Source of the DNA: an uncultured Sulfolobales archaeon
GTDB taxonomy: Archaea; Thermoproteota; Thermoprotei_A; Sulfolobales; Desulfurococcaceae
Length of the DNA: 64,000 bases
Assembly (NCBI GenBank): GCA_938045475.1
Contig: CALIML010000008.1
Span: 1 to 64,000 of the forward strand
Direction: 5' to 3'
Positions 1 to 64,000 of this stretch are shown piece after piece; within the stretch, counting starts at the first letter, position 1, and every line of letters starts with the position of its first letter. Both the position numbers and the translations under genes were made by a program. The notes below the pieces were generated by a model. That model was given only the letters and a program-made list of their open reading frames with translations. It searched no databases and was not told where the DNA came from.

Positions 1-1
1 C

Positions 2-331
2 GTAAGACGCCCCTTAATGCTATTAGTTAGCCCCGTTAGGTATGTTAAATTGCTTTCAGTTAGTGAAAAAACTGGCGTAACTGATTTAGAGAGAGTTAAA
101 ATGCTTGTAGACGAAGTAGTTTCTACACCAACTCTACCCGATGATAAAGCCGTACTAGCATCATCTACGCCAGAAGTACTGGACGTAGTCTACGGAGGAG
201 ATGCTGAAGTAGACTGCATAGGCCCCGAGGACGGCTACGTAGTCTTTAGAGTGTGGAGCGCTATTGGCGTTAGAATCAAAGATCCAAGGGGTATCGTAGT
301 ATTAGAGGGCGCCTCCAGTGAGCAGCGTTAA
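2..331 (+). CDS. Hypothetical protein, 5' end outside window
   Basis: The reading frame is open to the first bases of the window, so the ATG at 17 may be internal and the gene is probably cut by the window edge. The visible part (about 104 residues) has no motif I recognise. It is rich in Val and acidic residues and shows no membrane segment. Its last 14 bases overlap the start of the ferritin-like gene at 318, which suggests co-transcription and possible translational coupling. The function is unknown. Confidence 0.6.
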   Translation, partial: VRRPLMLLVSPVRYVKLLSVSEKTGVTDLERVKMLVDEVVSTPTLPDDKAVLASSTPEVLDVVYGGDAEVDCIGPEDGYVVFRVWSAIGVRIKDPRGIVVLEGASSEQR

Positions 332-788
332 CAATGAGATCCTTGAATTCGCGGAACTTGAGGAAAAGTACGCTGAAGAACTTAGGGAACTAGCTAAATC
401 ACTAAAGCACCCCGTGCTTAAAGCAGTATTTGAAGGCGTTTCAAAGGACTCAGAGAAACACTGCGCGCTCTATAAAGCCATCGCAGCTCTCGTCTCAGAA
501 GTTCAGCCATTCATTAGTGAAGAAGACTTGGAGAGAATTACGGCAACTATTGAAAAGCACATAAAGCTTGAGTTACTTATGTTAGAGAGAGCAAAAGGGA
601 TCCTACTTAATGTAGAGGATCCAAGGATAAAGCTCTTAGCGGCTTCTATAGCAGACGATGAAAGCAAGCACCACAAGATGCTATTAAGCATTAAGAAGTG
701 GATAGCGGAAGCAGAAACATTTACTGAAAGCATGCTGTGGGACTTAGTGTGGAAGGAAAGCCCGTGGCATGGCGCTCCAGGAGGGTGA
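318..788 (+). CDS. Ferritin-like (rubrerythrin-type) four-helix diiron protein
   Basis: This 156-residue, almost entirely helical protein has the spacing of carboxylate/histidine ligands typical of the ferritin-like superfamily: an acidic helix 1 (ELEEKY, about 14-19), DSEKH (44-48), IEKH with following Glu (78-90) and DDESKHH (113-119), the last containing a proper ExxH. Families of this size bind a two-metal centre and act in iron handling or peroxide detoxification. There is no C-terminal rubredoxin domain, so it is not a full rubrerythrin. It overlaps the upstream gene by 14 bases and lies before a copper-handling pair, so a metal or oxidative-stress role is reasonable. The fold is inferred from motif spacing only. 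Confidence 0.72.
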   Translation: MSSVNNEILEFAELEEKYAEELRELAKSLKHPVLKAVFEGVSKDSEKHCALYKAIAALVSEVQPFISEEDLERITATIEKHIKLELLMLERAKGILLNVEDPRIKLLAASIADDESKHHKMLLSIKKWIAEAETFTESMLWDLVWKESPWHGAPGG

Positions 789-847
789 CGCAGCGTTTCT
801 GAAAAATTAACTTTAAACAACTCTTTTATTACTGATAGCAATTGGTG

Positions 848-960
848 ATGCTGAAGAAAGCAGCGTGCTCTATATGTGGCGAGATGAATAAGCCGAATGG
901 CACGTCCTGAACCCGGGGGCTTGCACACCCCCGCTCCCCTAGGTCAGGACGGGGAGCTGG
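848..960 (+). mobile_element. Probable TnpB (IS200/IS605) remnant with GC-rich hairpin
   Basis: The frame from 848 reads KKAACSICGEMNKPNGTS and then stops. CxxCG followed by a KPNG-like turn resembles the first half of the zinc finger near the C-terminus of TnpB proteins; the second CxxC is missing. Directly after it lies a structured stretch. GTCCTGA at about 903 pairs with TCAGGAC at about 945, enclosing a CGGGGG/CCCCCG stem. This could be the remnant of an element end or omega-RNA scaffold. The identification is tentative because only about 18 residues align with the expectation. Confidence 0.35.
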
Positions 961-1022
961 AGTAGTTCTTCTCAGCGCATAAGGAGAATTTATTAAGGTA
1001 TGCAACTTTAATCAATAACAGA

Positions 1023-1205
1023 GTGATTGATGTGTCTTTTAAAGTAGACCCTGTTTGTGGAATGCAAGTGGATCCAGTGAAAGCTACTTATAAGACTATT
1101 TACAGAGGAGAAATATATTACTTTTGCAGCAAGCGCTGCAAAAACTTGTTTGAAAAAGATCCGGAGCACTACCTCAAGCATGGTCCAGTCGGTATGCTTC
1201 AATAA
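1023..1205 (+). CDS. YHS-domain metal-binding protein
   Basis: This small protein (60 residues) consists almost entirely of a YHS domain. VDPVCGMQV (about 8-16) carries the first cysteine, and YYFCSKRCKNLFEKDP (about 32-47) the CxxxC pair. YHS domains bind copper or other soft metals and are often fused to, or encoded next to, P1B-type ATPases. The gene lies 17 bp upstream of such an ATPase, so it is probably its metal donor or sensor. The GTG start at 1023 fits a TATA-like element (AATTTATTAA, about 985-994) some 30 bp upstream. A GTG three codons later (1032) is also possible. Confidence 0.85.
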   Translation: MIDVSFKVDPVCGMQVDPVKATYKTIYRGEIYYFCSKRCKNLFEKDPEHYLKHGPVGMLQ

Positions 1206-1222
1206 TCTTACGGTGGTTTTCA

Positions 1223-3631
1223 GTGGTTCTTGTAAAGGAGAGAATTAGAGTTATAGGTTTAGACTGCCCCACCTGTGTTTACTCCATCCAAAGGAATTTA
1301 GGGAAGTTAAAGGGCTTCTACAATATTGAAGTAGATCTGTCTTCAGGAGACGCTGTCGTAGAATACGAACATGGGGAGTGCAGTTTAAAAGATATCTATA
1401 GAGCTGTGAGAGACGCTGGATACGACTTGCTTAAAGAACGAATGCTGCTCGCCCTCCATGAACTAGACGAAAGTGAGGTAAGCACTGTAGAATCAAAGAT
1501 CTCTAGTATTGCTGGAGTCCTTGAGTGCCGTGCATCGCCTGTAACTAAGCTCGTAAGCATAACGTACAACCCTCTCTCCATTAGTGGCAGTGAGATAGTC
1601 GGTAGAGTTAAAAGCCTTGGCGTAAGGATAGCTGGTTTTCCAGAGGAGTCCTTAGGCAAGGAGTATGGAGAGAGATCCCTACTTCTGAGGAGGCTATCGG
1701 CTTTCTCAATAGGGTTATTCGCAATACTGTATACAACCATAAGTATGTACTATGGATTGCCGCTGCATCGTGAAAGCGATCTCTTATTGCTATCATTAGC
1801 CGCAGTAGCTGTAGCCATGGGGTTTGACATAATTATTAAAGGCACAAGGTCTTTGGCTAAGCTCTCTCCAACAATGGATTCCCTTATAGCATTATCTGTT
1901 TCAACAACTTTAATTACAGGCATAGCGGGCGTTCTTGGCTTCATAGAGTGGCGTGGAGGCCTCCACAGTGCTTCCTTCTTTGAGGCGTCAGCCGGCGTAA
2001 TGGGCTTCGTGGGGCTTGGAAAGTACCTTGAGGAAAGGCTGAGGAGGCGGGCCTTCAGATCGCTTGAAGACTTGGCTAAAACCCTCTACGGTAAGGCTAA
2101 AGTAGTCGAAGAGGGGGGAGTGCGGGAGAGGAGCGTCTCAAGCATTCTGCCTGGGGAAATAGTAGAGATTAAAGCAGGGGAGATCATACCTGTGGATGGC
2201 GTAGTTATTGAGGGATGGGGCTATGTAGATGAATCGAGCTTTACGGGCGAGCCCATCCCTAAGTTTAAGAATGCTGATAGCAGGGATCCCGTATTGGCGG
2301 GCAGTATTTTAATGAGCGGCTACCTGAAGGTGCGGGTAACCAGAGCATCCAGAGATACCGTTCTCTACCACATTATTGAGACTGTGAGAGAAGCCCAATT
2401 CTATAAGCCTAAAGTAATGAGGATTGCTGATAGAGTCGTGGGGCTGCTCACCTGGGCCGTTATAGCTGTTACCTTTCTTACACTCATCCACTGGTGGCTC
2501 CTCGTAGGCGAACCCGCTTTAGCACTAATGTTCTCGGCCGCTGTATTAGCTGTTGCATGCCCATGCGCGCTTGGAATAGCCATTCCAATGGTTGTCTCAA
2601 TAGCCGTCTTAAGGGCTGCTAAAAACGGCCTACTGATAAGGCGGGGGGATGTGTTTGAAAGAGCGAATGAAGTAAGCACAGTGCTATTCGATAAGACCGG
2701 GACGCTAACTGCAGGAAAACACTCCGTTAGAAATATTCACTTAATTGAGAAATCAATTGACGAGGAGCAACTACTCCATTACGTTTGCAGTGTTGAGTCT
2801 AGAAGCGAGCACCCTATCTCAAAGGCTTTAGTTAATTACTGTGTAGAGAGAGGCATAAAGGCGGAAAGCCCATCTGAGTTCATTCACATGCCCGGAATGG
2901 GGGTCGTGGGCTTTATCAACGGCATTAGAGTTGCTGCCGGCAACTTAGAGCTTATGGAGAGGTTAAACGCAAGCCGCAATGATGGAGCCATAGAGTTAGT
3001 CAGAGAAATTGGAAGTAACGGCTTTACGCCAGTCCTCATAGCTGTAGGAGATAGAGTTTTAGGAGTACTCGAAATAGGTGACGTGCTTAGGTCAGAGGCT
3101 AAAAGCATCATTAAAGAACTGAAAATACATGGCTTGAAAATAGGTGTTGTTAGCGGCGACACTAATGCAAGCGTAAGTTATTACTCAAAGATTCTCGATC
3201 TAGATCTCGCTTTTTCAGAGCTGAAGCCGGATGAAAAAGCTGAGCTAATAAAGGATATGCAGGACAAGGGGGAGAGAGTCATGTTCGTTGGAGATGGAGT
3301 GAACGATGCACCAGCCATATCATCATCATTCATTGGAGTAGCCGTCGGCAGCGGCTCCGAGATCTCGAGGGAATCAGGAGACTTAGTACTAACTAGGAGT
3401 AGGTTAGCGGATCTAGTCTTCTTCCTTAAACTCAGCAGGGCTGTTAAAAGGAAATCTATTGAAAACATCGCGTGGGCCTTCATCTACAACGCTATATTAA
3501 TCCCTGTTGCAGCAGGCCTTCTCTACGCAAGCCACGGCGTAATCATTAAGCCAGAGGCAGCTGCTTTAGCAATGATATTTAGCGACATAAGCGTAGTTCT
3601 AAATGCTATGACGTTGTTAACTAAAAAATAA
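1223..3631 (+). CDS. copA: Copper-type P1B heavy-metal-translocating ATPase
   Basis: This 802-residue membrane pump exports copper (most likely Cu+) at the cost of ATP. The N-terminus has an HMA domain with CPTC (15-18) and a second HMA-like segment (about 75-138) without CxxC. Eight helices are expected, with CPC in the membrane at 446-448. The actuator TGE is at 341-343, the phosphorylated Asp in DKTGT is D490, the nucleotide-domain HP is at 530-531, and GDGVND is at 690-695. The helix-7 'YN' pair is present, but helix 8 reads MIFSD where Cu+-ATPases usually have MxxSS, so specificity may be shifted. The GTG start follows the YHS gene by 17 bp. The pair looks like one copper-resistance unit. 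Confidence 0.93.
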   Translation: MVLVKERIRVIGLDCPTCVYSIQRNLGKLKGFYNIEVDLSSGDAVVEYEHGECSLKDIYRAVRDAGYDLLKERMLLALHELDESEVSTVESKISSIAGVLECRASPVTKLVSITYNPLSISGSEIVGRVKSLGVRIAGFPEESLGKEYGERSLLLRRLSAFSIGLFAILYTTISMYYGLPLHRESDLLLLSLAAVAVAMGFDIIIKGTRSLAKLSPTMDSLIALSVSTTLITGIAGVLGFIEWRGGLHSASFFEASAGVMGFVGLGKYLEERLRRRAFRSLEDLAKTLYGKAKVVEEGGVRERSVSSILPGEIVEIKAGEIIPVDGVVIEGWGYVDESSFTGEPIPKFKNADSRDPVLAGSILMSGYLKVRVTRASRDTVLYHIIETVREAQFYKPKVMRIADRVVGLLTWAVIAVTFLTLIHWWLLVGEPALALMFSAAVLAVACPCALGIAIPMVVSIAVLRAAKNGLLIRRGDVFERANEVSTVLFDKTGTLTAGKHSVRNIHLIEKSIDEEQLLHYVCSVESRSEHPISKALVNYCVERGIKAESPSEFIHMPGMGVVGFINGIRVAAGNLELMERLNASRNDGAIELVREIGSNGFTPVLIAVGDRVLGVLEIGDVLRSEAKSIIKELKIHGLKIGVVSGDTNASVSYYSKILDLDLAFSELKPDEKAELIKDMQDKGERVMFVGDGVNDAPAISSSFIGVAVGSGSEISRESGDLVLTRSRLADLVFFLKLSRAVKRKSIENIAWAFIYNAILIPVAAGLLYASHGVIIKPEAAALAMIFSDISVVLNAMTLLTKK

Positions 3632-3785
3632 GTTATAGAGCGTAGAAGACGTCACTGTTGTCGAGCGACTGACATTGCCCAGCTCTACTTCTACTTTAAA
3701 AGCTTCATGGATGGATTTCGGGCAGCGAAGGCCGCTCCTATCTAGCAGAGCTTATTACCTTAAAACTCCTTTAATTGAAGGAATG

Positions 3786-3924
3786 CTCTAAACCCATGCC
3801 CGATATGTAGAGTGGGGTGAGTCTGAATAGGCGTGGGTTAAAGGAGGTGGATGCGGGGACTTCAACTATTCACTCAGAGAGTCCTGCAAGAGAGGGGGGA
3901 CTAGCGTTGCAAAAGTTAACGCTA
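3786..3924 (+). mobile_element. Decayed 3' end of an IS200/IS605-like tnpB with terminal hairpin
   Basis: About 140 bp here match, in the opposite orientation, the segment 56656-56803. Both encode a tail reading SLNRRGLKEV followed by DAG or GAG and STIH. This copy is interrupted by a stop (KPMPDM* against KPMSSM in the other copy). Both end in the same hairpin, TAGCGTT...AACGCTA (arms 3902-3908 and 3918-3924). A tnpB tail running into a subterminal hairpin is the usual architecture of an IS200/IS605 right end. The hairpin abuts the stop codon of the convergent gene that ends at 3922. The upstream stretch 3640-3785 holds nothing recognisable. Confidence 0.5.
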
Positions 3925-5103
3925 AGGCGGAACGTGTGGCTGGTTTACGCGCATTTCTCTATAAGCTATGAAGGACCCGATTAATGCAACTGTTGTTGAA
4001 GCAATCAATTGAATGATGTCTAACTCGCTGTGTTTTACTGAGTGGGCTATTAACATGAGTCTTGATTCAGCAACTCCCACATTATATATAGCGTCGCCGA
4101 GCACTGCTATGCGAGTGAAAATGCTTGGAGCACTGAGTTTAATTACTTTGCTAAGCCCTTTATTCGTGTAGAGCAGTGTAGCTGCAATACTGACGTCTTC
4201 CCCACTAGATCGCTGGTAGCCCGTCAGTGCTGTATAGCCGCTTGCTACATGTAAATCAAGTGGAGTAAAGCCCTCGGGCACTTGAATGTAATTAATTGCA
4301 CTTACAGCCCCTAAGCTGCTTGCTTTAATAACTCCATAGCTTCCATCAGCTTCCTTAACGAGGATCAATAGATCATCTCCCACTGATTTAACTGATATAA
4401 GATCGGTTGCACTAATAGCTTTGCTCCACAGCACTTCCCCAGATCCGTCTAGGCATGCGACTGTCATTTCAGCTTCCGAGCTCTTCCCTACAACGTAGAT
4501 TAAGCCACTGCCCGTAGTAGCTGCTTTAAGAGCTACTTCACTGCCTTCAGAGCCCCATGTAATGCTCCAGTAAGCATTGCCGTCATTTACGTTAATTCTT
4601 GAAGCATATAGCTCAAGGCCCCTCCCCACGCTGTATCGCGTGCCCACTATTACTATTGATCCATCTACGTACGGCGATACATCAAAGGCCCAGACGACCT
4701 CACTTAACGTCAAGCTCTTATTGCTCACTAAGCCTCCGTAGGAGCTATAGCTGAGCAAAGTCACTTCATGTCTACTGGAGCTTATTAGCGCTACAGAGAT
4801 CTCAGTGCCTCTGGCAATAAGTCCAGCTAAGTGAGATTCATTTAGAATACCCAAGGAGTTTCTCCAAGCAATATCTCCGTCAAAAGAGATCTTGTATAAG
4901 CTGACTCCAGCTGAATCGCTTAATGCAAGTACGTATATTGAGTCGTGGTATATATCTAAGTCCACTGGCGCTTCACTAAAGTAGTGCTTAGCCCACTTCT
5001 CACTAATGACTATTGCTCCAGCTGACATGACGTTGAGTATGGCTAGCGCAGCACCAGCTATTGCAAGAGCTATACCTATTGCAGCGAAAACCCTGTTGGC
5101 CAA
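3922..5103 (-). CDS. Membrane-anchored extracellular beta-propeller-like protein
   Basis: This 393-residue protein has a hydrophobic N-terminal segment (about 5-33), a long middle part of short beta-strand repeats, and a second hydrophobic segment near the C-terminus (about 362-380) followed by a short charged tail. The middle repeats patterns such as 'GLIYVVGKSS', 'GSIVIVGTR' and 'YTALTGYQRSSGED', typical of PQQ- or kelch-like propellers, with several N-x-S/T sites. It should face the outside of the cell. No catalytic residues are apparent. Function is unknown; a sensory or adhesive role is possible. Its 3' end touches transposon debris. Confidence 0.7.
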   Translation of the reverse strand: MANRVFAAIGIALAIAGAALAILNVMSAGAIVISEKWAKHYFSEAPVDLDIYHDSIYVLALSDSAGVSLYKISFDGDIAWRNSLGILNESHLAGLIARGTEISVALISSSRHEVTLLSYSSYGGLVSNKSLTLSEVVWAFDVSPYVDGSIVIVGTRYSVGRGLELYASRINVNDGNAYWSITWGSEGSEVALKAATTGSGLIYVVGKSSEAEMTVACLDGSGEVLWSKAISATDLISVKSVGDDLLILVKEADGSYGVIKASSLGAVSAINYIQVPEGFTPLDLHVASGYTALTGYQRSSGEDVSIAATLLYTNKGLSKVIKLSAPSIFTRIAVLGDAIYNVGVAESRLMLIAHSVKHSELDIIQLIASTTVALIGSFIAYREMRVNQPHVPP

Positions 5104-5259
5104 ACCCTACACCAATGCCCCCCGCACGTTAATTCAAACTCTAGCTTCTTGGCTAAATAAGTTTGTTTACGTATAGAGAGGATATATTTGATGCAGGTCT
5201 TCCACCGTTGACTCTGCAGTTATTTTATGAGCATTATTTAACTAGTGGTTAATGAGAAG

Positions 5260-6429
5260 TCAACTGAGTTCACTCTCTATGGCATCAACTACTCTACTTA
5301 CGCTTGCTTCACGCCCGAAGTCCCTGAGCGCCTTAGCTAATGTTGTATAAGCTATTAGTAGGTGAGTTCTAGATGCCTGGACCCCCATGTGGCCCACTCT
5401 AATTACTCTTCCCTGAAGCCTGCCCCAGCTGCCGGCTAGCATTACTCCATACTTCCTCCATAAATGATTCCTCAGCTCTCCATCATTAATACCGCTTGGA
5501 GTTAGGAATGCTGTAACTGTTGGAGAGGAGTCATTTATTGAAGCTGGGAATGGAGTCAGTCCCAGTGCTTCAAGAGCCCTCCAGGAAGCTCTCCTAGCCA
5601 TTAAGTGTCTTCCGTAAACACTATCTAGTCCTTCATTAAACAATGCTTTTAAAGCTTCTTCAAGTGCATATGTTAGTACATCACTCATGGTGTAGGGGAA
5701 TACTCCATGAGTGTCGAGGGACTCCCTCCACATCCTTAAGTTTAAGTATAAGCCGCTGTAATTTACTCTGTCGATAGCCTCCCATGCAGCCTCACTAATA
5801 GCTATTATAGTTAGTCCAGCTGGAGCGTTTAATACCTTCTGAGATCCACCGATCAATACATCTACTCCATTCTTATCGAACTCTATTGGTACTCCACCAA
5901 TACTTGATACAGCGTCAACTACAAGTAGAGCTCCATGTTCTTTAACTACTTTCGCTACACTCCGTAAATCATTCAATATAGCTGATGGAGTGTCGCAGTG
6001 AACTAGAGTTACAATGCTTACATCCTTACTGCGCTCCAGCTCTCTGTCAATAGTGCTTGCTTCAATGCTTCTCCTCCACTCTTCGTCACTAGCTCCAACC
6101 AATATTGGGGCGCCGCGATACGCCTTTACAATGTCTGCAAATCCTTCTCCAAAAACTCCATTGGCTACAACAAGCACTCTATCCCCAGGTTTAACTAAGT
6201 TAGCTATGGCTGCTTCAAGCCCCAATATAGCTTCACCAACCATAATGTAGATCGAGGCGCTGCGGGCTCCCAGAAGATCCCTTAACATGCTCCTAACCTT
6301 ATCGTACTCACTGAGAAACCCTGGATCTAGATCAGGGTTAGTAGTCTCTCTAGCTAATGCCATTCTAACGCAGTGAGGGATCCCTGTAGGGCCGGGCGTA
6401 AGTATAAAACGATCTGTATACAGCTTCAA
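5260..6429 (-). CDS. Class V aminotransferase (alanine/serine-glyoxylate aminotransferase family)
   Basis: This is a 389-residue PLP enzyme of fold type I. TPGPT lies near the N-terminus (about 11-15). The cofactor aspartate is in VVDAVSSIGG and the Schiff-base lysine in GGSQKVLNAPAG. Relatives transfer the amino group of serine or alanine to glyoxylate or pyruvate. It differs from the paralogue at 48248-49396: where that protein has HNETSTG, this one has HCDTPSA. The two probably use different substrates. It stands alone on the minus strand, divergent from the hexose transporter, and the shared intergenic region holds a 12-bp inverted repeat. The exact substrate is not predictable. Confidence 0.85.
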   Translation of the reverse strand: MKLYTDRFILTPGPTGIPHCVRMALARETTNPDLDPGFLSEYDKVRSMLRDLLGARSASIYIMVGEAILGLEAAIANLVKPGDRVLVVANGVFGEGFADIVKAYRGAPILVGASDEEWRRSIEASTIDRELERSKDVSIVTLVHCDTPSAILNDLRSVAKVVKEHGALLVVDAVSSIGGVPIEFDKNGVDVLIGGSQKVLNAPAGLTIIAISEAAWEAIDRVNYSGLYLNLRMWRESLDTHGVFPYTMSDVLTYALEEALKALFNEGLDSVYGRHLMARRASWRALEALGLTPFPASINDSSPTVTAFLTPSGINDGELRNHLWRKYGVMLAGSWGRLQGRVIRVGHMGVQASRTHLLIAYTTLAKALRDFGREASVSRVVDAIESELS

Positions 6430-6456
6430 TTAAGCTCCCGGACATAGCTTAAATGC

Positions 6457-6499
6457 TAAGACGTGCTTAAATACGTTACATAAAGTGAAGCACGTCTTA
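6457..6499. promoter_or_regulatory. 12-bp inverted repeat, candidate operator
   Basis: TAAGACGTGCTT (6457-6468) and AAGCACGTCTTA (6488-6499) form perfect arms 19 bp apart. The spacer contains a TATA-like ATTTAAG on the minus strand (about 6465-6471), at a suitable distance from the aminotransferase start at 6429. The arrangement resembles a dimeric repressor site covering that promoter. It may also influence the divergent hexose transporter genes. Confidence 0.5.
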
Positions 6500-6590
6500 A
6501 CTAAGTTGCTTCATCAGTAACACTGATTTCAGCCTTATTGATGCATGAAGCATAAGTATGTTTCCATAAAGTATATTTACGTCAATAGAA

Positions 6591-6598
6591 TATATAAT
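6591..6598 (+). promoter_or_regulatory. TATA box of the hexose ABC operon
   Basis: TATATAAT is centred about 26 bp upstream of the ATG at 6620, which makes the transcript effectively leaderless. This decides the start of the binding-protein gene. The ATG at 6545 lies upstream of the box. Confidence 0.6.
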
Positions 6599-6619
6599 AA
6601 CTCTGTGCGACAATATAAT

Positions 6620-7951
6620 ATGGTGGTTAATATGGCTATCAAGACTACATATGCAGTTGCTATAGCTGTCATAGTTACTGCAGCACTTGTAGGCGGAGTG
6701 TTGTATTACTATTATACAACAGTGCTTGCTAGACCGAGAGCTAACTTACTTGAAATATATCATTGGTGGACTTCAGGCGGCGAGAAAGCTGCTATAGATG
6801 CATTAGTAGCAGTATTTCAAGGGAAGTACCCCGATGTAGGTGTTATACAAAGCCCTGTTGCAGGCGGTGCGGGTTACGTCATGAAGGCAGTAATGAAGGC
6901 TATGGTTGCAGCTGGTGAAGCTCCCGATGCATTTCAAGTCCATGCAGGCTATGAAATGAAGCCATACGTGGATGCTGGCTACTTAGACCCCATAGACGAT
7001 CTATGGTCACAGCAGGGCTGGGAAGAGGTGTTTCCACCAGTTGTAAAAGACATGGTTAAGTGGGGAGGACATTACTACGCTGTCCCAGTAAACATTCATA
7101 GAGCTAACGTACTATGGTACAATAAGCACATGCTCGATCGATATGGCATAGATCCTGCAACGCTAGAGACTTGGGATGGCTTCTTCGAGGCTTGCGAAAA
7201 ACTTAGGGCTGCCGGTATAAGCCATCCAATAGCCATGGGAGGCATAGGTAAGTGGGAGATAGCTCATGCCCTTGAACAAATATTCGTCAGTCAAGGCATA
7301 GAGTTCTACCAAGACTTAATAAATGGAAAGTTAACGGATCCCAATGACCCAAGGCTTGTAAGAGCTCTTCAAATATTCCACAGGTACTTAGATTACGTAA
7401 ACCCAGACTATGCCACTTTAACGTGGGATCAGGCGGTGGCAAGAGTCATTAGAGGTGAAGCAGCTTTCACAATCATGGGCGACTGGGCTAACGGAGAATT
7501 TCTAGTAGCTGGAAAAGTATTTGGCGTAGACTATGGCGCCATACCAGCACCGGGGACTAAGGGTATATACGTCCTTGTAGTTGACTGCTTTGAACGTCCT
7601 AGAGGAGCTAAGCACCCAGAGAACTCCATTAAGTGGCTAATAGTAGTTGGATCTAAAGAGGGGCAGGACGCATTTAACCCAATAAAGGGCTCAATACCGG
7701 CTAGATTGGATGCAGATATAGCGAAGTACGGTCCGTATCAGCAACAGGCTATAAATGACTTTAGGAACGCTAGATACATGGCTCCAAGCATAGTTCATGG
7801 AAGTGGGGCGCCGGAAAAATTTGCAAGCGCTTTTAACGACATATCCTCGGCCTTTGCATCAAATAGGGATATATCAGCTGCGTGTAGAGGCATTATTGAC
7901 GCAATCAATGCTGCTAGGGATGAGTATGTTAAAGAGTGGAGGCTTTATTAA
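6620..7951 (+). CDS. Glucose/mannose-type sugar-binding protein of an ABC importer
   Basis: This cell-surface sugar-binding protein (CUT1 family) has about 443 residues from the ATG at 6620, chosen because a TATA box lies 26 bp upstream. It has a short N-terminus and one hydrophobic anchor, so it is probably tethered to the membrane. Segments such as IYHWWTSGGE, FQVHAGYEM, VPVNIHRANVLWY, FTIMGDWANG and GSKEGQDAFNPIKGS follow, almost motif for motif, the glucose/mannose-binding protein of Thermus thermophilus as I remember it. The sugar-contacting Trp, His and Asn positions appear kept. Two permeases and an ATPase follow. The closeness to a bacterial family hints at inter-domain transfer. Confidence 0.88.
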   Translation: MVVNMAIKTTYAVAIAVIVTAALVGGVLYYYYTTVLARPRANLLEIYHWWTSGGEKAAIDALVAVFQGKYPDVGVIQSPVAGGAGYVMKAVMKAMVAAGEAPDAFQVHAGYEMKPYVDAGYLDPIDDLWSQQGWEEVFPPVVKDMVKWGGHYYAVPVNIHRANVLWYNKHMLDRYGIDPATLETWDGFFEACEKLRAAGISHPIAMGGIGKWEIAHALEQIFVSQGIEFYQDLINGKLTDPNDPRLVRALQIFHRYLDYVNPDYATLTWDQAVARVIRGEAAFTIMGDWANGEFLVAGKVFGVDYGAIPAPGTKGIYVLVVDCFERPRGAKHPENSIKWLIVVGSKEGQDAFNPIKGSIPARLDADIAKYGPYQQQAINDFRNARYMAPSIVHGSGAPEKFASAFNDISSAFASNRDISAACRGIIDAINAARDEYVKEWRLY

Positions 7952-8003
7952 ATGAAATAAGCTTTTTTATCCATATAATTCATAAAGTTTTCATGGGAGA
8001 GAC

Positions 8004-8882
8004 ATGGGTTCACACAGTTTAAATCCTTTAGCGATCATCCTTATAGCCTCACTAGCTACAGCGTTCTTCTTCATATATGGCTTAATAGGCTGGAACATGC
8101 TCTTATCCTTTACAAAATCCATGGGCTTGATCACGAGCTACGAACTAGCCGGCTTAGCACAATACGTAAAGGCGGGATCGGATGCAGTCTTCCATGTATC
8201 GCTTAAGAACAATCTAATGCTAATAACTCTCTTCATCCCTGGAAGCATAGGGCTTGGGCTGCTGTTAGCAGTACTGCTCGACATAGCAGGCGGTAAAGGG
8301 GAGGCTTTATATAGGACCATTTACCTTCTTCCATTCTCCCTATCATTCGTTATAACGGCATCCATGTGGGCATGGATGTACAATTACTCATATGGCGTAA
8401 TTAACACTTTGCTAACAGCCTTGCTGGGCAGAGCCTTTCAAATAAACTGGCTTGGAGATCCTAATGTTGCTCTCTATAGCGTAATCCTAGCACTCATCTG
8501 GCAGTTCTCAGGATATACGTCCTTAGTGTTTCTCGCAGGGATAAAGTCTGTACCGGAGTCGCAGATAAATGCGGCGAAAATTGATGGAGCTTCTACACTC
8601 CAATTATACACTAAGATAATTATTCCACAGTTGAAGCCATGGATTTTGTCTGCGTTCGTAGTACTAATGGTGTTTGCATTGAAGGCTTTCGACTTCATCT
8701 ATGTATTGACGAATGGAGGGCCCGGCGTCTCTACATACGTACTCGCACTATTGATGTTCAGGAGGGCGTTCTTTGAAACCGACTTCCCTTATGGAGCGGC
8801 GCTAGCTACAATACTCTTTACAATGGTTATTAGTGTAGTAGTGCCATACCTATTGTTATCTTCGAGGAGGGAGGAGAAGTAA
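8004..8882 (+). CDS. Sugar ABC transporter permease, MalF type
   Basis: This 292-residue integral membrane protein has six predicted hydrophobic segments and the cytoplasmic EAA loop (INAAKIDGAS...IIIPQLKP, about 188-211) that docks on the ATPase. It forms the membrane pore with the next permease and belongs to the CUT1 (MalF/UgpA) group. GGGAGAG lies just before the ATG. The gene follows the binding-protein gene after 52 bp, a gap that holds a short T-run which might attenuate expression. Its last base is shared with the start of the next gene. Confidence 0.92.
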   Translation: MGSHSLNPLAIILIASLATAFFFIYGLIGWNMLLSFTKSMGLITSYELAGLAQYVKAGSDAVFHVSLKNNLMLITLFIPGSIGLGLLLAVLLDIAGGKGEALYRTIYLLPFSLSFVITASMWAWMYNYSYGVINTLLTALLGRAFQINWLGDPNVALYSVILALIWQFSGYTSLVFLAGIKSVPESQINAAKIDGASTLQLYTKIIIPQLKPWILSAFVVLMVFALKAFDFIYVLTNGGPGVSTYVLALLMFRRAFFETDFPYGAALATILFTMVISVVVPYLLLSSRREEK

Positions 8883-9697
8883 TGTTGAATAAAGCAAGCC
8901 TTGTAGTATACACAGCTTTAACTATCCTTGCGTTCATGTACTTCCTACCTTTTTGGAGTGTGCTTACAACTGCGCTTAAGAGTGATATAGAGGTGAGAAT
9001 GACTATACCTATAGTCCCGCCATCTAATCCTACGACGACCCCCCTACTTAAGGCTTTTGAATTAATGAAGCAAGGCTTGGTGAATAGCTTGCTTTTCACA
9101 AGCTTTGCCACTATATTCTCGAGCTTAATAGGCTCCGTTAACGGCTTTATGCTTTCAAAAGTGAAATTCAAGCACTCTGATACAGTGTTCCTTGCATTAA
9201 GCGTTGGAATATTTATTCCCTATCACGCGGTAGTAATTCCATTGATAACCGTTACTAGTAAAGCCGGCATCTATAACTCCATTCTCGGAATGACTATTGT
9301 TCACACAACATACGGCATACCTATATGCACTTTGTTCTTCAAGAACTTCTTCGATGAACTCCCCGAGAGCATATTGAATGCAGCTAGAATAGATGGAGCA
9401 GGCGACTTCACTATTTATAAAAGGATCGCGCTTCCACTCTCATGGCCTGCATTCATAATTACTGGAGTATTCCAGTTCACAAGCATATGGAATGACTTCT
9501 TGTTTGGCGTAGTACTAACTAAAGGCAGCAATCAGCCTGCCAGCGTTGTACTAGCTAACCTCCTTGGAACAACGGCTGCTGAATGGAATGTACAAATGGC
9601 CGGTACATTCATATATGCTTTACCGGTGGTAGCAGTATACCTCCTCCTTGGCAAATACTTAATTAGAGGCTACCTCGCTGGAGCTATTAAGGGGTAA
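8882..9697 (+). CDS. Sugar ABC transporter permease, MalG type
   Basis: This 271-residue membrane protein is the second half of the pore. Its EAA loop reads LNAARIDGAG...RIALPLSWP (about 166-186). The ATG overlaps the stop codon of the upstream permease (TAATG), indicating translational coupling. Its stop is followed after a few bases by the ATPase gene. Family members import mono- or oligosaccharides. Given the binding protein, glucose or mannose is the likely cargo. Confidence 0.92.
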   Translation: MLNKASLVVYTALTILAFMYFLPFWSVLTTALKSDIEVRMTIPIVPPSNPTTTPLLKAFELMKQGLVNSLLFTSFATIFSSLIGSVNGFMLSKVKFKHSDTVFLALSVGIFIPYHAVVIPLITVTSKAGIYNSILGMTIVHTTYGIPICTLFFKNFFDELPESILNAARIDGAGDFTIYKRIALPLSWPAFIITGVFQFTSIWNDFLFGVVLTKGSNQPASVVLANLLGTTAAEWNVQMAGTFIYALPVVAVYLLLGKYLIRGYLAGAIKG

Positions 9698-9703
9698 TGC
9701 AGT

Positions 9704-10807
9704 GTGGTGAACGTATACATTAAGGACTTATGCAAGAAGTTTGGAAGAGTAGAGGCTGTAAAGGACTTCGATCTAGAGGTAAAGAGCGGTGAGTTCTTCG
9801 TCTTACTGGGTCCAAGTGGGAGCGGAAAATCAACTGTATTAAATTGCATAGCTGGGATCATTAAGCCAACTAAGGGGGAGATATGGATTAGTGATAAACT
9901 CGTTGTTTCAACTGAAAAAGGATTATACGTCCCCCCGCAAGAGAGGAACTTAGGCATGGTGTTCCAGGACTTCGCTCTCTACCCCCATATGAGCGTGTTT
10001 GACAACATAACATTTCCCCTAAAGGTTAGAAAATTCCCTGAGAATGAAATAAGAATGAGGGCTGAGCAAATAGCTGGAATTTTGGGCATAAAACACTTAC
10101 TGAATAGAAAGCCTGGGCAGTTAAGCGGTGGTGAAAAACAAAGAGTCGGCCTAGCGAGAGCTTTAATTAGGAATCCCCCTCTGCTTCTAATGGACGAACC
10201 ATTGTCAAACTTGGATGCCAAGCTAAGAGTCCTAATGAGAGTTGAGCTAAAGAGAATACAGCGCGAGTTTAAAACTACAGTTATTTACGTAACGCATGAC
10301 CAAGTTGAAGCACTTAGCATGGGTGATAGAATAGGAATTATGTCTGCTGGAACACTACAGCAAGTAGGCGAGCCAACGGAGATCTATGAGAAACCCATTA
10401 ATACTTTTGTAGCGGGATTCATAGGCAGTCCGCCAATGAACATGTTTAACTGCACTCTAACTGATTTAGAGCGTGGAGTACTTGAATGCGATTTCGGGAA
10501 ATACGTGCTGCCTAAATCAGTGACTGAAGCAATTTTTATGAAAGCTGTTAAAGAACTCATTTTAGGAGTAAGGCCGGAGCATGTGAAAGTAATAAGTAGC
10601 CAGATGCCTGGAGCTATAGAGGCAAAGCTTATCCATGTAGAAAAGCTTGGCAGAGAACTAATAGCTCATCTAAAGATCGAGGAGTCAAAAATTACATCAA
10701 TAATATCGCCAGAAGTTTACAGCAGTCTTAAGGAAACCGTGTGGATAATCTTTGACGAAAATAAAATCCATGTATTCAATAAAAGTAGTGGACAAGTAAT
10801 AGTATGA
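9704..10807 (+). CDS. Sugar ABC transporter ATPase, MalK/GlcV family
   Basis: This 367-residue ATPase powers the hexose importer. It has Walker A GPSGSGKST (about 37-45), Q-loop MVFQDFALYP, signature LSGGEKQRV, Walker B LLLMDEP with D-loop SNLD, and H-loop YVTHDQVEAL. All catalytic elements are intact, so it presumably works as a homodimer, in contrast to the two ATPases at 24-26 kb. The C-terminal third is the OB-type regulatory domain of MalK proteins. Two GTG codons (9704 and 9707) can serve as start, preceded by GGGGT. Confidence 0.94.
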   Translation: MVNVYIKDLCKKFGRVEAVKDFDLEVKSGEFFVLLGPSGSGKSTVLNCIAGIIKPTKGEIWISDKLVVSTEKGLYVPPQERNLGMVFQDFALYPHMSVFDNITFPLKVRKFPENEIRMRAEQIAGILGIKHLLNRKPGQLSGGEKQRVGLARALIRNPPLLLMDEPLSNLDAKLRVLMRVELKRIQREFKTTVIYVTHDQVEALSMGDRIGIMSAGTLQQVGEPTEIYEKPINTFVAGFIGSPPMNMFNCTLTDLERGVLECDFGKYVLPKSVTEAIFMKAVKELILGVRPEHVKVISSQMPGAIEAKLIHVEKLGRELIAHLKIEESKITSIISPEVYSSLKETVWIIFDENKIHVFNKSSGQVIV

Positions 10808-10989
10808 TCTTTAGCTCAATGCATCATAAAACTAAATTTCTAACAAAACTCTCTACACACTTAGGGAATCACGCTCTTTAGTCTACTTCATCCATATTTC
10901 TTTAACGTCTTCACTTCACGCCATATTTAATTACCTCATCTTCTGTACGAAACCTATTTTAAGCATAGTTTGAATCCCAATGCCTTAAC

Positions 10990-11275
10990 CTGAACCTGTT
11001 TACTTCAATCACCTTGCTTAGGACTCAAGCTCCTTTAGAGTCCATGTAGAGAACAAGGTGAGTTCTGAGCTACGCAGTCTCTTTTATGGACTTGTAGCTC
11101 TCGTGGTTCACCAGCCTCCTCCCCCGCCTGGGTGAGCCATCTCCACCTCCTCATAAGTTCTTCAAAGAGCTTTGGATATAGAGTAAGATCCTCCATTTGA
11201 ATGTCCAGCGCTCCTTTCGAGACATAGACTATCCCGCATCTGGAGTACCCAACGTTTACTGCAACCCATATTTAT
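10990..11275 (-). pseudogene. Gene remnant, possibly transposase-derived
   Basis: The 507-bp gap between the ATPase and the peptidase gene contains an open stretch on the minus strand (about 11275 down to a stop near 11041) without a convincing start. It reads VAVNVGYSRCGIVYVSKGAL and continues with IQMEDLTL and EELMRRWRW. 'AVNVG' near the start could be a degraded RuvC-like motif of TnpB, but this is weak. A related fragment (GALYIQTEGLALRLDEL) occurs at 63260-63331. Both look like broken copies of one family. The rest of the gap shows nothing. Confidence 0.35.
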
Positions 11276-11314
11276 TCAAATCTTTGTTTCTATTTGGAAC
11301 AGCTGATGACAGCG

Positions 11315-12166
11315 TTATTGCATTAACTGCTTAAGGTATTGTAGTCCCGATCCTGCTAAAGCTAGTAGCTCTATTAACTTAAGGGCTTCACCGGGAGTGC
11401 TTAAATAGTATTCTACGTTATAAGCGTCGACTCTACTGGCTCCTGAAATAGTTTCAGCTATATCAGCTATTTCGCTTTCCCTAAACTCTATGCGTAATCT
11501 ATACTTATCGCAATTGAATTTAAGTGGTTTAGCCACTCCTTCTTCAACAAGGCTTAAGGCTTCATTAATCCTAGCTTTAATTTCATCAATTAATTCTTCC
11601 ATGGACTTATATACAGCCGCGTATCTGCTCACTCCTTGCTTAAACTCAACGAATACAGTCCAAGGAGAATGCCTCTCTACCTCACTCCTTAAACAGCTAT
11701 CTCCCGCAACCATAGCTACTGGTACACCGTGCTCCCCGGCTACAAGTGAATTCAGTAAAAATTCACTTACAGGAACCTCATTTAGCCAAACTCTATAGAA
11801 AGTTCTTCCACTATAGGTATGGTCTAAAATCCCCCTAATTGTCCCAGCTCCGCAGTGGTAGCCGATGAAGAAAGCTGCCTTATACTCACTGCATATACCG
11901 GTCACCATGGATATAGGTCTTGGATATCCTTGTATAAGCCTAACTCCACGCGGAAACGCTAAGTAATTCAAGTTAGTCATATAGCCATGGCTGTCGGCTA
12001 CAGTAACCTCCTTGAAGCCCTTACTTAAAAGCTCCTTAGCAATAATTGCGCTTAGCTTAGTCATAATTCTTGAGGCAACGCCGTACTGAGGACTCTTTGG
12101 AGAAAGCATAGTCAGCGACGCTACACCAGGTAAGCCTTCTAAGTCAACGCTTACATAAGCCTTCAA
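11315..12166 (-). CDS. dppA: M55 family D-aminopeptidase-like protein (DppA)
   Basis: This 283-residue zinc peptidase relative begins with SVDLEGLPGVA (6-16), the metal-binding SxDxEG motif of the DppA family. It continues with ADSHG (about 57-61) and a GYHCGAG / HTYSG region (about 103-119) holding further ligands. DppA of Bacillus releases D-Ala from peptides and assembles as a decamer. In archaea the true substrate is unclear. The start is TTG, preceded by GGTGG and a TATA-like ATTTATATAG near 12200. Convergent with the upstream ABC operon; no obvious functional link to neighbours. Confidence 0.85.
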   Translation of the reverse strand: MKAYVSVDLEGLPGVASLTMLSPKSPQYGVASRIMTKLSAIIAKELLSKGFKEVTVADSHGYMTNLNYLAFPRGVRLIQGYPRPISMVTGICSEYKAAFFIGYHCGAGTIRGILDHTYSGRTFYRVWLNEVPVSEFLLNSLVAGEHGVPVAMVAGDSCLRSEVERHSPWTVFVEFKQGVSRYAAVYKSMEELIDEIKARINEALSLVEEGVAKPLKFNCDKYRLRIEFRESEIADIAETISGASRVDAYNVEYYLSTPGEALKLIELLALAGSGLQYLKQLMQ

Positions 12167-12316
12167 TAAACCACCAGACTAACTAAAGCCGGCCTCTCTA
12201 TATAAATTGTGAGGCAGGTGAAATGATGTAGTTTGCTTAAAATATAGCTGACTGAAGTTATATAACGATCTTTTGGAAAATGCTTAGAGTTAAAGGATTT
12301 GCTAGAAAAAGAGCAA

Positions 12317-13012
12317 TTATTTCCCCCATGCCTCCAGGGCTTTTAACGCCATATCCCTCATTACTTGATACGGATCCTTTGCTTTCACTATTGCTGATGC
12401 AACTAATATTCCCTGCGTTCCAAGCTTTATTGCAATGTAAACGTCTTCGCCGGCACTTATCCCTGCACCAGTCAATATAATTAGTTCCTTAGATATCTTT
12501 CTTACTAAGTCGACTGTAGACGTTATTACTTCAGGCTTTGCTTTAGAAACAGGTATTCCTGTGCCTATTAATTCAGGAGGCTCTACAGCAACTATGTCTG
12601 GGTTAAGGGCAGCGGCTGCTGCAGTAGTCTCAGGCTCATCAGCGCACACAAGAGTCTTTAACCCAAGCTTCTTAGCCCTCTTAGTAAGCCAACCTATATC
12701 AGCTAGCTTCAATCTATGCTCACTGTGGTTCAATATTACTCCAACTGCACCAGAGTCCTTAACTCCTTCAAGAGGTATAAAGCCTGTCTGAGCTCCAGGC
12801 TCAACGGGATCAGCGTGTTGAGCGTAGACTTCGACTCCGCTTCCCTCTAAGTACTTCGCAACGCTCCTGATCTCAGTGTATGGAGGAGCTAAAATTATTT
12901 TAACACCAGTCTCTTCCCACACTTTCTTAGCTGATTCAGCTAGTTTAAGCGCCTTTTCGCCAAAGCTGTGCGGATAATATGCCTTAAAGTTTACAGCAAT
13001 TACAGGCTCCAT
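12317..13012 (-). CDS. tpiA: Triosephosphate isomerase (archaeal type)
   Basis: This 231-residue TIM barrel interconverts glyceraldehyde 3-phosphate and dihydroxyacetone phosphate in the cytosol. The length matches the compact archaeal enzyme (about 225-230, shorter than the bacterial 250). It has VNFKAY with the N-terminal Lys (about 7-12), the catalytic His in LNHSEHR (about 93-99), the catalytic Glu in AVEPPELIGTG (about 141-151) and the phosphate-loop GAGISAGED near residue 180. GGAGG lies before the ATG. It neighbours the FBP aldolase/phosphatase gene (66 bp upstream, same strand), so the two form a gluconeogenic cluster. Confidence 0.96.
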   Translation of the reverse strand: MEPVIAVNFKAYYPHSFGEKALKLAESAKKVWEETGVKIILAPPYTEIRSVAKYLEGSGVEVYAQHADPVEPGAQTGFIPLEGVKDSGAVGVILNHSEHRLKLADIGWLTKRAKKLGLKTLVCADEPETTAAAAALNPDIVAVEPPELIGTGIPVSKAKPEVITSTVDLVRKISKELIILTGAGISAGEDVYIAIKLGTQGILVASAIVKAKDPYQVMRDMALKALEAWGK

Positions 13013-13078
13013 AAATTACGCCTCCGAGATAAGGCTATGTAAATTCAAAATAAAAATATTTCTCAAAGACTTAGAGAC

Positions 13079-14215
13079 TTATGCTTCATGCTTATGGACT
13101 CCGGCTGGTGGAGGAGATATTCTTACAAACCTATCCTCAAGCTTCTTCAGCACCTGCGGTAGCGTAGTGTACTCCATTTCCTCTGGCCCAAGCCTATGAG
13201 GCATGAATGGTCCATGCCTCCTCATGTATTCAGCAATTGTTTGAGCAATTTTCCTAGTTTCATCAAATGCAACGTCGTCAAATAGATCAGCTGGCCCAAC
13301 AAGCCTTCCTTCCTTGATCTGCCATCCGAGGGCAATAATTCTTGGAGGGCCATCGAACCTCGTTACTCTAGCATACCTTTGTGGAACAGGCATTAGTGGC
13401 CCGAAGTGGCTTCCCCTCATCCATCCAGCAACTAAGTGTGGGAATGCAAATGCTTCTAAGACTTCTCCAACGGCTGGCAATCCATGTTGAGCTCTCACAA
13501 CGGCTACGGGATCGTCTTTACCGACGTATCTACCAGCAATAAGGTTCAGCCTCTCAGTACTCACTGCAGCAGCTATGAGGCCGTCGGCTTTCCTAAAGAC
13601 TCTCCTAACTATGTAACGACCCTGAGTTCCTATGAGGGCGAGAATGTCGTACATTTCGTCAGGGGCACTTAGTTTAACTGACCTCCCTTCATAGACGTCA
13701 AATACTTCAAAGACGAATCCCTCGTGCATCTTAGGATCAATTACTAAGCCAGCCGTATTGAATGGATCGGCAAACACTCTAAATAGCGGTAGGTTAAATG
13801 CTCCAGGCTCGGTTTTATCAGCGTGAAAAGTTATTATTGGTTCACTAGGCCTCTCCTCAAACTCTATTTCAGCAATACCCGGCCCCATCCCCCTTAGGTT
13901 CCCCGAGAATGCTTCTGAAAGCAAGTCCTGGCCAGCTGCATAAAGGCCTAGTTCTCTAGCCACTTTAGTGGCTTCCTTAAAAGCCTCCCACGCAAGTCCA
14001 TGTATATCAGGGCTATCAACACCCTTAGTGTGAGTCATTAATAGCTGTATGTCGTCACCTACGTGTGTAACGTAGAAGTCTATTATCACGCCCCTCCTCT
14101 TAGCTTCAGCTAACACTTTAGTGCACACAGCCAATTGATCTGGGTGAGGCATGTGGTGTCCAGCAATAGATCCTACGTCAGCCTTTATTACTGATAAAGT
14201 GGTTTTTTGACTCAT
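13079..14215 (-). CDS. fbp: Fructose-1,6-bisphosphate aldolase/phosphatase (type V)
   Basis: This 378-residue bifunctional enzyme condenses glyceraldehyde 3-phosphate with DHAP and then removes the 1-phosphate, giving fructose 6-phosphate in one direction only. The signature N-terminus SVIKADVGSIAGHHMPHP (8-25) carries metal ligands. THVGDDIQLLMTH (50-62), the Asp-rich HADKTEPGAFNLP and the segment near YAAGQDLLSEAFSGN are also typical. The length is usual. The ATG is preceded by GAGGTG at good spacing and a TATA-like GTATATTAG about 40 bp upstream. With TIM and PEP synthase in the window it supports gluconeogenesis as the main carbon route. Confidence 0.96.
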   Translation of the reverse strand: MSQKTTLSVIKADVGSIAGHHMPHPDQLAVCTKVLAEAKRRGVIIDFYVTHVGDDIQLLMTHTKGVDSPDIHGLAWEAFKEATKVARELGLYAAGQDLLSEAFSGNLRGMGPGIAEIEFEERPSEPIITFHADKTEPGAFNLPLFRVFADPFNTAGLVIDPKMHEGFVFEVFDVYEGRSVKLSAPDEMYDILALIGTQGRYIVRRVFRKADGLIAAAVSTERLNLIAGRYVGKDDPVAVVRAQHGLPAVGEVLEAFAFPHLVAGWMRGSHFGPLMPVPQRYARVTRFDGPPRIIALGWQIKEGRLVGPADLFDDVAFDETRKIAQTIAEYMRRHGPFMPHRLGPEEMEYTTLPQVLKKLEDRFVRISPPPAGVHKHEA

Positions 14216-14286
14216 TTAATGCACCTCATCTTCTTAGCTTACAGGAGTTTCATACTAATATACGTTACGTCTTTACATCCAGCAAT

Positions 14287-16146
14287 CTACTCCTCATCTA
14301 TTCCAGCGGCCTCTGGAACGAAGTATTCTCCGCGTGCTTTCTGAAGCCTATCTAAGTATGAGCCGGGCTTATTGACTCTAGGCCTCCCAGTAACAGGATC
14401 TCTTCTCACCGTCACCTCTAATTCGCTAAGCAGCTTATTCAATCCACTGCTTATTGACACTGGTTTAGATGCATAACCTCTTACCCCAGGCTCGCCGTAG
14501 AAAACCATGACTTTATCGGCTGCAAACGCCTGAAGCATTAGATCGTGTTCTACGACGAATGCTACAGCGCTTCTATCTTCAACCACTCTCCTGATCACTC
14601 TAGAGACATTTATCCTCTCTTCAACATCTAAGTAAGCTGAAGGCTCATCGAGTAAGTATAGCTTAGCTTCTTTAGCTAGCGATACAGCTATAGCTAACTT
14701 CTGTAGCTCCCCTCCGCTGAGCTCGTCAACTCTCCTGTCGAACAGCTTCCTTAACCCAAGCTTTGATACAAGCTCTACGTAAAGCCATGATGATGGCTCA
14801 ACAACGCTTGAATTAGCCTTCTTGATGTTACCCACTACTGTTTCTTCACTGAATATCTTTGGAGAAAGCTCTTGGGGCTTAATGCTAATGGATTCAACCG
14901 ATACCATTACTCCACCCTCACTGGGTTCAACTTCTCCTCCAAGAATTTTAATGAAAGTGGTCTTGCCTATTCCATTCGGGCCAATTATCCCCACTACTTC
15001 ACCAGGCACCGCCTCCCCCTCATCAGCCGCTAAGCTAAAGCTCGAACCATATTGCTTAACTATCCTCGACCACTTGACTGCTGGGTAAACAAGATCTCTT
15101 TTAACCTGTTGACCCATGCCCACCGGCAGCCTAAATACTATGGCCTCCTTCCTAATCCTCATGTTTTCCGATGGAAGGTATCCATGCAAGTAGTTATTTA
15201 TCCCTGCCCTGACTCCATATGGATTAGATACTACTCCATAAACTCCTGGCTCACCGAATATTACAACAACGTTATCTGAAATGTAGTCGAGAACCGTTAA
15301 GTCGTGCTCAACTACTACTACATAGCTTTTACTAAGATCTATGAACTCCCTTATGGCTCTGGAGACCCTTAATCTCTCCCTTATATCTAAGTAGCTACAG
15401 GGTTCGTCAAAGAAGTATGCGTCAGCATCCCTCATTATGGCTGCAGAGATCAGTACTTTCTGCAACTCCCCTCCACTGAGTTCATTAATTCTTCTATCAA
15501 CAACATTACTTAAGCTCATAGCAGTTATTAAATCCCCTAAAACACCTCTTTCATCTGCCTTAGCAAGCAGCTCCTTCACTCTCCCCTTAAGAAGCCTTCT
15601 AGCAGCCTCAATGTATTGAGGCTTAACAACAGCTCTAATCCTTCCATCACTTAAGTCCTTTAAGTAATTCTGCAGCTCTGTGCCGCGGAACGCTCTTACT
15701 ACTTCACTCCAGTCGGGGGACTCGCTGTATCTACCAAGATTGGGTTTCAGCTGTCCACTCAGGATCTTTATTGATGTAGTTTTACCACTGCCGTTTCTGC
15801 CGATAACTCCTAAAACTCTCCCCCTTCTAACTATCGGCAGATTATATAGCTTAAACATGTTCTCTCCATAGCGATGCACAGAGCTTTTCTCAAGCTCTTC
15901 AGGTAAGTTGACGATGGATATTGCTGAGTAAGGACATTTCCTCACGCATATTCCACAGCCTATGCATACATCTTCACGAATTACGGCAAATTTACTGTCT
16001 TCAGATAACTCAATTGCTTTAACAGGCCCCCTACGCTTATTCACTGGGCAAAACCTTATGCACTCCAGGCTACATTTACTCGGCTTACAGTAGTCTCTAT
16101 CGATTACTGCTACTCTAGTCAATTCACTGCACCCAGCGTGCTTCAT
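14287..16146 (-). CDS. ABCE1/RLI, ribosome-recycling iron-sulfur ATPase
   Basis: This protein splits ribosomes after termination. It has an N-terminal pair of [4Fe-4S] motifs (CxxxxC..CxxxCP and CIGCGICVRKCP) and two ABC cassettes: Walker A GRNGSGKT and GPNGIGKT, two LSGGELQK signatures, Walker B in YFFDEP and YLLDEP, and the hinge between. The frame stays open 40 codons further up (to 16266), but that part has no counterpart in the family. TATA-like elements (TTTTATAC near 16190 and ATTTAATA near 16178) lie just before the ATG at 16146. I therefore take 16146 as start, giving 619 residues (family about 600). Confidence 0.94.
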   Translation of the reverse strand: MKHAGCSELTRVAVIDRDYCKPSKCSLECIRFCPVNKRRGPVKAIELSEDSKFAVIREDVCIGCGICVRKCPYSAISIVNLPEELEKSSVHRYGENMFKLYNLPIVRRGRVLGVIGRNGSGKTTSIKILSGQLKPNLGRYSESPDWSEVVRAFRGTELQNYLKDLSDGRIRAVVKPQYIEAARRLLKGRVKELLAKADERGVLGDLITAMSLSNVVDRRINELSGGELQKVLISAAIMRDADAYFFDEPCSYLDIRERLRVSRAIREFIDLSKSYVVVVEHDLTVLDYISDNVVVIFGEPGVYGVVSNPYGVRAGINNYLHGYLPSENMRIRKEAIVFRLPVGMGQQVKRDLVYPAVKWSRIVKQYGSSFSLAADEGEAVPGEVVGIIGPNGIGKTTFIKILGGEVEPSEGGVMVSVESISIKPQELSPKIFSEETVVGNIKKANSSVVEPSSWLYVELVSKLGLRKLFDRRVDELSGGELQKLAIAVSLAKEAKLYLLDEPSAYLDVEERINVSRVIRRVVEDRSAVAFVVEHDLMLQAFAADKVMVFYGEPGVRGYASKPVSISSGLNKLLSELEVTVRRDPVTGRPRVNKPGSYLDRLQKARGEYFVPEAAGIDEE

Positions 16147-16269
16147 TAATGATAGTAAGTTATGCAAACGCTTATTAAATTCGCAGTGAGTATAAAAGAA
16201 CAGATGATGAGTGGCGACAGCGCGGAGTACGTGAAGAGCCAGAACCTCCTGATGCCTAAGCTCCATTAA

Positions 16270-16700
16270 TTTATGAACTACCGGTTTCTCAAAGCTCTCT
16301 CATCTATGTCTACTGGCCTTCCGTTATCTACAACTGCTTCATCATTCAATACTATGGTTTCTACATCGCTAGCGTTAGCGCAATAGACTAGGGCTCCAAT
16401 AGGATCGTTTACTGGATAAGCGCTGAGTCCATCGAGCTTCACCAGGCTCTAAGGAACCTATAGAGTCCTCTAAGCCCAGGGCCTCGACTCCACTCCTTCT
16501 AAAGCCCCTTTGAGAGAGGGCGTAAACCTCATTGCCTCAATAATGTCGTTGTTGCTGGCAGCTCCATAAGTTCCTAAAGCTGCATTGACTTCACTCCTCA
16601 GGTATTTTACCACAGGATCTATTCCCGAGCCTATTCCCTACAAACACTATTTCACCTCATTCAATCACTAGAGAGCCATTCCCTACCATTATTCTCACGC
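16270..16700 (-). pseudogene. Broken MTA/SAH deaminase-like amidohydrolase (MtaD family)
   Basis: The 654-bp gap holds, on the minus strand, scattered pieces of one amidohydrolase. First a start-like piece (VGNGSLVIE*GEIVFVGN), then ALGTYGAASNND, EAMRFTPSLKGA, EALGLEDSIGSLEPG, LDGLSAYPVNDPIGALVYC and NASDVETIVLNDEAVVDNG. The order matches the C-terminal half of MTA/SAH deaminases, but the pieces lie in different frames, a stop interrupts the first, and some 250 central residues are missing. The metal-site GTDGAASNN reads GTYGAASNN. It is clearly inactive. The part from 16700 to 16800 shows nothing recognisable. Confidence 0.75.
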
Positions 16701-16800
16701 GAGTTCTAACAGAAATCAAGTGCCCTCTTCAGTTATCATTACTGCGCCTCAAGTCACTTAGAGTACTATGTGATTCATTAGTAGAAGAGCTTATTGCCCA

Positions 16801-18366
16801 CTACTTCACCTTGAGCTTTATTGGCACATTATATTTTGCTTCAAGGATCCTTATTCTACGCAACTTCTTAGCCACAGATCTTGACATATCCTTAGGTAAG
16901 ACAACTACTACAGTTGAATCTTCAACGTATACTTCTGCTTCAGGAAGAATCTTTTGAACATACTTAACGACTCTATTCACAGTTGATGAAGCATGTATAG
17001 GGATCTTCTTAACTGGAATAACTATCGTTTGTTCTCCAAACGTATACATCTCATACTCAAGTTCCCCAGTAATGAAGTCCCTTACTTCAACTACAGGCCT
17101 AGCCAGTTCAGCCTCCTTAAGGCCCGTTGGTAGTTTAACGGTGATCCTGACTTCATAAACTTTCCCCACAAACCCCCTGTCAATGAATATCACTGTGTCC
17201 ACGAGGCTCGGTATCATGCCTAGCTCTACCCGCCCAATAAATCTCTGTATTGCATCTATGGGTGAAGTAGCGTGTACGACTCCTATCATGCCTATGCCAG
17301 CTAGCCTAAGATCTGCATATAGCTTGAAGTCCTCATCGCCCCTCATTTCATCGAATACTGTGTAGTCAGGCCTACTGAGCAGCAGTATGTCGTGCAACTC
17401 ACCCATATCAGCATAGTTCTTGCTGTACTGAGTAATTATTGGAGGCAGTATCATATCCCTGGGCGATTCAATAGTCTTCACTATCTTCCCCCTATTAACG
17501 TAGAATTCCGCTAGTGCTTGAGCAAAAGTAGTCTTCCCCATTCCCGGCGCTCCAGCTATCAATATTCCTTCAGCTCTCTCCTCAAGTCTCTTAATTAACT
17601 TAACCGATAGATTATAGTCCTCGAGCCTAAGCTTCCTTAAAGGCCTAACGGCCGTCACTTCCCATCCATCGCTTAGCGGAGGCCTAGTGATCACTATCCT
17701 ATATGATCCTAGTTGAACTATAGTCGATCCACGTCTATCTATCTCTATGAATGCATCGCCCCTCCTTTTAGCTTCTTCAACAATTTCCTTAGCTATTGCT
17801 TCAACCTCCTCCCTAGTCATAGGGTCCCTTTCAATAATTGAGAAAACCCATTCCCCAGGCTTGCCCTTCTTTGCAACAGGCCTTACTCCCTCCTTTAAGT
17901 GAACGCTCATTGTTGCTTCATCAAAGAACTCCTCTAGCTTCAGCTTACTGCGTTTAGATGGCTCAATAAATATGACTTTCATCCCTATGGCTGAAGCAAC
18001 TGTTGCCTGAACTCTATCGCCCGTGATCAATGTTGCATCTATGCTGAAGGCATAGTCCCTTATCAAAGCGTCTATAGCGCCGTAATCAGCGTGCTCTATG
18101 TCTATTGACTTAGCCCTCTCCCCCCCAACTTCAAAGTCTATGTAGCCATCTTCGCTGAGCTTCTTAAGCCTCTTTACTTCCTCTAGCCCAGAGTAGCCAA
18201 TGGCTTTCCCAAGGTTGGCTTGATGCTCGAGTTCGGCTAAAACAGCTCTGTGAATGATTACCTTGCCTCTAATGCCTTTCTCCACTATAAGCTTAGAGAC
18301 AGCTCCCTCTACAATAGCACTAGTGTCCGGTATGTATACTTCTTCACCAGCTAACACTAAGACCAC
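16801..18366 (-). CDS. PIN-domain / secretion-type ATPase / KH-domain protein
   Basis: This 521-residue, three-part protein is typical of archaea. An N-terminal PIN nuclease fold (about 10-140; YIPDTSAIVEG supplies the first Asp) is followed by a PilT/VirB11-like ATPase with Walker A GAPGMGKTT (about 278-286) and Walker B region YTVFDEMRGDED. A KH-like RNA-binding segment ends the protein (about 450-521). The role is not settled; the combination suggests ATP-driven RNA remodelling or cleavage. The start is GTG, preceded by GAGG. The minus-strand run from here to 11.3 kb is made of separate genes, with no tight operon. Confidence 0.9.
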   Translation of the reverse strand: MVLVLAGEEVYIPDTSAIVEGAVSKLIVEKGIRGKVIIHRAVLAELEHQANLGKAIGYSGLEEVKRLKKLSEDGYIDFEVGGERAKSIDIEHADYGAIDALIRDYAFSIDATLITGDRVQATVASAIGMKVIFIEPSKRSKLKLEEFFDEATMSVHLKEGVRPVAKKGKPGEWVFSIIERDPMTREEVEAIAKEIVEEAKRRGDAFIEIDRRGSTIVQLGSYRIVITRPPLSDGWEVTAVRPLRKLRLEDYNLSVKLIKRLEERAEGILIAGAPGMGKTTFAQALAEFYVNRGKIVKTIESPRDMILPPIITQYSKNYADMGELHDILLLSRPDYTVFDEMRGDEDFKLYADLRLAGIGMIGVVHATSPIDAIQRFIGRVELGMIPSLVDTVIFIDRGFVGKVYEVRITVKLPTGLKEAELARPVVEVRDFITGELEYEMYTFGEQTIVIPVKKIPIHASSTVNRVVKYVQKILPEAEVYVEDSTVVVVLPKDMSRSVAKKLRRIRILEAKYNVPIKLKVK

Positions 18367-18486
18367 TATCCTCTTTAAAGCACTAATCTCTATTAACGTA
18401 GCAACGTCTTTTTAAACACTACTAAGTAATCAAAAAAGTCTAAAGCCTGTTTTAAGGCGGAAATGGAGGGCGTGCCGCTTTTAAAC

Positions 18487-20067
18487 CTAGCTCATTAGAA
18501 TGAAGTACGCTACAGCCAAGTATATGCCTATGCCAGCTATGTCAGCTATAGTAGTTATTAATGGAGCTGAGAGAACCGCTGGATCTATTCTAATTTTTAC
18601 GGCAATTATTGGTAGGAGTGAGCCAATAATGTTGATTAATGATATAACTATGAAAAGCGCTAGGGAAACAGCTGTTGCAACTTCCACCTCAGGCCAAGCA
18701 ATCAGTAGGGAGAATGCAAAGCCCGCTGCAGCCATTGGAATCCCCATTATAATGGATGCGAGGGCTTCTCTACGGATGACTCTAACTAAGTCAGCTGTAG
18801 TTATAGTTACTTCCCCAGTAGCCAAAGCTCTAGTTATCACTGTTGTTGCCTGCGAACCAACGTTCCCCCCAGTATCAAGTATCAACGGTATAAATGCTGC
18901 AATCACCGTAACTCTCTTTATCAAGCCCTCGTAGCCGCTTATGATGTTTGCAGTAATGCTTTGAATGATGTATATGAGTATGAGCCACTTAAGTCTATCT
19001 ATAGCAAGATCCTTCACTCTCGATGAAATGTACGTAAATCTACGGCCAGCCTTAAGACCCGCGAGCTTGAGTATGTCCTCTGAGTGCTCGGCTTGAATTA
19101 CATCCACAATGTCTTGAATCGTTATAGCTCCGAGGAGCTTTCCATCATGATCTACTACTGGGACAATGCTGAGATCCCTTTCAATCATGATCTTTGCTAC
19201 TTCCTCTTGATCTGTGAATGGATGAACGGCGGCGAAATCCCTCCTCATAATGTTTGCTATGCTAGCCGTAGGCTTCTCTCTAAACATGTCGCTTAACTTA
19301 ACGTAGCCCTTCAATAGCCCACTTTGATCAACTACGAATACTACATCCTCAATATCGTAGCGCTTAGACTTAAGGTTGTTCATTACTTCAATTAAGCTGC
19401 TCTTCTCACCAGCTATCGGTATGTTGACAGTCATTATTCCTCCGGCTGAGTCTGGGGGGTATTTAAACAACGGCTTAGCTCTATCAATTACTTCCTCAGG
19501 CAGTGCTTTAACAACAACTCTCCTAACGTATCCAGGCATTAATTGTATGAAGTCAACTAGTTCATCTATGGAGAGGTGTAGGCAAGTCTTTACTAATGTT
19601 TGTACGGGAACTGCTGAAACAATCTCCTCGATAATCTCTGTTGAAGCATCCCTCACTACGTTAGCTAAGTGCTCTGGTGGAAGCAAGTTGTAGATCCTTC
19701 CTCTATCCTCGCTGGGCAGCCTGTATAATATGTAGATCAAATCAGTTGGACTAACTACGCTGATCAAAGCGTTTGCGAAGGCTGCGTGAACATCTAGAGC
19801 TTCAACGTAGACCTCCCTAATTCCTCCATTAGATCCTGAGCTTACTTTAGTCAACCCCTCCATGGAGCTAGAGCGGTCTTCAATACAACTTGAGTCAGTG
19901 GGGCAATCAATTAATGAGAGTATTAAGGCTTTCTCACCAACTTTATCAGCTACGTTAAAAGTAATGTTACAACTGCATTCAATAGCTAATTCAGCAAACT
20001 CTTTAAGCAACCCAGGCCTATCTATAGCTTCAATGAATACTGCTACGAGCAAACTATCACCAATCAC
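18487..20067 (-). CDS. mgtE: MgtE-type Mg2+ transporter with N-terminal ACT-like domain
   Basis: This 526-residue inner-membrane Mg2+ channel/transporter has an MgtE N domain of HEAT-like helices (about 105-205), two CBS domains (about 206-330; VVFVVDQSGLLKGYV, IVPVVDHDGKLLGAITIQD) and a membrane part with five helices including the pore segment DTGGNVGSQATT. The first about 60 residues are unusual. FIEAIDRPGLLKEFAELA reads like the start of an ACT domain (compare 'DRPGLL'), a small amino-acid-binding module not normally attached to MgtE. The GTG start follows a TTTTTTAA box by about 30 bp. Regulation by Mg2+ through the CBS domains is expected from the family. Confidence 0.9.
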   Translation of the reverse strand: MIGDSLLVAVFIEAIDRPGLLKEFAELAIECSCNITFNVADKVGEKALILSLIDCPTDSSCIEDRSSSMEGLTKVSSGSNGGIREVYVEALDVHAAFANALISVVSPTDLIYILYRLPSEDRGRIYNLLPPEHLANVVRDASTEIIEEIVSAVPVQTLVKTCLHLSIDELVDFIQLMPGYVRRVVVKALPEEVIDRAKPLFKYPPDSAGGIMTVNIPIAGEKSSLIEVMNNLKSKRYDIEDVVFVVDQSGLLKGYVKLSDMFREKPTASIANIMRRDFAAVHPFTDQEEVAKIMIERDLSIVPVVDHDGKLLGAITIQDIVDVIQAEHSEDILKLAGLKAGRRFTYISSRVKDLAIDRLKWLILIYIIQSITANIISGYEGLIKRVTVIAAFIPLILDTGGNVGSQATTVITRALATGEVTITTADLVRVIRREALASIIMGIPMAAAGFAFSLLIAWPEVEVATAVSLALFIVISLINIIGSLLPIIAVKIRIDPAVLSAPLITTIADIAGIGIYLAVAYFILMS

Positions 20068-20388
20068 TACTTCATGAGCAATAATACTTCAAGGGTTAAA
20101 AAACATGCCTTTAGAATTCAGGGTAGAGGCTCTTAGCTGAAAGCACTTGAATTAAGAGCGGGGGTTTCAAGCAGTTGAAAAGCTTTGATCGGCTTTAAAG
20201 CACTCATGAATACTCGCAAGCGCTGCAGGTAGCTTAAGCGAAGCTCAATAAACGAACCCCGGCGCAGCGGGCACCTCAACGACTGCTTGCTTAAACAAAG
20301 ATGGCTGGGCATGTATTTGGAGTTTTATTGAAAGTATTTATCCTATGACTACTTTACTTCTACATAGAATATGCCTAGGTGTAAACAC

Positions 20389-20634
20389 ATGGCTAAGTAT
20401 AGAGTTAGAATAGATCCTAGGGAAAACTGTATTTCAGACATGGTTTGCGTCAGCATATGCCCCGACGTATTTGAGATGAACCCTGATGACAACAAGACTC
20501 AGATAGTTGAGAAATTCAGATCCCCTTCAGAGAACATAGCTGAAGGAATTATATCAGAGGATCTTAGGGAATGCGCTGAACAAGCTGCTGCAGCATGCCC
20601 AGTACAGATAATTTTTGTAGAGCCCGTTGAATAA
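20389..20634 (+). CDS. Single-cluster ferredoxin with Asp ligand
   Basis: This 81-residue electron carrier has the cluster-binding pattern C14-x2-D17-x2-C20-x3-C24-P, in which Asp replaces a Cys ligand, as in Pyrococcus furiosus ferredoxin. The C-terminal CAEQAAAACPV provides the last ligand and the partner of a likely disulfide. The [4Fe-4S] cluster can convert to [3Fe-4S] in such proteins. I chose the ATG at 20389 because AGGTG sits 7 bases upstream and a TATA box (GTATTTATC, about 20334) fits a short leader. An ATG at 20371 is the alternative. It stands alone. Confidence 0.93.
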   Translation: MAKYRVRIDPRENCISDMVCVSICPDVFEMNPDDNKTQIVEKFRSPSENIAEGIISEDLRECAEQAAAACPVQIIFVEPVE

Positions 20635-20725
20635 AGAACTCCTCCGGAATAAACTTTTTTAAACCATACTTCTAGCTGGTTTGAATAAGTTAAAAATAAT
20701 AAATTATTTACTCCCCCTTTCTCAA

Positions 20726-22132
20726 CTACTTCCTCTCCATTTCCTGAACTATCTTCCATTGCTCAGCCGCAATAATGTCTAAGGCATCATCAGGGTTTAT
20801 CTCTTTGGCCACAGCTTTATTGAAGTAAAGTTGCTGGACTTCAAGCATTCTGCCGTAGTAAGGTATGTTCCAGAAGTCCTTAGCGTATTGAATAGCCTCT
20901 TTATATGCCCTAGCCCATGGCTTGGAGTTTATGAACTCGGGGCTTTCAGCCACAGATATTCTGCCTGTAAACCCTACTCTTATGGAGTACTCCTTATATG
21001 CAACTGTGTAGAACCACTTTAGGAATAACTTTGCCTCCTCCTTATACCTAGAGTAGGCACTTATTACTAGTGGCTGGCCGCCCAGCATCGTGTATCTTAA
21101 GCCATTGTGGTGCGGTTGTACAGCTGCTTCACTTGCATTCCAAACCTTTGAAGTAGCTGGATCATAGAATGCCCCTGACATGGAGGCCCACATAGCTGTC
21201 ATAGCTACCTTGCCTTCAGCGTAGAGAGAGATCACTTTATCGTAATCAAATGTCGGTGCGCCGGGAGGCATGTAGTTAGTTAACTCTACGAAGAACCCCA
21301 AAGACTCCTTAGCTTGAGTACTATTGATATACCCTATTGGGTTGCGCGTAACGGGATCCCATAGCTCAGCTCCCCAGCTCCAGAATACACTAAGGTAGAA
21401 GCAGGAGATGAAGTCGTAATCCCTTGATAGGACTAGCGCTATGCCATAGAAGTCTTCATCCAGGATTTTGCCTGCTAGAACCTCGCCCTTCTTCCTAGTG
21501 AAGAACTCAGCTATATCCTTTAATTGAACCCAATCAATGTCCATCCATTCTTCAAGAGTCGTAGGTAAGTCATATCCATACTTCTGCCTAAATGCAGCTC
21601 TCTCATCCGGGTGAGTGAAGAGGTCTTTTCTAAAGTGGAGGAGAGGCGTTGCATCAGCAGTTCCAGGTATGCCTACGTAATTATCGCTTCCCTGCGGATA
21701 AGCTGTGTAGAAGTATATTAAGTTAGGGTAGGTGTCATTAAGGACTGCATACCTCATCTCAGGGTCGTTTAAGATGAAGTCCTTTAGCGATATGATGTGC
21801 CCTCCTTCCCAGAGCTCCCCTAGCCACTGACTATCTGCAAATATTATGTCTGCCTCAGGACTCCTAGCCGTGACTACGCTAGTGACCCTCGTGTAATAAG
21901 TCCCCCATGGAGTGACGTCAAGCTTAACGTACACCTTATAACCAAGCTTCTCCTCAGCATATGTAGTAAAGTCTTTAGACATTTCTTCAAGAACAACTGC
22001 GGGCTCCCACTCGGGGCTCAATATGACTAGTGTAACTTCCTTAGCAGGGGGTTTATACGTGGCGAAGTATATCGCAATAGCTGCTACCACAACTATTACT
22101 AGAACTATAGCTAAAACAGTAGTAGTCTTCAA
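20726..22132 (-). CDS. Carbohydrate/polyol ABC transporter substrate-binding protein
   Basis: This 468-residue extracellular binding protein has a single N-terminal hydrophobic segment (about 4-25) as anchor or signal, then the two-lobed family-1 fold with WEPAVVLEEM near the start and many aromatic residues for sugar stacking. It is divergent from two permeases and two ATPases that begin at 22308, and surely belongs to that importer. The start is TTG, preceded by GGAGGTG at 8 bases, with a TATA-like CTTAAATATT near 22175. The ligand cannot be read from sequence. The type of ATPases suggests glycerol, another polyol or a sugar. Confidence 0.87.
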   Translation of the reverse strand: MKTTTVLAIVLVIVVVAAIAIYFATYKPPAKEVTLVILSPEWEPAVVLEEMSKDFTTYAEEKLGYKVYVKLDVTPWGTYYTRVTSVVTARSPEADIIFADSQWLGELWEGGHIISLKDFILNDPEMRYAVLNDTYPNLIYFYTAYPQGSDNYVGIPGTADATPLLHFRKDLFTHPDERAAFRQKYGYDLPTTLEEWMDIDWVQLKDIAEFFTRKKGEVLAGKILDEDFYGIALVLSRDYDFISCFYLSVFWSWGAELWDPVTRNPIGYINSTQAKESLGFFVELTNYMPPGAPTFDYDKVISLYAEGKVAMTAMWASMSGAFYDPATSKVWNASEAAVQPHHNGLRYTMLGGQPLVISAYSRYKEEAKLFLKWFYTVAYKEYSIRVGFTGRISVAESPEFINSKPWARAYKEAIQYAKDFWNIPYYGRMLEVQQLYFNKAVAKEINPDDALDIIAAEQWKIVQEMERK

Positions 22133-22271
22133 CTTACATACACCTCCAACTAATACCTTAACGATGCGGAATATTTAAGCATTATGTAGAGTACTGACTT
22201 AACTATACTCTATGTTCACATACTAGCACTATGATTAATTATAATTAATATATACTTAAAAATAAATAGCA

Positions 22272-22293
22272 ACAGTAAGTGTTACAGTAAGTG
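22272..22293. promoter_or_regulatory. Tandem 10-bp direct repeat at the permease promoter
   Basis: ACAGTAAGTG occurs twice, at 22272-22281 and 22284-22293, with a 12-bp period. A TATA-like TTAATATATAC lies at about 22245-22255, so the repeats cover the expected transcription start and lie just before the GTG at 22308. A repressor site is the simplest reading. Confidence 0.5.
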
Positions 22294-22307
22294 CGGGGTG
22301 TTTAGCT

Positions 22308-23225
22308 GTGCGTAAGCCGTTCAGTAAAGAGTTTTTTAATAAAGGGAGGATGCTAAACCCTTGGCTAATGATACTGCCGGCATTCCTTATACTCCTGGTA
22401 TTCAACATATTCCCCCTCCTCTGGAGCTTAGGGATATCATTTTACAGGTTCTCAGTAATAATTAGGGAGGCACCTAGGTACGTAGGGGGGTTGAACTACA
22501 TTAATGTCATTACTAGCGCTGAAGCTTGGGATAGGATCATTAGAACAGGCATTTACTTAGCGTATGCACTATCGCTTCAATTTGGGCTGGGGTTACTGCT
22601 CTCGCTCCTACTATTCGAGGATTTTAAGGGTAAGAGAATGCTAATAACTTTATTCACGATACCTTTAATGATAGCTCCTGTAGCTTCCTCGCTGTTCTTC
22701 AGGTACTTATTCGACGAGAACCTTGGGCCCGTCAACAACTTCTTAAAGTCTATAGCAGGCTACGGGCCTCTGTGGTTTAGCTCAAATATGAGTCCGCTTG
22801 GAATACCTTACGCCCTCCTTACCGTAGTGCTGGTCGAGACCTGGATATGGACTCCGTTCGTAATGTTTCTCTTAACAGCCGGCATGAGCTCCATTCCTCA
22901 AGACTTAATAGAGCAAAGCAGAGTGGATTCCATAAAGTTTAGACACAAGTTTAGATACGTAATCCTGCCGTACATTAAGCCAATGATAGCTCTAGCATTG
23001 ATCTTTAGATTCATGGATTCCCTTAAGACATTCGACTCCATCTATATACTGACTGCAGGAGGTCCTGGAGCTACAACTGAACTCATATCAGTCTACATAT
23101 ACAGGGTCGCCTTTGAGAGATGGGACTTTGGATCAGCTACAGCTCTCAGCTACTTAATACTGGTCATCGTTATATTCATGACTAACGTATTCATGAGGTA
23201 CATACTCGGTGGTGAAAGGTCTTGA
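22308..23225 (+). CDS. ABC transporter permease (CUT1, GlpP/UgpA-like)
   Basis: This 305-residue membrane protein has six hydrophobic segments. Its EAA loop is IEQSRVDSIKFRHKFRYVIL (about 203-222), in which the usual A-x-D-G appears as SRVDS, a degenerate form. It starts the five-gene operon of permease, permease, ATPase, ATPase and small membrane protein. The GTG start has GGGGTG 8 bases upstream, and the end overlaps the next gene by 4 bases. The substrate is probably the same as that of the divergent binding protein. Confidence 0.9.
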   Translation: MRKPFSKEFFNKGRMLNPWLMILPAFLILLVFNIFPLLWSLGISFYRFSVIIREAPRYVGGLNYINVITSAEAWDRIIRTGIYLAYALSLQFGLGLLLSLLLFEDFKGKRMLITLFTIPLMIAPVASSLFFRYLFDENLGPVNNFLKSIAGYGPLWFSSNMSPLGIPYALLTVVLVETWIWTPFVMFLLTAGMSSIPQDLIEQSRVDSIKFRHKFRYVILPYIKPMIALALIFRFMDSLKTFDSIYILTAGGPGATTELISVYIYRVAFERWDFGSATALSYLILVIVIFMTNVFMRYILGGERS

Positions 23226-24070
23226 GGAAACGCAATCAATACACCACGCCATTAGTGTTATATAGAGTGAGGAAATCCCTGAAGTTCGCATTATTAATAG
23301 CTCTACTAGCAATATACCTCATACCTATATATGGGATGTTTTCACTAGCCTTTAAACCCAGGGCAGAGATCTACTCTGGGCTCTTTGAATTAACTCGAGT
23401 AACTCTCGAGAACTTTGAAGAAGCATATAGGTACGGCGCATACAGCGCTATAACGAATTCCATAATAGTAACTGTTGGAGGTGTGGCCATAGCTCTAGTA
23501 CTAGCTGTTCTAGCATCATATGCTTTCTCCAGGTTTGCTGTTAAAGGAAAGAACATATTGATGTTCTACATACTTTCAACAAGAATGATGCCTCCTATAA
23601 CGCTCATAATACCTATATTCATAATGTTCTTTAACGTAGGCCTAAAGGGAACTTACTTAGGGCTCATACTAGTCTACGCAATGATGTCCCTTCCCCTATC
23701 CATTTGGATGATAAAGAGCTTCATAGACGACATACCTAAGGACATTGATCAAGCCGCATTAGTGGACGGGCATTCAACTATGTTCATACTTTTCAAAATA
23801 ATAATACCCATGGTTATTCCAGGAATAGCTGCTTCAGCAGCTTTTGCAGCCATAATGTTGTGGAATGAATTCCTCTTTGCACTACTTTTAAGCGGCGTTG
23901 ATACAAAGCCTACATCAGTCTTACTTAGCAGCATTAGGGGGGAGAGGGGCTTTAATTGGGGTAGGGTGGCTGCAATCGAAGTAGTATACATATTGCCGAT
24001 AATAATCCTAGTGTTCTGGCTTCAAAAATACATGCTAAGGGGGCTCACGTTCGGTACTGTAAGGAGGTGA
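23222..24070 (+). CDS. ABC transporter permease (CUT1, GlpQ/MalG-like)
   Basis: This 282-residue membrane protein has six predicted helices and an intact EAA loop (DQAALVDGHS...IIIPMVIPG, about 177-200). The TTG start overlaps the stop of the first permease, a sign of coupled translation. It should pair with the upstream permease to form the channel, each contacting one of the two different ATPases encoded downstream. Its end overlaps the ribosome-binding site of the first ATPase gene. Confidence 0.91.
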   Translation: MRKRNQYTTPLVLYRVRKSLKFALLIALLAIYLIPIYGMFSLAFKPRAEIYSGLFELTRVTLENFEEAYRYGAYSAITNSIIVTVGGVAIALVLAVLASYAFSRFAVKGKNILMFYILSTRMMPPITLIIPIFIMFFNVGLKGTYLGLILVYAMMSLPLSIWMIKSFIDDIPKDIDQAALVDGHSTMFILFKIIIPMVIPGIAASAAFAAIMLWNEFLFALLLSGVDTKPTSVLLSSIRGERGFNWGRVAAIEVVYILPIIILVFWLQKYMLRGLTFGTVRR

Positions 24071-24075
24071 ATGAT

Positions 24076-25182
24076 GTGGGTAAAGACGAGTACATTATTC
24101 AAGTTGAAAAAATTGCGAAAACATACAATGGCAGAAGAGTGTTAAACGACATATCATTCGCTTTAAGAAGAGGAGAGCTACTAGCCATTCTAGGACCACC
24201 TGGATCTGGGAAGACTACGTTGCTTAAAATAATTGCTGGACTCATTAAACAGGATGCGGGCGACGTCATAATCAATGGAAGAATAGTCAATGATTTGCCG
24301 CCGTATGAGAGGGGGGTCTCCCTAGTATTTGAAACACTAGCCCTCTATCCAAACATGAGCGTTTATGAAAACATAGCGTCTCCACTAATTGCTGAGAAAA
24401 AGGACAAGGAATATATTGATAGGAGAGTGGGGGAAATATCTAGACTCCTCAAGATCGAGCATATACTCGGTAGAAAGGCCGATAAACTAAGCGGTGGAGA
24501 GAGGCAGAGAGTAGCTATAGCCAGGGCTTTAGCTAAGGAAGCAGAAATATATCTATTGGACGAGCCCCTCTCCAACCTAGATGCTAAGATACGCTATGCG
24601 CTTAGAACAGAGTTTAAGAAGCTGAAGTCGCTTCTAGGTAAGACGATAATTCTCGCTACGTCGGATCCCAGTGATGCCCTAGCGTTAGGGGACAAAGTAA
24701 TGCTTCTATTCAACGGGGCAGTAATTCAGGAGGGGCCGCCTATTGACATATATTATGCTCCGAGAAACATATCTATAGCGAGGTACTTGACTGGAAACAT
24801 ACTTAATGAAGTCTCAATATCTATCGATAGCTACGGGAAGAGCGTAAGCATGGACGTTGGACAAGAGTTCTCAATAGATCCTTATTTCCTTAAAGTACTG
24901 AGGGAAGTCGGTGAAACCTCCATTACTCTAGCGAGCTACGCTGATGGATGCATAGTAGATAAATCCGTAGAGAGCTGTTCCGGCATTAAAGTAGCGGGGG
25001 AGTTCATAGGATATGAATATAGAGGCAGCGAATACTTAGTGTATGCAAGGAAGGGTGAGAGAGTATTTAGATCTCTAAGGGCTAGCTTACCTAACGTAAC
25101 TTTTGGAGAAAGAGTGGAAGTGTGTATTCCACATACGAACGCTCTTTTGTTCAGCGGTAAGACCGGGAGTTTAATTAGGTGA
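24076..25182 (+). CDS. ABC ATPase with defective Q- and H-loops (GlpS-like)
   Basis: This MalK-family ATPase (about 368 residues) has normal Walker A GPPGSGKT, signature LSGGERQR, Walker B YLLDEP and D-loop SNLD. However, the Q-loop reads VFETLALYP (Glu for Gln) and the H-loop reads LATSDPSDAL (Ser for His). Its own ATP site should therefore hydrolyse poorly. GlpS proteins of rhizobial glycerol transporters have the same 'AT..P.EAL' form. A GTG at 24067 is possible, but AAGGAGGTGA at 24061-24070 sits ideally for the GTG at 24076, which I use. The partner is the next gene, whose defects are complementary. Confidence 0.9.
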   Translation: MGKDEYIIQVEKIAKTYNGRRVLNDISFALRRGELLAILGPPGSGKTTLLKIIAGLIKQDAGDVIINGRIVNDLPPYERGVSLVFETLALYPNMSVYENIASPLIAEKKDKEYIDRRVGEISRLLKIEHILGRKADKLSGGERQRVAIARALAKEAEIYLLDEPLSNLDAKIRYALRTEFKKLKSLLGKTIILATSDPSDALALGDKVMLLFNGAVIQEGPPIDIYYAPRNISIARYLTGNILNEVSISIDSYGKSVSMDVGQEFSIDPYFLKVLREVGETSITLASYADGCIVDKSVESCSGIKVAGEFIGYEYRGSEYLVYARKGERVFRSLRASLPNVTFGERVEVCIPHTNALLFSGKTGSLIR

Positions 25183-25188
25183 TGCAGC

Positions 25189-26298
25189 TTGGTTAGCATA
25201 AAATTAGTCGATATTTCAAAAACTTTCGGAAGCGTTGAAGCACTTAAAGACGTAAGTCTCGAGATCCGTGACGGCGAGCTATTCGCTATACTTGGACCCA
25301 GCGGCTGTGGGAAAACAACTCTGTTAAGAATAGTCGCGGGACTAGAGAAGCCTACAAAGGGAAGAGTGTACTTCGACGATATTGATGTAACCAACATACC
25401 TGCGGAAATCAGGGATGTATCGATGGTTTTTCAATTCTACGCTCTATACCCTACAACAGTCTTTAATAACATAGCCCTGCCCTTGAAGTCTAAGGGATAT
25501 TCAAGAATAGATATTGAGAAAAGAGTTAAAGAAATAGCTGAATTAGTCGGCATAGGTAAGGCATTGAACTTGCACATCGATAAACTCAATATAGCCGATA
25601 AGCAAAAAGTCGCCTTAGCTAGAGCTATGGCTAAGGAGCCGCAAGTGTACTTATTCGACGAACCTCTCACAATACTAGATCCTGTTACTAGAGTTATAAT
25701 GAGAAGTGAATTAAAGAAGCTGCAGCATAGATTGAAGCAGACAATGATATATGTAACCCACGACCAAATAGAGGCATTGACTCTAGCCGATAGAATAGCT
25801 GTAATGAATTTTGGAGTAGTTGAACAAGTAGGAACTTCGTGGGATGTCTATAATTTGCCTAATACAACTTTCGTCGGATGGTTCTTGGGGGAGCCCGGAA
25901 TGAACTTCGTTGAGATAGCCGTAGATAAGGATGATCTAAGCATAAATATAGGTTCTAAAAAGATTTTTAGAGATCCAAGCCTGGGCAAGAAGCTCCTAGA
26001 CTTAGGCTTAGAGAAAGCCCTCCTTGGCTTTAGGGCTGAGAACGTAGTCTTGGTTAAAGAAGTGCCCGGCGTACATGATCCAAATAGCATAGTTATAGAT
26101 GGCATCATTAGAGTAATTGAGTTCTTTGGAACCCACTACGTAGTTAATGTAGAAACAGAAGGATCTGAGTTTAAAGTTAAACTAAGTGTAAGTGAGTTCA
26201 ATAAATTAATGCTTGGTGAAAACGATAAAGTAAAGGCTTTAGTGAGAGTAGATAAAGTCTGCTTCTTTAACTTAGACAACAATAGGCGTGTCTTATGA
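25189..26298 (+). CDS. ABC ATPase with degenerate signature motif (GlpT-like)
   Basis: This 369-residue ATPase has intact Walker A GPSGCGKT (36-43), Q82 in MVFQFYALYP, Walker B YLFDEP (154-159) and H191 in YVTHDQIEAL. The signature LSGGQ is replaced by LNIADKQ (133-139) and the D-loop reads TILDP. This is the pattern of GlpT-type ATPases ('DEPLT.IDP', 'GMN' near residue 230). Paired with the upstream ATPase it leaves one complete composite site (its own Walker and His with the partner's LSGGE) and one dead site. The TTG start has GGTGATG upstream. The C-terminal third is the OB-type regulatory domain. Confidence 0.9.
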   Translation: MVSIKLVDISKTFGSVEALKDVSLEIRDGELFAILGPSGCGKTTLLRIVAGLEKPTKGRVYFDDIDVTNIPAEIRDVSMVFQFYALYPTTVFNNIALPLKSKGYSRIDIEKRVKEIAELVGIGKALNLHIDKLNIADKQKVALARAMAKEPQVYLFDEPLTILDPVTRVIMRSELKKLQHRLKQTMIYVTHDQIEALTLADRIAVMNFGVVEQVGTSWDVYNLPNTTFVGWFLGEPGMNFVEIAVDKDDLSINIGSKKIFRDPSLGKKLLDLGLEKALLGFRAENVVLVKEVPGVHDPNSIVIDGIIRVIEFFGTHYVVNVETEGSEFKVKLSVSEFNKLMLGENDKVKALVRVDKVCFFNLDNNRRVL

Positions 26299-26585
26299 AG
26301 GTGAGTATAGTGGTTAAACGCAGAACGATAGAGGAGCTCTTGATCATTTTAGGGATCATCGGCTTAGTGCTAACGTTTCAGCCTTTTAACATTTTAGGCT
26401 ACACTATTGGCTGGATCATGTTGCTTAGCTGTACTTTAACTTACGTGATCTTTACTTTAATTCCGCGCGGCGCTAGTTCTGGGAGAAGGCTTGTTAAAGC
26501 ATTCATTAAAACTCTATTGATAGTGCTTGCCGTCGTCGCATCATTCATAGTGCTATCCATACTGCTGACGCCTCACATAATGTAA
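26295..26585 (+). CDS. Small membrane protein of the ABC operon
   Basis: This 96-residue protein has three probable membrane segments (about 14-30, 33-54 and 70-92) and a basic first stretch. The ATG overlaps the stop of the second ATPase (ATGA), so it is part of the operon. Glycerol-type ABC operons with two ATPases in bacteria also carry a small membrane protein (DUF2160), but this one does not share its visible motifs, so I do not assign it to that family. A role as accessory subunit of the transporter is an inference from position. Confidence 0.7.
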   Translation: MKVSIVVKRRTIEELLIILGIIGLVLTFQPFNILGYTIGWIMLLSCTLTYVIFTLIPRGASSGRRLVKAFIKTLLIVLAVVASFIVLSILLTPHIM

Positions 26586-26642
26586 AGAAGGCATTAGTGT
26601 TTATATAAGCTCTTTTTGCACATATATTTTGAGGTAATAAAT

Positions 26643-27875
26643 ATGTCTAATAACTTAAATAAGCTTAGAGTGGGCTTTATTGGAGCTGGCTTCTCAGCTA
26701 AATTCCATGCGAGAGCCTTCACTATGATTAGAGATGCTGAAATAACGGCTGTATATTCAAGAACGGAGGAATCCGCGAAGAATCTGGCTGCGTTAATTGA
26801 GGGCTTGGGTTTAAGGAGGCCTAAGACTTACACCGATCTATTTGAAATGCTGAGATACAAGGAATTGGACGCTGTTTGGATCCTTCTGCCCAACAACCTC
26901 CACTTAGAGGCCACTAAAGCAGTAGTTGAAGAAGTCGCTCAAGGCAGATCTAGCGTAATTGGAGTGACTGTTGAAAAGCCCTTGGCTAGGAACTCTAATG
27001 AAGCAAATAAAATGGTTGAATTAGTTGAAAAAGCGGGGCTCCTCCACGGCTATCTTGAAAACCAAGTGTTTATGCCGTCAGTATCTAAGGGTAAGGAGAT
27101 CGTGTGGAACATTGGGGCGAAGTACTCTGGCAGACCTTATCTAGCTAGAGCAGCAGAAGAGCATGGGGGTCCTCATAGCGCTTGGTTCTGGAGGCCATCT
27201 ATTTCTGGAGGAGGAGTTCTGTTAGACATGGGGTGCCATAGCATAGAAGCTTCTAGAGAGCTACTACTTAAACCTGGGGAAGATAAGTCTCATTTAAAAC
27301 CTAAATACGTCTACGGTGAAATAGCTTTCTTGAAATGGGTGAAGGAGACTTATGTTGAAGAGTTGAGGAAGAGATTCGGCGTAGACTTTCTTAAAGAACC
27401 TGCGGAAGACTACTCATTAACTATAGTAACTTATGAAGACTCTGATGGAGCACTCGTAGTTACTGAAGCAAGGACTTCGTGGGCATTTATCGGAGCTGGG
27501 CTGAGGCTCACATTTGAAGTACTAGGGCCTGAATATAGTTTAAGCATAAACACTCTTCAACCAGAGCTATTCACGTTCATAAGCAGGAACATAAGAATAC
27601 CTCCTACAGAGGAATTCGTTGAGAAACAGAATGCTGAACAAGGATTGATGCCAGTAATACCTGATGAAGCCATCACCTATGGCTACCAAGCTGAAGACGC
27701 CCACATGGTTAAGTCCTTCGTAAATAAGAGAATGCCCTATGAGACGTGGCGCGACGGACTCTTAGTAGTTCAATTAATGATGCATTCATACTTATCGGCT
27801 GAAAAAGGCGTTAAAGTAAAGTTCGACCCCCTCCAAGTAGAGAACTACGTTCCCCCAGTAGCTAGATTAAAGTAA
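26643..27875 (+). CDS. Gfo/Idh/MocA-family NAD(P)-dependent oxidoreductase
   Basis: This dehydrogenase of sugars or cyclitols has about 410 residues. The Rossmann start reads LRVGFIGAGFSAKFHARAF. The family's EKP motif appears as TVEKPLARN (about 120), followed by a substrate-binding domain with GGGVLLDMGCHSIEA. The start at 26643 is set by GAGGT 8 bases upstream and a TTATATAA box at about 26600-26607. It follows the polyol/sugar ABC operon after a short gap with its own promoter, so it probably oxidises the imported compound; inositol- or sugar-like substrates are candidates. Confidence 0.9.
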   Translation: MSNNLNKLRVGFIGAGFSAKFHARAFTMIRDAEITAVYSRTEESAKNLAALIEGLGLRRPKTYTDLFEMLRYKELDAVWILLPNNLHLEATKAVVEEVAQGRSSVIGVTVEKPLARNSNEANKMVELVEKAGLLHGYLENQVFMPSVSKGKEIVWNIGAKYSGRPYLARAAEEHGGPHSAWFWRPSISGGGVLLDMGCHSIEASRELLLKPGEDKSHLKPKYVYGEIAFLKWVKETYVEELRKRFGVDFLKEPAEDYSLTIVTYEDSDGALVVTEARTSWAFIGAGLRLTFEVLGPEYSLSINTLQPELFTFISRNIRIPPTEEFVEKQNAEQGLMPVIPDEAITYGYQAEDAHMVKSFVNKRMPYETWRDGLLVVQLMMHSYLSAEKGVKVKFDPLQVENYVPPVARLK

Positions 27876-27989
27876 GGATTTTTTGTAGCTACTCAACGTC
27901 GATAGAAGGGTTCTTCTGAAAAAGTCTCCAGCTCCTCGCCTCGAACATGTGTTCACTTGCTTTAACTCTATTCACGTCGTTAAGTAATT

Positions 27990-28745
27990 TGTTTTTAGGG
28001 GTAGCAATCCTTTTCTTCCTGAAGAGACGTGTGCTGAAGCATCTTGCTGCATAATCTGGGAGCACAGTTAGTACTTTGCCTCCACAGCCTATGCTGTATT
28101 CTTTGCTACTTTTATTGCAGCGGCTACGTCTGCTCCACTTGATATGCCTACAGATAAGCCCTCTTCTATCGCTATTCTTTTAGCCATGTTTATTACTTCA
28201 TCACTTGTGACATTGCAAATCCATCTATGAGCTCCCTGTACTCAGAAAATTATTTCAGATCGAAGCCGTCTCCTACTCCCTCGGGCCTGGGATGCCTGTC
28301 TTAAACCACTCAGCCGGCTCAGCTCCAACAACTATAGCTCCTGGATCTGCTTCCTTAAGCCTCTTCGCCATCCCCATTAATGTACCTCCAGTTCCTACTT
28401 CAGCAACCCAGGCATCTACTATGCTTAATTGTTCAAGTATTTCCCCTCCAGTTGTAGCGTAGTGAGCTCAAACGTTTGCTTCATCACTCCATTAATCGAA
28501 TAAATGATGCTTGTCCGGGTTTTCCTCAACGATCTTCTTTGCATACTCTAGGGCTCTAAGCGCGTCAGTTCCTCCCCCTGGAACAGTAATGGAGTCTGCG
28601 CCAAACAACTTCATTAATAGAAGCCTCTCTCACTCATTTCCTCAGGTATGATTATTAAAACTCTATAACTTAAGTAACCCCCTATAGCTGAAAGAATCAT
28701 ACTGCGTTTTCACTTAGAGCTACCACATGAACTTTGAGAAAATTG
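27990..28745 (-). pseudogene. Broken cysteine synthase (O-phosphoserine/O-acetylserine sulfhydrylase family)
   Basis: The 920-bp gap contains a decayed PLP enzyme on the minus strand. Reading downward from about 28720, the pieces are [83 protein letters not shown] and GGKVLTVLPDYAARCF. The order and spacing match CysK/CysM from the substrate-binding part to the C-terminus. At least four frameshifts and three in-frame stops interrupt it. The N-terminal third with the cofactor lysine is not found. The remaining bases up to 28797 hold the promoter region of the next gene. Confidence 0.85.
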
Positions 28746-28797
28746 CTAGCGTTTATTTAGCTGTTAAAACTAAAGTACTGTTAAATAGTTAATCAAA

Positions 28798-29802
28798 GTG
28801 ATTACGTTGAGTGAATTAGTGGAACTAGGATTTAGCCCCGGCCTCACTAGCACTGAGTACTCCCTTAAGCTGCTAAGTGAAGTAAGTGAGTCGTTCAGTA
28901 AGACAAGCGATTTAAGGGATTTAGCTAAGGCTTATTCATCAATAGCTAGTAGAGTTAGGGCTGAGAGACCTACCTCGGCTCAAGCAATCAATTTATTGAG
29001 AGATCTTGGCATAGAGATCGTTAAATCTATAGGGGAAAGACATGGCTTAAGCTACGTGAAGAACAACGTCCTTGGATTCATAGAGAAGTGGAGAAATAGA
29101 ATACAGAGGGAGCTAAGTGAAGTGAGTAAAATAGCTTCTAGAAGAATAAGCAGTGGAGAAAGCGTATTAACTCACAGCAGGAGCATGTGCGTAGTTAAGG
29201 CAGCTGAATACCTAGCGAGTGAAGGCAAAAGGCCCGTATTCTATGTTACAGAGTCTAGGCCAGGCATGGAGGGCCTCGTCTTATCTGAAGAGCTTTGGAG
29301 GATGGGTCATAGAGTCAAGCTCATAGTTGATTCAGCAGCGAGATTCTTCATGAAGGACGTAGACCTCGTACTACTTGGCGCTGAAGCAGTAGCTGCTAAT
29401 GGAGCTGTAGTAAGCAAAGTTGGATCAAGCCTAGTGACTCTAGCAGCTAATGAAGCTAGAGTGAGGGTATTCATACTAGCTCCAACTTCAAAGCTAAGCA
29501 TAGAGACTCTCTTTGGGGAACTAGTTCAGTTACCGGAAGGAGATTGGAGGAGGCTTATGTCCCCCGAAGTACTCAACACACTACCTGAAAACTACAGTGC
29601 TCGAGCACCGCTATACGACGTGATTCCACCCGATTACATAGATGGAGTAGTGAGTGAGAAAGGCCTCTTCGCTCCACAAGCAATATCGTACTTAATTAAA
29701 GAAGTCCACGGAGGCTGGCCTCTCAAAACAATTAGCTTAGAGAGCTTGGAGAAAGAGTTAGGCAAGCTAGCTGGAGGAGGCTTCTATGGAGATACCGATT
29801 AG
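28798..29802 (+). CDS. eIF2B alpha/beta/delta-family protein, probably non-catalytic paralogue
   Basis: This 334-residue protein shares the full eIF2B/R15P-isomerase fold with its downstream neighbour: ERPTSAQAINLLR (56-68), LTHSRSMCVV (124-133), TESRPGMEG (151-159), VDSAARFF (177-184), GAEAVAANGAVVSKVGSS (194-211). The two residues needed for ribose-1,5-bisphosphate isomerisation are replaced. The catalytic Cys position is S127 and the catalytic Asp position is E196. It may regulate or partner the next gene's product, or act on another sugar phosphate, or serve as archaeal aIF2B. The GTG start is the first in frame. It overlaps the next gene by 17 bases. Confidence 0.82.
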   Translation: MITLSELVELGFSPGLTSTEYSLKLLSEVSESFSKTSDLRDLAKAYSSIASRVRAERPTSAQAINLLRDLGIEIVKSIGERHGLSYVKNNVLGFIEKWRNRIQRELSEVSKIASRRISSGESVLTHSRSMCVVKAAEYLASEGKRPVFYVTESRPGMEGLVLSEELWRMGHRVKLIVDSAARFFMKDVDLVLLGAEAVAANGAVVSKVGSSLVTLAANEARVRVFILAPTSKLSIETLFGELVQLPEGDWRRLMSPEVLNTLPENYSARAPLYDVIPPDYIDGVVSEKGLFAPQAISYLIKEVHGGWPLKTISLESLEKELGKLAGGGFYGDTD

Positions 29803-30766
29803 AGTAATGCAAGTAGCTGATGATATAAAGGCTATGAGGATACGTGGAGCAGGTAAAATAGCTAGAGCTGCTGCTGAAGCACTTAAAGTAGCTGCACTAG
29901 AGTACAGGGGTCCCCCTGATGAAAGCTCCTTCATGAAGTACATGGCTTACGTAGCTAACTTAATTACGTCAACTAGGCCTACTGCAGTCAGCTTACACAA
30001 CGCAGTCCTATACGTAGTGTCTAAAGTAAGAGCTGTCAGTGGAGGAGTTGATGAAATGAAGAGCACTGCAATCAATGCCGCCGAGAAGTTCATTCAGGAG
30101 AGCATTGAAGCCGTCGGTAGGATAAGTGAATTCGGAGCTAAGAGAATTAAGAATGGAGCAGTTGTACTCACCCACTGCCACAGTACTGCCGCTGTCTCCA
30201 CGATAATCAATGCCTATAGAATGGGGAGGATTGATGAAGTCTACTCTACGGAGACGAGGCCCTTCTTCCAGGGCAGGATAACTGCTAGGCAGCTCCTCGA
30301 AAACGGTGTTCCAGTAATTCAAATACCCGATAGTGCCGTGAGGTACGTAATGAATGAAGTAGATCATGTGGTTGTCGGTGCAGATACTGTGGCAAGCAAT
30401 GGGGCAGTCATAAATAAAATAGGGACAAGTCAAGTAGCTCTAGCTGCACATGAAGCTAGAGTGAGAGTATTCGTTACTGCTGAGACATATAAGTTCTCGC
30501 CAATGACGGCGATAGGCGAGCTCGTTCCAATAGAAATGAGGGGGGCTGAGGAAGTCGTGCCATTAGATTGGATTAAGAGCCATCCAGGCATAGAGGTCTT
30601 GAATCCATCGTTTGACGTAACTCCGCCGGAGTACATAGATGCTATAGTTACTGAAGTTGGAGTAATCCCACCTCAAGCAGCTATAAACGTTCTAGTAGAA
30701 AGACTTGGGTGGGCTCTGGAGGAATTCATTCAGAGTGAGCATGGGCCTGTGTTTGATGAGGTGTAG
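29786..30766 (+). CDS. Ribose-1,5-bisphosphate isomerase
   Basis: This 326-residue enzyme turns ribose 1,5-bisphosphate into ribulose 1,5-bisphosphate, the RuBisCO substrate, in the archaeal nucleoside-degradation (pentose-bisphosphate) route. It has MRIRGAGKIARAAAEAL (17-33), STRPTAVSLHNAV (62-74), the catalytic C131 in LTHCHSTAAV, ETRPFFQGR, DSAVRYVM and the catalytic D200 in VVGADTVASNGAVINKIGTS. Both catalytic positions match the Thermococcus enzyme (C133, D202). The ATG overlaps the upstream paralogue. A form III RuBisCO gene lies 19 kb away. AMP phosphorylase, the preceding step, is not in the window. Confidence 0.88.
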   Translation: MEIPIRVMQVADDIKAMRIRGAGKIARAAAEALKVAALEYRGPPDESSFMKYMAYVANLITSTRPTAVSLHNAVLYVVSKVRAVSGGVDEMKSTAINAAEKFIQESIEAVGRISEFGAKRIKNGAVVLTHCHSTAAVSTIINAYRMGRIDEVYSTETRPFFQGRITARQLLENGVPVIQIPDSAVRYVMNEVDHVVVGADTVASNGAVINKIGTSQVALAAHEARVRVFVTAETYKFSPMTAIGELVPIEMRGAEEVVPLDWIKSHPGIEVLNPSFDVTPPEYIDAIVTEVGVIPPQAAINVLVERLGWALEEFIQSEHGPVFDEV

Positions 30767-30771
30767 CTTCA

Positions 30772-31125
30772 TTGAGTGAAGAAAGCATTAAGGAAGAGAT
30801 CGTTAGATTAATAGATGAAAACCCCAATCAATGGATAAAAGCAGCTTTCTACAGCGATGAAAAGGTTAAGCAAATAATGGCAAGCCTCTACGAGAGGTGG
30901 GAGAAGAGCGACTCAAGAATGCTTCCAATAGATTACGCAACTTTAGATGAGTTAAAGCAGCTTTACACGCTAGCTAGAAGGTACTCAAGACTCGACACAG
31001 GCACAGCCATGAGAATCGCCTTAGGATCAGGACTGCCTACACCTATGCAGAGGGGGAAGAGCATTATTGATAAAATAGTTAAGGCACTTAAGAAGATGCT
31101 GTTCCCTGCTAAGCCCAGTCTATGA
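30772..31125 (+). CDS. Hypothetical helical protein
   Basis: This 117-residue protein has mostly helical, charged sequence and a basic, proline-ended C-terminus. No family motif is recognised. The TTG start is preceded by GAGGTG at 8 bases, and it begins 5 bases after the R15P isomerase stop, so it is probably the third gene of that operon. A DNA-, RNA- or protein-binding role is possible but not shown. Confidence 0.7.
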   Translation: MSEESIKEEIVRLIDENPNQWIKAAFYSDEKVKQIMASLYERWEKSDSRMLPIDYATLDELKQLYTLARRYSRLDTGTAMRIALGSGLPTPMQRGKSIIDKIVKALKKMLFPAKPSL

Positions 31126-31199
31126 ATGATGTCTCTATAAGGCAAACGCTGAGAGGAATTTATAACCCTGTTTTAGATAAAGTTTACCGGGGACTAGAA

Positions 31200-31580
31200 A
31201 TGAGCACAGCTGAAGTAAAGAGGAAAGTAATAGAAGTATTGGAGGGAGTTACCGACCCTGAGATAGGGATTGATCTATATAACCTTGGAATGATATATGA
31301 TGTAGAAGTAATTGACGAAAACAGTGTTAAAATAAAGATGGGCTTAACTACGGCTTTATGCCCGCTAGGCAATATTATTCCTATAATAGTAGTTGATGAA
31401 CTGAAGAGGAAGCTGGGGGTGGATGCAAGCGTAGAAATAGTCTATGATCCTCCGTGGACTCCCCTTAGAATGACTGAGAAGGGTAGGAAGCTATTCATAG
31501 AGAAGTATGGATACGACATAGTTGGAGATTACATTAAGCGCCAGAGGAGAATTAGTGAAGAGGGCAGCGATGAGGATTAG
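31200..31580 (+). CDS. MIP18/DUF59-family iron-sulfur assembly protein
   Basis: This protein of about 126 residues has the MIP18 (PaaD/SufT) fold. VLEGVTDPEIGIDLYNLGMIYDV is the family hallmark, followed by a conserved Cys in TTALCPLGN and DPPWTP. Such proteins help insert Fe-S clusters into client proteins. The frame is open upstream to 31122, but a TATA box (TTTATAA, 31159-31165) lies inside that part, so I take the ATG at 31200. It has its own promoter behind the R15P isomerase operon. Confidence 0.9.
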   Translation: MSTAEVKRKVIEVLEGVTDPEIGIDLYNLGMIYDVEVIDENSVKIKMGLTTALCPLGNIIPIIVVDELKRKLGVDASVEIVYDPPWTPLRMTEKGRKLFIEKYGYDIVGDYIKRQRRISEEGSDED

Positions 31581-31606
31581 CAGCGCGTCTAGCCTTCCAT
31601 AAGTCT

Positions 31607-32140
31607 CTATAGAGCGCCTTCGCATACTCCACTACGTATGATACGGATTGTAAAGCTCAGTTCACCGCCTTCTAAAGCGCTCCAGTAAAGGATCAGCGTT
31701 AACCTGTACTCCCCTCCCTTAATCATCAATGGCGCGTCATAGCCGTAAATCACTTTCTCTACTCTAAAGCATTCTGTCCCTATACTCACTGCACACGGCA
31801 TCTCAATCTGTATTGCTGAGTCTTCTCCACTCTCAGGCTCAAGGATTAATACTCCGCTCATTACTAGGTTTAGTTCTCCAAAAGTTCTTACATTGATTAC
31901 TTCAGCTTTAATGCATTCATCGCCAGGCACGCTTAATAAGCCTAAATTAATGGTGGTCTTCATGCAGCAAGCCTTATCTATGGCTAGAGAAATGTCTTCT
32001 TCGAATATTACGTTAGGTTTAGCTAAAGACCCTCTGTAATCCATGTAGATCACTATGCAAGCAGAAATAACGATTATTAACGGTATTAAGCTTAGCGCTA
32101 AACAGTTTCTTGCAACCGCAGTATTCACGGGAGATGGCAC
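31607..32140 (-). CDS. Hypothetical membrane-anchored extracellular protein
   Basis: The protein has one hydrophobic segment (KVxx-free stretch CLALSLIPLIIVISACIVIY) near its N-terminus and a beta-rich domain with several cysteines (CC, C, C, C) that may form disulfides outside the cell. No family is recognised. The frame is open to 32164, but TTATAAA (about 32166-32172) lies directly at that end. The GTG at 32140 is about 28 bp below the box and would be leaderless, so I prefer it (177 residues). Confidence 0.6.
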   Translation of the reverse strand: MPSPVNTAVARNCLALSLIPLIIVISACIVIYMDYRGSLAKPNVIFEEDISLAIDKACCMKTTINLGLLSVPGDECIKAEVINVRTFGELNLVMSGVLILEPESGEDSAIQIEMPCAVSIGTECFRVEKVIYGYDAPLMIKGGEYRLTLILYWSALEGGELSFTIRIIRSGVCEGAL

Positions 32141-32164
32141 CCATGCTTTATTCCTTAAGTACAT

Positions 32165-32538
32165 TTATAAGGCTAATTTCCTATACCCTTGAGCAAGGTC
32201 TTTGAGCGCAAATAATGGAGTTCATCCAAGCGGAGAGTCCTCTCCTCTATTCCTCAGAATCACTCATATGTACGAGGAATTCATGTGTAGTGCTAGGAAA
32301 TATTGTTTTAAGTAACTATTCATTCCCCCTCCCAGCGATATCCATGATATGCGCCTGGCTTTACTGAAATCAATGCCTTTATTTAAAGTCTGTAGCCGAT
32401 GTCCATTGGGCCACCTATAAATAGCGTTGGCTCAAGTGCCTTGAATATGTCCCCCGCCTCTGACACCTGCATTCATAGTATTCCCTGCTTGGGTTGCTTA
32501 TGCAGGCTCTTTAAGCGGGGGCGTGTAGATGATATGTA
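32165..32538. other. Intergenic stretch with a possible gene remnant
   Basis: This 374-bp gap lies between two minus-strand genes. On the minus strand a short frame (about 32470-32385) reads VSEAGDIFKALEPTLFIGG, stops, and continues as IKALISVKPGAYHGYRW. It looks protein-like, but I cannot name a family. TTATTTAAAG at about 32379 could be a promoter. No hairpin of note, no tRNA. Confidence 0.3.
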
Positions 32539-33222
32539 TTAGGGGTAAATTAATTCTTCACCTGGCCTGAGTATTATTGTCTTTACACTAGTTTTTGACT
32601 CAACGAGTTCCTTGAATTTAACTGGGTCTGCTGCTATTGCTGGGAAAGTATTGTAGTGCATTGGGATGACTATCTCAGGCTTAATTAACTCTACCGCTAG
32701 AGATGCTTCCTCAACCCCCATAGTGAAGTGCCCTCCTATAGGCAGCAGCGCTATGTTTGGCTTATAGAGCCTCCCAATGAACTCCATTTCACTAAATAGC
32801 CCTGTGTCACCTGCATGGTAAACTCTTACATCTCTACCTCCAACAACTACTCCAGTAGGTGAACCAGTTCGAGAACTGTGCGTAGCTGGAGTGAGCACTG
32901 CGAATAAGTCTTTTAAGCTTATTCTACCACCGATGTTTGCACCAACTGCTTTAAGCCCTCTAGCCTCTAGTTCAACAGCTAAATCATATATCGCTACTAT
33001 AGTGGCTCCAGTCTCTCTAGCTATTGCTTCAGCATCACCAACGTGATCTCCATGATCATGCGTGATGAATATATAGTCGGCTCTTCCAGCATAATCCGCA
33101 GGGAGTACTGGTGAAAGAGGGTTTGAAATCCATGGATCTATGAAAACCCTCTTCTCAAGCCCGTCAAGTCCAGTAAGCCTTAATTCAAACGCCGAATGCC
33201 CAAAGTACCTTAATAAAGCCAC
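32539..33222 (-). CDS. Metallo-beta-lactamase-fold hydrolase (UPF0173)
   Basis: This 227-residue metal-dependent hydrolase has the UPF0173 pattern. The N-terminus is LRYFGHSAFEL. The zinc-binding motif is THDHGDHVGD (about 53-62), followed by HSSRTGSPTG (about 114-123), YHAGDTGLFSE (about 135-145) and a late histidine in IPMHYNTFP. Two zinc ions are expected. The substrate is unknown for the family. It is a single gene on the minus strand, with no operon partners. Confidence 0.93.
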   Translation of the reverse strand: MALLRYFGHSAFELRLTGLDGLEKRVFIDPWISNPLSPVLPADYAGRADYIFITHDHGDHVGDAEAIARETGATIVAIYDLAVELEARGLKAVGANIGGRISLKDLFAVLTPATHSSRTGSPTGVVVGGRDVRVYHAGDTGLFSEMEFIGRLYKPNIALLPIGGHFTMGVEEASLAVELIKPEIVIPMHYNTFPAIAADPVKFKELVESKTSVKTIILRPGEELIYP

Positions 33223-33417
33223 TCTTCTCTCACCACCATGATATCACTTAGCTCAGGCTTAAAGTTTTACTTCGCCAATAGCTAGGGGTGAGGACAGGTA
33301 GCTCAAGCATTGAAAGACTTGAATCCATCACCTAGCGTAGAGTTTGCTGTTGGAGAGAGAGGGCTTGAGCAGACAATATATAGCTCCTAAACTACGTATC
33401 AATCGAGGGACTCCTCA

Positions 33418-34305
33418 ATGATTAGTGAAGAAGTAGTTGAGAAGTACTTAAAGGCGGGCAGTATAGCCAGTAGAGTTAGGAGAGAAGCTGAATCACTAGT
33501 AAAGCCTGGAGTAAGCTTAGTTGAGCTCACTGAAGCCATTGAAAGTAGAATTATGGAGCTCGGCGGTCAACCAGCTTTCCCAGTCAACATTTCAATAAAT
33601 GATGTAGCCGCTCACTATACTCCAATGCCTGGAGATCAATCGATGATCCCTGATTCCTCAGTAGTTAAAATCGACATAGGGGTCCACGTAGATGGATATA
33701 TAGCTGATACAGCTACTACAGTAACACTCAACCCCGCTTATGAACCACTGCTTGAATCAGCTGAAAAAGCCCTTGAGTCAGCTCTAAAAGTGATTGGCAA
33801 TGGAGTGCCCGTAAACTATGTTGGAAAAGCTATAGAGGACTCAATAAGAATGAGGGGGTTTAAACCAATAAGGAACTTAACTGGCCACAGCATAGATAGG
33901 TTCATAATACATAGCGGCGTAAGCATACCTAACTACAATGACTACAGAGCCAAGCACAAGTTAGTTGACGGAGTTTACGCTATAGAGCCCTTTGCAACTA
34001 ATGGAGAGGGATTAGTTAAAGACTCTCCAACCATAGCGATATACTCCCTTAGGGGAGCTCCTAGACCGCGAGATGAATTATTGAAAAAACTGTGGGAGAC
34101 CTATAAGACTCTACCGTTCTGCCTAAGGTGGCTTTCAAAAACGCTTGAAAGCATTGATTCAGCTCAGAGAGCTTTAAAGGAGCTGACAACCCACGGGAGG
34201 ATTCACACATACCCAGTTTTAGTTGAAGCATCTGGAGGCCTTGTATCACAGTATGAACACACCGTTTTAATAAATGGTAGAGAAGTCATCACTACAACCA
34301 TTTAA
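33418..34305 (+). CDS. map: Methionine aminopeptidase, type 2
   Basis: This 295-residue enzyme removes the initiator methionine. Metal ligands are visible: KIDIGVHVDGYIADTATTV (Asp pair), NLTGHSIDRF (His), YAIEPFAT (Glu) and the last Glu near the C-terminus (YEHTVL). The substrate His lies in VAAHYTP. An about 60-residue insert between the ligands is typical of type 2. A TATA-like ATATATAG at about 33377 fits the ATG at 33418. Confidence 0.96.
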   Translation: MISEEVVEKYLKAGSIASRVRREAESLVKPGVSLVELTEAIESRIMELGGQPAFPVNISINDVAAHYTPMPGDQSMIPDSSVVKIDIGVHVDGYIADTATTVTLNPAYEPLLESAEKALESALKVIGNGVPVNYVGKAIEDSIRMRGFKPIRNLTGHSIDRFIIHSGVSIPNYNDYRAKHKLVDGVYAIEPFATNGEGLVKDSPTIAIYSLRGAPRPRDELLKKLWETYKTLPFCLRWLSKTLESIDSAQRALKELTTHGRIHTYPVLVEASGGLVSQYEHTVLINGREVITTTI

Positions 34306-34379
34306 CTAGCTCAAGTTAGTATTTAAACAACTATCAGTATTCAAAAACTTGTTACAAGCTATAAACGCAGGGTCAACCC

Positions 34380-35477
34380 ATGGCTAACTCGAGTTGGCTC
34401 GACTACATCTGGCAGCTAGTATTCATAACTTTCTTCATAATGATAATTACTGGGACTAATCAGAGGATTCAAATGAAGATATGGATCTACGACATTAGGA
34501 GTAAGCTAAATGTAATAAGGAGCTATGCTGAGAGCAGCAGGGCTAGGATCATAGATGCATTAAGGAAGCTTGGAGCACAAGATCCTGAGTACTCTATCGC
34601 TAAGTACATAGACTTCTTCGCAATCAGCCCAGTTGAAATAGAGCCCATAGACATCATTAAGAGACTTGACCACATACTTAGAACTGAAGAGAGAGCAATA
34701 AAGAGCTTCTTTGAGAAGCTGCTTCCAAATGCAGGTAAGTATGAGAGGAGCTTGCTTGAGTCATCGCTTGAAGTAGCCATAGTGTTAAACTACTTATATA
34801 AAGTCATTAGACACTATATCCTCCTAGGGGAGAAGCAGAACAACTGGGTTCTAATAATGCAGCTCCAGCTACAGATGCCTGAAGTAATGAAGGTGGCTGC
34901 TACATACTATAAGGCTTTAGATGCATTTATGAGCGCTAAACCAGTTGGAGACAGCATTGGAGCTATAGTAGCCTATAGATTAATTGAGGAATCAGATGTT
35001 TTATCAAGGAAGACAGTTGAAGATACAGCGATAGTTGAAGCTAGGTTAGATAGTAGGAGGGTATTCATTGTAAAAGCCGAAGGACCTGGGTCAAACGTTG
35101 GAAAGCCGGGTAAGGTGTTGTCGGATTTAGTTGAAGAACTTAGTGGAAACGTAGACTTAGTGATAACAGTTGATGCAGCGCTAAAACTAGAAGGGGAAGA
35201 GGATGGAGAGATATCTGAAGGAGTTGGAGCAGCAATAGGTGATCCAGGCCCTGAGAAAATAGCTATAGAGAGAGCTGCAGCTAAGTATAACATACCCCTT
35301 AGGGCGCTCGTAGTAAAGATGGACTTAGCATCGGCATTAAAGCCTCTTAAAAAGGAGCTTTATGAAGCAGCTGAAAGAGCTGCTGACTACGTGAAGAGGC
35401 TTATAGTTGAAAACACTCCTGAAAACGCTACAGTAATAGTTGCCGGCATAGGCAATACAGTTGGTGTAACGCAATGA
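34380..35477 (+). CDS. DUF1512 family membrane-anchored protein
   Basis: This 365-residue protein has one N-terminal membrane segment (about 8-24), then FGTNQRIQ-like GTNQRIQMKIW, a helical middle, and an alpha/beta domain near the C-terminus with DLVITVDAALKLEGE and the ending VAGIGNTVGVTQ. This matches the archaeal DUF1512 family, whose role is unknown. It overlaps the next gene by 4 bases, and the two probably act together. The soluble part should face the cytoplasm. Confidence 0.82.
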   Translation: MANSSWLDYIWQLVFITFFIMIITGTNQRIQMKIWIYDIRSKLNVIRSYAESSRARIIDALRKLGAQDPEYSIAKYIDFFAISPVEIEPIDIIKRLDHILRTEERAIKSFFEKLLPNAGKYERSLLESSLEVAIVLNYLYKVIRHYILLGEKQNNWVLIMQLQLQMPEVMKVAATYYKALDAFMSAKPVGDSIGAIVAYRLIEESDVLSRKTVEDTAIVEARLDSRRVFIVKAEGPGSNVGKPGKVLSDLVEELSGNVDLVITVDAALKLEGEEDGEISEGVGAAIGDPGPEKIAIERAAAKYNIPLRALVVKMDLASALKPLKKELYEAAERAADYVKRLIVENTPENATVIVAGIGNTVGVTQ

Positions 35478-35740
35478 ACTTCGATCAAAACACGTTAGTA
35501 ATGATAGCTATAGTCGTAGTAATTGTAGCTACAGTAGTTAAGACTCTTTTAGATGTGTATAGAAGGCCTAAAGAGCCCGTGACTGTCGTAAAGACATTGC
35601 TGAAATGCACTAAGTGCGACTATATTCAGGAAGTAGACTACCAGCAGGGGGACTTCATAGGCTTACTGAAGGGGAAATGCCCCAAGTGTTCTTCAACCCT
35701 GAAAGTCAGAGGGATATATGCGATTGAACTAAAGAAATGA
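35474..35740 (+). CDS. Small membrane protein with a zinc ribbon
   Basis: This 88-residue protein has an N-terminal membrane helix (about 9-26) followed by a zinc-ribbon-like pair CTKC and CPKC (about 46-49 and 70-73). It overlaps the DUF1512 gene (ATGA type), so it probably forms a complex with that product at the membrane. The sequence suggests no enzymatic activity. Confidence 0.78.
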   Translation: MNFDQNTLVMIAIVVVIVATVVKTLLDVYRRPKEPVTVVKTLLKCTKCDYIQEVDYQQGDFIGLLKGKCPKCSSTLKVRGIYAIELKK

Positions 35741-35762
35741 GGAATTGAGGGGAAAGCGAAAA

Positions 35763-35772
35763 ATATTTATAA
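35763..35772 (+). promoter_or_regulatory. 5S rRNA promoter TATA box
   Basis: ATATTTATAA is centred about 30 bp upstream of the first base of the 5S RNA, the usual archaeal distance. GCGAAAA just before it could serve as BRE. Confidence 0.7.
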
Positions 35773-35797
35773 ATGCCGCTTTCCTTAAGTAGTTCCC

Positions 35798-35926
35798 GGC
35801 CCGACCCGGCCATAGCGGCTGGGCAACACCCGGTCCCATATCGAACCCGGAAGTTAAGCCAGCTGCGTTGGGGCTAGCTGTGAGATCCGCGAGGTCTCGC
35901 AGCTGCCTCAAGCCGGGATCGGGCCT
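35798..35926 (+). rRNA. rrf: 5S ribosomal RNA
   Basis: The sequence folds as a 5S RNA. The terminal helix is made by GGCCCGA (35798) and TCGGGCC (ends 35925). The conserved CCCGGTCCCATATCGAACC and GAAGTTAAGCC form loops B and C. The arms are GC-rich, as in thermophiles. The length of about 128 is normal. No 16S or 23S gene is near, so 5S is transcribed alone, as in many Thermoproteota. A T-run (CTTTTT, about 35949) may end the transcript. Confidence 0.95.
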
Positions 35927-36037
35927 TTATGGCTTGGTCTTCGCGGCGAACTTTTTAAACAACGTATCTTCATCATTGCGGACGCCGGAACTGTTGACGG
36001 AAATACACACTCGTGGAGATGGCGTGTTTTTGAAAAA

Positions 36038-36048
36038 ATATTTATATT
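36038..36048 (+). promoter_or_regulatory. PEP synthase promoter TATA box
   Basis: AATATTTATAT lies about 30 bp before an expected transcription start near 36070. Both candidate start codons (36079 and 36097) lie downstream of it. Confidence 0.55.
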
Positions 36049-36096
36049 GCTTAAGGTGATTTCTAGCTTCCAGTAAATATGCTGTGGGCGTATACA

Positions 36097-38577
36097 ATGA
36101 GCAATACACCTAAGGAAGAAAGATTCATACTGTGGCTTGAAGAGGTAACTAAGGATGACACAGTTCTCGTTGGAGGAAAGAATGCTAATTTAGGCGAAAT
36201 GCTTAGAGCTGGCATACCTGTTCCCCCAGGCTTTGCTGTTACAGCATACGCATTCAAGTACTTCTTAGAGAAGACGGGCTTAAGCGAGAGCATTTACTCA
36301 ATGCTTAGAGGACTTGATGTAAACGATAAGAAGGCTCTTGATGAGACTACAGCTAAGATTAGGGAAATGATTAAGAACACTCCTATGCCCCCTGAAGTAG
36401 AGGAAGCTATTAAGAGAGCTTATAGAAAGCTTTCACTAAGGTTAAACATGGATGCAGCTAAGCTAAGGGTAGCTGTAAGAAGCAGTGCAACAGCTGAAGA
36501 CATGCCTGAGGCAAGCTTCGCTGGCCAGCAGGAGACCTACCTCAACGTGTACAGTGAAGACAACGTAGTGAGTAAAGTAAAGGATTGCTGGGCAAGCTTG
36601 TTCACTGCTCGAGCAACGTTTTATAGAGTAGCTCAGGGCATAGCTCATGAAAAAGCGCTAATGAGTGTCACAGTTCAAAAAATGGTTAACAGTAGATCTG
36701 CTGGAGTAATGTTCACTATACACCCAGTGACAGGGGATGAAAACGTAATAGTTATCGAGAGCTCCTGGGGTCTTGGAGAAGCCGTGGTGGGTGGAAAAGT
36801 TACACCAGATGAGTGGGTTGTAGATAAAAGCACTTTAAGCATAGTTAGTCAATCAATTAATGGGAAGAACTTAGCCATAGTCTTCAACCCAGAGCTAGGC
36901 AGAAACGAAGTCATAAATCTTCCTCACGAAAAGTACTCCGGCTTTGATCCAGATAAGCCAAGCCTTAATGAAGACGAAGTAAGGAGGCTTGCTGAACTAG
37001 GCTTACTCATAGAGAAGCACTACGGCAAAGCTATGGACATAGAGTGGGCTGTCGACGCTGATCTGCCGTTCCCACAGAGGGTGTTCATAGTTCAAGCCAG
37101 GCCTGAAACCGTTTGGAGCTCTAGAAAAGCTAAAGCTAGGGAGGAGAAGACCGTTGAAGCAAGGAGGGTAGTTAAGCTAGCTGAGGCAAGAATTATTGCT
37201 AGAGGCCTACCGGCTAGCCCAGGCATTGGAGCTGGAGTAGCTAAAGTAATATTTGATCCACATGGAGAGGAGGCTCAGGAATTTAAGAATGGAGAAGTCC
37301 TCGTAACTAAGATGACTGACCCAGACTGGGTTCCATTAATGAAGAAAGCATCTGCAATAGTGACTAACGAAGGCGGCATGACTAGCCATGCAGCAATAGT
37401 GAGCCGTGAATTAGGGATACCGTGCATAGTCGGTACAGGTAATGCAACTGAAGCCATTAAGAGCGGGCTTGAAGTGACAATTGATGGCAGTAGGGGAGTG
37501 GTCTATGAAGGTATAGTTGAGGAGCTAGCTAAGCCTAAGGCTGTGCCAACACCTACTGCAGTTGTAACAGGCAGCTTAACTGCGAGCATTAGCTCTGAAC
37601 AGCTGCTGCCTCTATACCCCGTTACAGCTACGAAGATATACATGAACTTAGGTGAGCCAGACGCCATTGGCAAGTACCTGGATCTACCGTTTGATGGAAT
37701 AGGGTTAATGAGGATAGAGTTCATAATAAGTGACTGGGTCAAATACCACCCACTATATCTAATTGAGCAAGGAAAGCCACAGTTATTCATAGATAAGCTA
37801 GCTGAAGGAATAGCTAAAGTAGCACAAGCAATATTCCCAAGGCCTGTTGTAGTTAGGTTTAGCGACTTTAAGACTAATGAGTATCGTGGATTGAAAGGCG
37901 GGGAGAAGTATGAGCCTGAGGAAAGAAATCCAATGATCGGTTGGCGTGGAGTCAGTAGATACATTCATCCAAACTACGAGCAGGGGTTCAGGCTTGAAGC
38001 TAGGGCGATAAGGAAGGTTAGAGAAGAAATGGGCTTAATCAACGTGTGGGTAATGCTTCCATTTGTTAGAACCACTTGGGAAGTTGAGAGAGCACTGAAG
38101 ATCATGGATGAAGAAGGCCTAAGGAGAGGTAAGGACTTCAAGGTATGGGCTATGGCTGAAGTGCCGAGCATAGTGTTCTTAGCGGATGAATTCTCCGAGC
38201 TAGTTGATGGCTTCAGCATTGGCAGCAATGACCTCACTCAACTAATCCTAGGAGCAGACCGCGACAACAATATACTCGCTGAAATGGGGTACTTTGATGA
38301 AAGAGATCCTGCTGTAAGAGCCGCTATAAAGATGCTCATTGAGAAAGCCCATAGTAAGGGAGCTACCGTCAGCATATGTGGGCAGGCTCCAAGCGTATAT
38401 CCGGAAATAGTGGAATTCCTAGTTGGAGCAGGCATAGATAGCATAAGCGTTAACCCTGATGCTGTCGTATCTACTAGAAGGCTTGTAGCTAGCATAGAGA
38501 GAAAAATAATGTTAAAGAAGCTTGAAATGCTCGAAGAGATCATTTCAAAGCTAAACCTGTCTAACCTAAAGATCTAA
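36097..38577 (+). CDS. ppsA: Phosphoenolpyruvate synthase (pyruvate, water dikinase)
   Basis: This enzyme (826 residues from 36097) makes PEP from pyruvate and ATP, the entry to gluconeogenesis. An N-terminal ATP-grasp domain ([10 protein letters not shown] near 25, [18 protein letters not shown] near 132) is followed by the phosphohistidine domain ([18 protein letters not shown], His near 430) and a PEP/pyruvate TIM barrel ([22 protein letters not shown]). The length is usual. The ATG at 36079 adds six residues and is possible too. It stands alone with its own promoter. TIM and FBP aldolase/phosphatase in the window continue the pathway. Confidence 0.96.
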
Positions 38578-38579
38578 TT

Positions 38580-38600
38580 CCTTTTATTTTCATTTTTCTT
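38580..38600 (+). terminator. T-rich terminator after PEP synthase
   Basis: Runs of T (CTTTTATTTT, ATTTTTCTT) follow the stop codon by a few bases. This is the pattern of archaeal transcription termination. The next gene is convergent. Confidence 0.55.
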
Positions 38601-38612
38601 AGTAGAAGAAGT

Positions 38613-38960
38613 CTACCTTTTAATTAAACCACCGATTAATCCGCCTAGAGCACAAATGACTGCTACACTTATTAGAGATGTAAGCGCTATTCCAAAGCCA
38701 AGTATCCAGCCTATGAGAGCTCCAATGAAGCCTCTAATAAGCCCTCCCAGTATGGCTAGAGCTAAGCCCAGTATTAATGCTCCAGTGATTCCCGCTAAGA
38801 AACCCGCCATAAAACCCCTTAAAGCCCCCCGCGCAATTATTCCAGCAACTACTCCTGCAATAAATGGACCTATGAAGGGAACCCAGCATAACGCTATTAA
38901 TAAGAGGAAGCCTACAAAAGCTCCCGCCGCTATGCTGCCTTGACTCATGATCTCCCCCAT
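38613..38960 (-). CDS. Small glycine-rich membrane protein (DUF5518-like)
   Basis: This 115-residue protein is almost entirely hydrophobic, with about four helices rich in Gly/Ala zipper patterns (GFMAGFLAGITGALILG, GLIRGFIGALIGWILG). Archaea have many such proteins of unknown role, often put in DUF5518. A TATA-like TTTAAAT at about 38981-38987 fits a leaderless ATG at 38960. Confidence 0.75.
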   Translation of the reverse strand: MGEIMSQGSIAAGAFVGFLLLIALCWVPFIGPFIAGVVAGIIARGALRGFMAGFLAGITGALILGLALAILGGLIRGFIGALIGWILGFGIALTSLISVAVICALGGLIGGLIKR

Positions 38961-39140
38961 TTATGGTAACTCATAGCAATTTAAATCTTTTTCCCACCAC
39001 TATTAATTAAGGGAGGACTGTAATAAAAGCTAGGGCGGAAGCCGCTTGAACGCTTAAACCTAGCGCTGAGCGCTTTGCATTATCAATTACTTCTACAACG
39101 TTAAGTTTGTATAGTTAAGTATTGCTGCTAAAAGTATGGG

Positions 39141-40238
39141 GTGCGTTCCTCTATGGATGTAGCGCTAGGCGATCTAATCATTAGAAGCGTTACTGGTTTT
39201 TGCAACACTCAATTGGAGTGGAGTAGCAGAGGATTGAAGAACGCTGTTTTAGAAGCTATTGAATCTGCTGAAGGCGTTGTAAGAATATTAGAGGCGGCAG
39301 GGCTCCCGGTGTGGACTAAGAGAATCTCTCTACCAATTCCACGAATAGATGTATATAGAAAGATCCCTGAACTATTGTCTGAGGCCATCGTTAGGAAGGA
39401 TTACTTGCTTAGCGCTGGCTGCTATATGATTGAAGAAGTCGATTACACCACCTTACTTAACTTAGTTGAACTTGGAGCATACGTATGTCTAGCCTATTTA
39501 GAGGAGGAAGCAGCTGTAAATAAGTTAGCAAAATACTTAGTTAAGCTCAGCAGCGTAAACCCTATTTACACTACTCAAGTAGCTTTAAGTCTAAATGCCT
39601 CGCCAGTAGAAACCCCCTACTTCCCAATATCAACAAGCCTCTACGGTGGGAGAATTGGAGTAAGCCTACTATACCCTAATTACTTAGCTAAAGCATACGT
39701 GGAGGGAGGATTAGAGGGCTTTAAAAAAGCACTTCTACGTGTAGAAAGAGAACTGAGCAATTTACTAAAAGAAGTGAACTTCTTCATAGACTACAGCATA
39801 AGCCCGTGGATGGATAAAAGTGTTGCTAGACTCATCGAGTTGGTCGCTAATGCTAAACCATATGTAAATGGATTCCTATACGGAATACATGTATTGAACA
39901 AGGCAGTAGCGGAGTCATCATTAATTCTCAGAAAAATGGGGGGCTTTAATAAAGTCATGCTCCCCTACGCTGAAGACAGCTATTTAATAGAGCTGGGGGG
40001 CCGCGGCCTAATCAATGCAAGGGATTTCATAAGGTATTCAAGTGCTTCAGTGCCGGGAGTAGACATGGTTGTAGTCCCCTTAAATGAAAGTGGGGTAAGA
40101 GGCTTAATACTTGATGCACTTGCAGTAGCTTACCTAAAGAACTATCCAACAGGTCTTAGAGTAGTGCCTGTAGACAGTGAGCCTGGCTCAGTAGTTAAGT
40201 TAGGTAGATTTGGGGATGTATATGTACTCAATTACTGA
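39141..40238 (+). CDS. DUF711 (UPF0210) family protein
   Basis: The 365-residue soluble protein shows DUF711 features: RISLPIPRIDV near 42, ETPYFPISTSLYGGRIGVSLLYPN (about 152-175), FFIDYSISPW and near the end SVPGVDMVVVPL with GLRVVPVDSEPG. Family members are cytosolic and of unknown function, with weak similarity to glycyl-radical-like folds; usual length is about 440, so this copy is somewhat short. GTG at 39141 fits a TATA-like GTATAGTT at 39109. ATG at 39153 is an alternative. Confidence 0.8.
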   Translation: MRSSMDVALGDLIIRSVTGFCNTQLEWSSRGLKNAVLEAIESAEGVVRILEAAGLPVWTKRISLPIPRIDVYRKIPELLSEAIVRKDYLLSAGCYMIEEVDYTTLLNLVELGAYVCLAYLEEEAAVNKLAKYLVKLSSVNPIYTTQVALSLNASPVETPYFPISTSLYGGRIGVSLLYPNYLAKAYVEGGLEGFKKALLRVERELSNLLKEVNFFIDYSISPWMDKSVARLIELVANAKPYVNGFLYGIHVLNKAVAESSLILRKMGGFNKVMLPYAEDSYLIELGGRGLINARDFIRYSSASVPGVDMVVVPLNESGVRGLILDALAVAYLKNYPTGLRVVPVDSEPGSVVKLGRFGDVYVLNY

Positions 40239-40250
40239 TGTTTAAACGCG

Positions 40251-41372
40251 CTAAGACAGTTCACTGGCCTCTTCATATTCTTCGCCCAGAGTCCTACACC
40301 ACTTCTCTGGCTCTCCGACTCCGCCAATGCATCCCTTTCCATGCCTCACCGTCTCTTCAATTCTACTTAAGAGCACTATTCTACTTGGAATGCTTTCACT
40401 GAGAACTCTATAACTCACTCTATCAGCTAACTTCTTAGCGAATGCCTTAACCTCCACGTGGCTCGGCATATTGCTTAGAGTCAGCCTAGACCTGCTTCTC
40501 CCCATGTACATGTATGCCTTAACTTCAACGTAATTTGGATCACCTCTTTCAATAAGCTTTGCAAAGCCTTCAACATCTACATCACTCATGTTGAATCCCT
40601 TAATGAGAGTTATTCTAAATACTGTTGGATTTTTAAATGACTTCACGTAATCTATTGTTTCACCGATCAACTCCCAAGCCCTTGGGATCAGGGGTCTATT
40701 GAATTTTTTGTACATTTCTTCATTCCACGCTTCAAAACTTAAATATAGCTGCGTAGGCTCTTCATCTAGCCCACTAATTACATCAGGCCTTATTCCGCGC
40801 GTGACTAAGAAAGTAGTCAGACCTCTTCTATGGTATTCCCTAATTAGCTCACTAAGCCTTGGATATAGAGTGGGCTCGCCTGCTAAACTTATGGCTACGT
40901 GCCTTGGATTTACAGCTTCTTCAAACATATTTTTGTCCACTAATGGATTTCCCTTAAAGCCGCTGACTATGTTTCTGTAAGTTATGATGCTTTCCTCAAC
41001 TAATACCTCAGGATCATCTACTATGGGCAGTTTGAGCTCATCCCATTCAGTTTTTAAATCCTCTGGCTGAAGCCTCCAACAATGAAGGCATCTATTCCAG
41101 CACCAGACTACGGCTGGAGTCATTTGTATGCATCTATGGCTCTCAATTCCATACCAGAGGCATTTGTAGCAGAACCTCCTTCTAACAAGGGCTTCCTTAG
41201 TCCAATAACACCTCTTTACAGCGCCAGTAGTGCCTATTAAGTGGTATCCCTGCTTAATCAATGCTTCGTATATAGCTCTATATGCAGGCTCTCTTTTCCA
41301 GAAATCCATTCTCTTTCTTTTAACTTCGCTTAAATCAACGCTTAACCTATCGATCTTGCTCACTGGATCCAC
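40251..41372 (-). CDS. taw1: 4-demethylwyosine synthase (Taw1/TYW1), radical SAM
   Basis: This 373-residue enzyme builds the tricyclic wyosine base at position 37 of tRNA-Phe. The radical-SAM motif is C91-x3-C95-x2-C98 (CWNRCLHC). Four upstream cysteines (55, 68, 71, 81) are available for the second Fe-S cluster. FLVTRGIRPDVI, RPLIPRAWE and KAYMYMGRSRSRL are typical. Length is normal for the archaeal enzyme. It is followed on the same strand by other translation genes; PheS, which charges tRNA-Phe, lies 2 kb upstream. Confidence 0.95.
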   Translation of the reverse strand: MDPVSKIDRLSVDLSEVKRKRMDFWKREPAYRAIYEALIKQGYHLIGTTGAVKRCYWTKEALVRRRFCYKCLWYGIESHRCIQMTPAVVWCWNRCLHCWRLQPEDLKTEWDELKLPIVDDPEVLVEESIITYRNIVSGFKGNPLVDKNMFEEAVNPRHVAISLAGEPTLYPRLSELIREYHRRGLTTFLVTRGIRPDVISGLDEEPTQLYLSFEAWNEEMYKKFNRPLIPRAWELIGETIDYVKSFKNPTVFRITLIKGFNMSDVDVEGFAKLIERGDPNYVEVKAYMYMGRSRSRLTLSNMPSHVEVKAFAKKLADRVSYRVLSESIPSRIVLLSRIEETVRHGKGCIGGVGEPEKWCRTLGEEYEEASELS

Positions 41373-41459
41373 CTCAACTAGAATTACTTAAAAGCAAGTT
41401 AAATACGTTAGTAGAGCATTGAAATGTTATTAAAAAGGATTCTTATTTTACCTATGAGA

Positions 41460-41660
41460 CTATGCCTTAGCGTACTCCTTGTAAATCCAGCCCGCCTCTG
41501 TCTTAACTACTAACCCCTTCTTCTTAAGATCTTGTAGCCTCCCTCTCACTGTGTTGTAGTTTAGGTTAGTCAACCTCTGTATTTCCTTAGGCGTTAGAGC
41601 CTTCTTCTCCCGCATCAGTACTTCAAGTATTAGTTCTCTAGCAGTCTTTGATTCAGACAT
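41460..41660 (-). CDS. Small winged-helix DNA-binding protein
   Basis: The protein of about 66 residues is a bare winged helix-turn-helix. KALTPKEIQRLTNLNYNTVRGRLQDLKKKGLVV is the HTH and GWIYKEY the wing. It is probably a transcription regulator or chromatin-associated factor. The frame begins at a GTG (41669), but GAGGGTG before the ATG at 41660 favours the latter. Confidence 0.82.
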   Translation of the reverse strand: MSESKTARELILEVLMREKKALTPKEIQRLTNLNYNTVRGRLQDLKKKGLVVKTEAGWIYKEYAKA

Positions 41661-41788
41661 AAGGCACACCCTCTTCTATAACTGATCCTGAAGTGGGTTA
41701 TAAAGCTGATCCTACTTCAGTTCTTCGGTCCCGGGGTCAGTGCACAGTCTCTTTCAAAAACTCCACGGGTTTTAAACAAAGCTCTAAG

Positions 41789-43345
41789 TTAATAGGGGTA
41801 TTCAACTACCTTTACTTCCCTAGCACTTGTTCTTCTCTTAAAGTACTCTAGTTGAGGGAAAGCCTGTTTCTCCAAGAAATCCAAGTCTTTACTGAATAAA
41901 TTCCTTATGTCATTTATGCCTAGGACGGCCATTGCAAGCCTATCTATTCCTATGCCCCAGGCTATGGCCCTCGACTCTTTTGCTCCAAGAATTTCCATTA
42001 CTTCAGGCCTCAGTACTCCACCTGGGAAAACCTCTATCCACCCCAGTTCAGGGTGCTTAATGAAGCCCTCAACACTTGGCTCAGTGAAGGGGAAGTAGCC
42101 TGGCTTAAACCACACTTCCTTTATTCCAAGAGCTGCTGAGAATTCCTTAAAGAAGGCTAGGAGCTCTCTAAAGGAGACGTTGCAGCCAACGATTATTCCA
42201 TCCAATTGATGGAACTCCATGGAGTGCTTGGCGTCAAGGTTCTCCGGCCTAAAAACTCTATCTATAGTGAAGACTCTGTACTCTCCATTGCTTCTTTCAA
42301 AAATGGCTCTAGCAGACACAGCCGTAGTCTGAGTCCTTAACACTAATCTAAGAGCTCTATCAACACTCCACTCATAACTCCACCCCCTCCTATGAACTGC
42401 TGACGCTCTTTCAATAATGCTGCGCTCAGGCGGCTTTACTTCTAGAGGAGTAGATACGAAGAAGGTGTCGTGTATTTCTCTAGCGGGGTGATCCTGTGGT
42501 TGAAATAGGGCGTCGAAGTTCCACAACTCCATCTCTACATGAGGCCCCTTAACTTCCTCAAAGCCCATTGAAACCATAGTTTCTCTAACTAGGTTGAGGA
42601 ACTCTAAGTAAGCATTAAGCCTAGCCACTTTTCTCTTGGGAGGACTTATCGATAGATCGAAGCGCTTTACGATGGCTTTCTCAAGTCTGCCGCTTAAGTA
42701 AAGCTGGGGAGTTACAACTGTTACTAGTGGAGCAGCCTGCAGAAATCCATTGTTAAGCAGCTCCACTAACTTCTGAGTTGGAGAAACTGCAACTATGTTT
42801 CTCTGAACTACTGCAATAAACTTCCTTCTCTTCAGTACTTGCAGCAAATCAACTGGGGGGTTTACACCCACCTCCTTGATCGATTTAAGCCAGGCCCTAA
42901 GCTCTCCAGCAGCTTCCATTACTTCATAACATTTGCTTAGTGAAGAAACACTTACTACTCCATTAATTACTCCCAGGCAGCCTCCCTTCAATAGATACTG
43001 TAGCCCTATTCTCGCTTCATCTGCATCAATACCTAAGCTCTTTACGCAATCAATGAATTCCCCAATGCTTTTACCAATGCATTTAAATGCATTAGTGTAC
43101 AGTCTCTCCTCAGGCAAGCCTTCGTTAAAGGCTTTTAAGCCTTCACTAGTTAGCTCAAGCAACTCCACTTGCCTTACTCCCCTATGCAGGAGTCCTTTAG
43201 CCTCAAGCTCTGCGATATCCCTCATGAGGTCCTCGGGCTTTGCATTTAGGCGTCGCGCTACTTCAGTTACATCAATTTCGCCGCCTGCCTTACATAGCTC
43301 TAGAGCAATCCTATACTGTTTTTCAGTAACCAGCATCATCTCCAA
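41789..43345 (-). CDS. pheS: Phenylalanyl-tRNA synthetase alpha subunit
   Basis: The class II synthetase subunit (518 residues) charges tRNA-Phe together with PheT, which is not in the window. The N-terminus carries winged-helix repeats (residues about 1-90) that bind tRNA, then the catalytic core. Motif 1 lies near FEEVKGPHVEMELWNFDALFQPQ, motif 2 in VFRPENLDAKHSMEFHQLDG and motif 3 in AWGIGIDRLAM. The frame begins with TTG at 43345; ATG codons at 43339 and 43336 are equally likely. A TTTTAAAC box at about 43378 fits. Confidence 0.96.
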   Translation of the reverse strand: MEMMLVTEKQYRIALELCKAGGEIDVTEVARRLNAKPEDLMRDIAELEAKGLLHRGVRQVELLELTSEGLKAFNEGLPEERLYTNAFKCIGKSIGEFIDCVKSLGIDADEARIGLQYLLKGGCLGVINGVVSVSSLSKCYEVMEAAGELRAWLKSIKEVGVNPPVDLLQVLKRRKFIAVVQRNIVAVSPTQKLVELLNNGFLQAAPLVTVVTPQLYLSGRLEKAIVKRFDLSISPPKRKVARLNAYLEFLNLVRETMVSMGFEEVKGPHVEMELWNFDALFQPQDHPAREIHDTFFVSTPLEVKPPERSIIERASAVHRRGWSYEWSVDRALRLVLRTQTTAVSARAIFERSNGEYRVFTIDRVFRPENLDAKHSMEFHQLDGIIVGCNVSFRELLAFFKEFSAALGIKEVWFKPGYFPFTEPSVEGFIKHPELGWIEVFPGGVLRPEVMEILGAKESRAIAWGIGIDRLAMAVLGINDIRNLFSKDLDFLEKQAFPQLEYFKRRTSAREVKVVEYPY

Positions 43346-43401
43346 AGCTCGCCGACCTCTATGCCGCTCTCTAAATGTTTAAAAGGAAGAAATTAAGCTT
43401 A

Positions 43402-43587
43402 TTAATGCTTCAGTAATCCGCGTTTCCTCAAGTAATCCAGGGCTTTCTCCCTTGACTCAAGAGCCCATGCGCTTTCTTCAAGAACCCTCCTGGCTTCATC
43501 CCTAAGTCCCGGCGGGAGATCCTTGACTATGTCTTCAATTACCTCCTTTCTAGCTGAAGGGCTTTTCCTAGGCTTAAAGAGCGACAT
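43402..43587 (-). CDS. Small conserved-looking hypothetical protein
   Basis: The 61-residue protein is charged, helical and has no family I recognise. Real coding is supported by an excellent ribosome-binding site (AGGGGAGGT) just before its ATG. It lies 57 bp upstream of PheS on the same strand. Confidence 0.68.
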   Translation of the reverse strand: MSLFKPRKSPSARKEVIEDIVKDLPPGLRDEARRVLEESAWALESREKALDYLRKRGLLKH

Positions 43588-43657
43588 CTACCTCCCCTAG
43601 ACTACTAGCCTAAGGCCTTAATTAATGAGAATGACCTTCCTACACGCCTAGGCTTTT

Positions 43658-44413
43658 TCACTGAGTGCAACACAAGCTTAGTGGAGTGTAAGTCTCCTCA
43701 GGCGTGAATGGGAGAACGTGCCTCGTGGTCTTAGGTGCAAGCACTTCACCTCTAATAACAACACCCATTACTTCCTCCTTAGTCAGCTTCCTCCTAATTA
43801 GGACGTGGCTTACTTCACCGATGGCCAAGTCTCCTAAGGCGTGCTCAAGTAGGCCATAGTAGTATAGCTTTATTGAGCCAGCTAAAGACAGCTCGTCGAG
43901 TATTCTTGAAACAGTCTTTTCTACAGCTATTCCTCCAGAGATCTCGATGCATAAGCCTCCGCTGCTCAACAATACGAAGGCAGTACTGCTTGCTAAGGAG
44001 TCTTCACCCGACCCCCCTCTACACTCGCCGTACTCAACTCCACGTCCATTAAGAGCTTCTAAGAAATCCTCTAACTCGCCCTTAAAAGCTGGGTACCAAG
44101 TGTATAGCTTGATGTTTTCATCGAAGTAATCTACAATTATTGAAGGAGCCTTAGTACACTTAAGCTCCTTCAATGCAGCCCACCTGTGATGTCCATCAAC
44201 TATTAAGTAGAGCTCAACGCCGGGTATTGGCGCGACAATTAGAGGAGAGTCTACTGCCTTAATTCTTAAAATAAACTCTTTAACGTCGTCAAGCCTTCTA
44301 CTAATGACCTCCTCGTGTGGGCGCATCAAGTCCAAATCTAGTAGAACGGGCTCCACTCTCTTAACGGGCATAGTTAGTCCCGGAGCTTTTATGACTACTC
44401 GCCCGCGTGACAA
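43658..44413 (-). CDS. SerK-like free-serine kinase (ParB/sulfiredoxin fold)
   Basis: The 251-residue protein has the ParB-like DGHHRWAAL (73-81) preceded by RPHEEV (31-36), the pattern of Thermococcus SerK, which phosphorylates free serine with ADP to give O-phosphoserine. An internal hydrophobic domain and a conserved C-terminal TPEE follow. O-phosphoserine is a precursor for cysteine. SerA is encoded next to it (43 bp away, same strand), supporting serine metabolism. A general ParB-fold protein of other function is the alternative. Confidence 0.8.
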   Translation of the reverse strand: MSRGRVVIKAPGLTMPVKRVEPVLLDLDLMRPHEEVISRRLDDVKEFILRIKAVDSPLIVAPIPGVELYLIVDGHHRWAALKELKCTKAPSIIVDYFDENIKLYTWYPAFKGELEDFLEALNGRGVEYGECRGGSGEDSLASSTAFVLLSSGGLCIEISGGIAVEKTVSRILDELSLAGSIKLYYYGLLEHALGDLAIGEVSHVLIRRKLTKEEVMGVVIRGEVLAPKTTRHVLPFTPEETYTPLSLCCTQ

Positions 44414-44456
44414 TAAGTCTCAGCCCCTCTAACGGTTGTAGATATGCATAGTGTGC

Positions 44457-45395
44457 TTAAATAGAGCTCCTCTCTCTGAAGAAATCCCTTATTTTCTCAG
44501 CTATCATTACGCCAGATCTTTCTAGAGCTTCACTAGTGCTGGCCCCTATGTGCGGCGTTAATGCAACGTTATCTAATTTCGTTAAGGGATGGTCTTTAGG
44601 CAGAGGCTCTTCTTCAAAGACATCTAGTCCAGCGCCAGCTATCCATCCTTCCTTAAGAGCCTTAACTAGTGCTTCTGTATCAACAACTTCTCCTCTAGAA
44701 GTATTGATGAGTATAGCTGTTTTCTTCATTAACTTCAACTTGCTTTCATTAATTAAGTGCCTTGTCTCAGGAGTTAATGGGACATGTATAGAGACTACGT
44801 CTGAAACCCTTAGCAGTTCTTCAAGGCTTAAGTACTCCGCTTCACAAGCTTCCTCAACTTCTCTGGGAAGCCTATTCCTCTTGTAGTACACTATCCTCAT
44901 GTTGAAGCCCCGCTTAGCTATTTTAGCCAAGGCCTCCCCTATTCTGCCAAAGCCTATTATACCAAGGGTCTTTCCATAAAGCTCTACTCCCTCGCAATAA
45001 GCCTTAGCCCAATGGCCCAGTCTAGCCATTCTATCCCCATAGCTTATTTTTCTCGCAACACTTAGTATGAGGCCCATGGTTAGTTCAGCTACGCTAATTG
45101 TTGATGCTTCAGGAACGTTTAATACTTCAATACCTCTCTCTCTAGCGGCTTCAACATCTATATTGTCTACTCCAACGCCAGCTCTTCCAATTACTTTAAG
45201 TACGTCTGCCCTAAGTATGACTTCTCTAGGGACCCTGGGCTTGCTTCTAACGATGAGTGCGTTAAAGCCCTTTACTAGATCCATTAATTCACGCACGCTA
45301 GGATACTCCCTATAAGCTACTTCAAAACCCTCTCTACGAAGTATCTCAAGGCCTCTTTCATGGATTGGGGCAGCTACAAGTACCTTAATAACCAA
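44457..45395 (-). CDS. serA: D-3-phosphoglycerate dehydrogenase (short form)
   Basis: The 312-residue NAD-dependent dehydrogenase oxidises 3-phosphoglycerate in the first step of serine synthesis. Features are the Rossmann GFGRIGEALAK (about 152-162), catalytic Arg in INTSRGEVVD, Glu in FEEEPLP and His in TPHIGASTSEA. It lacks the C-terminal ACT domain, so no serine feedback by that route. The start is TTG at 45395. Related glyoxylate/hydroxypyruvate reductases cannot be excluded, but the neighbouring SerK-like gene favours the serine role. Confidence 0.88.
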   Translation of the reverse strand: MVIKVLVAAPIHERGLEILRREGFEVAYREYPSVRELMDLVKGFNALIVRSKPRVPREVILRADVLKVIGRAGVGVDNIDVEAARERGIEVLNVPEASTISVAELTMGLILSVARKISYGDRMARLGHWAKAYCEGVELYGKTLGIIGFGRIGEALAKIAKRGFNMRIVYYKRNRLPREVEEACEAEYLSLEELLRVSDVVSIHVPLTPETRHLINESKLKLMKKTAILINTSRGEVVDTEALVKALKEGWIAGAGLDVFEEEPLPKDHPLTKLDNVALTPHIGASTSEALERSGVMIAEKIRDFFRERSSI

Positions 45396-45484
45396 CTTTA
45401 AGCACCATTACGCAGTGTGTTCGCTGAACGTTTTACCGCTTTCCGAACTTTAAACGTTCACTGGAATCAACTTACATCCAGGCT

Positions 45485-46666
45485 CTATTTCAATCCAATA
45501 ACCTTTATTTTCTCGGGATTAGTTAGTCCAGCTATGCTCATAGCTATTTCAGCATCTCCAGTTATCTTAGATAACTCCTTGAATAGCTGTTGTTGAACTA
45601 AGTACAGCGTATCCCTGCTGATCATAGACATTGAGTCCACTACGTCTAATTGATGGGGGACTCCATTCATTCCAGTTACTGAGGAGAGGTACGATAATAG
45701 CTTATCGTAATTGAATTCACTGCTAACCCAGTACTCTACCTTCGTTGAAACCATGAAGTACGTCGGTACCCAGGCCTTATATATGCCTAAGCCTATGCTG
45801 CTGCAACTACTGCACGACTCCGTGACGCTCAGGATCCATGAAAGCCTCTCGCTATAGGCCCTAAGATCCGTGGAACCCAAGTGCTCTTTGAATACATCCA
45901 TGAATTTCCATAAATAGAAAGCTATGTCGCCGTAAGAACCTAGGTCTACGAACTCCCCGGGCTTAAGGATGTATGAAGCTAGAGCCTTATCGTTCACTCT
46001 AATCTGTGGATCAAGTAATCTAACAGCGACGTCGCGTCCATAAGATCTTTTAACTACACCGGCAATAGCTGTATTAGTTTCACAAGCTAGTTCAAGAACT
46101 TCCTGCGTTAAGTCAACTAACTTGCCGTAAAGCTTCATAACGCTGCTTTTAGCAGCCCTCTCAAAGCCTGGGGGAGTCCTTGGGAAAAGCTCTCCATCAA
46201 TTAACACTAAGTCTACTTGAGTTTTCCCAGCCTTCTTTAACTCTAGGACTTCCTTAACGAACCTCCTCTCATAGATCTTTGAGTATATTGGAGCTACGTA
46301 TTCAGCTGCATCGCTAAACCTGATGAATCCCTCACTACTGCTGGGCTGAAGTCCTTCGAGGCATATGCATCCTTGAACAACGTACGATCTCAGGATCAGT
46401 AGCAGCCTTCCTCCAACAAGCTCTAGTGGAGGAGACGTAAAGCCTGTGTCTACAGCTAAAACACATGGGGGTCTACCACTATAGCTACTCACTTCACCCA
46501 GTAGTCCAAGGGAGTAGAGCATAGTTCTAATACGTTCCTTTTCAACAATAACTCTAGATACGTTTAGTGAAGAAGCTATTCTAGCAGCCTCTTTTTCAAC
46601 CCCTCTTAAGACTATTATTGGAACAGGCTCTTCCTCAAGCTCTACAGCGCCTGGCTCAAAGGCCAT
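45485..46666 (-). CDS. nurA: NurA-domain nuclease
   Basis: The 393-residue 5'-3' nuclease of the NurA family has the first acidic residue in LAVDTGFTSPP (D73), the second in LVLIDGELFP (D157) and a later VVKRSYGRD. NurA works with HerA in resecting DNA ends. It overlaps HerA by one base and so is co-translated with it. A cluster of cysteines (SCSSCSS, about 290) is unusual for NurA. It is longer than Sulfolobus NurA (about 340). Mre11 and Rad50 genes, often adjacent, are absent here. Confidence 0.82.
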   Translation of the reverse strand: MAFEPGAVELEEEPVPIIVLRGVEKEAARIASSLNVSRVIVEKERIRTMLYSLGLLGEVSSYSGRPPCVLAVDTGFTSPPLELVGGRLLLILRSYVVQGCICLEGLQPSSSEGFIRFSDAAEYVAPIYSKIYERRFVKEVLELKKAGKTQVDLVLIDGELFPRTPPGFERAAKSSVMKLYGKLVDLTQEVLELACETNTAIAGVVKRSYGRDVAVRLLDPQIRVNDKALASYILKPGEFVDLGSYGDIAFYLWKFMDVFKEHLGSTDLRAYSERLSWILSVTESCSSCSSIGLGIYKAWVPTYFMVSTKVEYWVSSEFNYDKLLSYLSSVTGMNGVPHQLDVVDSMSMISRDTLYLVQQQLFKELSKITGDAEIAMSIAGLTNPEKIKVIGLK

Positions 46667-48180
46667 TAAGCCACCTCTCTCACCTTGATTAACACAGGCA
46701 CTCTAAGCGGATTCATTAATCCAGCAATGTAGAACTCTCTTTTACCTAGCGCTGAAAGAGATGACTCGCTTATGCCTGCTAAATCCATGTAGCCACGCAG
46801 TTCCTCGTAGTCGCTTGGAGTCTGGAGCTTGCTGAAGAACCATGTATTTAAATTGTTTCTAATATCGGTATCTATATCGATTATTCTCTGAGTAGCCAGG
46901 ATTACTCCGAGGCCCCACTTCCTCCCTTCACGGGAGGTTCTTGAAACGGCTTCCCCGGCTTCACCGCAGTATCTGCATGCATAGTTGTGAGCTTCATCTA
47001 TTACTAGGACTGTATTTATTGAAGTCCTCGCCTCCTCAATAGCTCTCCACAGCTCGTTTACTACGCTAGCTAACGCGTATCTTCGGGACTCCATTGCTTC
47101 AGTGCTTAAGTCAACTACTACAAGCTTACTCTCTCTAGCTTTAGCAACAACGTCGGCTGGGTGAAGATCCCTCTTACTCAAGGAATTGAAGAACGAATCT
47201 CCAAGCCTTACGTCAGTCAATATCTTTGCCCTCATAACAGTCCCTTCCCTGCCCCCCAGGGATCTAACTGCTTTATCCAGTTGCTGCTTAAACAAACACC
47301 TATTCCATTCAACGGGCTGCTCAGCCATAATCTTTAGGAGCTCTCCGTAATCTATTGAACCAATTAATTCCTCAGCAGTTAAAGACTTTCCGGAGGCTTT
47401 AACAGGCTGATCCTTGATAAGCCTTGGGGTAAGTGATTGAAGCTCTCCAGCCCTATTATAGTAGTCCAATATGTAGTAGAGCACTGCCATGAGTACGTAG
47501 CTCTCATAGTATTGTGGGTTGAGGCCTGTTTTTCTAAGAACCATGTTAGTTATGAGGTCTGGATCCATTACTATTCTTGAGGCTTCAATAACTTCACCTG
47601 GATAGTACTTTACGTAGTCCATGCCTGTGTGGTCAAAGACTATTACAGTATAGTTAGTCTTAGACAGCGCTTCATCTATTAGGGCCTTTACAAGCCTAGA
47701 CTTACCAGTTCCAGTTGCTCCAACGACTGCAGCATGGTATGGAATCCAGAGAGGGTTTAAAGGGATCTCTAAGCCGCTATACTTATGGCTTCCAATAGTT
47801 AAACCGCTTTCAAACGATACCTTTAATTCACTTGGATCCTCAACTACATAGGCTTTTGAACCGGGGTTTGGGGGTAGAGTAGACTCTAATAGAGCGCCAC
47901 CACTTATTACACCAACTATGCTTACATAGCCAGTGCTGTGGGGCAATGTACCGCTATCAACTAGACTTGGATTATCTACGTAGCTAGTCCTCTTGTAGGG
48001 CTGGAGAAACGGCTCGTATCTACGCACATTCCTTAACACACCTAAGTAATTGATCCCCCTCTTATAATCACTTACTACTATAAACTGCTCCTCTTTAGCA
48101 TCCACTTCATTCTGATCGTATATAATTATTGGGGCTTGAAAGCTTGAAGCTCCACTAGCAACGAGACCAATTAACTTCAA
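46666..48180 (-). CDS. herA: HerA-family hexameric DNA translocase
   Basis: The 504-residue ATPase has an N-terminal HAS-barrel (about 1-130), Walker A GATGTGKSRL (154-163), Walker B VLVIDEAHNYA, sensor region SREGRKWGLGVILATQR and a C-terminal tail that folds over the neighbouring subunit. It moves DNA through its ring to NurA. A CxxC (CRYCGE) sits directly after the Walker B Asp-Glu-Ala-His, an insertion I do not know from standard HerA. Gene order herA-nurA and the one-base overlap support the pair. Confidence 0.9.
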   Translation of the reverse strand: MKLIGLVASGASSFQAPIIIYDQNEVDAKEEQFIVVSDYKRGINYLGVLRNVRRYEPFLQPYKRTSYVDNPSLVDSGTLPHSTGYVSIVGVISGGALLESTLPPNPGSKAYVVEDPSELKVSFESGLTIGSHKYSGLEIPLNPLWIPYHAAVVGATGTGKSRLVKALIDEALSKTNYTVIVFDHTGMDYVKYYPGEVIEASRIVMDPDLITNMVLRKTGLNPQYYESYVLMAVLYYILDYYNRAGELQSLTPRLIKDQPVKASGKSLTAEELIGSIDYGELLKIMAEQPVEWNRCLFKQQLDKAVRSLGGREGTVMRAKILTDVRLGDSFFNSLSKRDLHPADVVAKARESKLVVVDLSTEAMESRRYALASVVNELWRAIEEARTSINTVLVIDEAHNYACRYCGEAGEAVSRTSREGRKWGLGVILATQRIIDIDTDIRNNLNTWFFSKLQTPSDYEELRGYMDLAGISESSLSALGKREFYIAGLMNPLRVPVLIKVREVA

Positions 48181-48247
48181 TAGTTTACGCCTCCAAAATA
48201 CTACTGGGAATAAGTTTAAAAAGCGTTATTATAAGTTGCTTCAAAAG

Positions 48248-49396
48248 CTAACCGCGCTTTAAATTCCTTAATACATCACTGAGTTCTTTAAATAGATGAT
48301 CTATGTCCTGATCAGTTATATAGCCCATGTGGCCTATTCTAAATGTAGTCTCCTTAACTGGCCCATATCCCATGGCTATTTCGAAGCCTCTGCCCCTTAA
48401 GCTTTTATAAATATCGCTGCTCTTCAAGCCCATAGGGGTTTTCACTACAGTTATAGTTGGACTATAGAAGCCTGGCTTAGCGAATAACTCTAACCCCAGC
48501 TCAACTACCTTACTTCTGACTCTCCCAGCCCTCCTCTCATGCATCTCTAGCCACGGGTTCTTACCGCCTATTTTCTCAATTATTCTGAGAGCGGCGTTAA
48601 GTCCGGCTACTTGAGGTATTGGTGGAGTTGATGGAGTGCTCCACCCCTTAATTAAGTCCTCTCTTAGCGCAATTAAGTCAAAGTACCATCCTCTGTCGAT
48701 TATTTTCCCAGCCTTCTCAAAGACTTCTTCACTGACTGCAGCCATAGCTAGCCCCGGGGGCACTCCGAAGGCCTTTTGACTGCTTGAAAAAACTATGTCT
48801 AAGCCCCACTCATCCACTCTTACGTCAGCTGCACCCATGGATGATACTGCGTCAACGAACACCAGTTTCTCCCTCTCCTTAGCTACTTTAGCTAGCTCCT
48901 TAAGTGGATTGATTACTCCAGTTGAAGTCTCGTTGTGAGTAACTGTTACTGCCTCTACATCGCTATTCCTCCGCAGGGCTTCATCTAGTTCCTCTGGTAG
49001 AATGGGCTCTCCCAGAGGCTTCCTAAGTACTACAGCCCTCCTTCCATTGCTTTCAACAACTTCCACATATCTATCTCCAAAAACTCCTACTGATGTAACG
49101 AGGACCTTCCCGCCGGGCGTTACTGCATTCCTAATGCTGGCCTCCATGAAGCCAGTTCCACTACATGGAGCTAGGAGAACTGTAGCCCTCCTTGCCTCAA
49201 GGAACTCAGCCAGCCTGAGGACTGTGTCCCTATGTAGAGCCGAGTACTCTGGGGACCTGTGGCTAAGCATCTGGCTCCTCATTACTTCAAGTACTTCCGG
49301 AAAACAGGCAACGGGTCCAGCTGTAAACAACTTCAATTCCCTAGGCTGCATCAATTTAAGTACTTCATCAACTACTTCAGGGTGGCTGAGCTTCAT
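48248..49396 (-). CDS. Class V aminotransferase (SerC/alanine-glyoxylate type)
   Basis: The 382-residue PLP enzyme has FTAGPVACFPEV near the N-terminus, HNETSTGV (about 154-161), cofactor Asp in FVDAVSSMGA and Schiff-base Lys in SSSQKAFGVPPG. Archaea use such class V enzymes for phosphohydroxypyruvate or serine transamination. With SerA and SerK in the same 6-kb stretch, a role in serine synthesis is likely. It is the second of two paralogues in the window. Confidence 0.86.
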   Translation of the reverse strand: MKLSHPEVVDEVLKLMQPRELKLFTAGPVACFPEVLEVMRSQMLSHRSPEYSALHRDTVLRLAEFLEARRATVLLAPCSGTGFMEASIRNAVTPGGKVLVTSVGVFGDRYVEVVESNGRRAVVLRKPLGEPILPEELDEALRRNSDVEAVTVTHNETSTGVINPLKELAKVAKEREKLVFVDAVSSMGAADVRVDEWGLDIVFSSSQKAFGVPPGLAMAAVSEEVFEKAGKIIDRGWYFDLIALREDLIKGWSTPSTPPIPQVAGLNAALRIIEKIGGKNPWLEMHERRAGRVRSKVVELGLELFAKPGFYSPTITVVKTPMGLKSSDIYKSLRGRGFEIAMGYGPVKETTFRIGHMGYITDQDIDHLFKELSDVLRNLKRG

Positions 49397-49502
49397 GAAC
49401 TATGGCCCCGCTTAAATTTAAACAACTATATGTTGAAAGGAATTTAAAAAGTTCAATAGCATCTGGAGTTTCTCCAAGTATTTCAGATTATCTTTACAAA
49501 AC

Positions 49503-50846
49503 TCATATTGGTTTTACAAAGCCCCACTTCTCTAAAGCCCTCTTCAACTCCCTATAGCATTCAGCATATTGATCTAGTGGAATGCCTTTAGCTACAGCTT
49601 CAAGAGCTTGCCTAACGGCAGCTGCCCCAGCCCTCAGTCCATCCGGGTGGCCTACTACGCCGCCTCCCACCTGTATCACTATGTCTTTACCCATTGCTTT
49701 AACTACTTCAGGTAGAGTTCCTGGATGAAGCCCCCCCGACGACACTGGTATGGCCGGCTTTATGTGGTGGAATTCCTGCTCTAAGCGAAAGTCATCCCCT
49801 TGATCTGGTTTAAACAGCTTTTCCCTAAGTACCCTGCAGCTCCTTATAACATCAATAGTTTTTGCTTCAAGCTTCCCTACTTCAGGAGTACCTACGTGTA
49901 ATTGATCTACACCTATTACTCTATACAGCTTTGCTAAAGCAAACATGGATATTCCGTGATATGGGTTTCTAGTTAGAGCTGCATGCATTGCTCTGTGTGC
50001 ATGTATGGCTAGGCCGTGTTCTTCAGCTAAATCCCTTATGTAAGTTAGGGAAGACCAGCCCGCTATAACTACATCCACCATGATGTATGGGTTTCCATAG
50101 TCTGCAACTAGCTTAAGCCTTCTCTCCATTTCTCTAACATCTGCAGTTACGTTAGCAAACCAAGCCTTTCTCTCACCAGTCTCCTTCTCAACTCTATCGA
50201 TAACTTTCATTATTCTCTCAGCTCTAGCTTCAAACCTGCAGTAGCTTGGGCTAACCAAGTTTTCGTCGTCTTTAATGTAGTCTAAGCCCCCGATCAGTAT
50301 TTCATACGCTAACTTCTCAACTTCATCCGGAGTGTAGCCGACTTTTGGCTTAGGAACAGTCCCCACTATAGGCCTATCATATACTTTGAATATATCTCTA
50401 ACTCCGCTGAGTCCCTTGAACGGCCCCTTAAAGTAATTAAGGAAGGACTCCGGCAGATATATGTCTTCTAATCTAAGCCACTTAACTCTCTTCATGCCAA
50501 ATACGTTTCCAGCAACTGAAGCCAGTAGTCCAGGCATGTTCCCTTCTTCAAATAGCTCAACTGGGTAGGCTACCTTAACTATAAAGGATCCATCCCCTAG
50601 ATCCCTAAAGTAGAAGGCCTTCCCCATGAGTTTACTCAACCTACTATGATCATACCACTCGTAGAGCGTAGTCCACGTCCCAGTACTGCTCTCTGCAGCA
50701 ATACCTCCAGCCGCTTCCTCAACAGTAAATTTCTCAGCTGGCGTTACCCTAAACGATAAAACGACGTCAATGCTTAGATCTGGAACGTAATCCCTCCTTA
50801 TGAAGAATGGGTATGGCTCAAAGCTCTGTGACAAGCCTTTGCTCAC
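49503..50846 (-). CDS. rbcL: RuBisCO large subunit, archaeal form III
   Basis: This enzyme fixes CO2 onto ribulose 1,5-bisphosphate, giving two 3-phosphoglycerates. All key residues are visible: the catalytic Lys in GTVPKPKVG, the carbamylated Lys in GGLDYIKDDEN, HAHRAMHAALT, QLHVGTPEVGKLE (loop 6 Lys), VSSGGLHPG and QVGGGVVGHPDG. The frame is open 45 codons above the GTG at 50846. That extension has no family counterpart and contains a TATA box (50893-50900), so I start at 50846 (447 residues; usual about 440). TTG at 50834 is an alternative. Works with the R15P isomerase at 29.8 kb. Confidence 0.93.
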   Translation of the reverse strand: MSKGLSQSFEPYPFFIRRDYVPDLSIDVVLSFRVTPAEKFTVEEAAGGIAAESSTGTWTTLYEWYDHSRLSKLMGKAFYFRDLGDGSFIVKVAYPVELFEEGNMPGLLASVAGNVFGMKRVKWLRLEDIYLPESFLNYFKGPFKGLSGVRDIFKVYDRPIVGTVPKPKVGYTPDEVEKLAYEILIGGLDYIKDDENLVSPSYCRFEARAERIMKVIDRVEKETGERKAWFANVTADVREMERRLKLVADYGNPYIMVDVVIAGWSSLTYIRDLAEEHGLAIHAHRAMHAALTRNPYHGISMFALAKLYRVIGVDQLHVGTPEVGKLEAKTIDVIRSCRVLREKLFKPDQGDDFRLEQEFHHIKPAIPVSSGGLHPGTLPEVVKAMGKDIVIQVGGGVVGHPDGLRAGAAAVRQALEAVAKGIPLDQYAECYRELKRALEKWGFVKPI

Positions 50847-50892
50847 CCAGCCTATGCAACTCCTTAAGGGAGTGGTTAAGGAACGCTGGGGC

Positions 50893-50900
50893 TTATATAT
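50893..50900 (-). promoter_or_regulatory. TATA box for RuBisCO
   Basis: ATATATAA on the minus strand predicts a transcript start near 50870. AAGGAG follows at about 50860-50865. The box lies downstream of the biotin carboxylase gene's end, so RuBisCO has its own promoter. Confidence 0.6.
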
Positions 50901-50983
50901 GTTGCCCACCAGCTTTCCACGTAGAAGGCCTTCTTTATTCATAGAACTAAGGGATTCTAAACTCTGAGCTATTGAAAACAAGC

Positions 50984-52531
50984 TTACTTACCGCTCTGCG
51001 GCAGCCTCCTAAGCTTCCTCCCCCTCTTTACCCCGCTCTTAACTATGCTCCAGTACATCCAAGCGCTCCTCTTCAATGAACTCACCTTACCCCCGATCTT
51101 CTTTACTTTAGGTAGTATGGCTCCAAGTCCATCAACGCTCTTAGTCATAAGCATTGATACAGCCACAGCATGCACTTTCTCTAATTCAATGAGCTTCCTC
51201 TTGATTGAATCAATGCAGGCATCCAGGAAGCTAGTTGTGTGGAACCCCTTTAAGAATTCCTCGTTAGATATTATGGATTTAAGAACGGGGATGTTGGTCT
51301 CAACGCCTGTTATTACGTATTCGCTTAAAGCTCTAGCTAACTTACGTATAGCGCTTTCTCTAGTTGGAGCCCAAGCTATTAGCTTAGCCATTAATGGAGT
51401 GTATTCAGGTGAAACAACAGAGCCTTCGAAGACCCCGCTATCAACTCTTATGCCTGGGCCGCTTGGCTCAAAGTACTTTTTCACAACTCCTGGAGAAGGC
51501 ATTAAAGTAGCTGGGTTTTCAGCATTTATTCTAGCTTCAACAGCGTGCCCCCTTATAGATATACTTCCTTGGCTTAACTCAAGCCCTTCCTCAAAGGCTA
51601 TGAGAAGCTGTTGCCTAACTATGTCTACTCCAGTAATCATTTCAGTAACTGGGTGTTCTACTTGAAGCCTGGCGTTGATCTCCATGAAGTAATGCCTTTT
51701 ATTCACCACGTCGTATAGGAACTCTACAGTACCTGCATTAACGTACTTTATTAACTTCATTAATTCAATCGCGTCACTCAGAATCTTCTCCCTCTCTCTG
51801 CTCTCCAGAGTGGGCGAAGGAGCTTCCTCTATTACCTTCTGATACCTCCTCTGAATACTGCAGTCTCTATCAAATAAATGTATTACTTCATCTCCATCAC
51901 TCAAGATCTGTACTTCAATGTGCTTCACGTCGCTCAAGTACTTCTCAACGAAGATCCTTGGGTCATTAAAGGCTTTTTCAGCCTCCCTCTTAGCTTGCTT
52001 AAAACATGCCTCAGCCTCTTTATCGCTTCTAATGACCCTCATGCCTATCCCTCCCCCGCCTCCAGCAGCCTTTATGAGGACTGGGTATCCATACTCTCTA
52101 GCGTAATCAATTATGTTTGAAGGATCTCTTACCTCCGCCCAAGGAATTGTGGGAATACCTATCTCCGCAGCAATGTCCTTAGCCATAACTTTGTCCCCGG
52201 AGATCTTCATGGCTCTTGTGGGAGGGCCTATGAATGTTAAGCCAGCCCTAATGACTCTCTCAACAAATGAACTGTTTTCAGAGAGAAAGCCGTAGCCTGG
52301 GTGAATTCCGTCAGCTCCGAGCTCTAGCGCTGCATCAATTATTTCATCTATATCTAAATAGCTTGACACTCTGCTGTCGTAATCCACATACTTCCTATGC
52401 AAGCTTAATTTATCTGCATCAGTATATATTCCTACGGCGATCCATCCAAGTTCTCTCAGAGTTCTCGCTATCCTTACAGCTATCTCTCCCCTATTTGCAA
52501 TCAATACAGACCTCTTAAGCAAGGCCAGCAC
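50984..52531 (-). CDS. accC: Acyl-CoA carboxylase, biotin carboxylase subunit
   Basis: The 515-residue ATP-grasp enzyme carboxylates biotin on the carrier protein. It has VLIANRGEIAVRIARTLREL at the N-terminus, KAAGGGGGIGMRVI (ATP loop, about 155-168), EKYLSDVKHIEVQIL, FMEINARLQVEHPVTE (catalytic) and the C-terminal RINAENP domain. A basic tail of about 50 residues at the end is longer than usual. The carrier and carboxyltransferase subunits are encoded at 57-59 kb. Pyruvate carboxylase subunit A is a possible alternative, but the CT subunit type favours acetyl/propionyl-CoA. Confidence 0.93.
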   Translation of the reverse strand: MLALLKRSVLIANRGEIAVRIARTLRELGWIAVGIYTDADKLSLHRKYVDYDSRVSSYLDIDEIIDAALELGADGIHPGYGFLSENSSFVERVIRAGLTFIGPPTRAMKISGDKVMAKDIAAEIGIPTIPWAEVRDPSNIIDYAREYGYPVLIKAAGGGGGIGMRVIRSDKEAEACFKQAKREAEKAFNDPRIFVEKYLSDVKHIEVQILSDGDEVIHLFDRDCSIQRRYQKVIEEAPSPTLESREREKILSDAIELMKLIKYVNAGTVEFLYDVVNKRHYFMEINARLQVEHPVTEMITGVDIVRQQLLIAFEEGLELSQGSISIRGHAVEARINAENPATLMPSPGVVKKYFEPSGPGIRVDSGVFEGSVVSPEYTPLMAKLIAWAPTRESAIRKLARALSEYVITGVETNIPVLKSIISNEEFLKGFHTTSFLDACIDSIKRKLIELEKVHAVAVSMLMTKSVDGLGAILPKVKKIGGKVSSLKRSAWMYWSIVKSGVKRGRKLRRLPQSGK

Positions 52532-52600
52532 GCTGAAGCCTTAGGTATAGTAATCATGGGCTAGCTTATAAACATGTGCTTCAAGGACTTGAGCGAGCCG

Positions 52601-53353
52601 CTATATAGTCAGAACTGTTTTAAGCTCCTTGAAGTTCTTCATGTAGTTAAGCGCTGCTTCCACTCCACTATTAACTAATTTACTCATTAAGTCAAGGGAT
52701 TCCTCAGTCAGCGGGGCAGCTCTATACACAATCATTGATGAACCTGGTGCAACTATAGAGTACAGGAATCCTCTATCAATGAATAACCTAAACATAGTCC
52801 TTAAATCAGCTTCAGAGGGCAAAGCTCTTCCACCCGGATGAGTGTGTGCTGACAGAAAGTGCTTAAAGTATGGAAGGACCACTTTATTCCTCCCCCCTTC
52901 AACAATGACCCCCTTTCCCTCAAAGAGCAGCGCTAAGCAGTACTCCACTCCCTGAGCATATGTCTTTATTGAGTAGTGCTTCATTAATGGATGCAGGTAA
53001 TTCATGTATAGCTCGTAAATGTATTTATATAGGGAGCTTAATTGAACTTCAGCACGGCCCTTCTTCACATTGGAATTTATGGACCACTCCTTGGAGAAAG
53101 CCCTAGCGCTTTCAACAACGTCGTATTCGCAGTCTACGGCATCCACAGTTATTGAACTAGGAGCGCTTCCTCCAAGCAACACATCCTCACTTACATAGAT
53201 CTCTCTGCAGAAAGCGTCGTCAGCTAAGTCCTCTAGGAAGTTAATTAACCTAGCTATAAACGCCATTCGCTCAGTAAGCACATTATCTAACAGTATTTCC
53301 TCCCTGCGCAATTCATTGAGCCCCTGATTCCTGGAGGACCCTGATGAATTCAA
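52601..53353 (-). CDS. JAMM/MPN-like metalloprotease
   Basis: The 250-residue protein has a C-terminal JAMM motif: H170-T-H172-P, then S180 and D183 (SAHTHPGGRALPSEADL), with a candidate catalytic Glu in VEYCLALLFEG (E138). Such zinc proteases remove ubiquitin-like tags, in archaea SAMP/Urm1-type modifiers. The N-terminal 130 residues show no known domain. Its 5' end overlaps the M20 peptidase gene by about 40 bases, so an internal start (ATG at 53266) is possible. Confidence 0.72.
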   Translation of the reverse strand: MNSSGSSRNQGLNELRREEILLDNVLTERMAFIARLINFLEDLADDAFCREIYVSEDVLLGGSAPSSITVDAVDCEYDVVESARAFSKEWSINSNVKKGRAEVQLSSLYKYIYELYMNYLHPLMKHYSIKTYAQGVEYCLALLFEGKGVIVEGGRNKVVLPYFKHFLSAHTHPGGRALPSEADLRTMFRLFIDRGFLYSIVAPGSSMIVYRAAPLTEESLDLMSKLVNSGVEAALNYMKNFKELKTVLTI

Positions 53354-54545
53354 GGTATATCTCCGTGGCTTTATGTACGTCGCTTAACTCAATGTATTCA
53401 TCAGCTACGTGTGCAGCGTCGGGGGCTCCGGGTCCGTAGGCAACTGCATCTATTCTGAAGTCTCTGTAGTAGCGTAAGTCTAGTCCACCGCTGCATACTA
53501 TGAGCTTAGGGGTCGTTCCAGTTACTCTATTCACTGCTCTAACTAATCCCTTAACTAAAGTCGTGTTTGGATTAGTCAGTGCTGGAGGTGATTTACTGAC
53601 TAACTTCACATCTATTTCAGAGCCTGTTGCTGCAGCCTCCTTACTCAGGAACTCCTTAAGTTCCTCAACTACTTGCTCCGGGTCTTCTTCAACTATAAGC
53701 CTCCTATCAATGCTGAATGAAGCTTCTCCCGGGACTATGTTTATAGCGTTAGCCGACGAAGTCTTTCCCCCAACATTTACAGTGGGACTTCCAGCTTCAG
53801 GGAAGTCGTATTCATAGCTGCTTCTCCTGCCCTCTAGGAACGGCTTATATGTCTCAATGAATTCCTTGGCTAAGTAGATCATTTTCTCAAAAGCATTTAC
53901 TCCAAGCCATGGAGTACTCCCATGAGTTTGCCTGCCTTTAACAACTACTTCCAGCCAGACATTGCCTCTATGCCCAATCCACACTTTCCCTAAGCCGCTG
54001 GGCTCAGCTATAATCGCTAGATCAGGCTTTGAGCCCAAATCCTTCACTAAGTAGCCTGTGCCAGTTAATCCACCCACTTCTTCGTCTGGGACATAGACTC
54101 CTTCAACGACTAACTCCTTTAGCTCCCCTGCAGAAGCTAGGTGAGCTATTGCAGCCGTGAATGAAGCTATCCCGCCCTTCATGTCTGTCGCCCCCCTACC
54201 ATAGATCCTTCCATCAACTTCCTTCGGATTAAATGGCTCAGCAACACTCCATCCTCCCCCGGGCGGGACTACGTCGTAGTGACCGTTGAATTGCAGCACT
54301 CTCTCCCCACTTCCAACTCTAGCCAGCAGTATGTACCTAGGCTTACTTGGCTGCGCAATGGCGGGAGCGTTGTTGAGAACATATTCCTGGGGGACTTTGT
54401 GTACTGTTACATGGACTCCAAACTCCCTCAATACACTTGCATAATAATTAACGATCTCTCCATAGCTTTCGCCAAGAAACGTTGGATAACTAATGCTTTC
54501 AACGAGGACTCTTCTAGCCAACTCCCTTACCCACTCAGGCAGCAC
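53313..54545 (-). CDS. M20-family peptidase/deacylase (ArgE/DapE group)
   Basis: The 410-residue zinc hydrolase has FNGHYDVVPPGGGW (first metal His/Asp), GRGATDMKGG (bridging Asp), PDEEVGGLTG (catalytic Glu) and IAEPSG. A dimerisation domain sits in the middle (about 180-290), and the last His is in PDAAHVADEY. Relatives cleave acetylornithine, succinyl-diaminopimelate or short peptides. Overlap with the JAMM gene suggests co-transcription, perhaps peptide turnover. Substrate not predictable. Confidence 0.88.
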   Translation of the reverse strand: MLPEWVRELARRVLVESISYPTFLGESYGEIVNYYASVLREFGVHVTVHKVPQEYVLNNAPAIAQPSKPRYILLARVGSGERVLQFNGHYDVVPPGGGWSVAEPFNPKEVDGRIYGRGATDMKGGIASFTAAIAHLASAGELKELVVEGVYVPDEEVGGLTGTGYLVKDLGSKPDLAIIAEPSGLGKVWIGHRGNVWLEVVVKGRQTHGSTPWLGVNAFEKMIYLAKEFIETYKPFLEGRRSSYEYDFPEAGSPTVNVGGKTSSANAINIVPGEASFSIDRRLIVEEDPEQVVEELKEFLSKEAAATGSEIDVKLVSKSPPALTNPNTTLVKGLVRAVNRVTGTTPKLIVCSGGLDLRYYRDFRIDAVAYGPGAPDAAHVADEYIELSDVHKATEIYLEFIRVLQESGAQ

Positions 54546-54855
54546 TCCAATACACCACCACTACTTACATAGAGACGGATATATTTAACTTGCACAACTG
54601 CTACATCCATGGCTTTACTGAGGGCGCTCGGGACTCGCTATATGATGCGTTTTCCCAAATCCTCTCCGTCAATCCGAGTTTTTAAAGAGCTAAAAGCCCT
54701 CTCTATAGTTATTAAAATTAACAAGTTGCTTGGAGGGTCCCCTGCACTAATGGCTTTTAAGAAGGACATAAGAACGCTATTGGCTCTATCCTGAGCATTG
54801 ATGCAACCATAGCGTTTATTAATGATGTGTGAGAGAGGTTAGTCAGGTGAATTAA
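54546..54855. other. Intergenic stretch
   Basis: This 310-bp gap separates divergent genes. A minus-strand frame of about 50 codons (about 54800-54640) ends in IERAFSSLKTRIDGEDLGKR, which is protein-like but has no clear start or family; a transposase remnant is one idea. Otherwise nothing is seen. Confidence 0.3.
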
Positions 54856-56328
54856 ATGGAAAACAAAGCCATTGTCGCTGTGCTCGTCGCACTGCTCGCG
54901 GCGTCTATGTCTCCATCGCTGATCACCGAAGGCAGTAGGACAATAGTTGTGCCAAACGACTATCAAGATATTCAGTCAGCTATAGACCACGCGAGCGCTG
55001 GCGATACAATTATAGTGCTGCCGGGGGAATACAGTGGGTTTAATGCCTCGAAGTCCGTCATCATTATTGGAGCAGGACCTGAAGAAGTGATTGTGAATGG
55101 AAAGGTCAGCATATCAGCGGATAACGTTAAGATAGGCTCAATGAAGATTGTTCTTAGAAACCCCTCCAGCGGCCTTAATTCCGCAATCGAAGTATTCGGG
55201 AAAAACGCTGCGCTCACAAACGTAGTAATTGACAGCGAGGGAAGCGGGATACAGATAGGGAACTTAGCTTACAGCGAAGGCGATCTGAGAATAGAAAACT
55301 CATCAATTACGGCGGGGAAGTCCGAGTTATCGCCTGTGCCCGCTGGTATCTGGGGCGTCTGCAAGTCACTAATGGTTTACAGCGTTAACGTAACTGTCGC
55401 AAACGGATTCGGCATAATAGGTTGCACGAATACCGACATATACAAGAGCAACGTGAGCTCGCTTAATATCGGCGTTAAAATCGGGGCAGGCACTATTAAG
55501 AACTCATGGATAAGCTCCCAATTTAAGGAGGGCGTGATGGTGACTGGAGTGGAGTCACGTATTGAGGGCAATCACATAGTCGGGTCGATTGGAGTAAACA
55601 TCGATGCGACTTCATGCGTTATTAAGGGTAACAATATCGTCGGGGCCAACGTGGGCGTTAGGCTCGTGGGCAAATTCAATGTTATCCAGGGGAACGCCAT
55701 TAGCGGAAACTACGCCATAGAGCTCTACGGAGATGGCAATAAAATAATAGGCAATCTCCTAATGGGTGGCAGAGGAGTACACGGCCTAAACGGGCATGGA
55801 AATGAGATAGTGTGTAACGCTATATACATGACAGGTAGCGTAGGGATCTACATGTCCTCATCTACCTCAGACAACCTTATCTACGGCAACGCATTCTGGC
55901 GCTGCTATAACTTCGAGGCGGCCGACGAAAGCGGGGGGAATTCGTGGTATATAGAAAATGAGACTATGCGTCTGGGCAACTACTGGTCGCATCATAAAGG
56001 CCCTGATGCAAATAACGATGGAATTATTGATGTCCCATACCATATAGCCACTACGACGGACAAGGAGATCCTGGACATGTATCCACTTGTGAATCCCCCC
56101 GAGATTTCCTGGCTATTAATATCCGGGTTGATAGGCACCACCATGACGCAACCAACTGAGACCTCTTCACCTAGTACGGGGACGCCCTCCCCGCCATACA
56201 ATACAACGTATTCCACTCCTTCGCCGACTCAATTGCTCACTGACTACAGCGCATACATCATTACAGGGATGATTGTTGTAGCTATCGCAGCGCTCATTGG
56301 CATCTTTAAGAGGAGGATCCGTCGTTAA
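54856..56328 (+). CDS. NosD-like right-handed beta-helix surface protein
   Basis: The 490-residue secreted protein has a signal peptide (about 1-25), then IQSAIDHASAGDTIIVLPGEY, the usual start of NosD/pectate-lyase-type beta-helices. About a dozen helix turns follow (GNxIxGN patterns), then NYWSHHKGPDANNDGIIDVPY (about 377-397), a Ca2+- or sugar-contacting loop of the family. A Thr/Ser/Pro-rich stalk (about 430-460) and a C-terminal membrane helix with an Arg-rich end anchor it. It uses CGT/CGC and GCG codons more than its neighbours and lies beside transposon debris, so transfer is possible. Confidence 0.88.
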   Translation: MENKAIVAVLVALLAASMSPSLITEGSRTIVVPNDYQDIQSAIDHASAGDTIIVLPGEYSGFNASKSVIIIGAGPEEVIVNGKVSISADNVKIGSMKIVLRNPSSGLNSAIEVFGKNAALTNVVIDSEGSGIQIGNLAYSEGDLRIENSSITAGKSELSPVPAGIWGVCKSLMVYSVNVTVANGFGIIGCTNTDIYKSNVSSLNIGVKIGAGTIKNSWISSQFKEGVMVTGVESRIEGNHIVGSIGVNIDATSCVIKGNNIVGANVGVRLVGKFNVIQGNAISGNYAIELYGDGNKIIGNLLMGGRGVHGLNGHGNEIVCNAIYMTGSVGIYMSSSTSDNLIYGNAFWRCYNFEAADESGGNSWYIENETMRLGNYWSHHKGPDANNDGIIDVPYHIATTTDKEILDMYPLVNPPEISWLLISGLIGTTMTQPTETSSPSTGTPSPPYNTTYSTPSPTQLLTDYSAYIITGMIVVAIAALIGIFKRRIRR

Positions 56329-56352
56329 CGAGCCGTGAGCCAGGCAACTTCT

Positions 56353-56372
56353 CCCTTGGAATTTACCAAGGG
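56353..56372 (+). terminator. Hairpin after the NosD-like gene
   Basis: CCCTTGG (56353-56359) and CCAAGGG (56366-56372) pair around a 6-base loop, 25 bp after the stop codon. No T-run follows, so intrinsic termination is not certain. Confidence 0.35.
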
Positions 56373-56522
56373 GGCTGTGCCTTATACAACGATAAATATA
56401 AATAATTGTAACTGATAACCCGCTATGCACTGAGGTATCTGCAAATGGAGGCTAGGCAGAGCCCAATGCTGCCTGGCCCCACGCCCTGCTAGTGAAGCAA
56501 GTGATCCAGTGGGTAGGACCAA

Positions 56523-56551
56523 CTCCACTAACGGTGCTCCCGTTAGTGGAG
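56523..56551. repeat. Perfect 12-bp stem hairpin
   Basis: CTCCACTAACGG and CCGTTAGTGGAG enclose TGCTC. It is one of three strong hairpins in the 570-bp gene-free stretch 56330-56900, which otherwise holds transposon tail sequence. It could be an element end, a terminator or part of a small RNA. Confidence 0.6.
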
Positions 56552-56655
56552 AAACGCTGTGCATAGCTACGATTTTCCCCCAGACCATAGGTTACATAGA
56601 GTATGCTAGTTCCCAGTGTAGCAACTTGAGCATTTATGTGAGCTATTGTTCTTAC

Positions 56656-56803
56656 CTAGCGTTAACTTTCATAACGCTAGTTCTTCCCCCATCTTTTCAT
56701 CGGGGCTTTCCAGGTGAATAGTTGAAGGCCCTGCACCCACTTCCTTTAACCCACGCCTATTCAGGCTCACCCTACTCCGCATACTGGACATGGGTTTAGA
56801 GTG
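56656..56803 (-). mobile_element. Decayed 3' end of an IS200/IS605-like tnpB with terminal hairpin
   Basis: Copy of the segment 3786-3924, in opposite orientation. On the minus strand it reads KPMSSMRSRVSLNRRGLKEV and ends EELAL with the stop inside a perfect 9-bp hairpin (CTAGCGTTA 56656-56664, TAACGCTAG 56672-56680). The reading frame is open for about 60 codons but has no beginning of a transposase. It is the least decayed copy. The rest of 56330-56900 has no gene. Confidence 0.5.
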
Positions 56804-56949
56804 TTCCTTAACGTTTGAGGTAATAGGCTTTGCGCTAGGGAGAAACAGTTTCAAAGCCCCGTTCTTCTCTCCGCCTTACTTTCTAAACGTTTTTAATAGC
56901 AATGATTGCTCACTATACAGCTAGGTGTAGCTGGGGGGGACGTAAGGCG

Positions 56950-57498
56950 GTGTCTTACGTTAGGAGGTATCGTGTAGAGACTGCGCTGGGGAATTTAATT
57001 GAAGTCAGCGTTGCTTTAAATGGCGATAAGTACTTAGTTAAGTTGAGTAATGGAGATGAGTATTCAGTTAGAATACTTAAATTCGATGAGCGATTAAGGC
57101 AGGTAGTGCTTGAAGTTGATGGAGAAGTAGTCAGAGTTGAGGGAGTAGGAGGAGATCTATTAATTGACGGCATGCTATCGCTAGTGAAGAGAGTGAGTGA
57201 AGAAATTCAACTAGCCAAACCACCCCTCAGCGCTAAAGAGGGATCATCTAAAGTTACTGAAGATAAAAACGTAGTGAAAGCACCTCTCACTGGGAGAATA
57301 GTTGATGTGAAAGTTAAGGTTGGAGACTTCATTGAGCCTGAAGCCATTATAGCGACTATGGAGTCAATGAAGATGATCATTGAAGTGAAGTCAGGAGTCT
57401 ACGGCTTAGTGAGCGAAGTACTCGCTGAGCCTGGTAAAGTAGTTAAAAAAGGAGACATATTGCTAAAGCTGAAACAACGCGAGGCCGAAGCTTCATAA
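56950..57498 (+). CDS. accB: Biotin carboxyl carrier protein of acyl-CoA carboxylase
   Basis: The carrier (about 182 residues) shuttles carboxybiotin between the carboxylase and transferase. The C-terminal biotinyl domain has VVKAPLTGRIVDV and the biotinylation site MESMKM. The N-terminal half is a beta-rich domain. GTG at 56950 is chosen, since GGGGGG lies upstream and the longer frame from 56902 begins before the expected transcript start (TATA-like TTTTTAATA near 56890). The gene converges with the carboxyltransferase gene, overlapping it by 6 bases. Confidence 0.9.
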   Translation: MSYVRRYRVETALGNLIEVSVALNGDKYLVKLSNGDEYSVRILKFDERLRQVVLEVDGEVVRVEGVGGDLLIDGMLSLVKRVSEEIQLAKPPLSAKEGSSKVTEDKNVVKAPLTGRIVDVKVKVGDFIEPEAIIATMESMKMIIEVKSGVYGLVSEVLAEPGKVVKKGDILLKLKQREAEAS

Positions 57499-59064
57499 AG
57501 GCATGTTGCCGTGCTTCCTAGGAATTACCTCCTCCCTTTTAGACGACATAGCTTCTAGAGCTGTGTAAATCTTCTTCCTAGTCTCCCTCGGAGCTATGGC
57601 GTCGTCAACGTAGCCCAGCTCAGCGGCTCTATATGGATTGGCGAAAAGCCTCCTGTACTCAATTAATTTATCCTGCAGGAATCTCTCTGGATCAGCCTGT
57701 TGCTGCGCAGCCTTCCTATAAAGCACTCTAACAGCTCCCTCGGGGCCCATTACAGCTATTTCAGCCGTAGGCCATGCATAGACTACATCAGCACCCAAGC
57801 TCCTACTACCCATGGCTATGTAGGCTCCTCCATAGGCCTTCCTCATGACTATAGTTATCTTTGGAACAGTCGCTGTTGCATAAGAGTAAAGTATCTTGGC
57901 TCCATGCCTAATTATTCCGCCGTGCTCTTGATCTATGCCTGGCATGAAGCCCGGGGTATCAACTAACGTAACTATAGGTATGTTAAATGCATCTAGGAAT
58001 CGGACAAACCTAGAGATCTTGACGCTGGCATCTATGTCTATAACGCCTGCATTAACCATAGGCTGGTTAGCCACTACTCCAGTAACGAGGCCCCCTATTC
58101 TAGCAAACCCTATTACACACGACCTACCGTACTCAGCCTGTACTTCCAGGAACTCTCCATTGTCAACAATTCTAGCTATCACTTCTCTAACGTCGTAAGG
58201 CTTCGCTGGATCTGTGGGGATCATTGAGTCGAGCTCGGAGTCCTCCCTATCCCACGGGTCCCCAGTGTCGATGAATGGCGGCTCATCTGCGTTGCTTGAA
58301 GGCAGGTAGCTTAAAATCCTCCTGACAAGCCTTAAAGCACTTACATCATCTTCAGTGACGAAGTGAGCTACTCCACTCATGCCTGCGTGTACGCTTGATC
58401 CTCCTAGTTCTTCAAAAGTTGTTTCAAGGCCTGTAGCTGCTTTAATTACTTCAGGGCCAGTTATAAACATGTAAGCGCTCTTAGTCATAACTATGAAGTC
58501 CGTTAAAGCAGGGCTATAGCTTGCAGCTCCAGCGCATGGACCGAGGATTACGCTTACTTGGGGAACCACCCCGCTAGCCCTAGCATTAGCAGCAAATATT
58601 AAGCCTGCCCCGTGGAGGCTCGCTACTCCTTCCTGTATTCTAGCGCCACCGCTATCCCAAAGGCCTATTACTGGAGCTTGATTCTCTACAGCCATCTCTA
58701 TTACTCTAGCTATTTTATAGCCGTGTACTTCCCCTATGCTTCCCCCCATGACTGTGAAGTCTTGGGCAAATACGTATACAGCTCTGCCATCTATTTTTCC
58801 ATAGCCTACTACTACTCCATCCCCCAAATACTTCACTTTAGCTATGTCTATTCCAAGCTCTTCATAGTACCTCGACCTAGTTGTTGAAAGCCACCATAGC
58901 TCCTGGAAGCTCCCTTCATCTAGTAGTTCCTTAAGCCTCTCCCTAGCCGTAAGCTTGCCCTTACTGTGCTGATCCCTAATTCTATCCACTCCTCCTCCTT
59001 CAAGGCTCTTCCTCCTAAGCTCCCCCAGTTCCTTAATTAGATCTTCGGCGTCTCTATAACTCAT
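57493..59064 (-). CDS. pccB: Acyl-CoA (propionyl/acetyl) carboxylase carboxyltransferase subunit
   Basis: The 523-residue crotonase-fold enzyme transfers CO2 from biotin to acetyl- or propionyl-CoA. N-terminal half: LTARERLKELLD, GLWDSGGARIQEGVASL and FVTEDDVSALRLVRR. C-terminal half: VDTPGFMPGIDQEHGGIIRHGAK and MRKAYGGAYIAMGSR. The length matches PccB/MmdA types. It lies two bases after the thiolase stop on the same strand. The enzyme may assimilate propionyl-CoA or take part in fatty-acid or CO2-fixing routes. Confidence 0.93.
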   Translation of the reverse strand: MSYRDAEDLIKELGELRRKSLEGGGVDRIRDQHSKGKLTARERLKELLDEGSFQELWWLSTTRSRYYEELGIDIAKVKYLGDGVVVGYGKIDGRAVYVFAQDFTVMGGSIGEVHGYKIARVIEMAVENQAPVIGLWDSGGARIQEGVASLHGAGLIFAANARASGVVPQVSVILGPCAGAASYSPALTDFIVMTKSAYMFITGPEVIKAATGLETTFEELGGSSVHAGMSGVAHFVTEDDVSALRLVRRILSYLPSSNADEPPFIDTGDPWDREDSELDSMIPTDPAKPYDVREVIARIVDNGEFLEVQAEYGRSCVIGFARIGGLVTGVVANQPMVNAGVIDIDASVKISRFVRFLDAFNIPIVTLVDTPGFMPGIDQEHGGIIRHGAKILYSYATATVPKITIVMRKAYGGAYIAMGSRSLGADVVYAWPTAEIAVMGPEGAVRVLYRKAAQQQADPERFLQDKLIEYRRLFANPYRAAELGYVDDAIAPRETRKKIYTALEAMSSKREEVIPRKHGNMPL

Positions 59065-59066
59065 TG

Positions 59067-60242
59067 CTATCTCCTTCTCCTTAAGACGATCACTGAAGAC
59101 GTAGTTCCCACTCCACCTATGTTCTGAGCAAGCCCTACTTCAGGGTCGCTGGCTCTGCAGCCGGGGAAGTCTCCTCTAAGCTGCATAACTACTTCAGCTA
59201 CTTGATATACGCCAGTTGCTCCAACCGGGTGCCCCCTCGCCTTCAGTCCTCCGCTGAGGTTTACTTCAGGTTTATCGCCTTTAGTAAACCCCCCCTCCAT
59301 CCACTCCTTCACTGACCTCCCTTCATCGCTAAATCCAAGGGACTCCAGGGATACGTAGCCAGTGATACTGAAGGCGTCGTGCACTTCAGCGTAGTCTATT
59401 CTCCTCGAGTCAACTCCCGCCATTGAATACGCTCGTTGAGCAGCTAGCTTAACTGACTCTAGAGTCAGTAGGCTCTCCCTACTAGCTATGTCAACGCTAT
59501 CTGTGGCTAGGCCTACTCCAGCTACTTCAATTAACGCTTCTCTCCCAAGGCTTCTCGCCACTTCCCTAGCCCTGTCTTCGCCTCTAACTAAGAGAACTAC
59601 GGCTGCTCCATCACCTGTTGGACTGCAGTCGAGGAGCCTTATAGGATCAGCTATTACTTGGCTTTTCACGACTTGCTCAATAGTTACTCTATTCCTCAGT
59701 TGAGCGTATGGATTAAGTGAGCCGTATTCATGCATTCTAACTGGCCAGTGAGCGAAGTCCTCGTACTTATACCCATACCTATTCATGTAGAGCCTCATGG
59801 CCATTGCGTTGAGGCCTGTGAATGAAACTCCGTGAATCAACTCATAGTCTGCATCAGCTGCTTGAGCGAGAGCCTTAGTCACTGACTCCGTAGGCATTTC
59901 AGTAAGCTTTTCAACCCCTCCTACGGCAACTACTTCAGCTAGCCCTGACTTAGCTATAGCGTAGCCAGCGTAGAATGCAGCTCCTCCACTACCGCACGCT
60001 GCTTCAACTTTAAATGCAGGCACCCCCCTTAATCCACTGTAATCAGCCATCAATGCCCCCAAGCTATCCTGCTCCATTAACACGCTTGAAGTCATGTTAC
60101 CAACTACGAGCGCACTCGGCTTCAGCCCTCCAGCATCCTCTACAGCCTTAGCCATCGCTTCTGAAAAAAGATCTCTGGCACTGTGCTCAAACAACCTATC
60201 TATTTTAGTAAACCCCACTCCAACTACGTAAACTCCACTCAT
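59067..60242 (-). CDS. Thiolase family acetyl-CoA acetyltransferase
   Basis: The 391-residue enzyme has the nucleophile Cys83 in VEAACGSGGAA, EVHDAFSI (in place of the classic NEAF) and GGLKARGHPVGATG with the catalytic His. This is the archaeal SCP-x-like group that makes or cleaves acetoacetyl-CoA. In many archaea it is paired with a DUF35 zinc-ribbon partner; none is seen here. It is joined to the carboxyltransferase gene, so both act on acyl-CoA. The final catalytic Cys of classical thiolases (GGG) is replaced by NIGGVGTTS. Confidence 0.9.
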   Translation of the reverse strand: MSGVYVVGVGFTKIDRLFEHSARDLFSEAMAKAVEDAGGLKPSALVVGNMTSSVLMEQDSLGALMADYSGLRGVPAFKVEAACGSGGAAFYAGYAIAKSGLAEVVAVGGVEKLTEMPTESVTKALAQAADADYELIHGVSFTGLNAMAMRLYMNRYGYKYEDFAHWPVRMHEYGSLNPYAQLRNRVTIEQVVKSQVIADPIRLLDCSPTGDGAAVVLLVRGEDRAREVARSLGREALIEVAGVGLATDSVDIASRESLLTLESVKLAAQRAYSMAGVDSRRIDYAEVHDAFSITGYVSLESLGFSDEGRSVKEWMEGGFTKGDKPEVNLSGGLKARGHPVGATGVYQVAEVVMQLRGDFPGCRASDPEVGLAQNIGGVGTTSSVIVLRRRR

Positions 60243-60341
60243 GCCGATGACCTCGTTGAATAGGCTCTACTTAACTCTAATTGAAGGCAAGGTAAAAAAG
60301 TCCTTGTGTTAAGTTAAATGCTGGAGCAAGCCGCTGTTCCG

Positions 60342-60440
60342 ACCTAGCGTTATTCTTCGTTAAGCTATTCCCTTCACAGAGGCTTTCGGGTGAGCGGAAG
60401 CCCCCTTGCTCTGACTCAAGGGCTTCAATGCCTACGCTCA
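60342..60440 (-). repeat. Third, degenerate copy of the CTAGCGTTA element end
   Basis: CCTAGCGTTA (60343-60352) is followed by an imperfect complement (TTAAGCTA), then TTCCC and a GGCTTTC block in the same order as at 56656-56710. The minus strand reads ALKPLSQSKGASAHPKA then stops, resembling a transposase tail. GGCTT...AAGCC and AAGCCC...GGGCTT make two mutually exclusive hairpins. The remaining gap to 60636 holds a meaningless plus-strand frame. Confidence 0.35.
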
Positions 60441-60636
60441 TTCAACGCTAATCCACTACACATCGAGCATAAGCTCTTCAAACACATAGACTCCACGTCG
60501 AGAAAATTCAACTTAGTGCTAGACAGAAGCAGTTTCAGAACTTTACACACAATTATAGGTAATACTAGGCAATTAAGTCTTTAAATTTTCCTTAAAGACA
60601 CTAGAAGTGAATTCAAGAACTCGGAGTGATTAGCTT

Positions 60637-60972
60637 ATGGAGTGGGAAGCTGCCTTGAAGACAGCCGTAAACAACAAGATCATTGAGCTGGCTGCTAAAA
60701 TAGCTATAGGAATAGAGATCGATGATGTGGAAATAAGGATTGCCGTTGGATCGCTTAGGTTGCCGGCCATGAGGAGCGCTATATACAGAGCTGCTAGAAA
60801 GCTAGTCGTAGATAGGGAGGGCATTTTAAGATGTGGAATCTGCAATAAGGGCCCATTCACTAGGAAGGGCCTTTACCTCCACTTGACTCGTGTGCATAGA
60901 CACGACATAGCTAAGCGCATTGAGGAAGAGTACGTAGAGTTTAGCAACTTAATTGAAGGCAAGTCTCCTTAA
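60637..60972 (+). CDS. C2H2 zinc-finger protein
   Basis: The 111-residue protein has one C2H2 finger near the C-terminus, C-G-I-C...H...H (CGICNKGPFTRKGLYLHLTRVHRHD, positions about 66-90; here key residues are Cys66, Cys69, His82 and His87 by my count). A helical N-terminal half may form a dimer. Archaeal C2H2 proteins bind DNA or RNA. It stands alone. Confidence 0.8.
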   Translation: MEWEAALKTAVNNKIIELAAKIAIGIEIDDVEIRIAVGSLRLPAMRSAIYRAARKLVVDREGILRCGICNKGPFTRKGLYLHLTRVHRHDIAKRIEEEYVEFSNLIEGKSP

Positions 60973-61100
60973 AGTATGAAGCTTTAAAATAGCGTCTTCA
61001 CATATTCTTTACTCGATGACCTATGACTCCAATGCTGATCAGTGATGAAGTAAGCTAAGGGATCCTTAGCTAACTCAATCACTTAAAGCAGAGAGAGTTC

Positions 61101-62177
61101 TTAAACCCGGACTTCCGAGATCTCTATGTAAATGCAGTACTTTAGATTTCTTGAACTTATTTCCTCGAGAAACTTGGAGCTCCCCAAGACGTAGTCTCCA
61201 GCCTTCACTTCTTCAATAACTACTGTAGGGTAAGTGTAGTACGCTGAATACCGTATGTAATTCAAGGCATCGCCAAGAGAGTTCACTGCCCCGCTCCAGA
61301 AAGTTAAGTCTATTCTCACAATGCCTATTGGAGGTATGTAAGCAGCTGCCCATCCATGGGCTCCGCCATTGATGAATTCATATGTAAATAAGCCGCTGGA
61401 GTCTTTACCTACGTAAGTTAGCTCAGGTATGTACACTAAGCCTGTTTCAATGTATGCAGGTATACCTCTAGCTCTAAGCAGTGTTATGAGTAGATTCGAT
61501 TGCTCATCACAATCCCCGGTCTTCCTTAAAACTACTTCCCACACAGTTCTCGGCGGAATGCGAGTAGAGTACACGAAGTTATCCTTTATCCATTCAATGA
61601 CTAGCGCAAAGTAATGCAGCGGCGTGTACTGCTCCCCCCTTGATATCAAGTACTTGTATGCAAGGGCTACGAGGGGGTTCTCGTAGTTCCATAGAGGAGT
61701 TGGAGAAGTCAAGTTGCTGTAAGTGGCCGGAATAGAGCTCCATCCATCGACCCCCCTAAGGCTTAAGTTAGCTAACTCCATCTGCCTAGCAGTCATATTG
61801 ATTCTAACTACGTACTCCACCATTGATGAAGCGCTTTCCCCAGGCTTTATTAAATCATCTAGAGCTCTTCCCTCATGCACCAACATCCAAGAACCATTAA
61901 TGAACACAACCCTATGATCAATTGGCTGGCCCCCATAATATAGCATCGCTGAAACAACTTCTTGGCTGTAGCCATAGAGGGGGTAGTTATATATTAATAG
62001 ATCGGTGTCGCTTACTCGTACAGGAACTGACCCTAAGTTAGTTATGTTTCCCCCAATGATTATTCTCAGTTCATATATGGAGCCCCGCTGTGCATTTAGT
62101 GGAAGCAGCTGGACTTGAGGAGCATTGCTTAGAGTCAACACTAACGCTAGAGCCAGCACTATAGGCAGTTTCCACAA
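61101..62177 (-). CDS. Secreted transglutaminase-like protease-fold protein
   Basis: The 358-residue protein begins with a signal peptide (about 1-22) and has a transglutaminase-like core: Cys in RKTGDCDEQSNLL (about 230-242), His in GGAHGWAAAYIP and Asp in RIDLTFW. The three residues make the catalytic triad. The N-terminal 180 residues form a beta-rich domain. It should act outside the cell, perhaps on peptides or surface proteins. No operon partner. Confidence 0.82.
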   Translation of the reverse strand: MWKLPIVLALALVLTLSNAPQVQLLPLNAQRGSIYELRIIIGGNITNLGSVPVRVSDTDLLIYNYPLYGYSQEVVSAMLYYGGQPIDHRVVFINGSWMLVHEGRALDDLIKPGESASSMVEYVVRINMTARQMELANLSLRGVDGWSSIPATYSNLTSPTPLWNYENPLVALAYKYLISRGEQYTPLHYFALVIEWIKDNFVYSTRIPPRTVWEVVLRKTGDCDEQSNLLITLLRARGIPAYIETGLVYIPELTYVGKDSSGLFTYEFINGGAHGWAAAYIPPIGIVRIDLTFWSGAVNSLGDALNYIRYSAYYTYPTVVIEEVKAGDYVLGSSKFLEEISSRNLKYCIYIEISEVRV

Positions 62178-62293
62178 TTCAGATTACCTAAGTGTAGCCT
62201 TATGGATGGAGGTTAATTACTTTGCTTGCCCTAAGAGCATTCGATGGAGCTCTTAAAAAACTTGTGGGTTTTAAAGCACTTAAGCTTATTGCA

Positions 62294-62623
62294 TTACTTC
62301 AGCAGATGAATTAAATCTACTTCAGACATTCTTGTGAGAGCTATTGCTAATACCTCCTTAGCTTCATCAATGTTTACATTTAGGTCTTGGCTCATTTTTC
62401 CAGCTAGGTCTTCTACGTTGTGTTCTCCATCACACATGCTCCATATGTAGTATGCAAGTGGACTTAAGGCATATACCTCTTCTTCACTGAGAGCTACGTA
62501 GAAGTTATCTCCCTCTTGCCCCACGAATTCGCCGTTTCTTGAAGGCCTTACATACTTTACTTCCTCAAATTTCGCTAGAGCATCCTCGTGCTCTTCATGG
62601 CTGTGCTCGTGCTCACTACTCAT
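62294..62623 (-). CDS. PqqD-like peptide-chaperone domain protein
   Basis: The 109-residue protein has a His/Glu-rich N-terminus (HEHSHEEHED), possibly metal-binding, then a PqqD-type winged-helix: VALSEEEVYALSPLAYYIWSMCDGEHNVEDLA. PqqD domains present peptides to radical-SAM enzymes, but no pqq-like peptide or radical-SAM partner is near. The gene begins two bases after the SSB stop, so it is co-transcribed with SSB. Confidence 0.75.
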   Translation of the reverse strand: MSSEHEHSHEEHEDALAKFEEVKYVRPSRNGEFVGQEGDNFYVALSEEEVYALSPLAYYIWSMCDGEHNVEDLAGKMSQDLNVNIDEAKEVLAIALTRMSEVDLIHLLK

Positions 62624-62625
62624 TC

Positions 62626-63066
62626 TTACTCCTCCTCTCTGCTCCTTCTTCCAAACCCTGTTCTTCTCCTAGGCCCACTGAAGCCCCTTCCCCTGCTTGG
62701 GGGAGGAGGAGGTGCCTTAGGTGATTCCTCAGGTATGTTATCGCTAGTAGGAACCGATCCTTCGCTCACAGGCTTTATGCTGCTCTGCCCTCCGACGTTT
62801 AACTGAACTTCGCCTCTAAAAGAAGTTACCCACGCTCCAGTTATTTCAACTGCCGCACCCTCCTTTAATGAACCAGCTGCCTTACCCCATAGAGTTGTCT
62901 TCACTCTCCCGCTTTCATCACCTACAACTGCTTCACTAATAGTTCTCGGGCCCTTCTTAGTCTGTATAACCTTCGGCGGCTCAACTTTAATTACTCTCAC
63001 TAGGACGTGTACGTTCTCAGTGCTTGGTTTTAAATTCTTAATAAGGGTTCTGTCTCCTATACTCAT
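62626..63066 (-). CDS. ssb: Single-stranded DNA-binding protein, crenarchaeal OB-fold type
   Basis: The protein of about 146 residues has one OB-fold (about 1-105) with KKGPRTISEAVVGDESGRVK and TLWGKAAGSLKEG, then a Pro- and Gly/Arg-rich flexible tail (GRGFSGPRRRTGFGRR) with acidic end. This closely follows Sulfolobus SSB. The ATG at 63066 is preferred over a TTG at 63075, as GGAG lies 11 bases before it. It protects single strands in replication and repair. Confidence 0.93.
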   Translation of the reverse strand: MSIGDRTLIKNLKPSTENVHVLVRVIKVEPPKVIQTKKGPRTISEAVVGDESGRVKTTLWGKAAGSLKEGAAVEITGAWVTSFRGEVQLNVGGQSSIKPVSEGSVPTSDNIPEESPKAPPPPPSRGRGFSGPRRRTGFGRRSREEE

Positions 63067-63204
63067 GTAATTCAAACTCCGCTTTAATCCATATGTTGAG
63101 GCTTACTTTATACACACAGGTATTTAAATTCATAGTGTTGCCGTGGAGCGAGAAGCGCTGAGTTCTTAACGCATGCATTTATTGCCGCATGCTTTAATCC
63201 TCTG

Positions 63205-63331
63205 CGGGCTCTGGAAAACGCGCTGTGCTTATATTAGTTTTCACTGAAGCTACTGATGGGTTCCACTTCTTCACCAACTCATCGAGCCTTAGGGCAAGAC
63301 CCTCCGTTTGAATGTAGAGTGCTCCCGCCAC
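63205..63331 (-). pseudogene. Gene fragment related to that at 11.0-11.3 kb
   Basis: The minus strand reads AGALYIQTEGLALRLDELVK and runs on for about 38 codons to a stop near 63205. An in-frame stop lies directly above it. GALxIQxExLxL and an EL..W ending are shared with the fragment near 11200. The 316-bp gap 63076-63391 otherwise shows a TATA-like CTATTTAAG (about 63345), suited to the gene at 63392. Confidence 0.3.
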
Positions 63332-63391
63332 CTAATTCCATAAACTATTTAAGTCCTTCCATCCTAGAACTGCTGGCTGCGGCGGTGGAGC

Positions 63392-63931
63392 GTGGAGGCA
63401 GCCAAGGTATATCGTAGGTACCTCGCAATAGGTTTAGTGACAATAATTGTAGCATTAGCTTTAGCTATTGTTGCTGCAAGCGAGGAGGAAGAGGAAGTGA
63501 GTAAATTTAAGATCATTGAGCTGTCAAGCGGATACTATGCGTCCCCACTACACCTCATATTTGGGCTAGACATAGCTGAAGGAGCTACATCAAGTAGCTT
63601 ATCCATTAAATCACGGTGTAGTGGAACTCTCAACGCCACACTTTATGGAATAAGCTTTAGCGGCAGTGAGAACTTTAATTACACAGTTTATTCAATAGAG
63701 CCTTATGGAGAAATAACGGTGAGCCTGAAGAACCTGTTCGATTATTTGACCATAAGATCTAGTTTAGAGGAGGAATGCACATTAGATCTACATCTAAGTT
63801 ACGAGAGGCACGTACTTAAGTACAGCTCTCTATCAATACTCTCTATAGCGGCCTTAGTAATAGGCTCAGCTTTAGTAATAATAGCGCTTTACTACAAATT
63901 GCTGGAGAAAAGCATGGAGTACGGGCCTTAA
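63392..63931 (+). CDS. Hypothetical protein with two membrane segments
   Basis: The 179-residue protein has hydrophobic segments at about 10-29 and 148-168 and a beta-rich loop of about 110 residues between them, with two N-x-S/T sites and two cysteines, presumably outside. No family recognised. The GTG start is preceded by GGTGG. A TATA-like CTATTTAAG lies 45 bp upstream. Confidence 0.65.
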   Translation: MEAAKVYRRYLAIGLVTIIVALALAIVAASEEEEEVSKFKIIELSSGYYASPLHLIFGLDIAEGATSSSLSIKSRCSGTLNATLYGISFSGSENFNYTVYSIEPYGEITVSLKNLFDYLTIRSSLEEECTLDLHLSYERHVLKYSSLSILSIAALVIGSALVIIALYYKLLEKSMEYGP

Positions 63932-63935
63932 GCAG

Positions 63936-64000
63936 ATGCTCGTACAGGAACTTAAAGCAATGAGCTTAGGTTTAATAAACTCACTTAACGGCAATAAGTT
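63936..64000 (+). CDS. Possible start of a gene running off the window
   Basis: An ATG just after the preceding stop opens a frame (MLVQELKAMSLGLINS...) that stays open to the window end. It may be the next gene of the operon. Too short to identify. Confidence 0.3.
   Translation, partial: MLVQELKAMSLGLINSLNGNK

Follow-up and report, generated by a model that had tools for sequence, protein, structure and literature searches.

The symmetric ABC motor of the textbooks is MalK, for which it has long been asked how many of the two ATP sites must fire in each transport cycle. In the ABC dimer the subunits lie head-to-tail, and the Walker A motif and the Q- and H-loops of each subunit face the signature motif of its partner (PMC7756269). 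Heterodimeric exporters with a degenerate site include TM287/288, TAP, CFTR, and Pdr5 (PMC7756269). Among importers, one degenerate ATP site is described for the fused RbsA/NupO systems (PMC11466899), and both sites of the heterodimeric importer DppD/DppF hydrolyze ATP when DppA is present (PMC12136057). The GlpSTPQUV operon has been described from Rhizobium leguminosarum (PMC7912956). On inspection of the two bacterial Glp ATPases, GlpS was found to have an altered Walker A motif (GPTLSGKTS) and the H-loop YATTEP with LSGGQ intact, and GlpT to have the signature LTADQKQ with the Gln and His of the Q- and H-loops intact. In the open-license literature we found no account of a degenerate ATP site in GlpS/GlpT or in any other CUT1 importer, which is weak evidence of absence. 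In this report, we follow up a sequence-only reading of an archaeal importer with two unequal ATPases. Its statement that such asymmetry is known in exporters and less so in importers is a fair one, though the fused RbsA/NupO importers already show it (PMC11466899).

Results

The window analyzed here is a stretch of 64,000 nucleotides (C8:1-64000) from a 1.29 Mb draft genome of an uncultured Sulfolobales archaeon. An importer cluster of seven genes is located at 20726-27875, with the gene for the solute-binding protein divergent from the other six. This gene (20726-22132, minus strand) encodes an extracellular solute-binding protein of 468 residues (Pfam SBP_bac_1, E = 4e-23) that is kept in six other genomes. 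The genes on the plus strand encode, in order, permease A of the MalF/UgpA type (22308-23225, 305 residues; BPD_transp_1, E = 1e-10), which is conserved in relatives; permease B of the MalG/UgpE type (23222-24070, 282 residues; BPD_transp_1, E = 1e-17); ATPase 1 (24067-25182, GTG start, 371 residues; Pfam ABC_tran, E = 8e-35); ATPase 2 (25189-26298, TTG start, 369 residues; Pfam ABC_tran, E = 1e-29); a small membrane protein of 96 residues (26295-26585) with no match in Pfam or NCBIfam; and a GFO/IDH/MocA-family dehydrogenase (26616-27875; Pfam E = 2e-18). Because neighboring genes overlap, or almost do so, as far as the small-protein gene, these would be expected to form a single transcript. 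The importer belongs to the CUT1 or MalK type, as it combines an SBP_bac_1 binding protein and two BPD_transp_1 permeases with MalK/UgpC-type ATPases that have the C-terminal domain. A canonical CUT1 importer with one ATPase is present in the same window at 6545-10807 (a binding protein, two permeases, and a MalK with VFQ, LSGGE, and VTHDQ) and provides a natural internal control. The window also holds a two-domain ATPase of the ABCE1 type that carries iron-sulfur motifs (14287-16266, read by eye), which supports the origin of the DNA from an archaeon, and a 5S rRNA gene (35808-35914; Rfam RF00001, 57.5 bits).

The residues of ATPase 1 are numbered from the GTG at 24067, the start that yields the "longer frame" numbering of the sequence-only reading; the GTG at 24076 is internal to the gene. 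The Walker A motif of ATPase 1 (GPPGSGKTT, residues 43-51) is intact, the signature LSGGERQ (residues 141-147) is kept, and the Walker B motif IYLLDE (residues 161-166) includes the catalytic Glu. The Q-loop reads VFETL, where Glu89 (codon GAA, 24331-24333, plus strand) replaces Gln, and the H-loop reads LATSDP, where Ser199 (codon TCG, 24661-24663, plus strand) replaces His. In ATPase 2 the Walker A motif (GPSGCGKTT, at residue 36) and the Walker B motif (VYLFDE) are intact, Q82 is kept in the Q-loop VFQFY, and H191 is kept in the H-loop YVTHDQ. The signature of ATPase 2 is the degenerate LNIADKQ (residues 133-139; 25585-25605, plus strand) in place of LSGGQ. This direct reading bears out, residue by residue, the earlier description of an ATPase 1 that keeps LSGGE and has lost the Q-loop Gln (to Glu89) and the H-loop His (to Ser), and likewise that of an ATPase 2 with Q82, H191, and LNIADKQ. 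The missing residues do not reappear at shifted positions: neither Gln nor His occurs closer than about 10 residues to the lost Q- and H-loop positions of ATPase 1, and the neighborhood of the ATPase 2 signature contains no Gly-Gly. Because the Walker A motif and the Q- and H-loops of ATPase 1 face the signature of ATPase 2, the three lesions together affect a single composite site and leave the other complete, which is the complementary arrangement that had been claimed.

The same cluster occurs in six other genomes (G001, G006, G008, G018, G026, and G029). The ATPases of this ortholog group are 50-88% identical, and the lesion positions are lost in seven of seven. All ATPase 1 orthologs have Glu at the Q-loop position and LSGGE, with Ser in the H-loop, or Pro in G008. 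The ATPase 2 signature is L/I-S/N-V/I-A/G-D/E-KQ throughout. For the two closest genomes, dN/dS was found to be 0.14 for ATPase 1 and 0.10 for ATPase 2, indicating purifying selection. The lesions are neither decay nor sequencing error nor chance. The dehydrogenase gene is conserved with the transporter, apart from L042, where it has been relocated beside the gene for the binding protein. Near one ortholog cluster (L038, 15173-16828) is a fused two-domain ATPase in the style of the RbsA/BMP-family importers, which has complementary lesions of its own (one half reads LSLGLRQ, the other GVEGNGQVE and NQ).

Loci were obtained from whole-genome searches within the phylum and from a scan of GTDB contigs, and every adjacent pair of CUT1-type ATPases was extracted. 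The 63 distinct adjacent pairs comprise 54 lopsided pairs and 9 in which both sites are intact; since resemblance to lopsided ATPases was the basis for collecting the loci, and since the pairs are interrelated, 54 is a count of sequences rather than a frequency or a number of independent events. All nine intact pairs are bacterial. Of the lopsided pairs, 32 come from archaea and 22, of the GlpS/GlpT type, from bacteria. In all but one of the 54 lopsided pairs, both subunits contribute lesions to a single composite site. In these 53, the partner that keeps the signature shows one or more of three losses, namely of the H-loop His (replaced by S, T, P, or F), of the Q-loop Gln (replaced by E), and of part of Walker A, and the other partner has lost the signature and kept everything else. 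The remaining pair (L217) has lost a signature alone. None of the 63 pairs has lesions in both composite sites, and the catalytic Glu is present in every one. As judged from these motifs, the one-sided pattern is widespread in MalK-type importers. The census provides a simple sequence rule for spotting obligate ATPase pairs that are now annotated as UgpC or as generic ATP-binding proteins.

The set also includes 115 distinct unpaired ATPases. A lesion of any kind was seen in only eight of these, and no lone CUT1 ATPase with a lost signature was found. Two of the eight belong to Glp pairs that the length filter had missed, five are fused or from other families, and one is a lone CUT1 ATPase from Aerophobetes (L132, 6989-8104) with Glu for the Q-loop Gln and with the signature and His intact. 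The L217 pair (5072-9349) is intermediate: one ATPase reads LTPGEAQ, and the other, whose Walker A begins with Ala, keeps the Q-loop Gln and the H-loop His (YATHDE). The genome of the window itself has a second lopsided pair of another type (L001, 8986-11314; contig C1 of G000, at about 32-34 kb), in which Q is replaced by E with the His intact and the partner reads LGISEQQ; the pair is accompanied by separate permeases and by a binding protein of about 540-570 residues.

Permease B of the window falls in a clade (support 96/92) with archaeal operons of other families (L213-L220) and with bacterial two-ATPase operons (L084-L098) whose ATPases are both canonical; some distant rows of this tree have very long branches, and it was used for the local clade only. 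The scores for permease A and the binding protein are far higher against the same group, in agreement with the permease B tree. The binding protein and permeases of L213-L220 are roughly 37-48% identical to those of the window, with the binding proteins of L213-type operons at about 41%. We define this group as the small-protein lineage of two-ATPase CUT1 importers, to which the window importer belongs by its place in the permease B clade, by the relationship of its binding protein, and by its A3-family small membrane protein. With the archaeal profile alone, homologs of the small protein were detected next to the bacterial pairs (E = 1e-7 to 3e-3). Homologs also occur in the archaeal L213 type (E of about 1e-12 to 1e-14), and positions with R, E, QP, T, and P are common to the family. 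The family has no Pfam model and has so far been seen only beside two-ATPase CUT1 importers (window 26295-26585, L213-L220, L084-L098, and L107); it is possible that it constitutes a dedicated subunit of the importer. The small protein does not fit the GlpU type: it has no DUF2160 match, the profile comparison gave a probability of ≤0.2%, and its matches are to the small proteins of this other lineage. GlpU from R. leguminosarum itself matches DUF2160 with E = 7e-36.

In a tree of 135 ATPase rows, GlpS is joined by ATPase 1 of the window and GlpT by ATPase 2 (support 98* and 99*), and the same groupings were obtained from 77 rows with the motif columns masked (100/98 and 100/95). When further rows were added, the deep branches opened up and the grouping with GlpS/GlpT became weak, and our earlier impression of firmly resolved deep nodes was dropped. 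Thus, the placement of the two ATPases with GlpS and GlpT that the sequence-only reading had led us to look for is seen in two trees and is weaker with wider sampling. In the archaeal group II (L055, L056, L174, and L177) the two ATPases are adjacent in the trees, as after a separate duplication.

The AU test for shared origins was applied to groups that were named after the first tree had been seen. A single origin of all signature-lost ATPases was rejected (p = 0.0027), as was the placement of the Glp-type signature-lost ATPases together with those of group II (p = 0.0036) or group III (p = 0.037). A single origin of the ATPase 1 types of the Glp type and group II was not rejected (p = 0.117). 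Separately, a single clade of the window and L213-type ATPase 2 with the bacterial partner "a" was rejected (p = 1.7e-7). Erosion of the asymmetry in place from a bacterial canonical pair is thereby rejected for ATPase 2, but not for ATPase 1 (p = 0.115).

Discussion

These tests make more than one origin of lopsidedness likely, although the deep ATPase branches are unstable. Since the clade of ATPase 2 with the bacterial partner is rejected, the ATPases and the permeases have different histories, and as read from the trees, ATPase pairs have been exchanged or independently duplicated within the permease lineage. We tentatively propose, at a little under an even likelihood, that one-sided site loss evolved repeatedly and always in complementary form, that ATPase pairs moved between permease lineages, and that the small protein is a dedicated subunit of heterodimeric CUT1 importers. 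On the same tentative footing, one permease lineage would contain intact pairs in bacteria, a loss of the signature alone in L217, and lopsided pairs in the window and other archaea. These canonical, half-lopsided, and lopsided states form a set for comparison and not a demonstrated line of descent.

The ATPase pair alone may have descended together with GlpS/GlpT and later been combined with permeases of another lineage. The conflict between the two smaller ATPase trees and the permease B tree argues for this course of events, as does the difference in history between ATPases and permeases, but the deep ATPase nodes are unstable and the long branches may attract one another. We regard this history as a serious possibility that falls somewhat short of an even chance.

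It is improbable, by comparison, that the operon in its entirety descends from a common ancestor with the bacterial GlpSTPQ-type glycerol transporter and represents a divergent archaeal form of it. The ATPase groupings and the lesion rule are common to both, but the permease B tree and the scores for permease A and the binding protein put the remaining operon in another lineage, and the ATPase grouping is weak with wider sampling. The binding protein matches GlpV with an E-value of only about 1e-8, and a DUF2160 protein is absent. Neither glycerol kinase nor glycerol-3-phosphate dehydrogenase is encoded next to the window importer, whereas both are linked in L044 and L045. The resemblance to GlpS/GlpT that had been claimed thus stands for the ATPases (two adjacent CUT1 genes, one product with the signature kept and the His lost, the other with Gln and His kept and the signature lost) and not for the binding protein, permeases, small protein, or neighbors. 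Even the ATPases differ, in that the window has the additional Q-loop Glu and an intact Walker A. A better archaeal candidate for a Glp-type system is the operon of G170 (L082, 9108-17171), whose ATPases (38-40% identical), permeases (35-40%), and binding protein (30% to GlpV) are closest to bacterial GlpSTPQV and which has an FGGY kinase nearby. From its sequence this operon is a candidate importer of glycerol or a polyol. For the window importer, glycerol appears an unlikely substrate; because the GFO/IDH/MocA dehydrogenase stays with the operon, the substrate is probably a sugar, polyol, or sugar acid.

We consider it highly probable that the window encodes a CUT1 importer for a sugar or polyol, driven by an obligate heterodimer with one hydrolytic site and one site that binds ATP without hydrolyzing it. 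ATPases 1 and 2 would form the heterodimer. One site, composed of Walker A/B, Q82, and H191 of ATPase 2 and LSGGE of ATPase 1, is complete and would hydrolyze ATP. The other, composed of Walker A/B of ATPase 1, lacking Q and H, and LNIADKQ of ATPase 2, is missing three elements. Since its Walker A and its Walker B with the catalytic Glu are intact, this second site probably still binds ATP and would clamp the dimer structurally with no hydrolysis. One ATP would then be spent per cycle, at the site of ATPase 2. This proposal for binding, hydrolysis, and stoichiometry draws on analogy with the exporters (PMC7756269) and on the near-null MalK H192R (PMC6222333). In that homodimer the H-loop change leaves <2% of the ATPase activity (PMC6222333), and for this reason ATPase 1 alone should be inactive. 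Among solved structures, a search by sequence gave MalK-type chains as the best matches and none from a lopsided CUT1 importer. One bad subunit is reportedly enough to cripple the maltose transporter. This indicates that a single defective site is not tolerated in the homodimer, so that some compensation must exist in the window importer. The Glu at the Q-loop position could retain some coordination of metal or water.

Each ATPase might instead be homodimeric by itself, with the two serving the permeases alternately. Both are full length, and some CUT1 ATPases serve several permeases, but a homodimer of ATPase 1 would be without Q and His in both sites, a homodimer of ATPase 2 would be without both signatures, and the pairing rule holds without exception in the 54 lopsided pairs; we find this arrangement very unlikely. 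Decay of either or both ATPases, with the transporter on its way to loss, is scarcely credible, for although catalytic residues have been lost, the frames are open, dN/dS is 0.10-0.14, and the substituted positions are identical across seven genomes.

Comparison with Known Systems

The window importer shares its families of binding protein, permease, and MalK-type ATPase with C-terminal regulatory domain with MalFGK2, UgpBAEC, and GlcSTUV, in which a single ATPase gene supplies both ATP sites and the sites are identical. The window binding protein, permease B, and small protein have their nearest bacterial relatives in two-ATPase CUT1 importers such as L084, L085, L089, and L098. As in the window, L084 and L098 have a GFO/IDH/MocA dehydrogenase in the operon, but both ATPases of all four are canonical (LSGGD/LSGGE, with Q and His present), and L084 and L089, unlike the window, encode DAK-type kinases. 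Close MalK relatives with one dead site, relatives with intact pairs (L084 and L085), and the loss of the signature alone in L217 thus form a natural set, and swaps of motifs between them would test what makes a dead site tolerable, or necessary, in an importer.

DppD/DppF is likewise an importer with two different ATPases, but with two working sites. The RbsA/NupO systems import sugars or nucleosides with one degenerate ATP site, but they belong to another subfamily (CUT2), consist of one fused chain, and have lost the Walker A lysine; the window importer, with its ATPases in two separate genes, is not of the RbsA type. With the exporters it has in common one consensus and one degenerate composite site, and the Pdr5 signature LNVEQ is similar to LNIADKQ. 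In the exporters the degenerate site has often lost its catalytic Glu, whereas this residue is kept in every CUT1 pair of our census. Lopsided sites are known from exporters and from fused importers of the RbsA type, and here they recur as a rule among the MalK-type pairs of the census.
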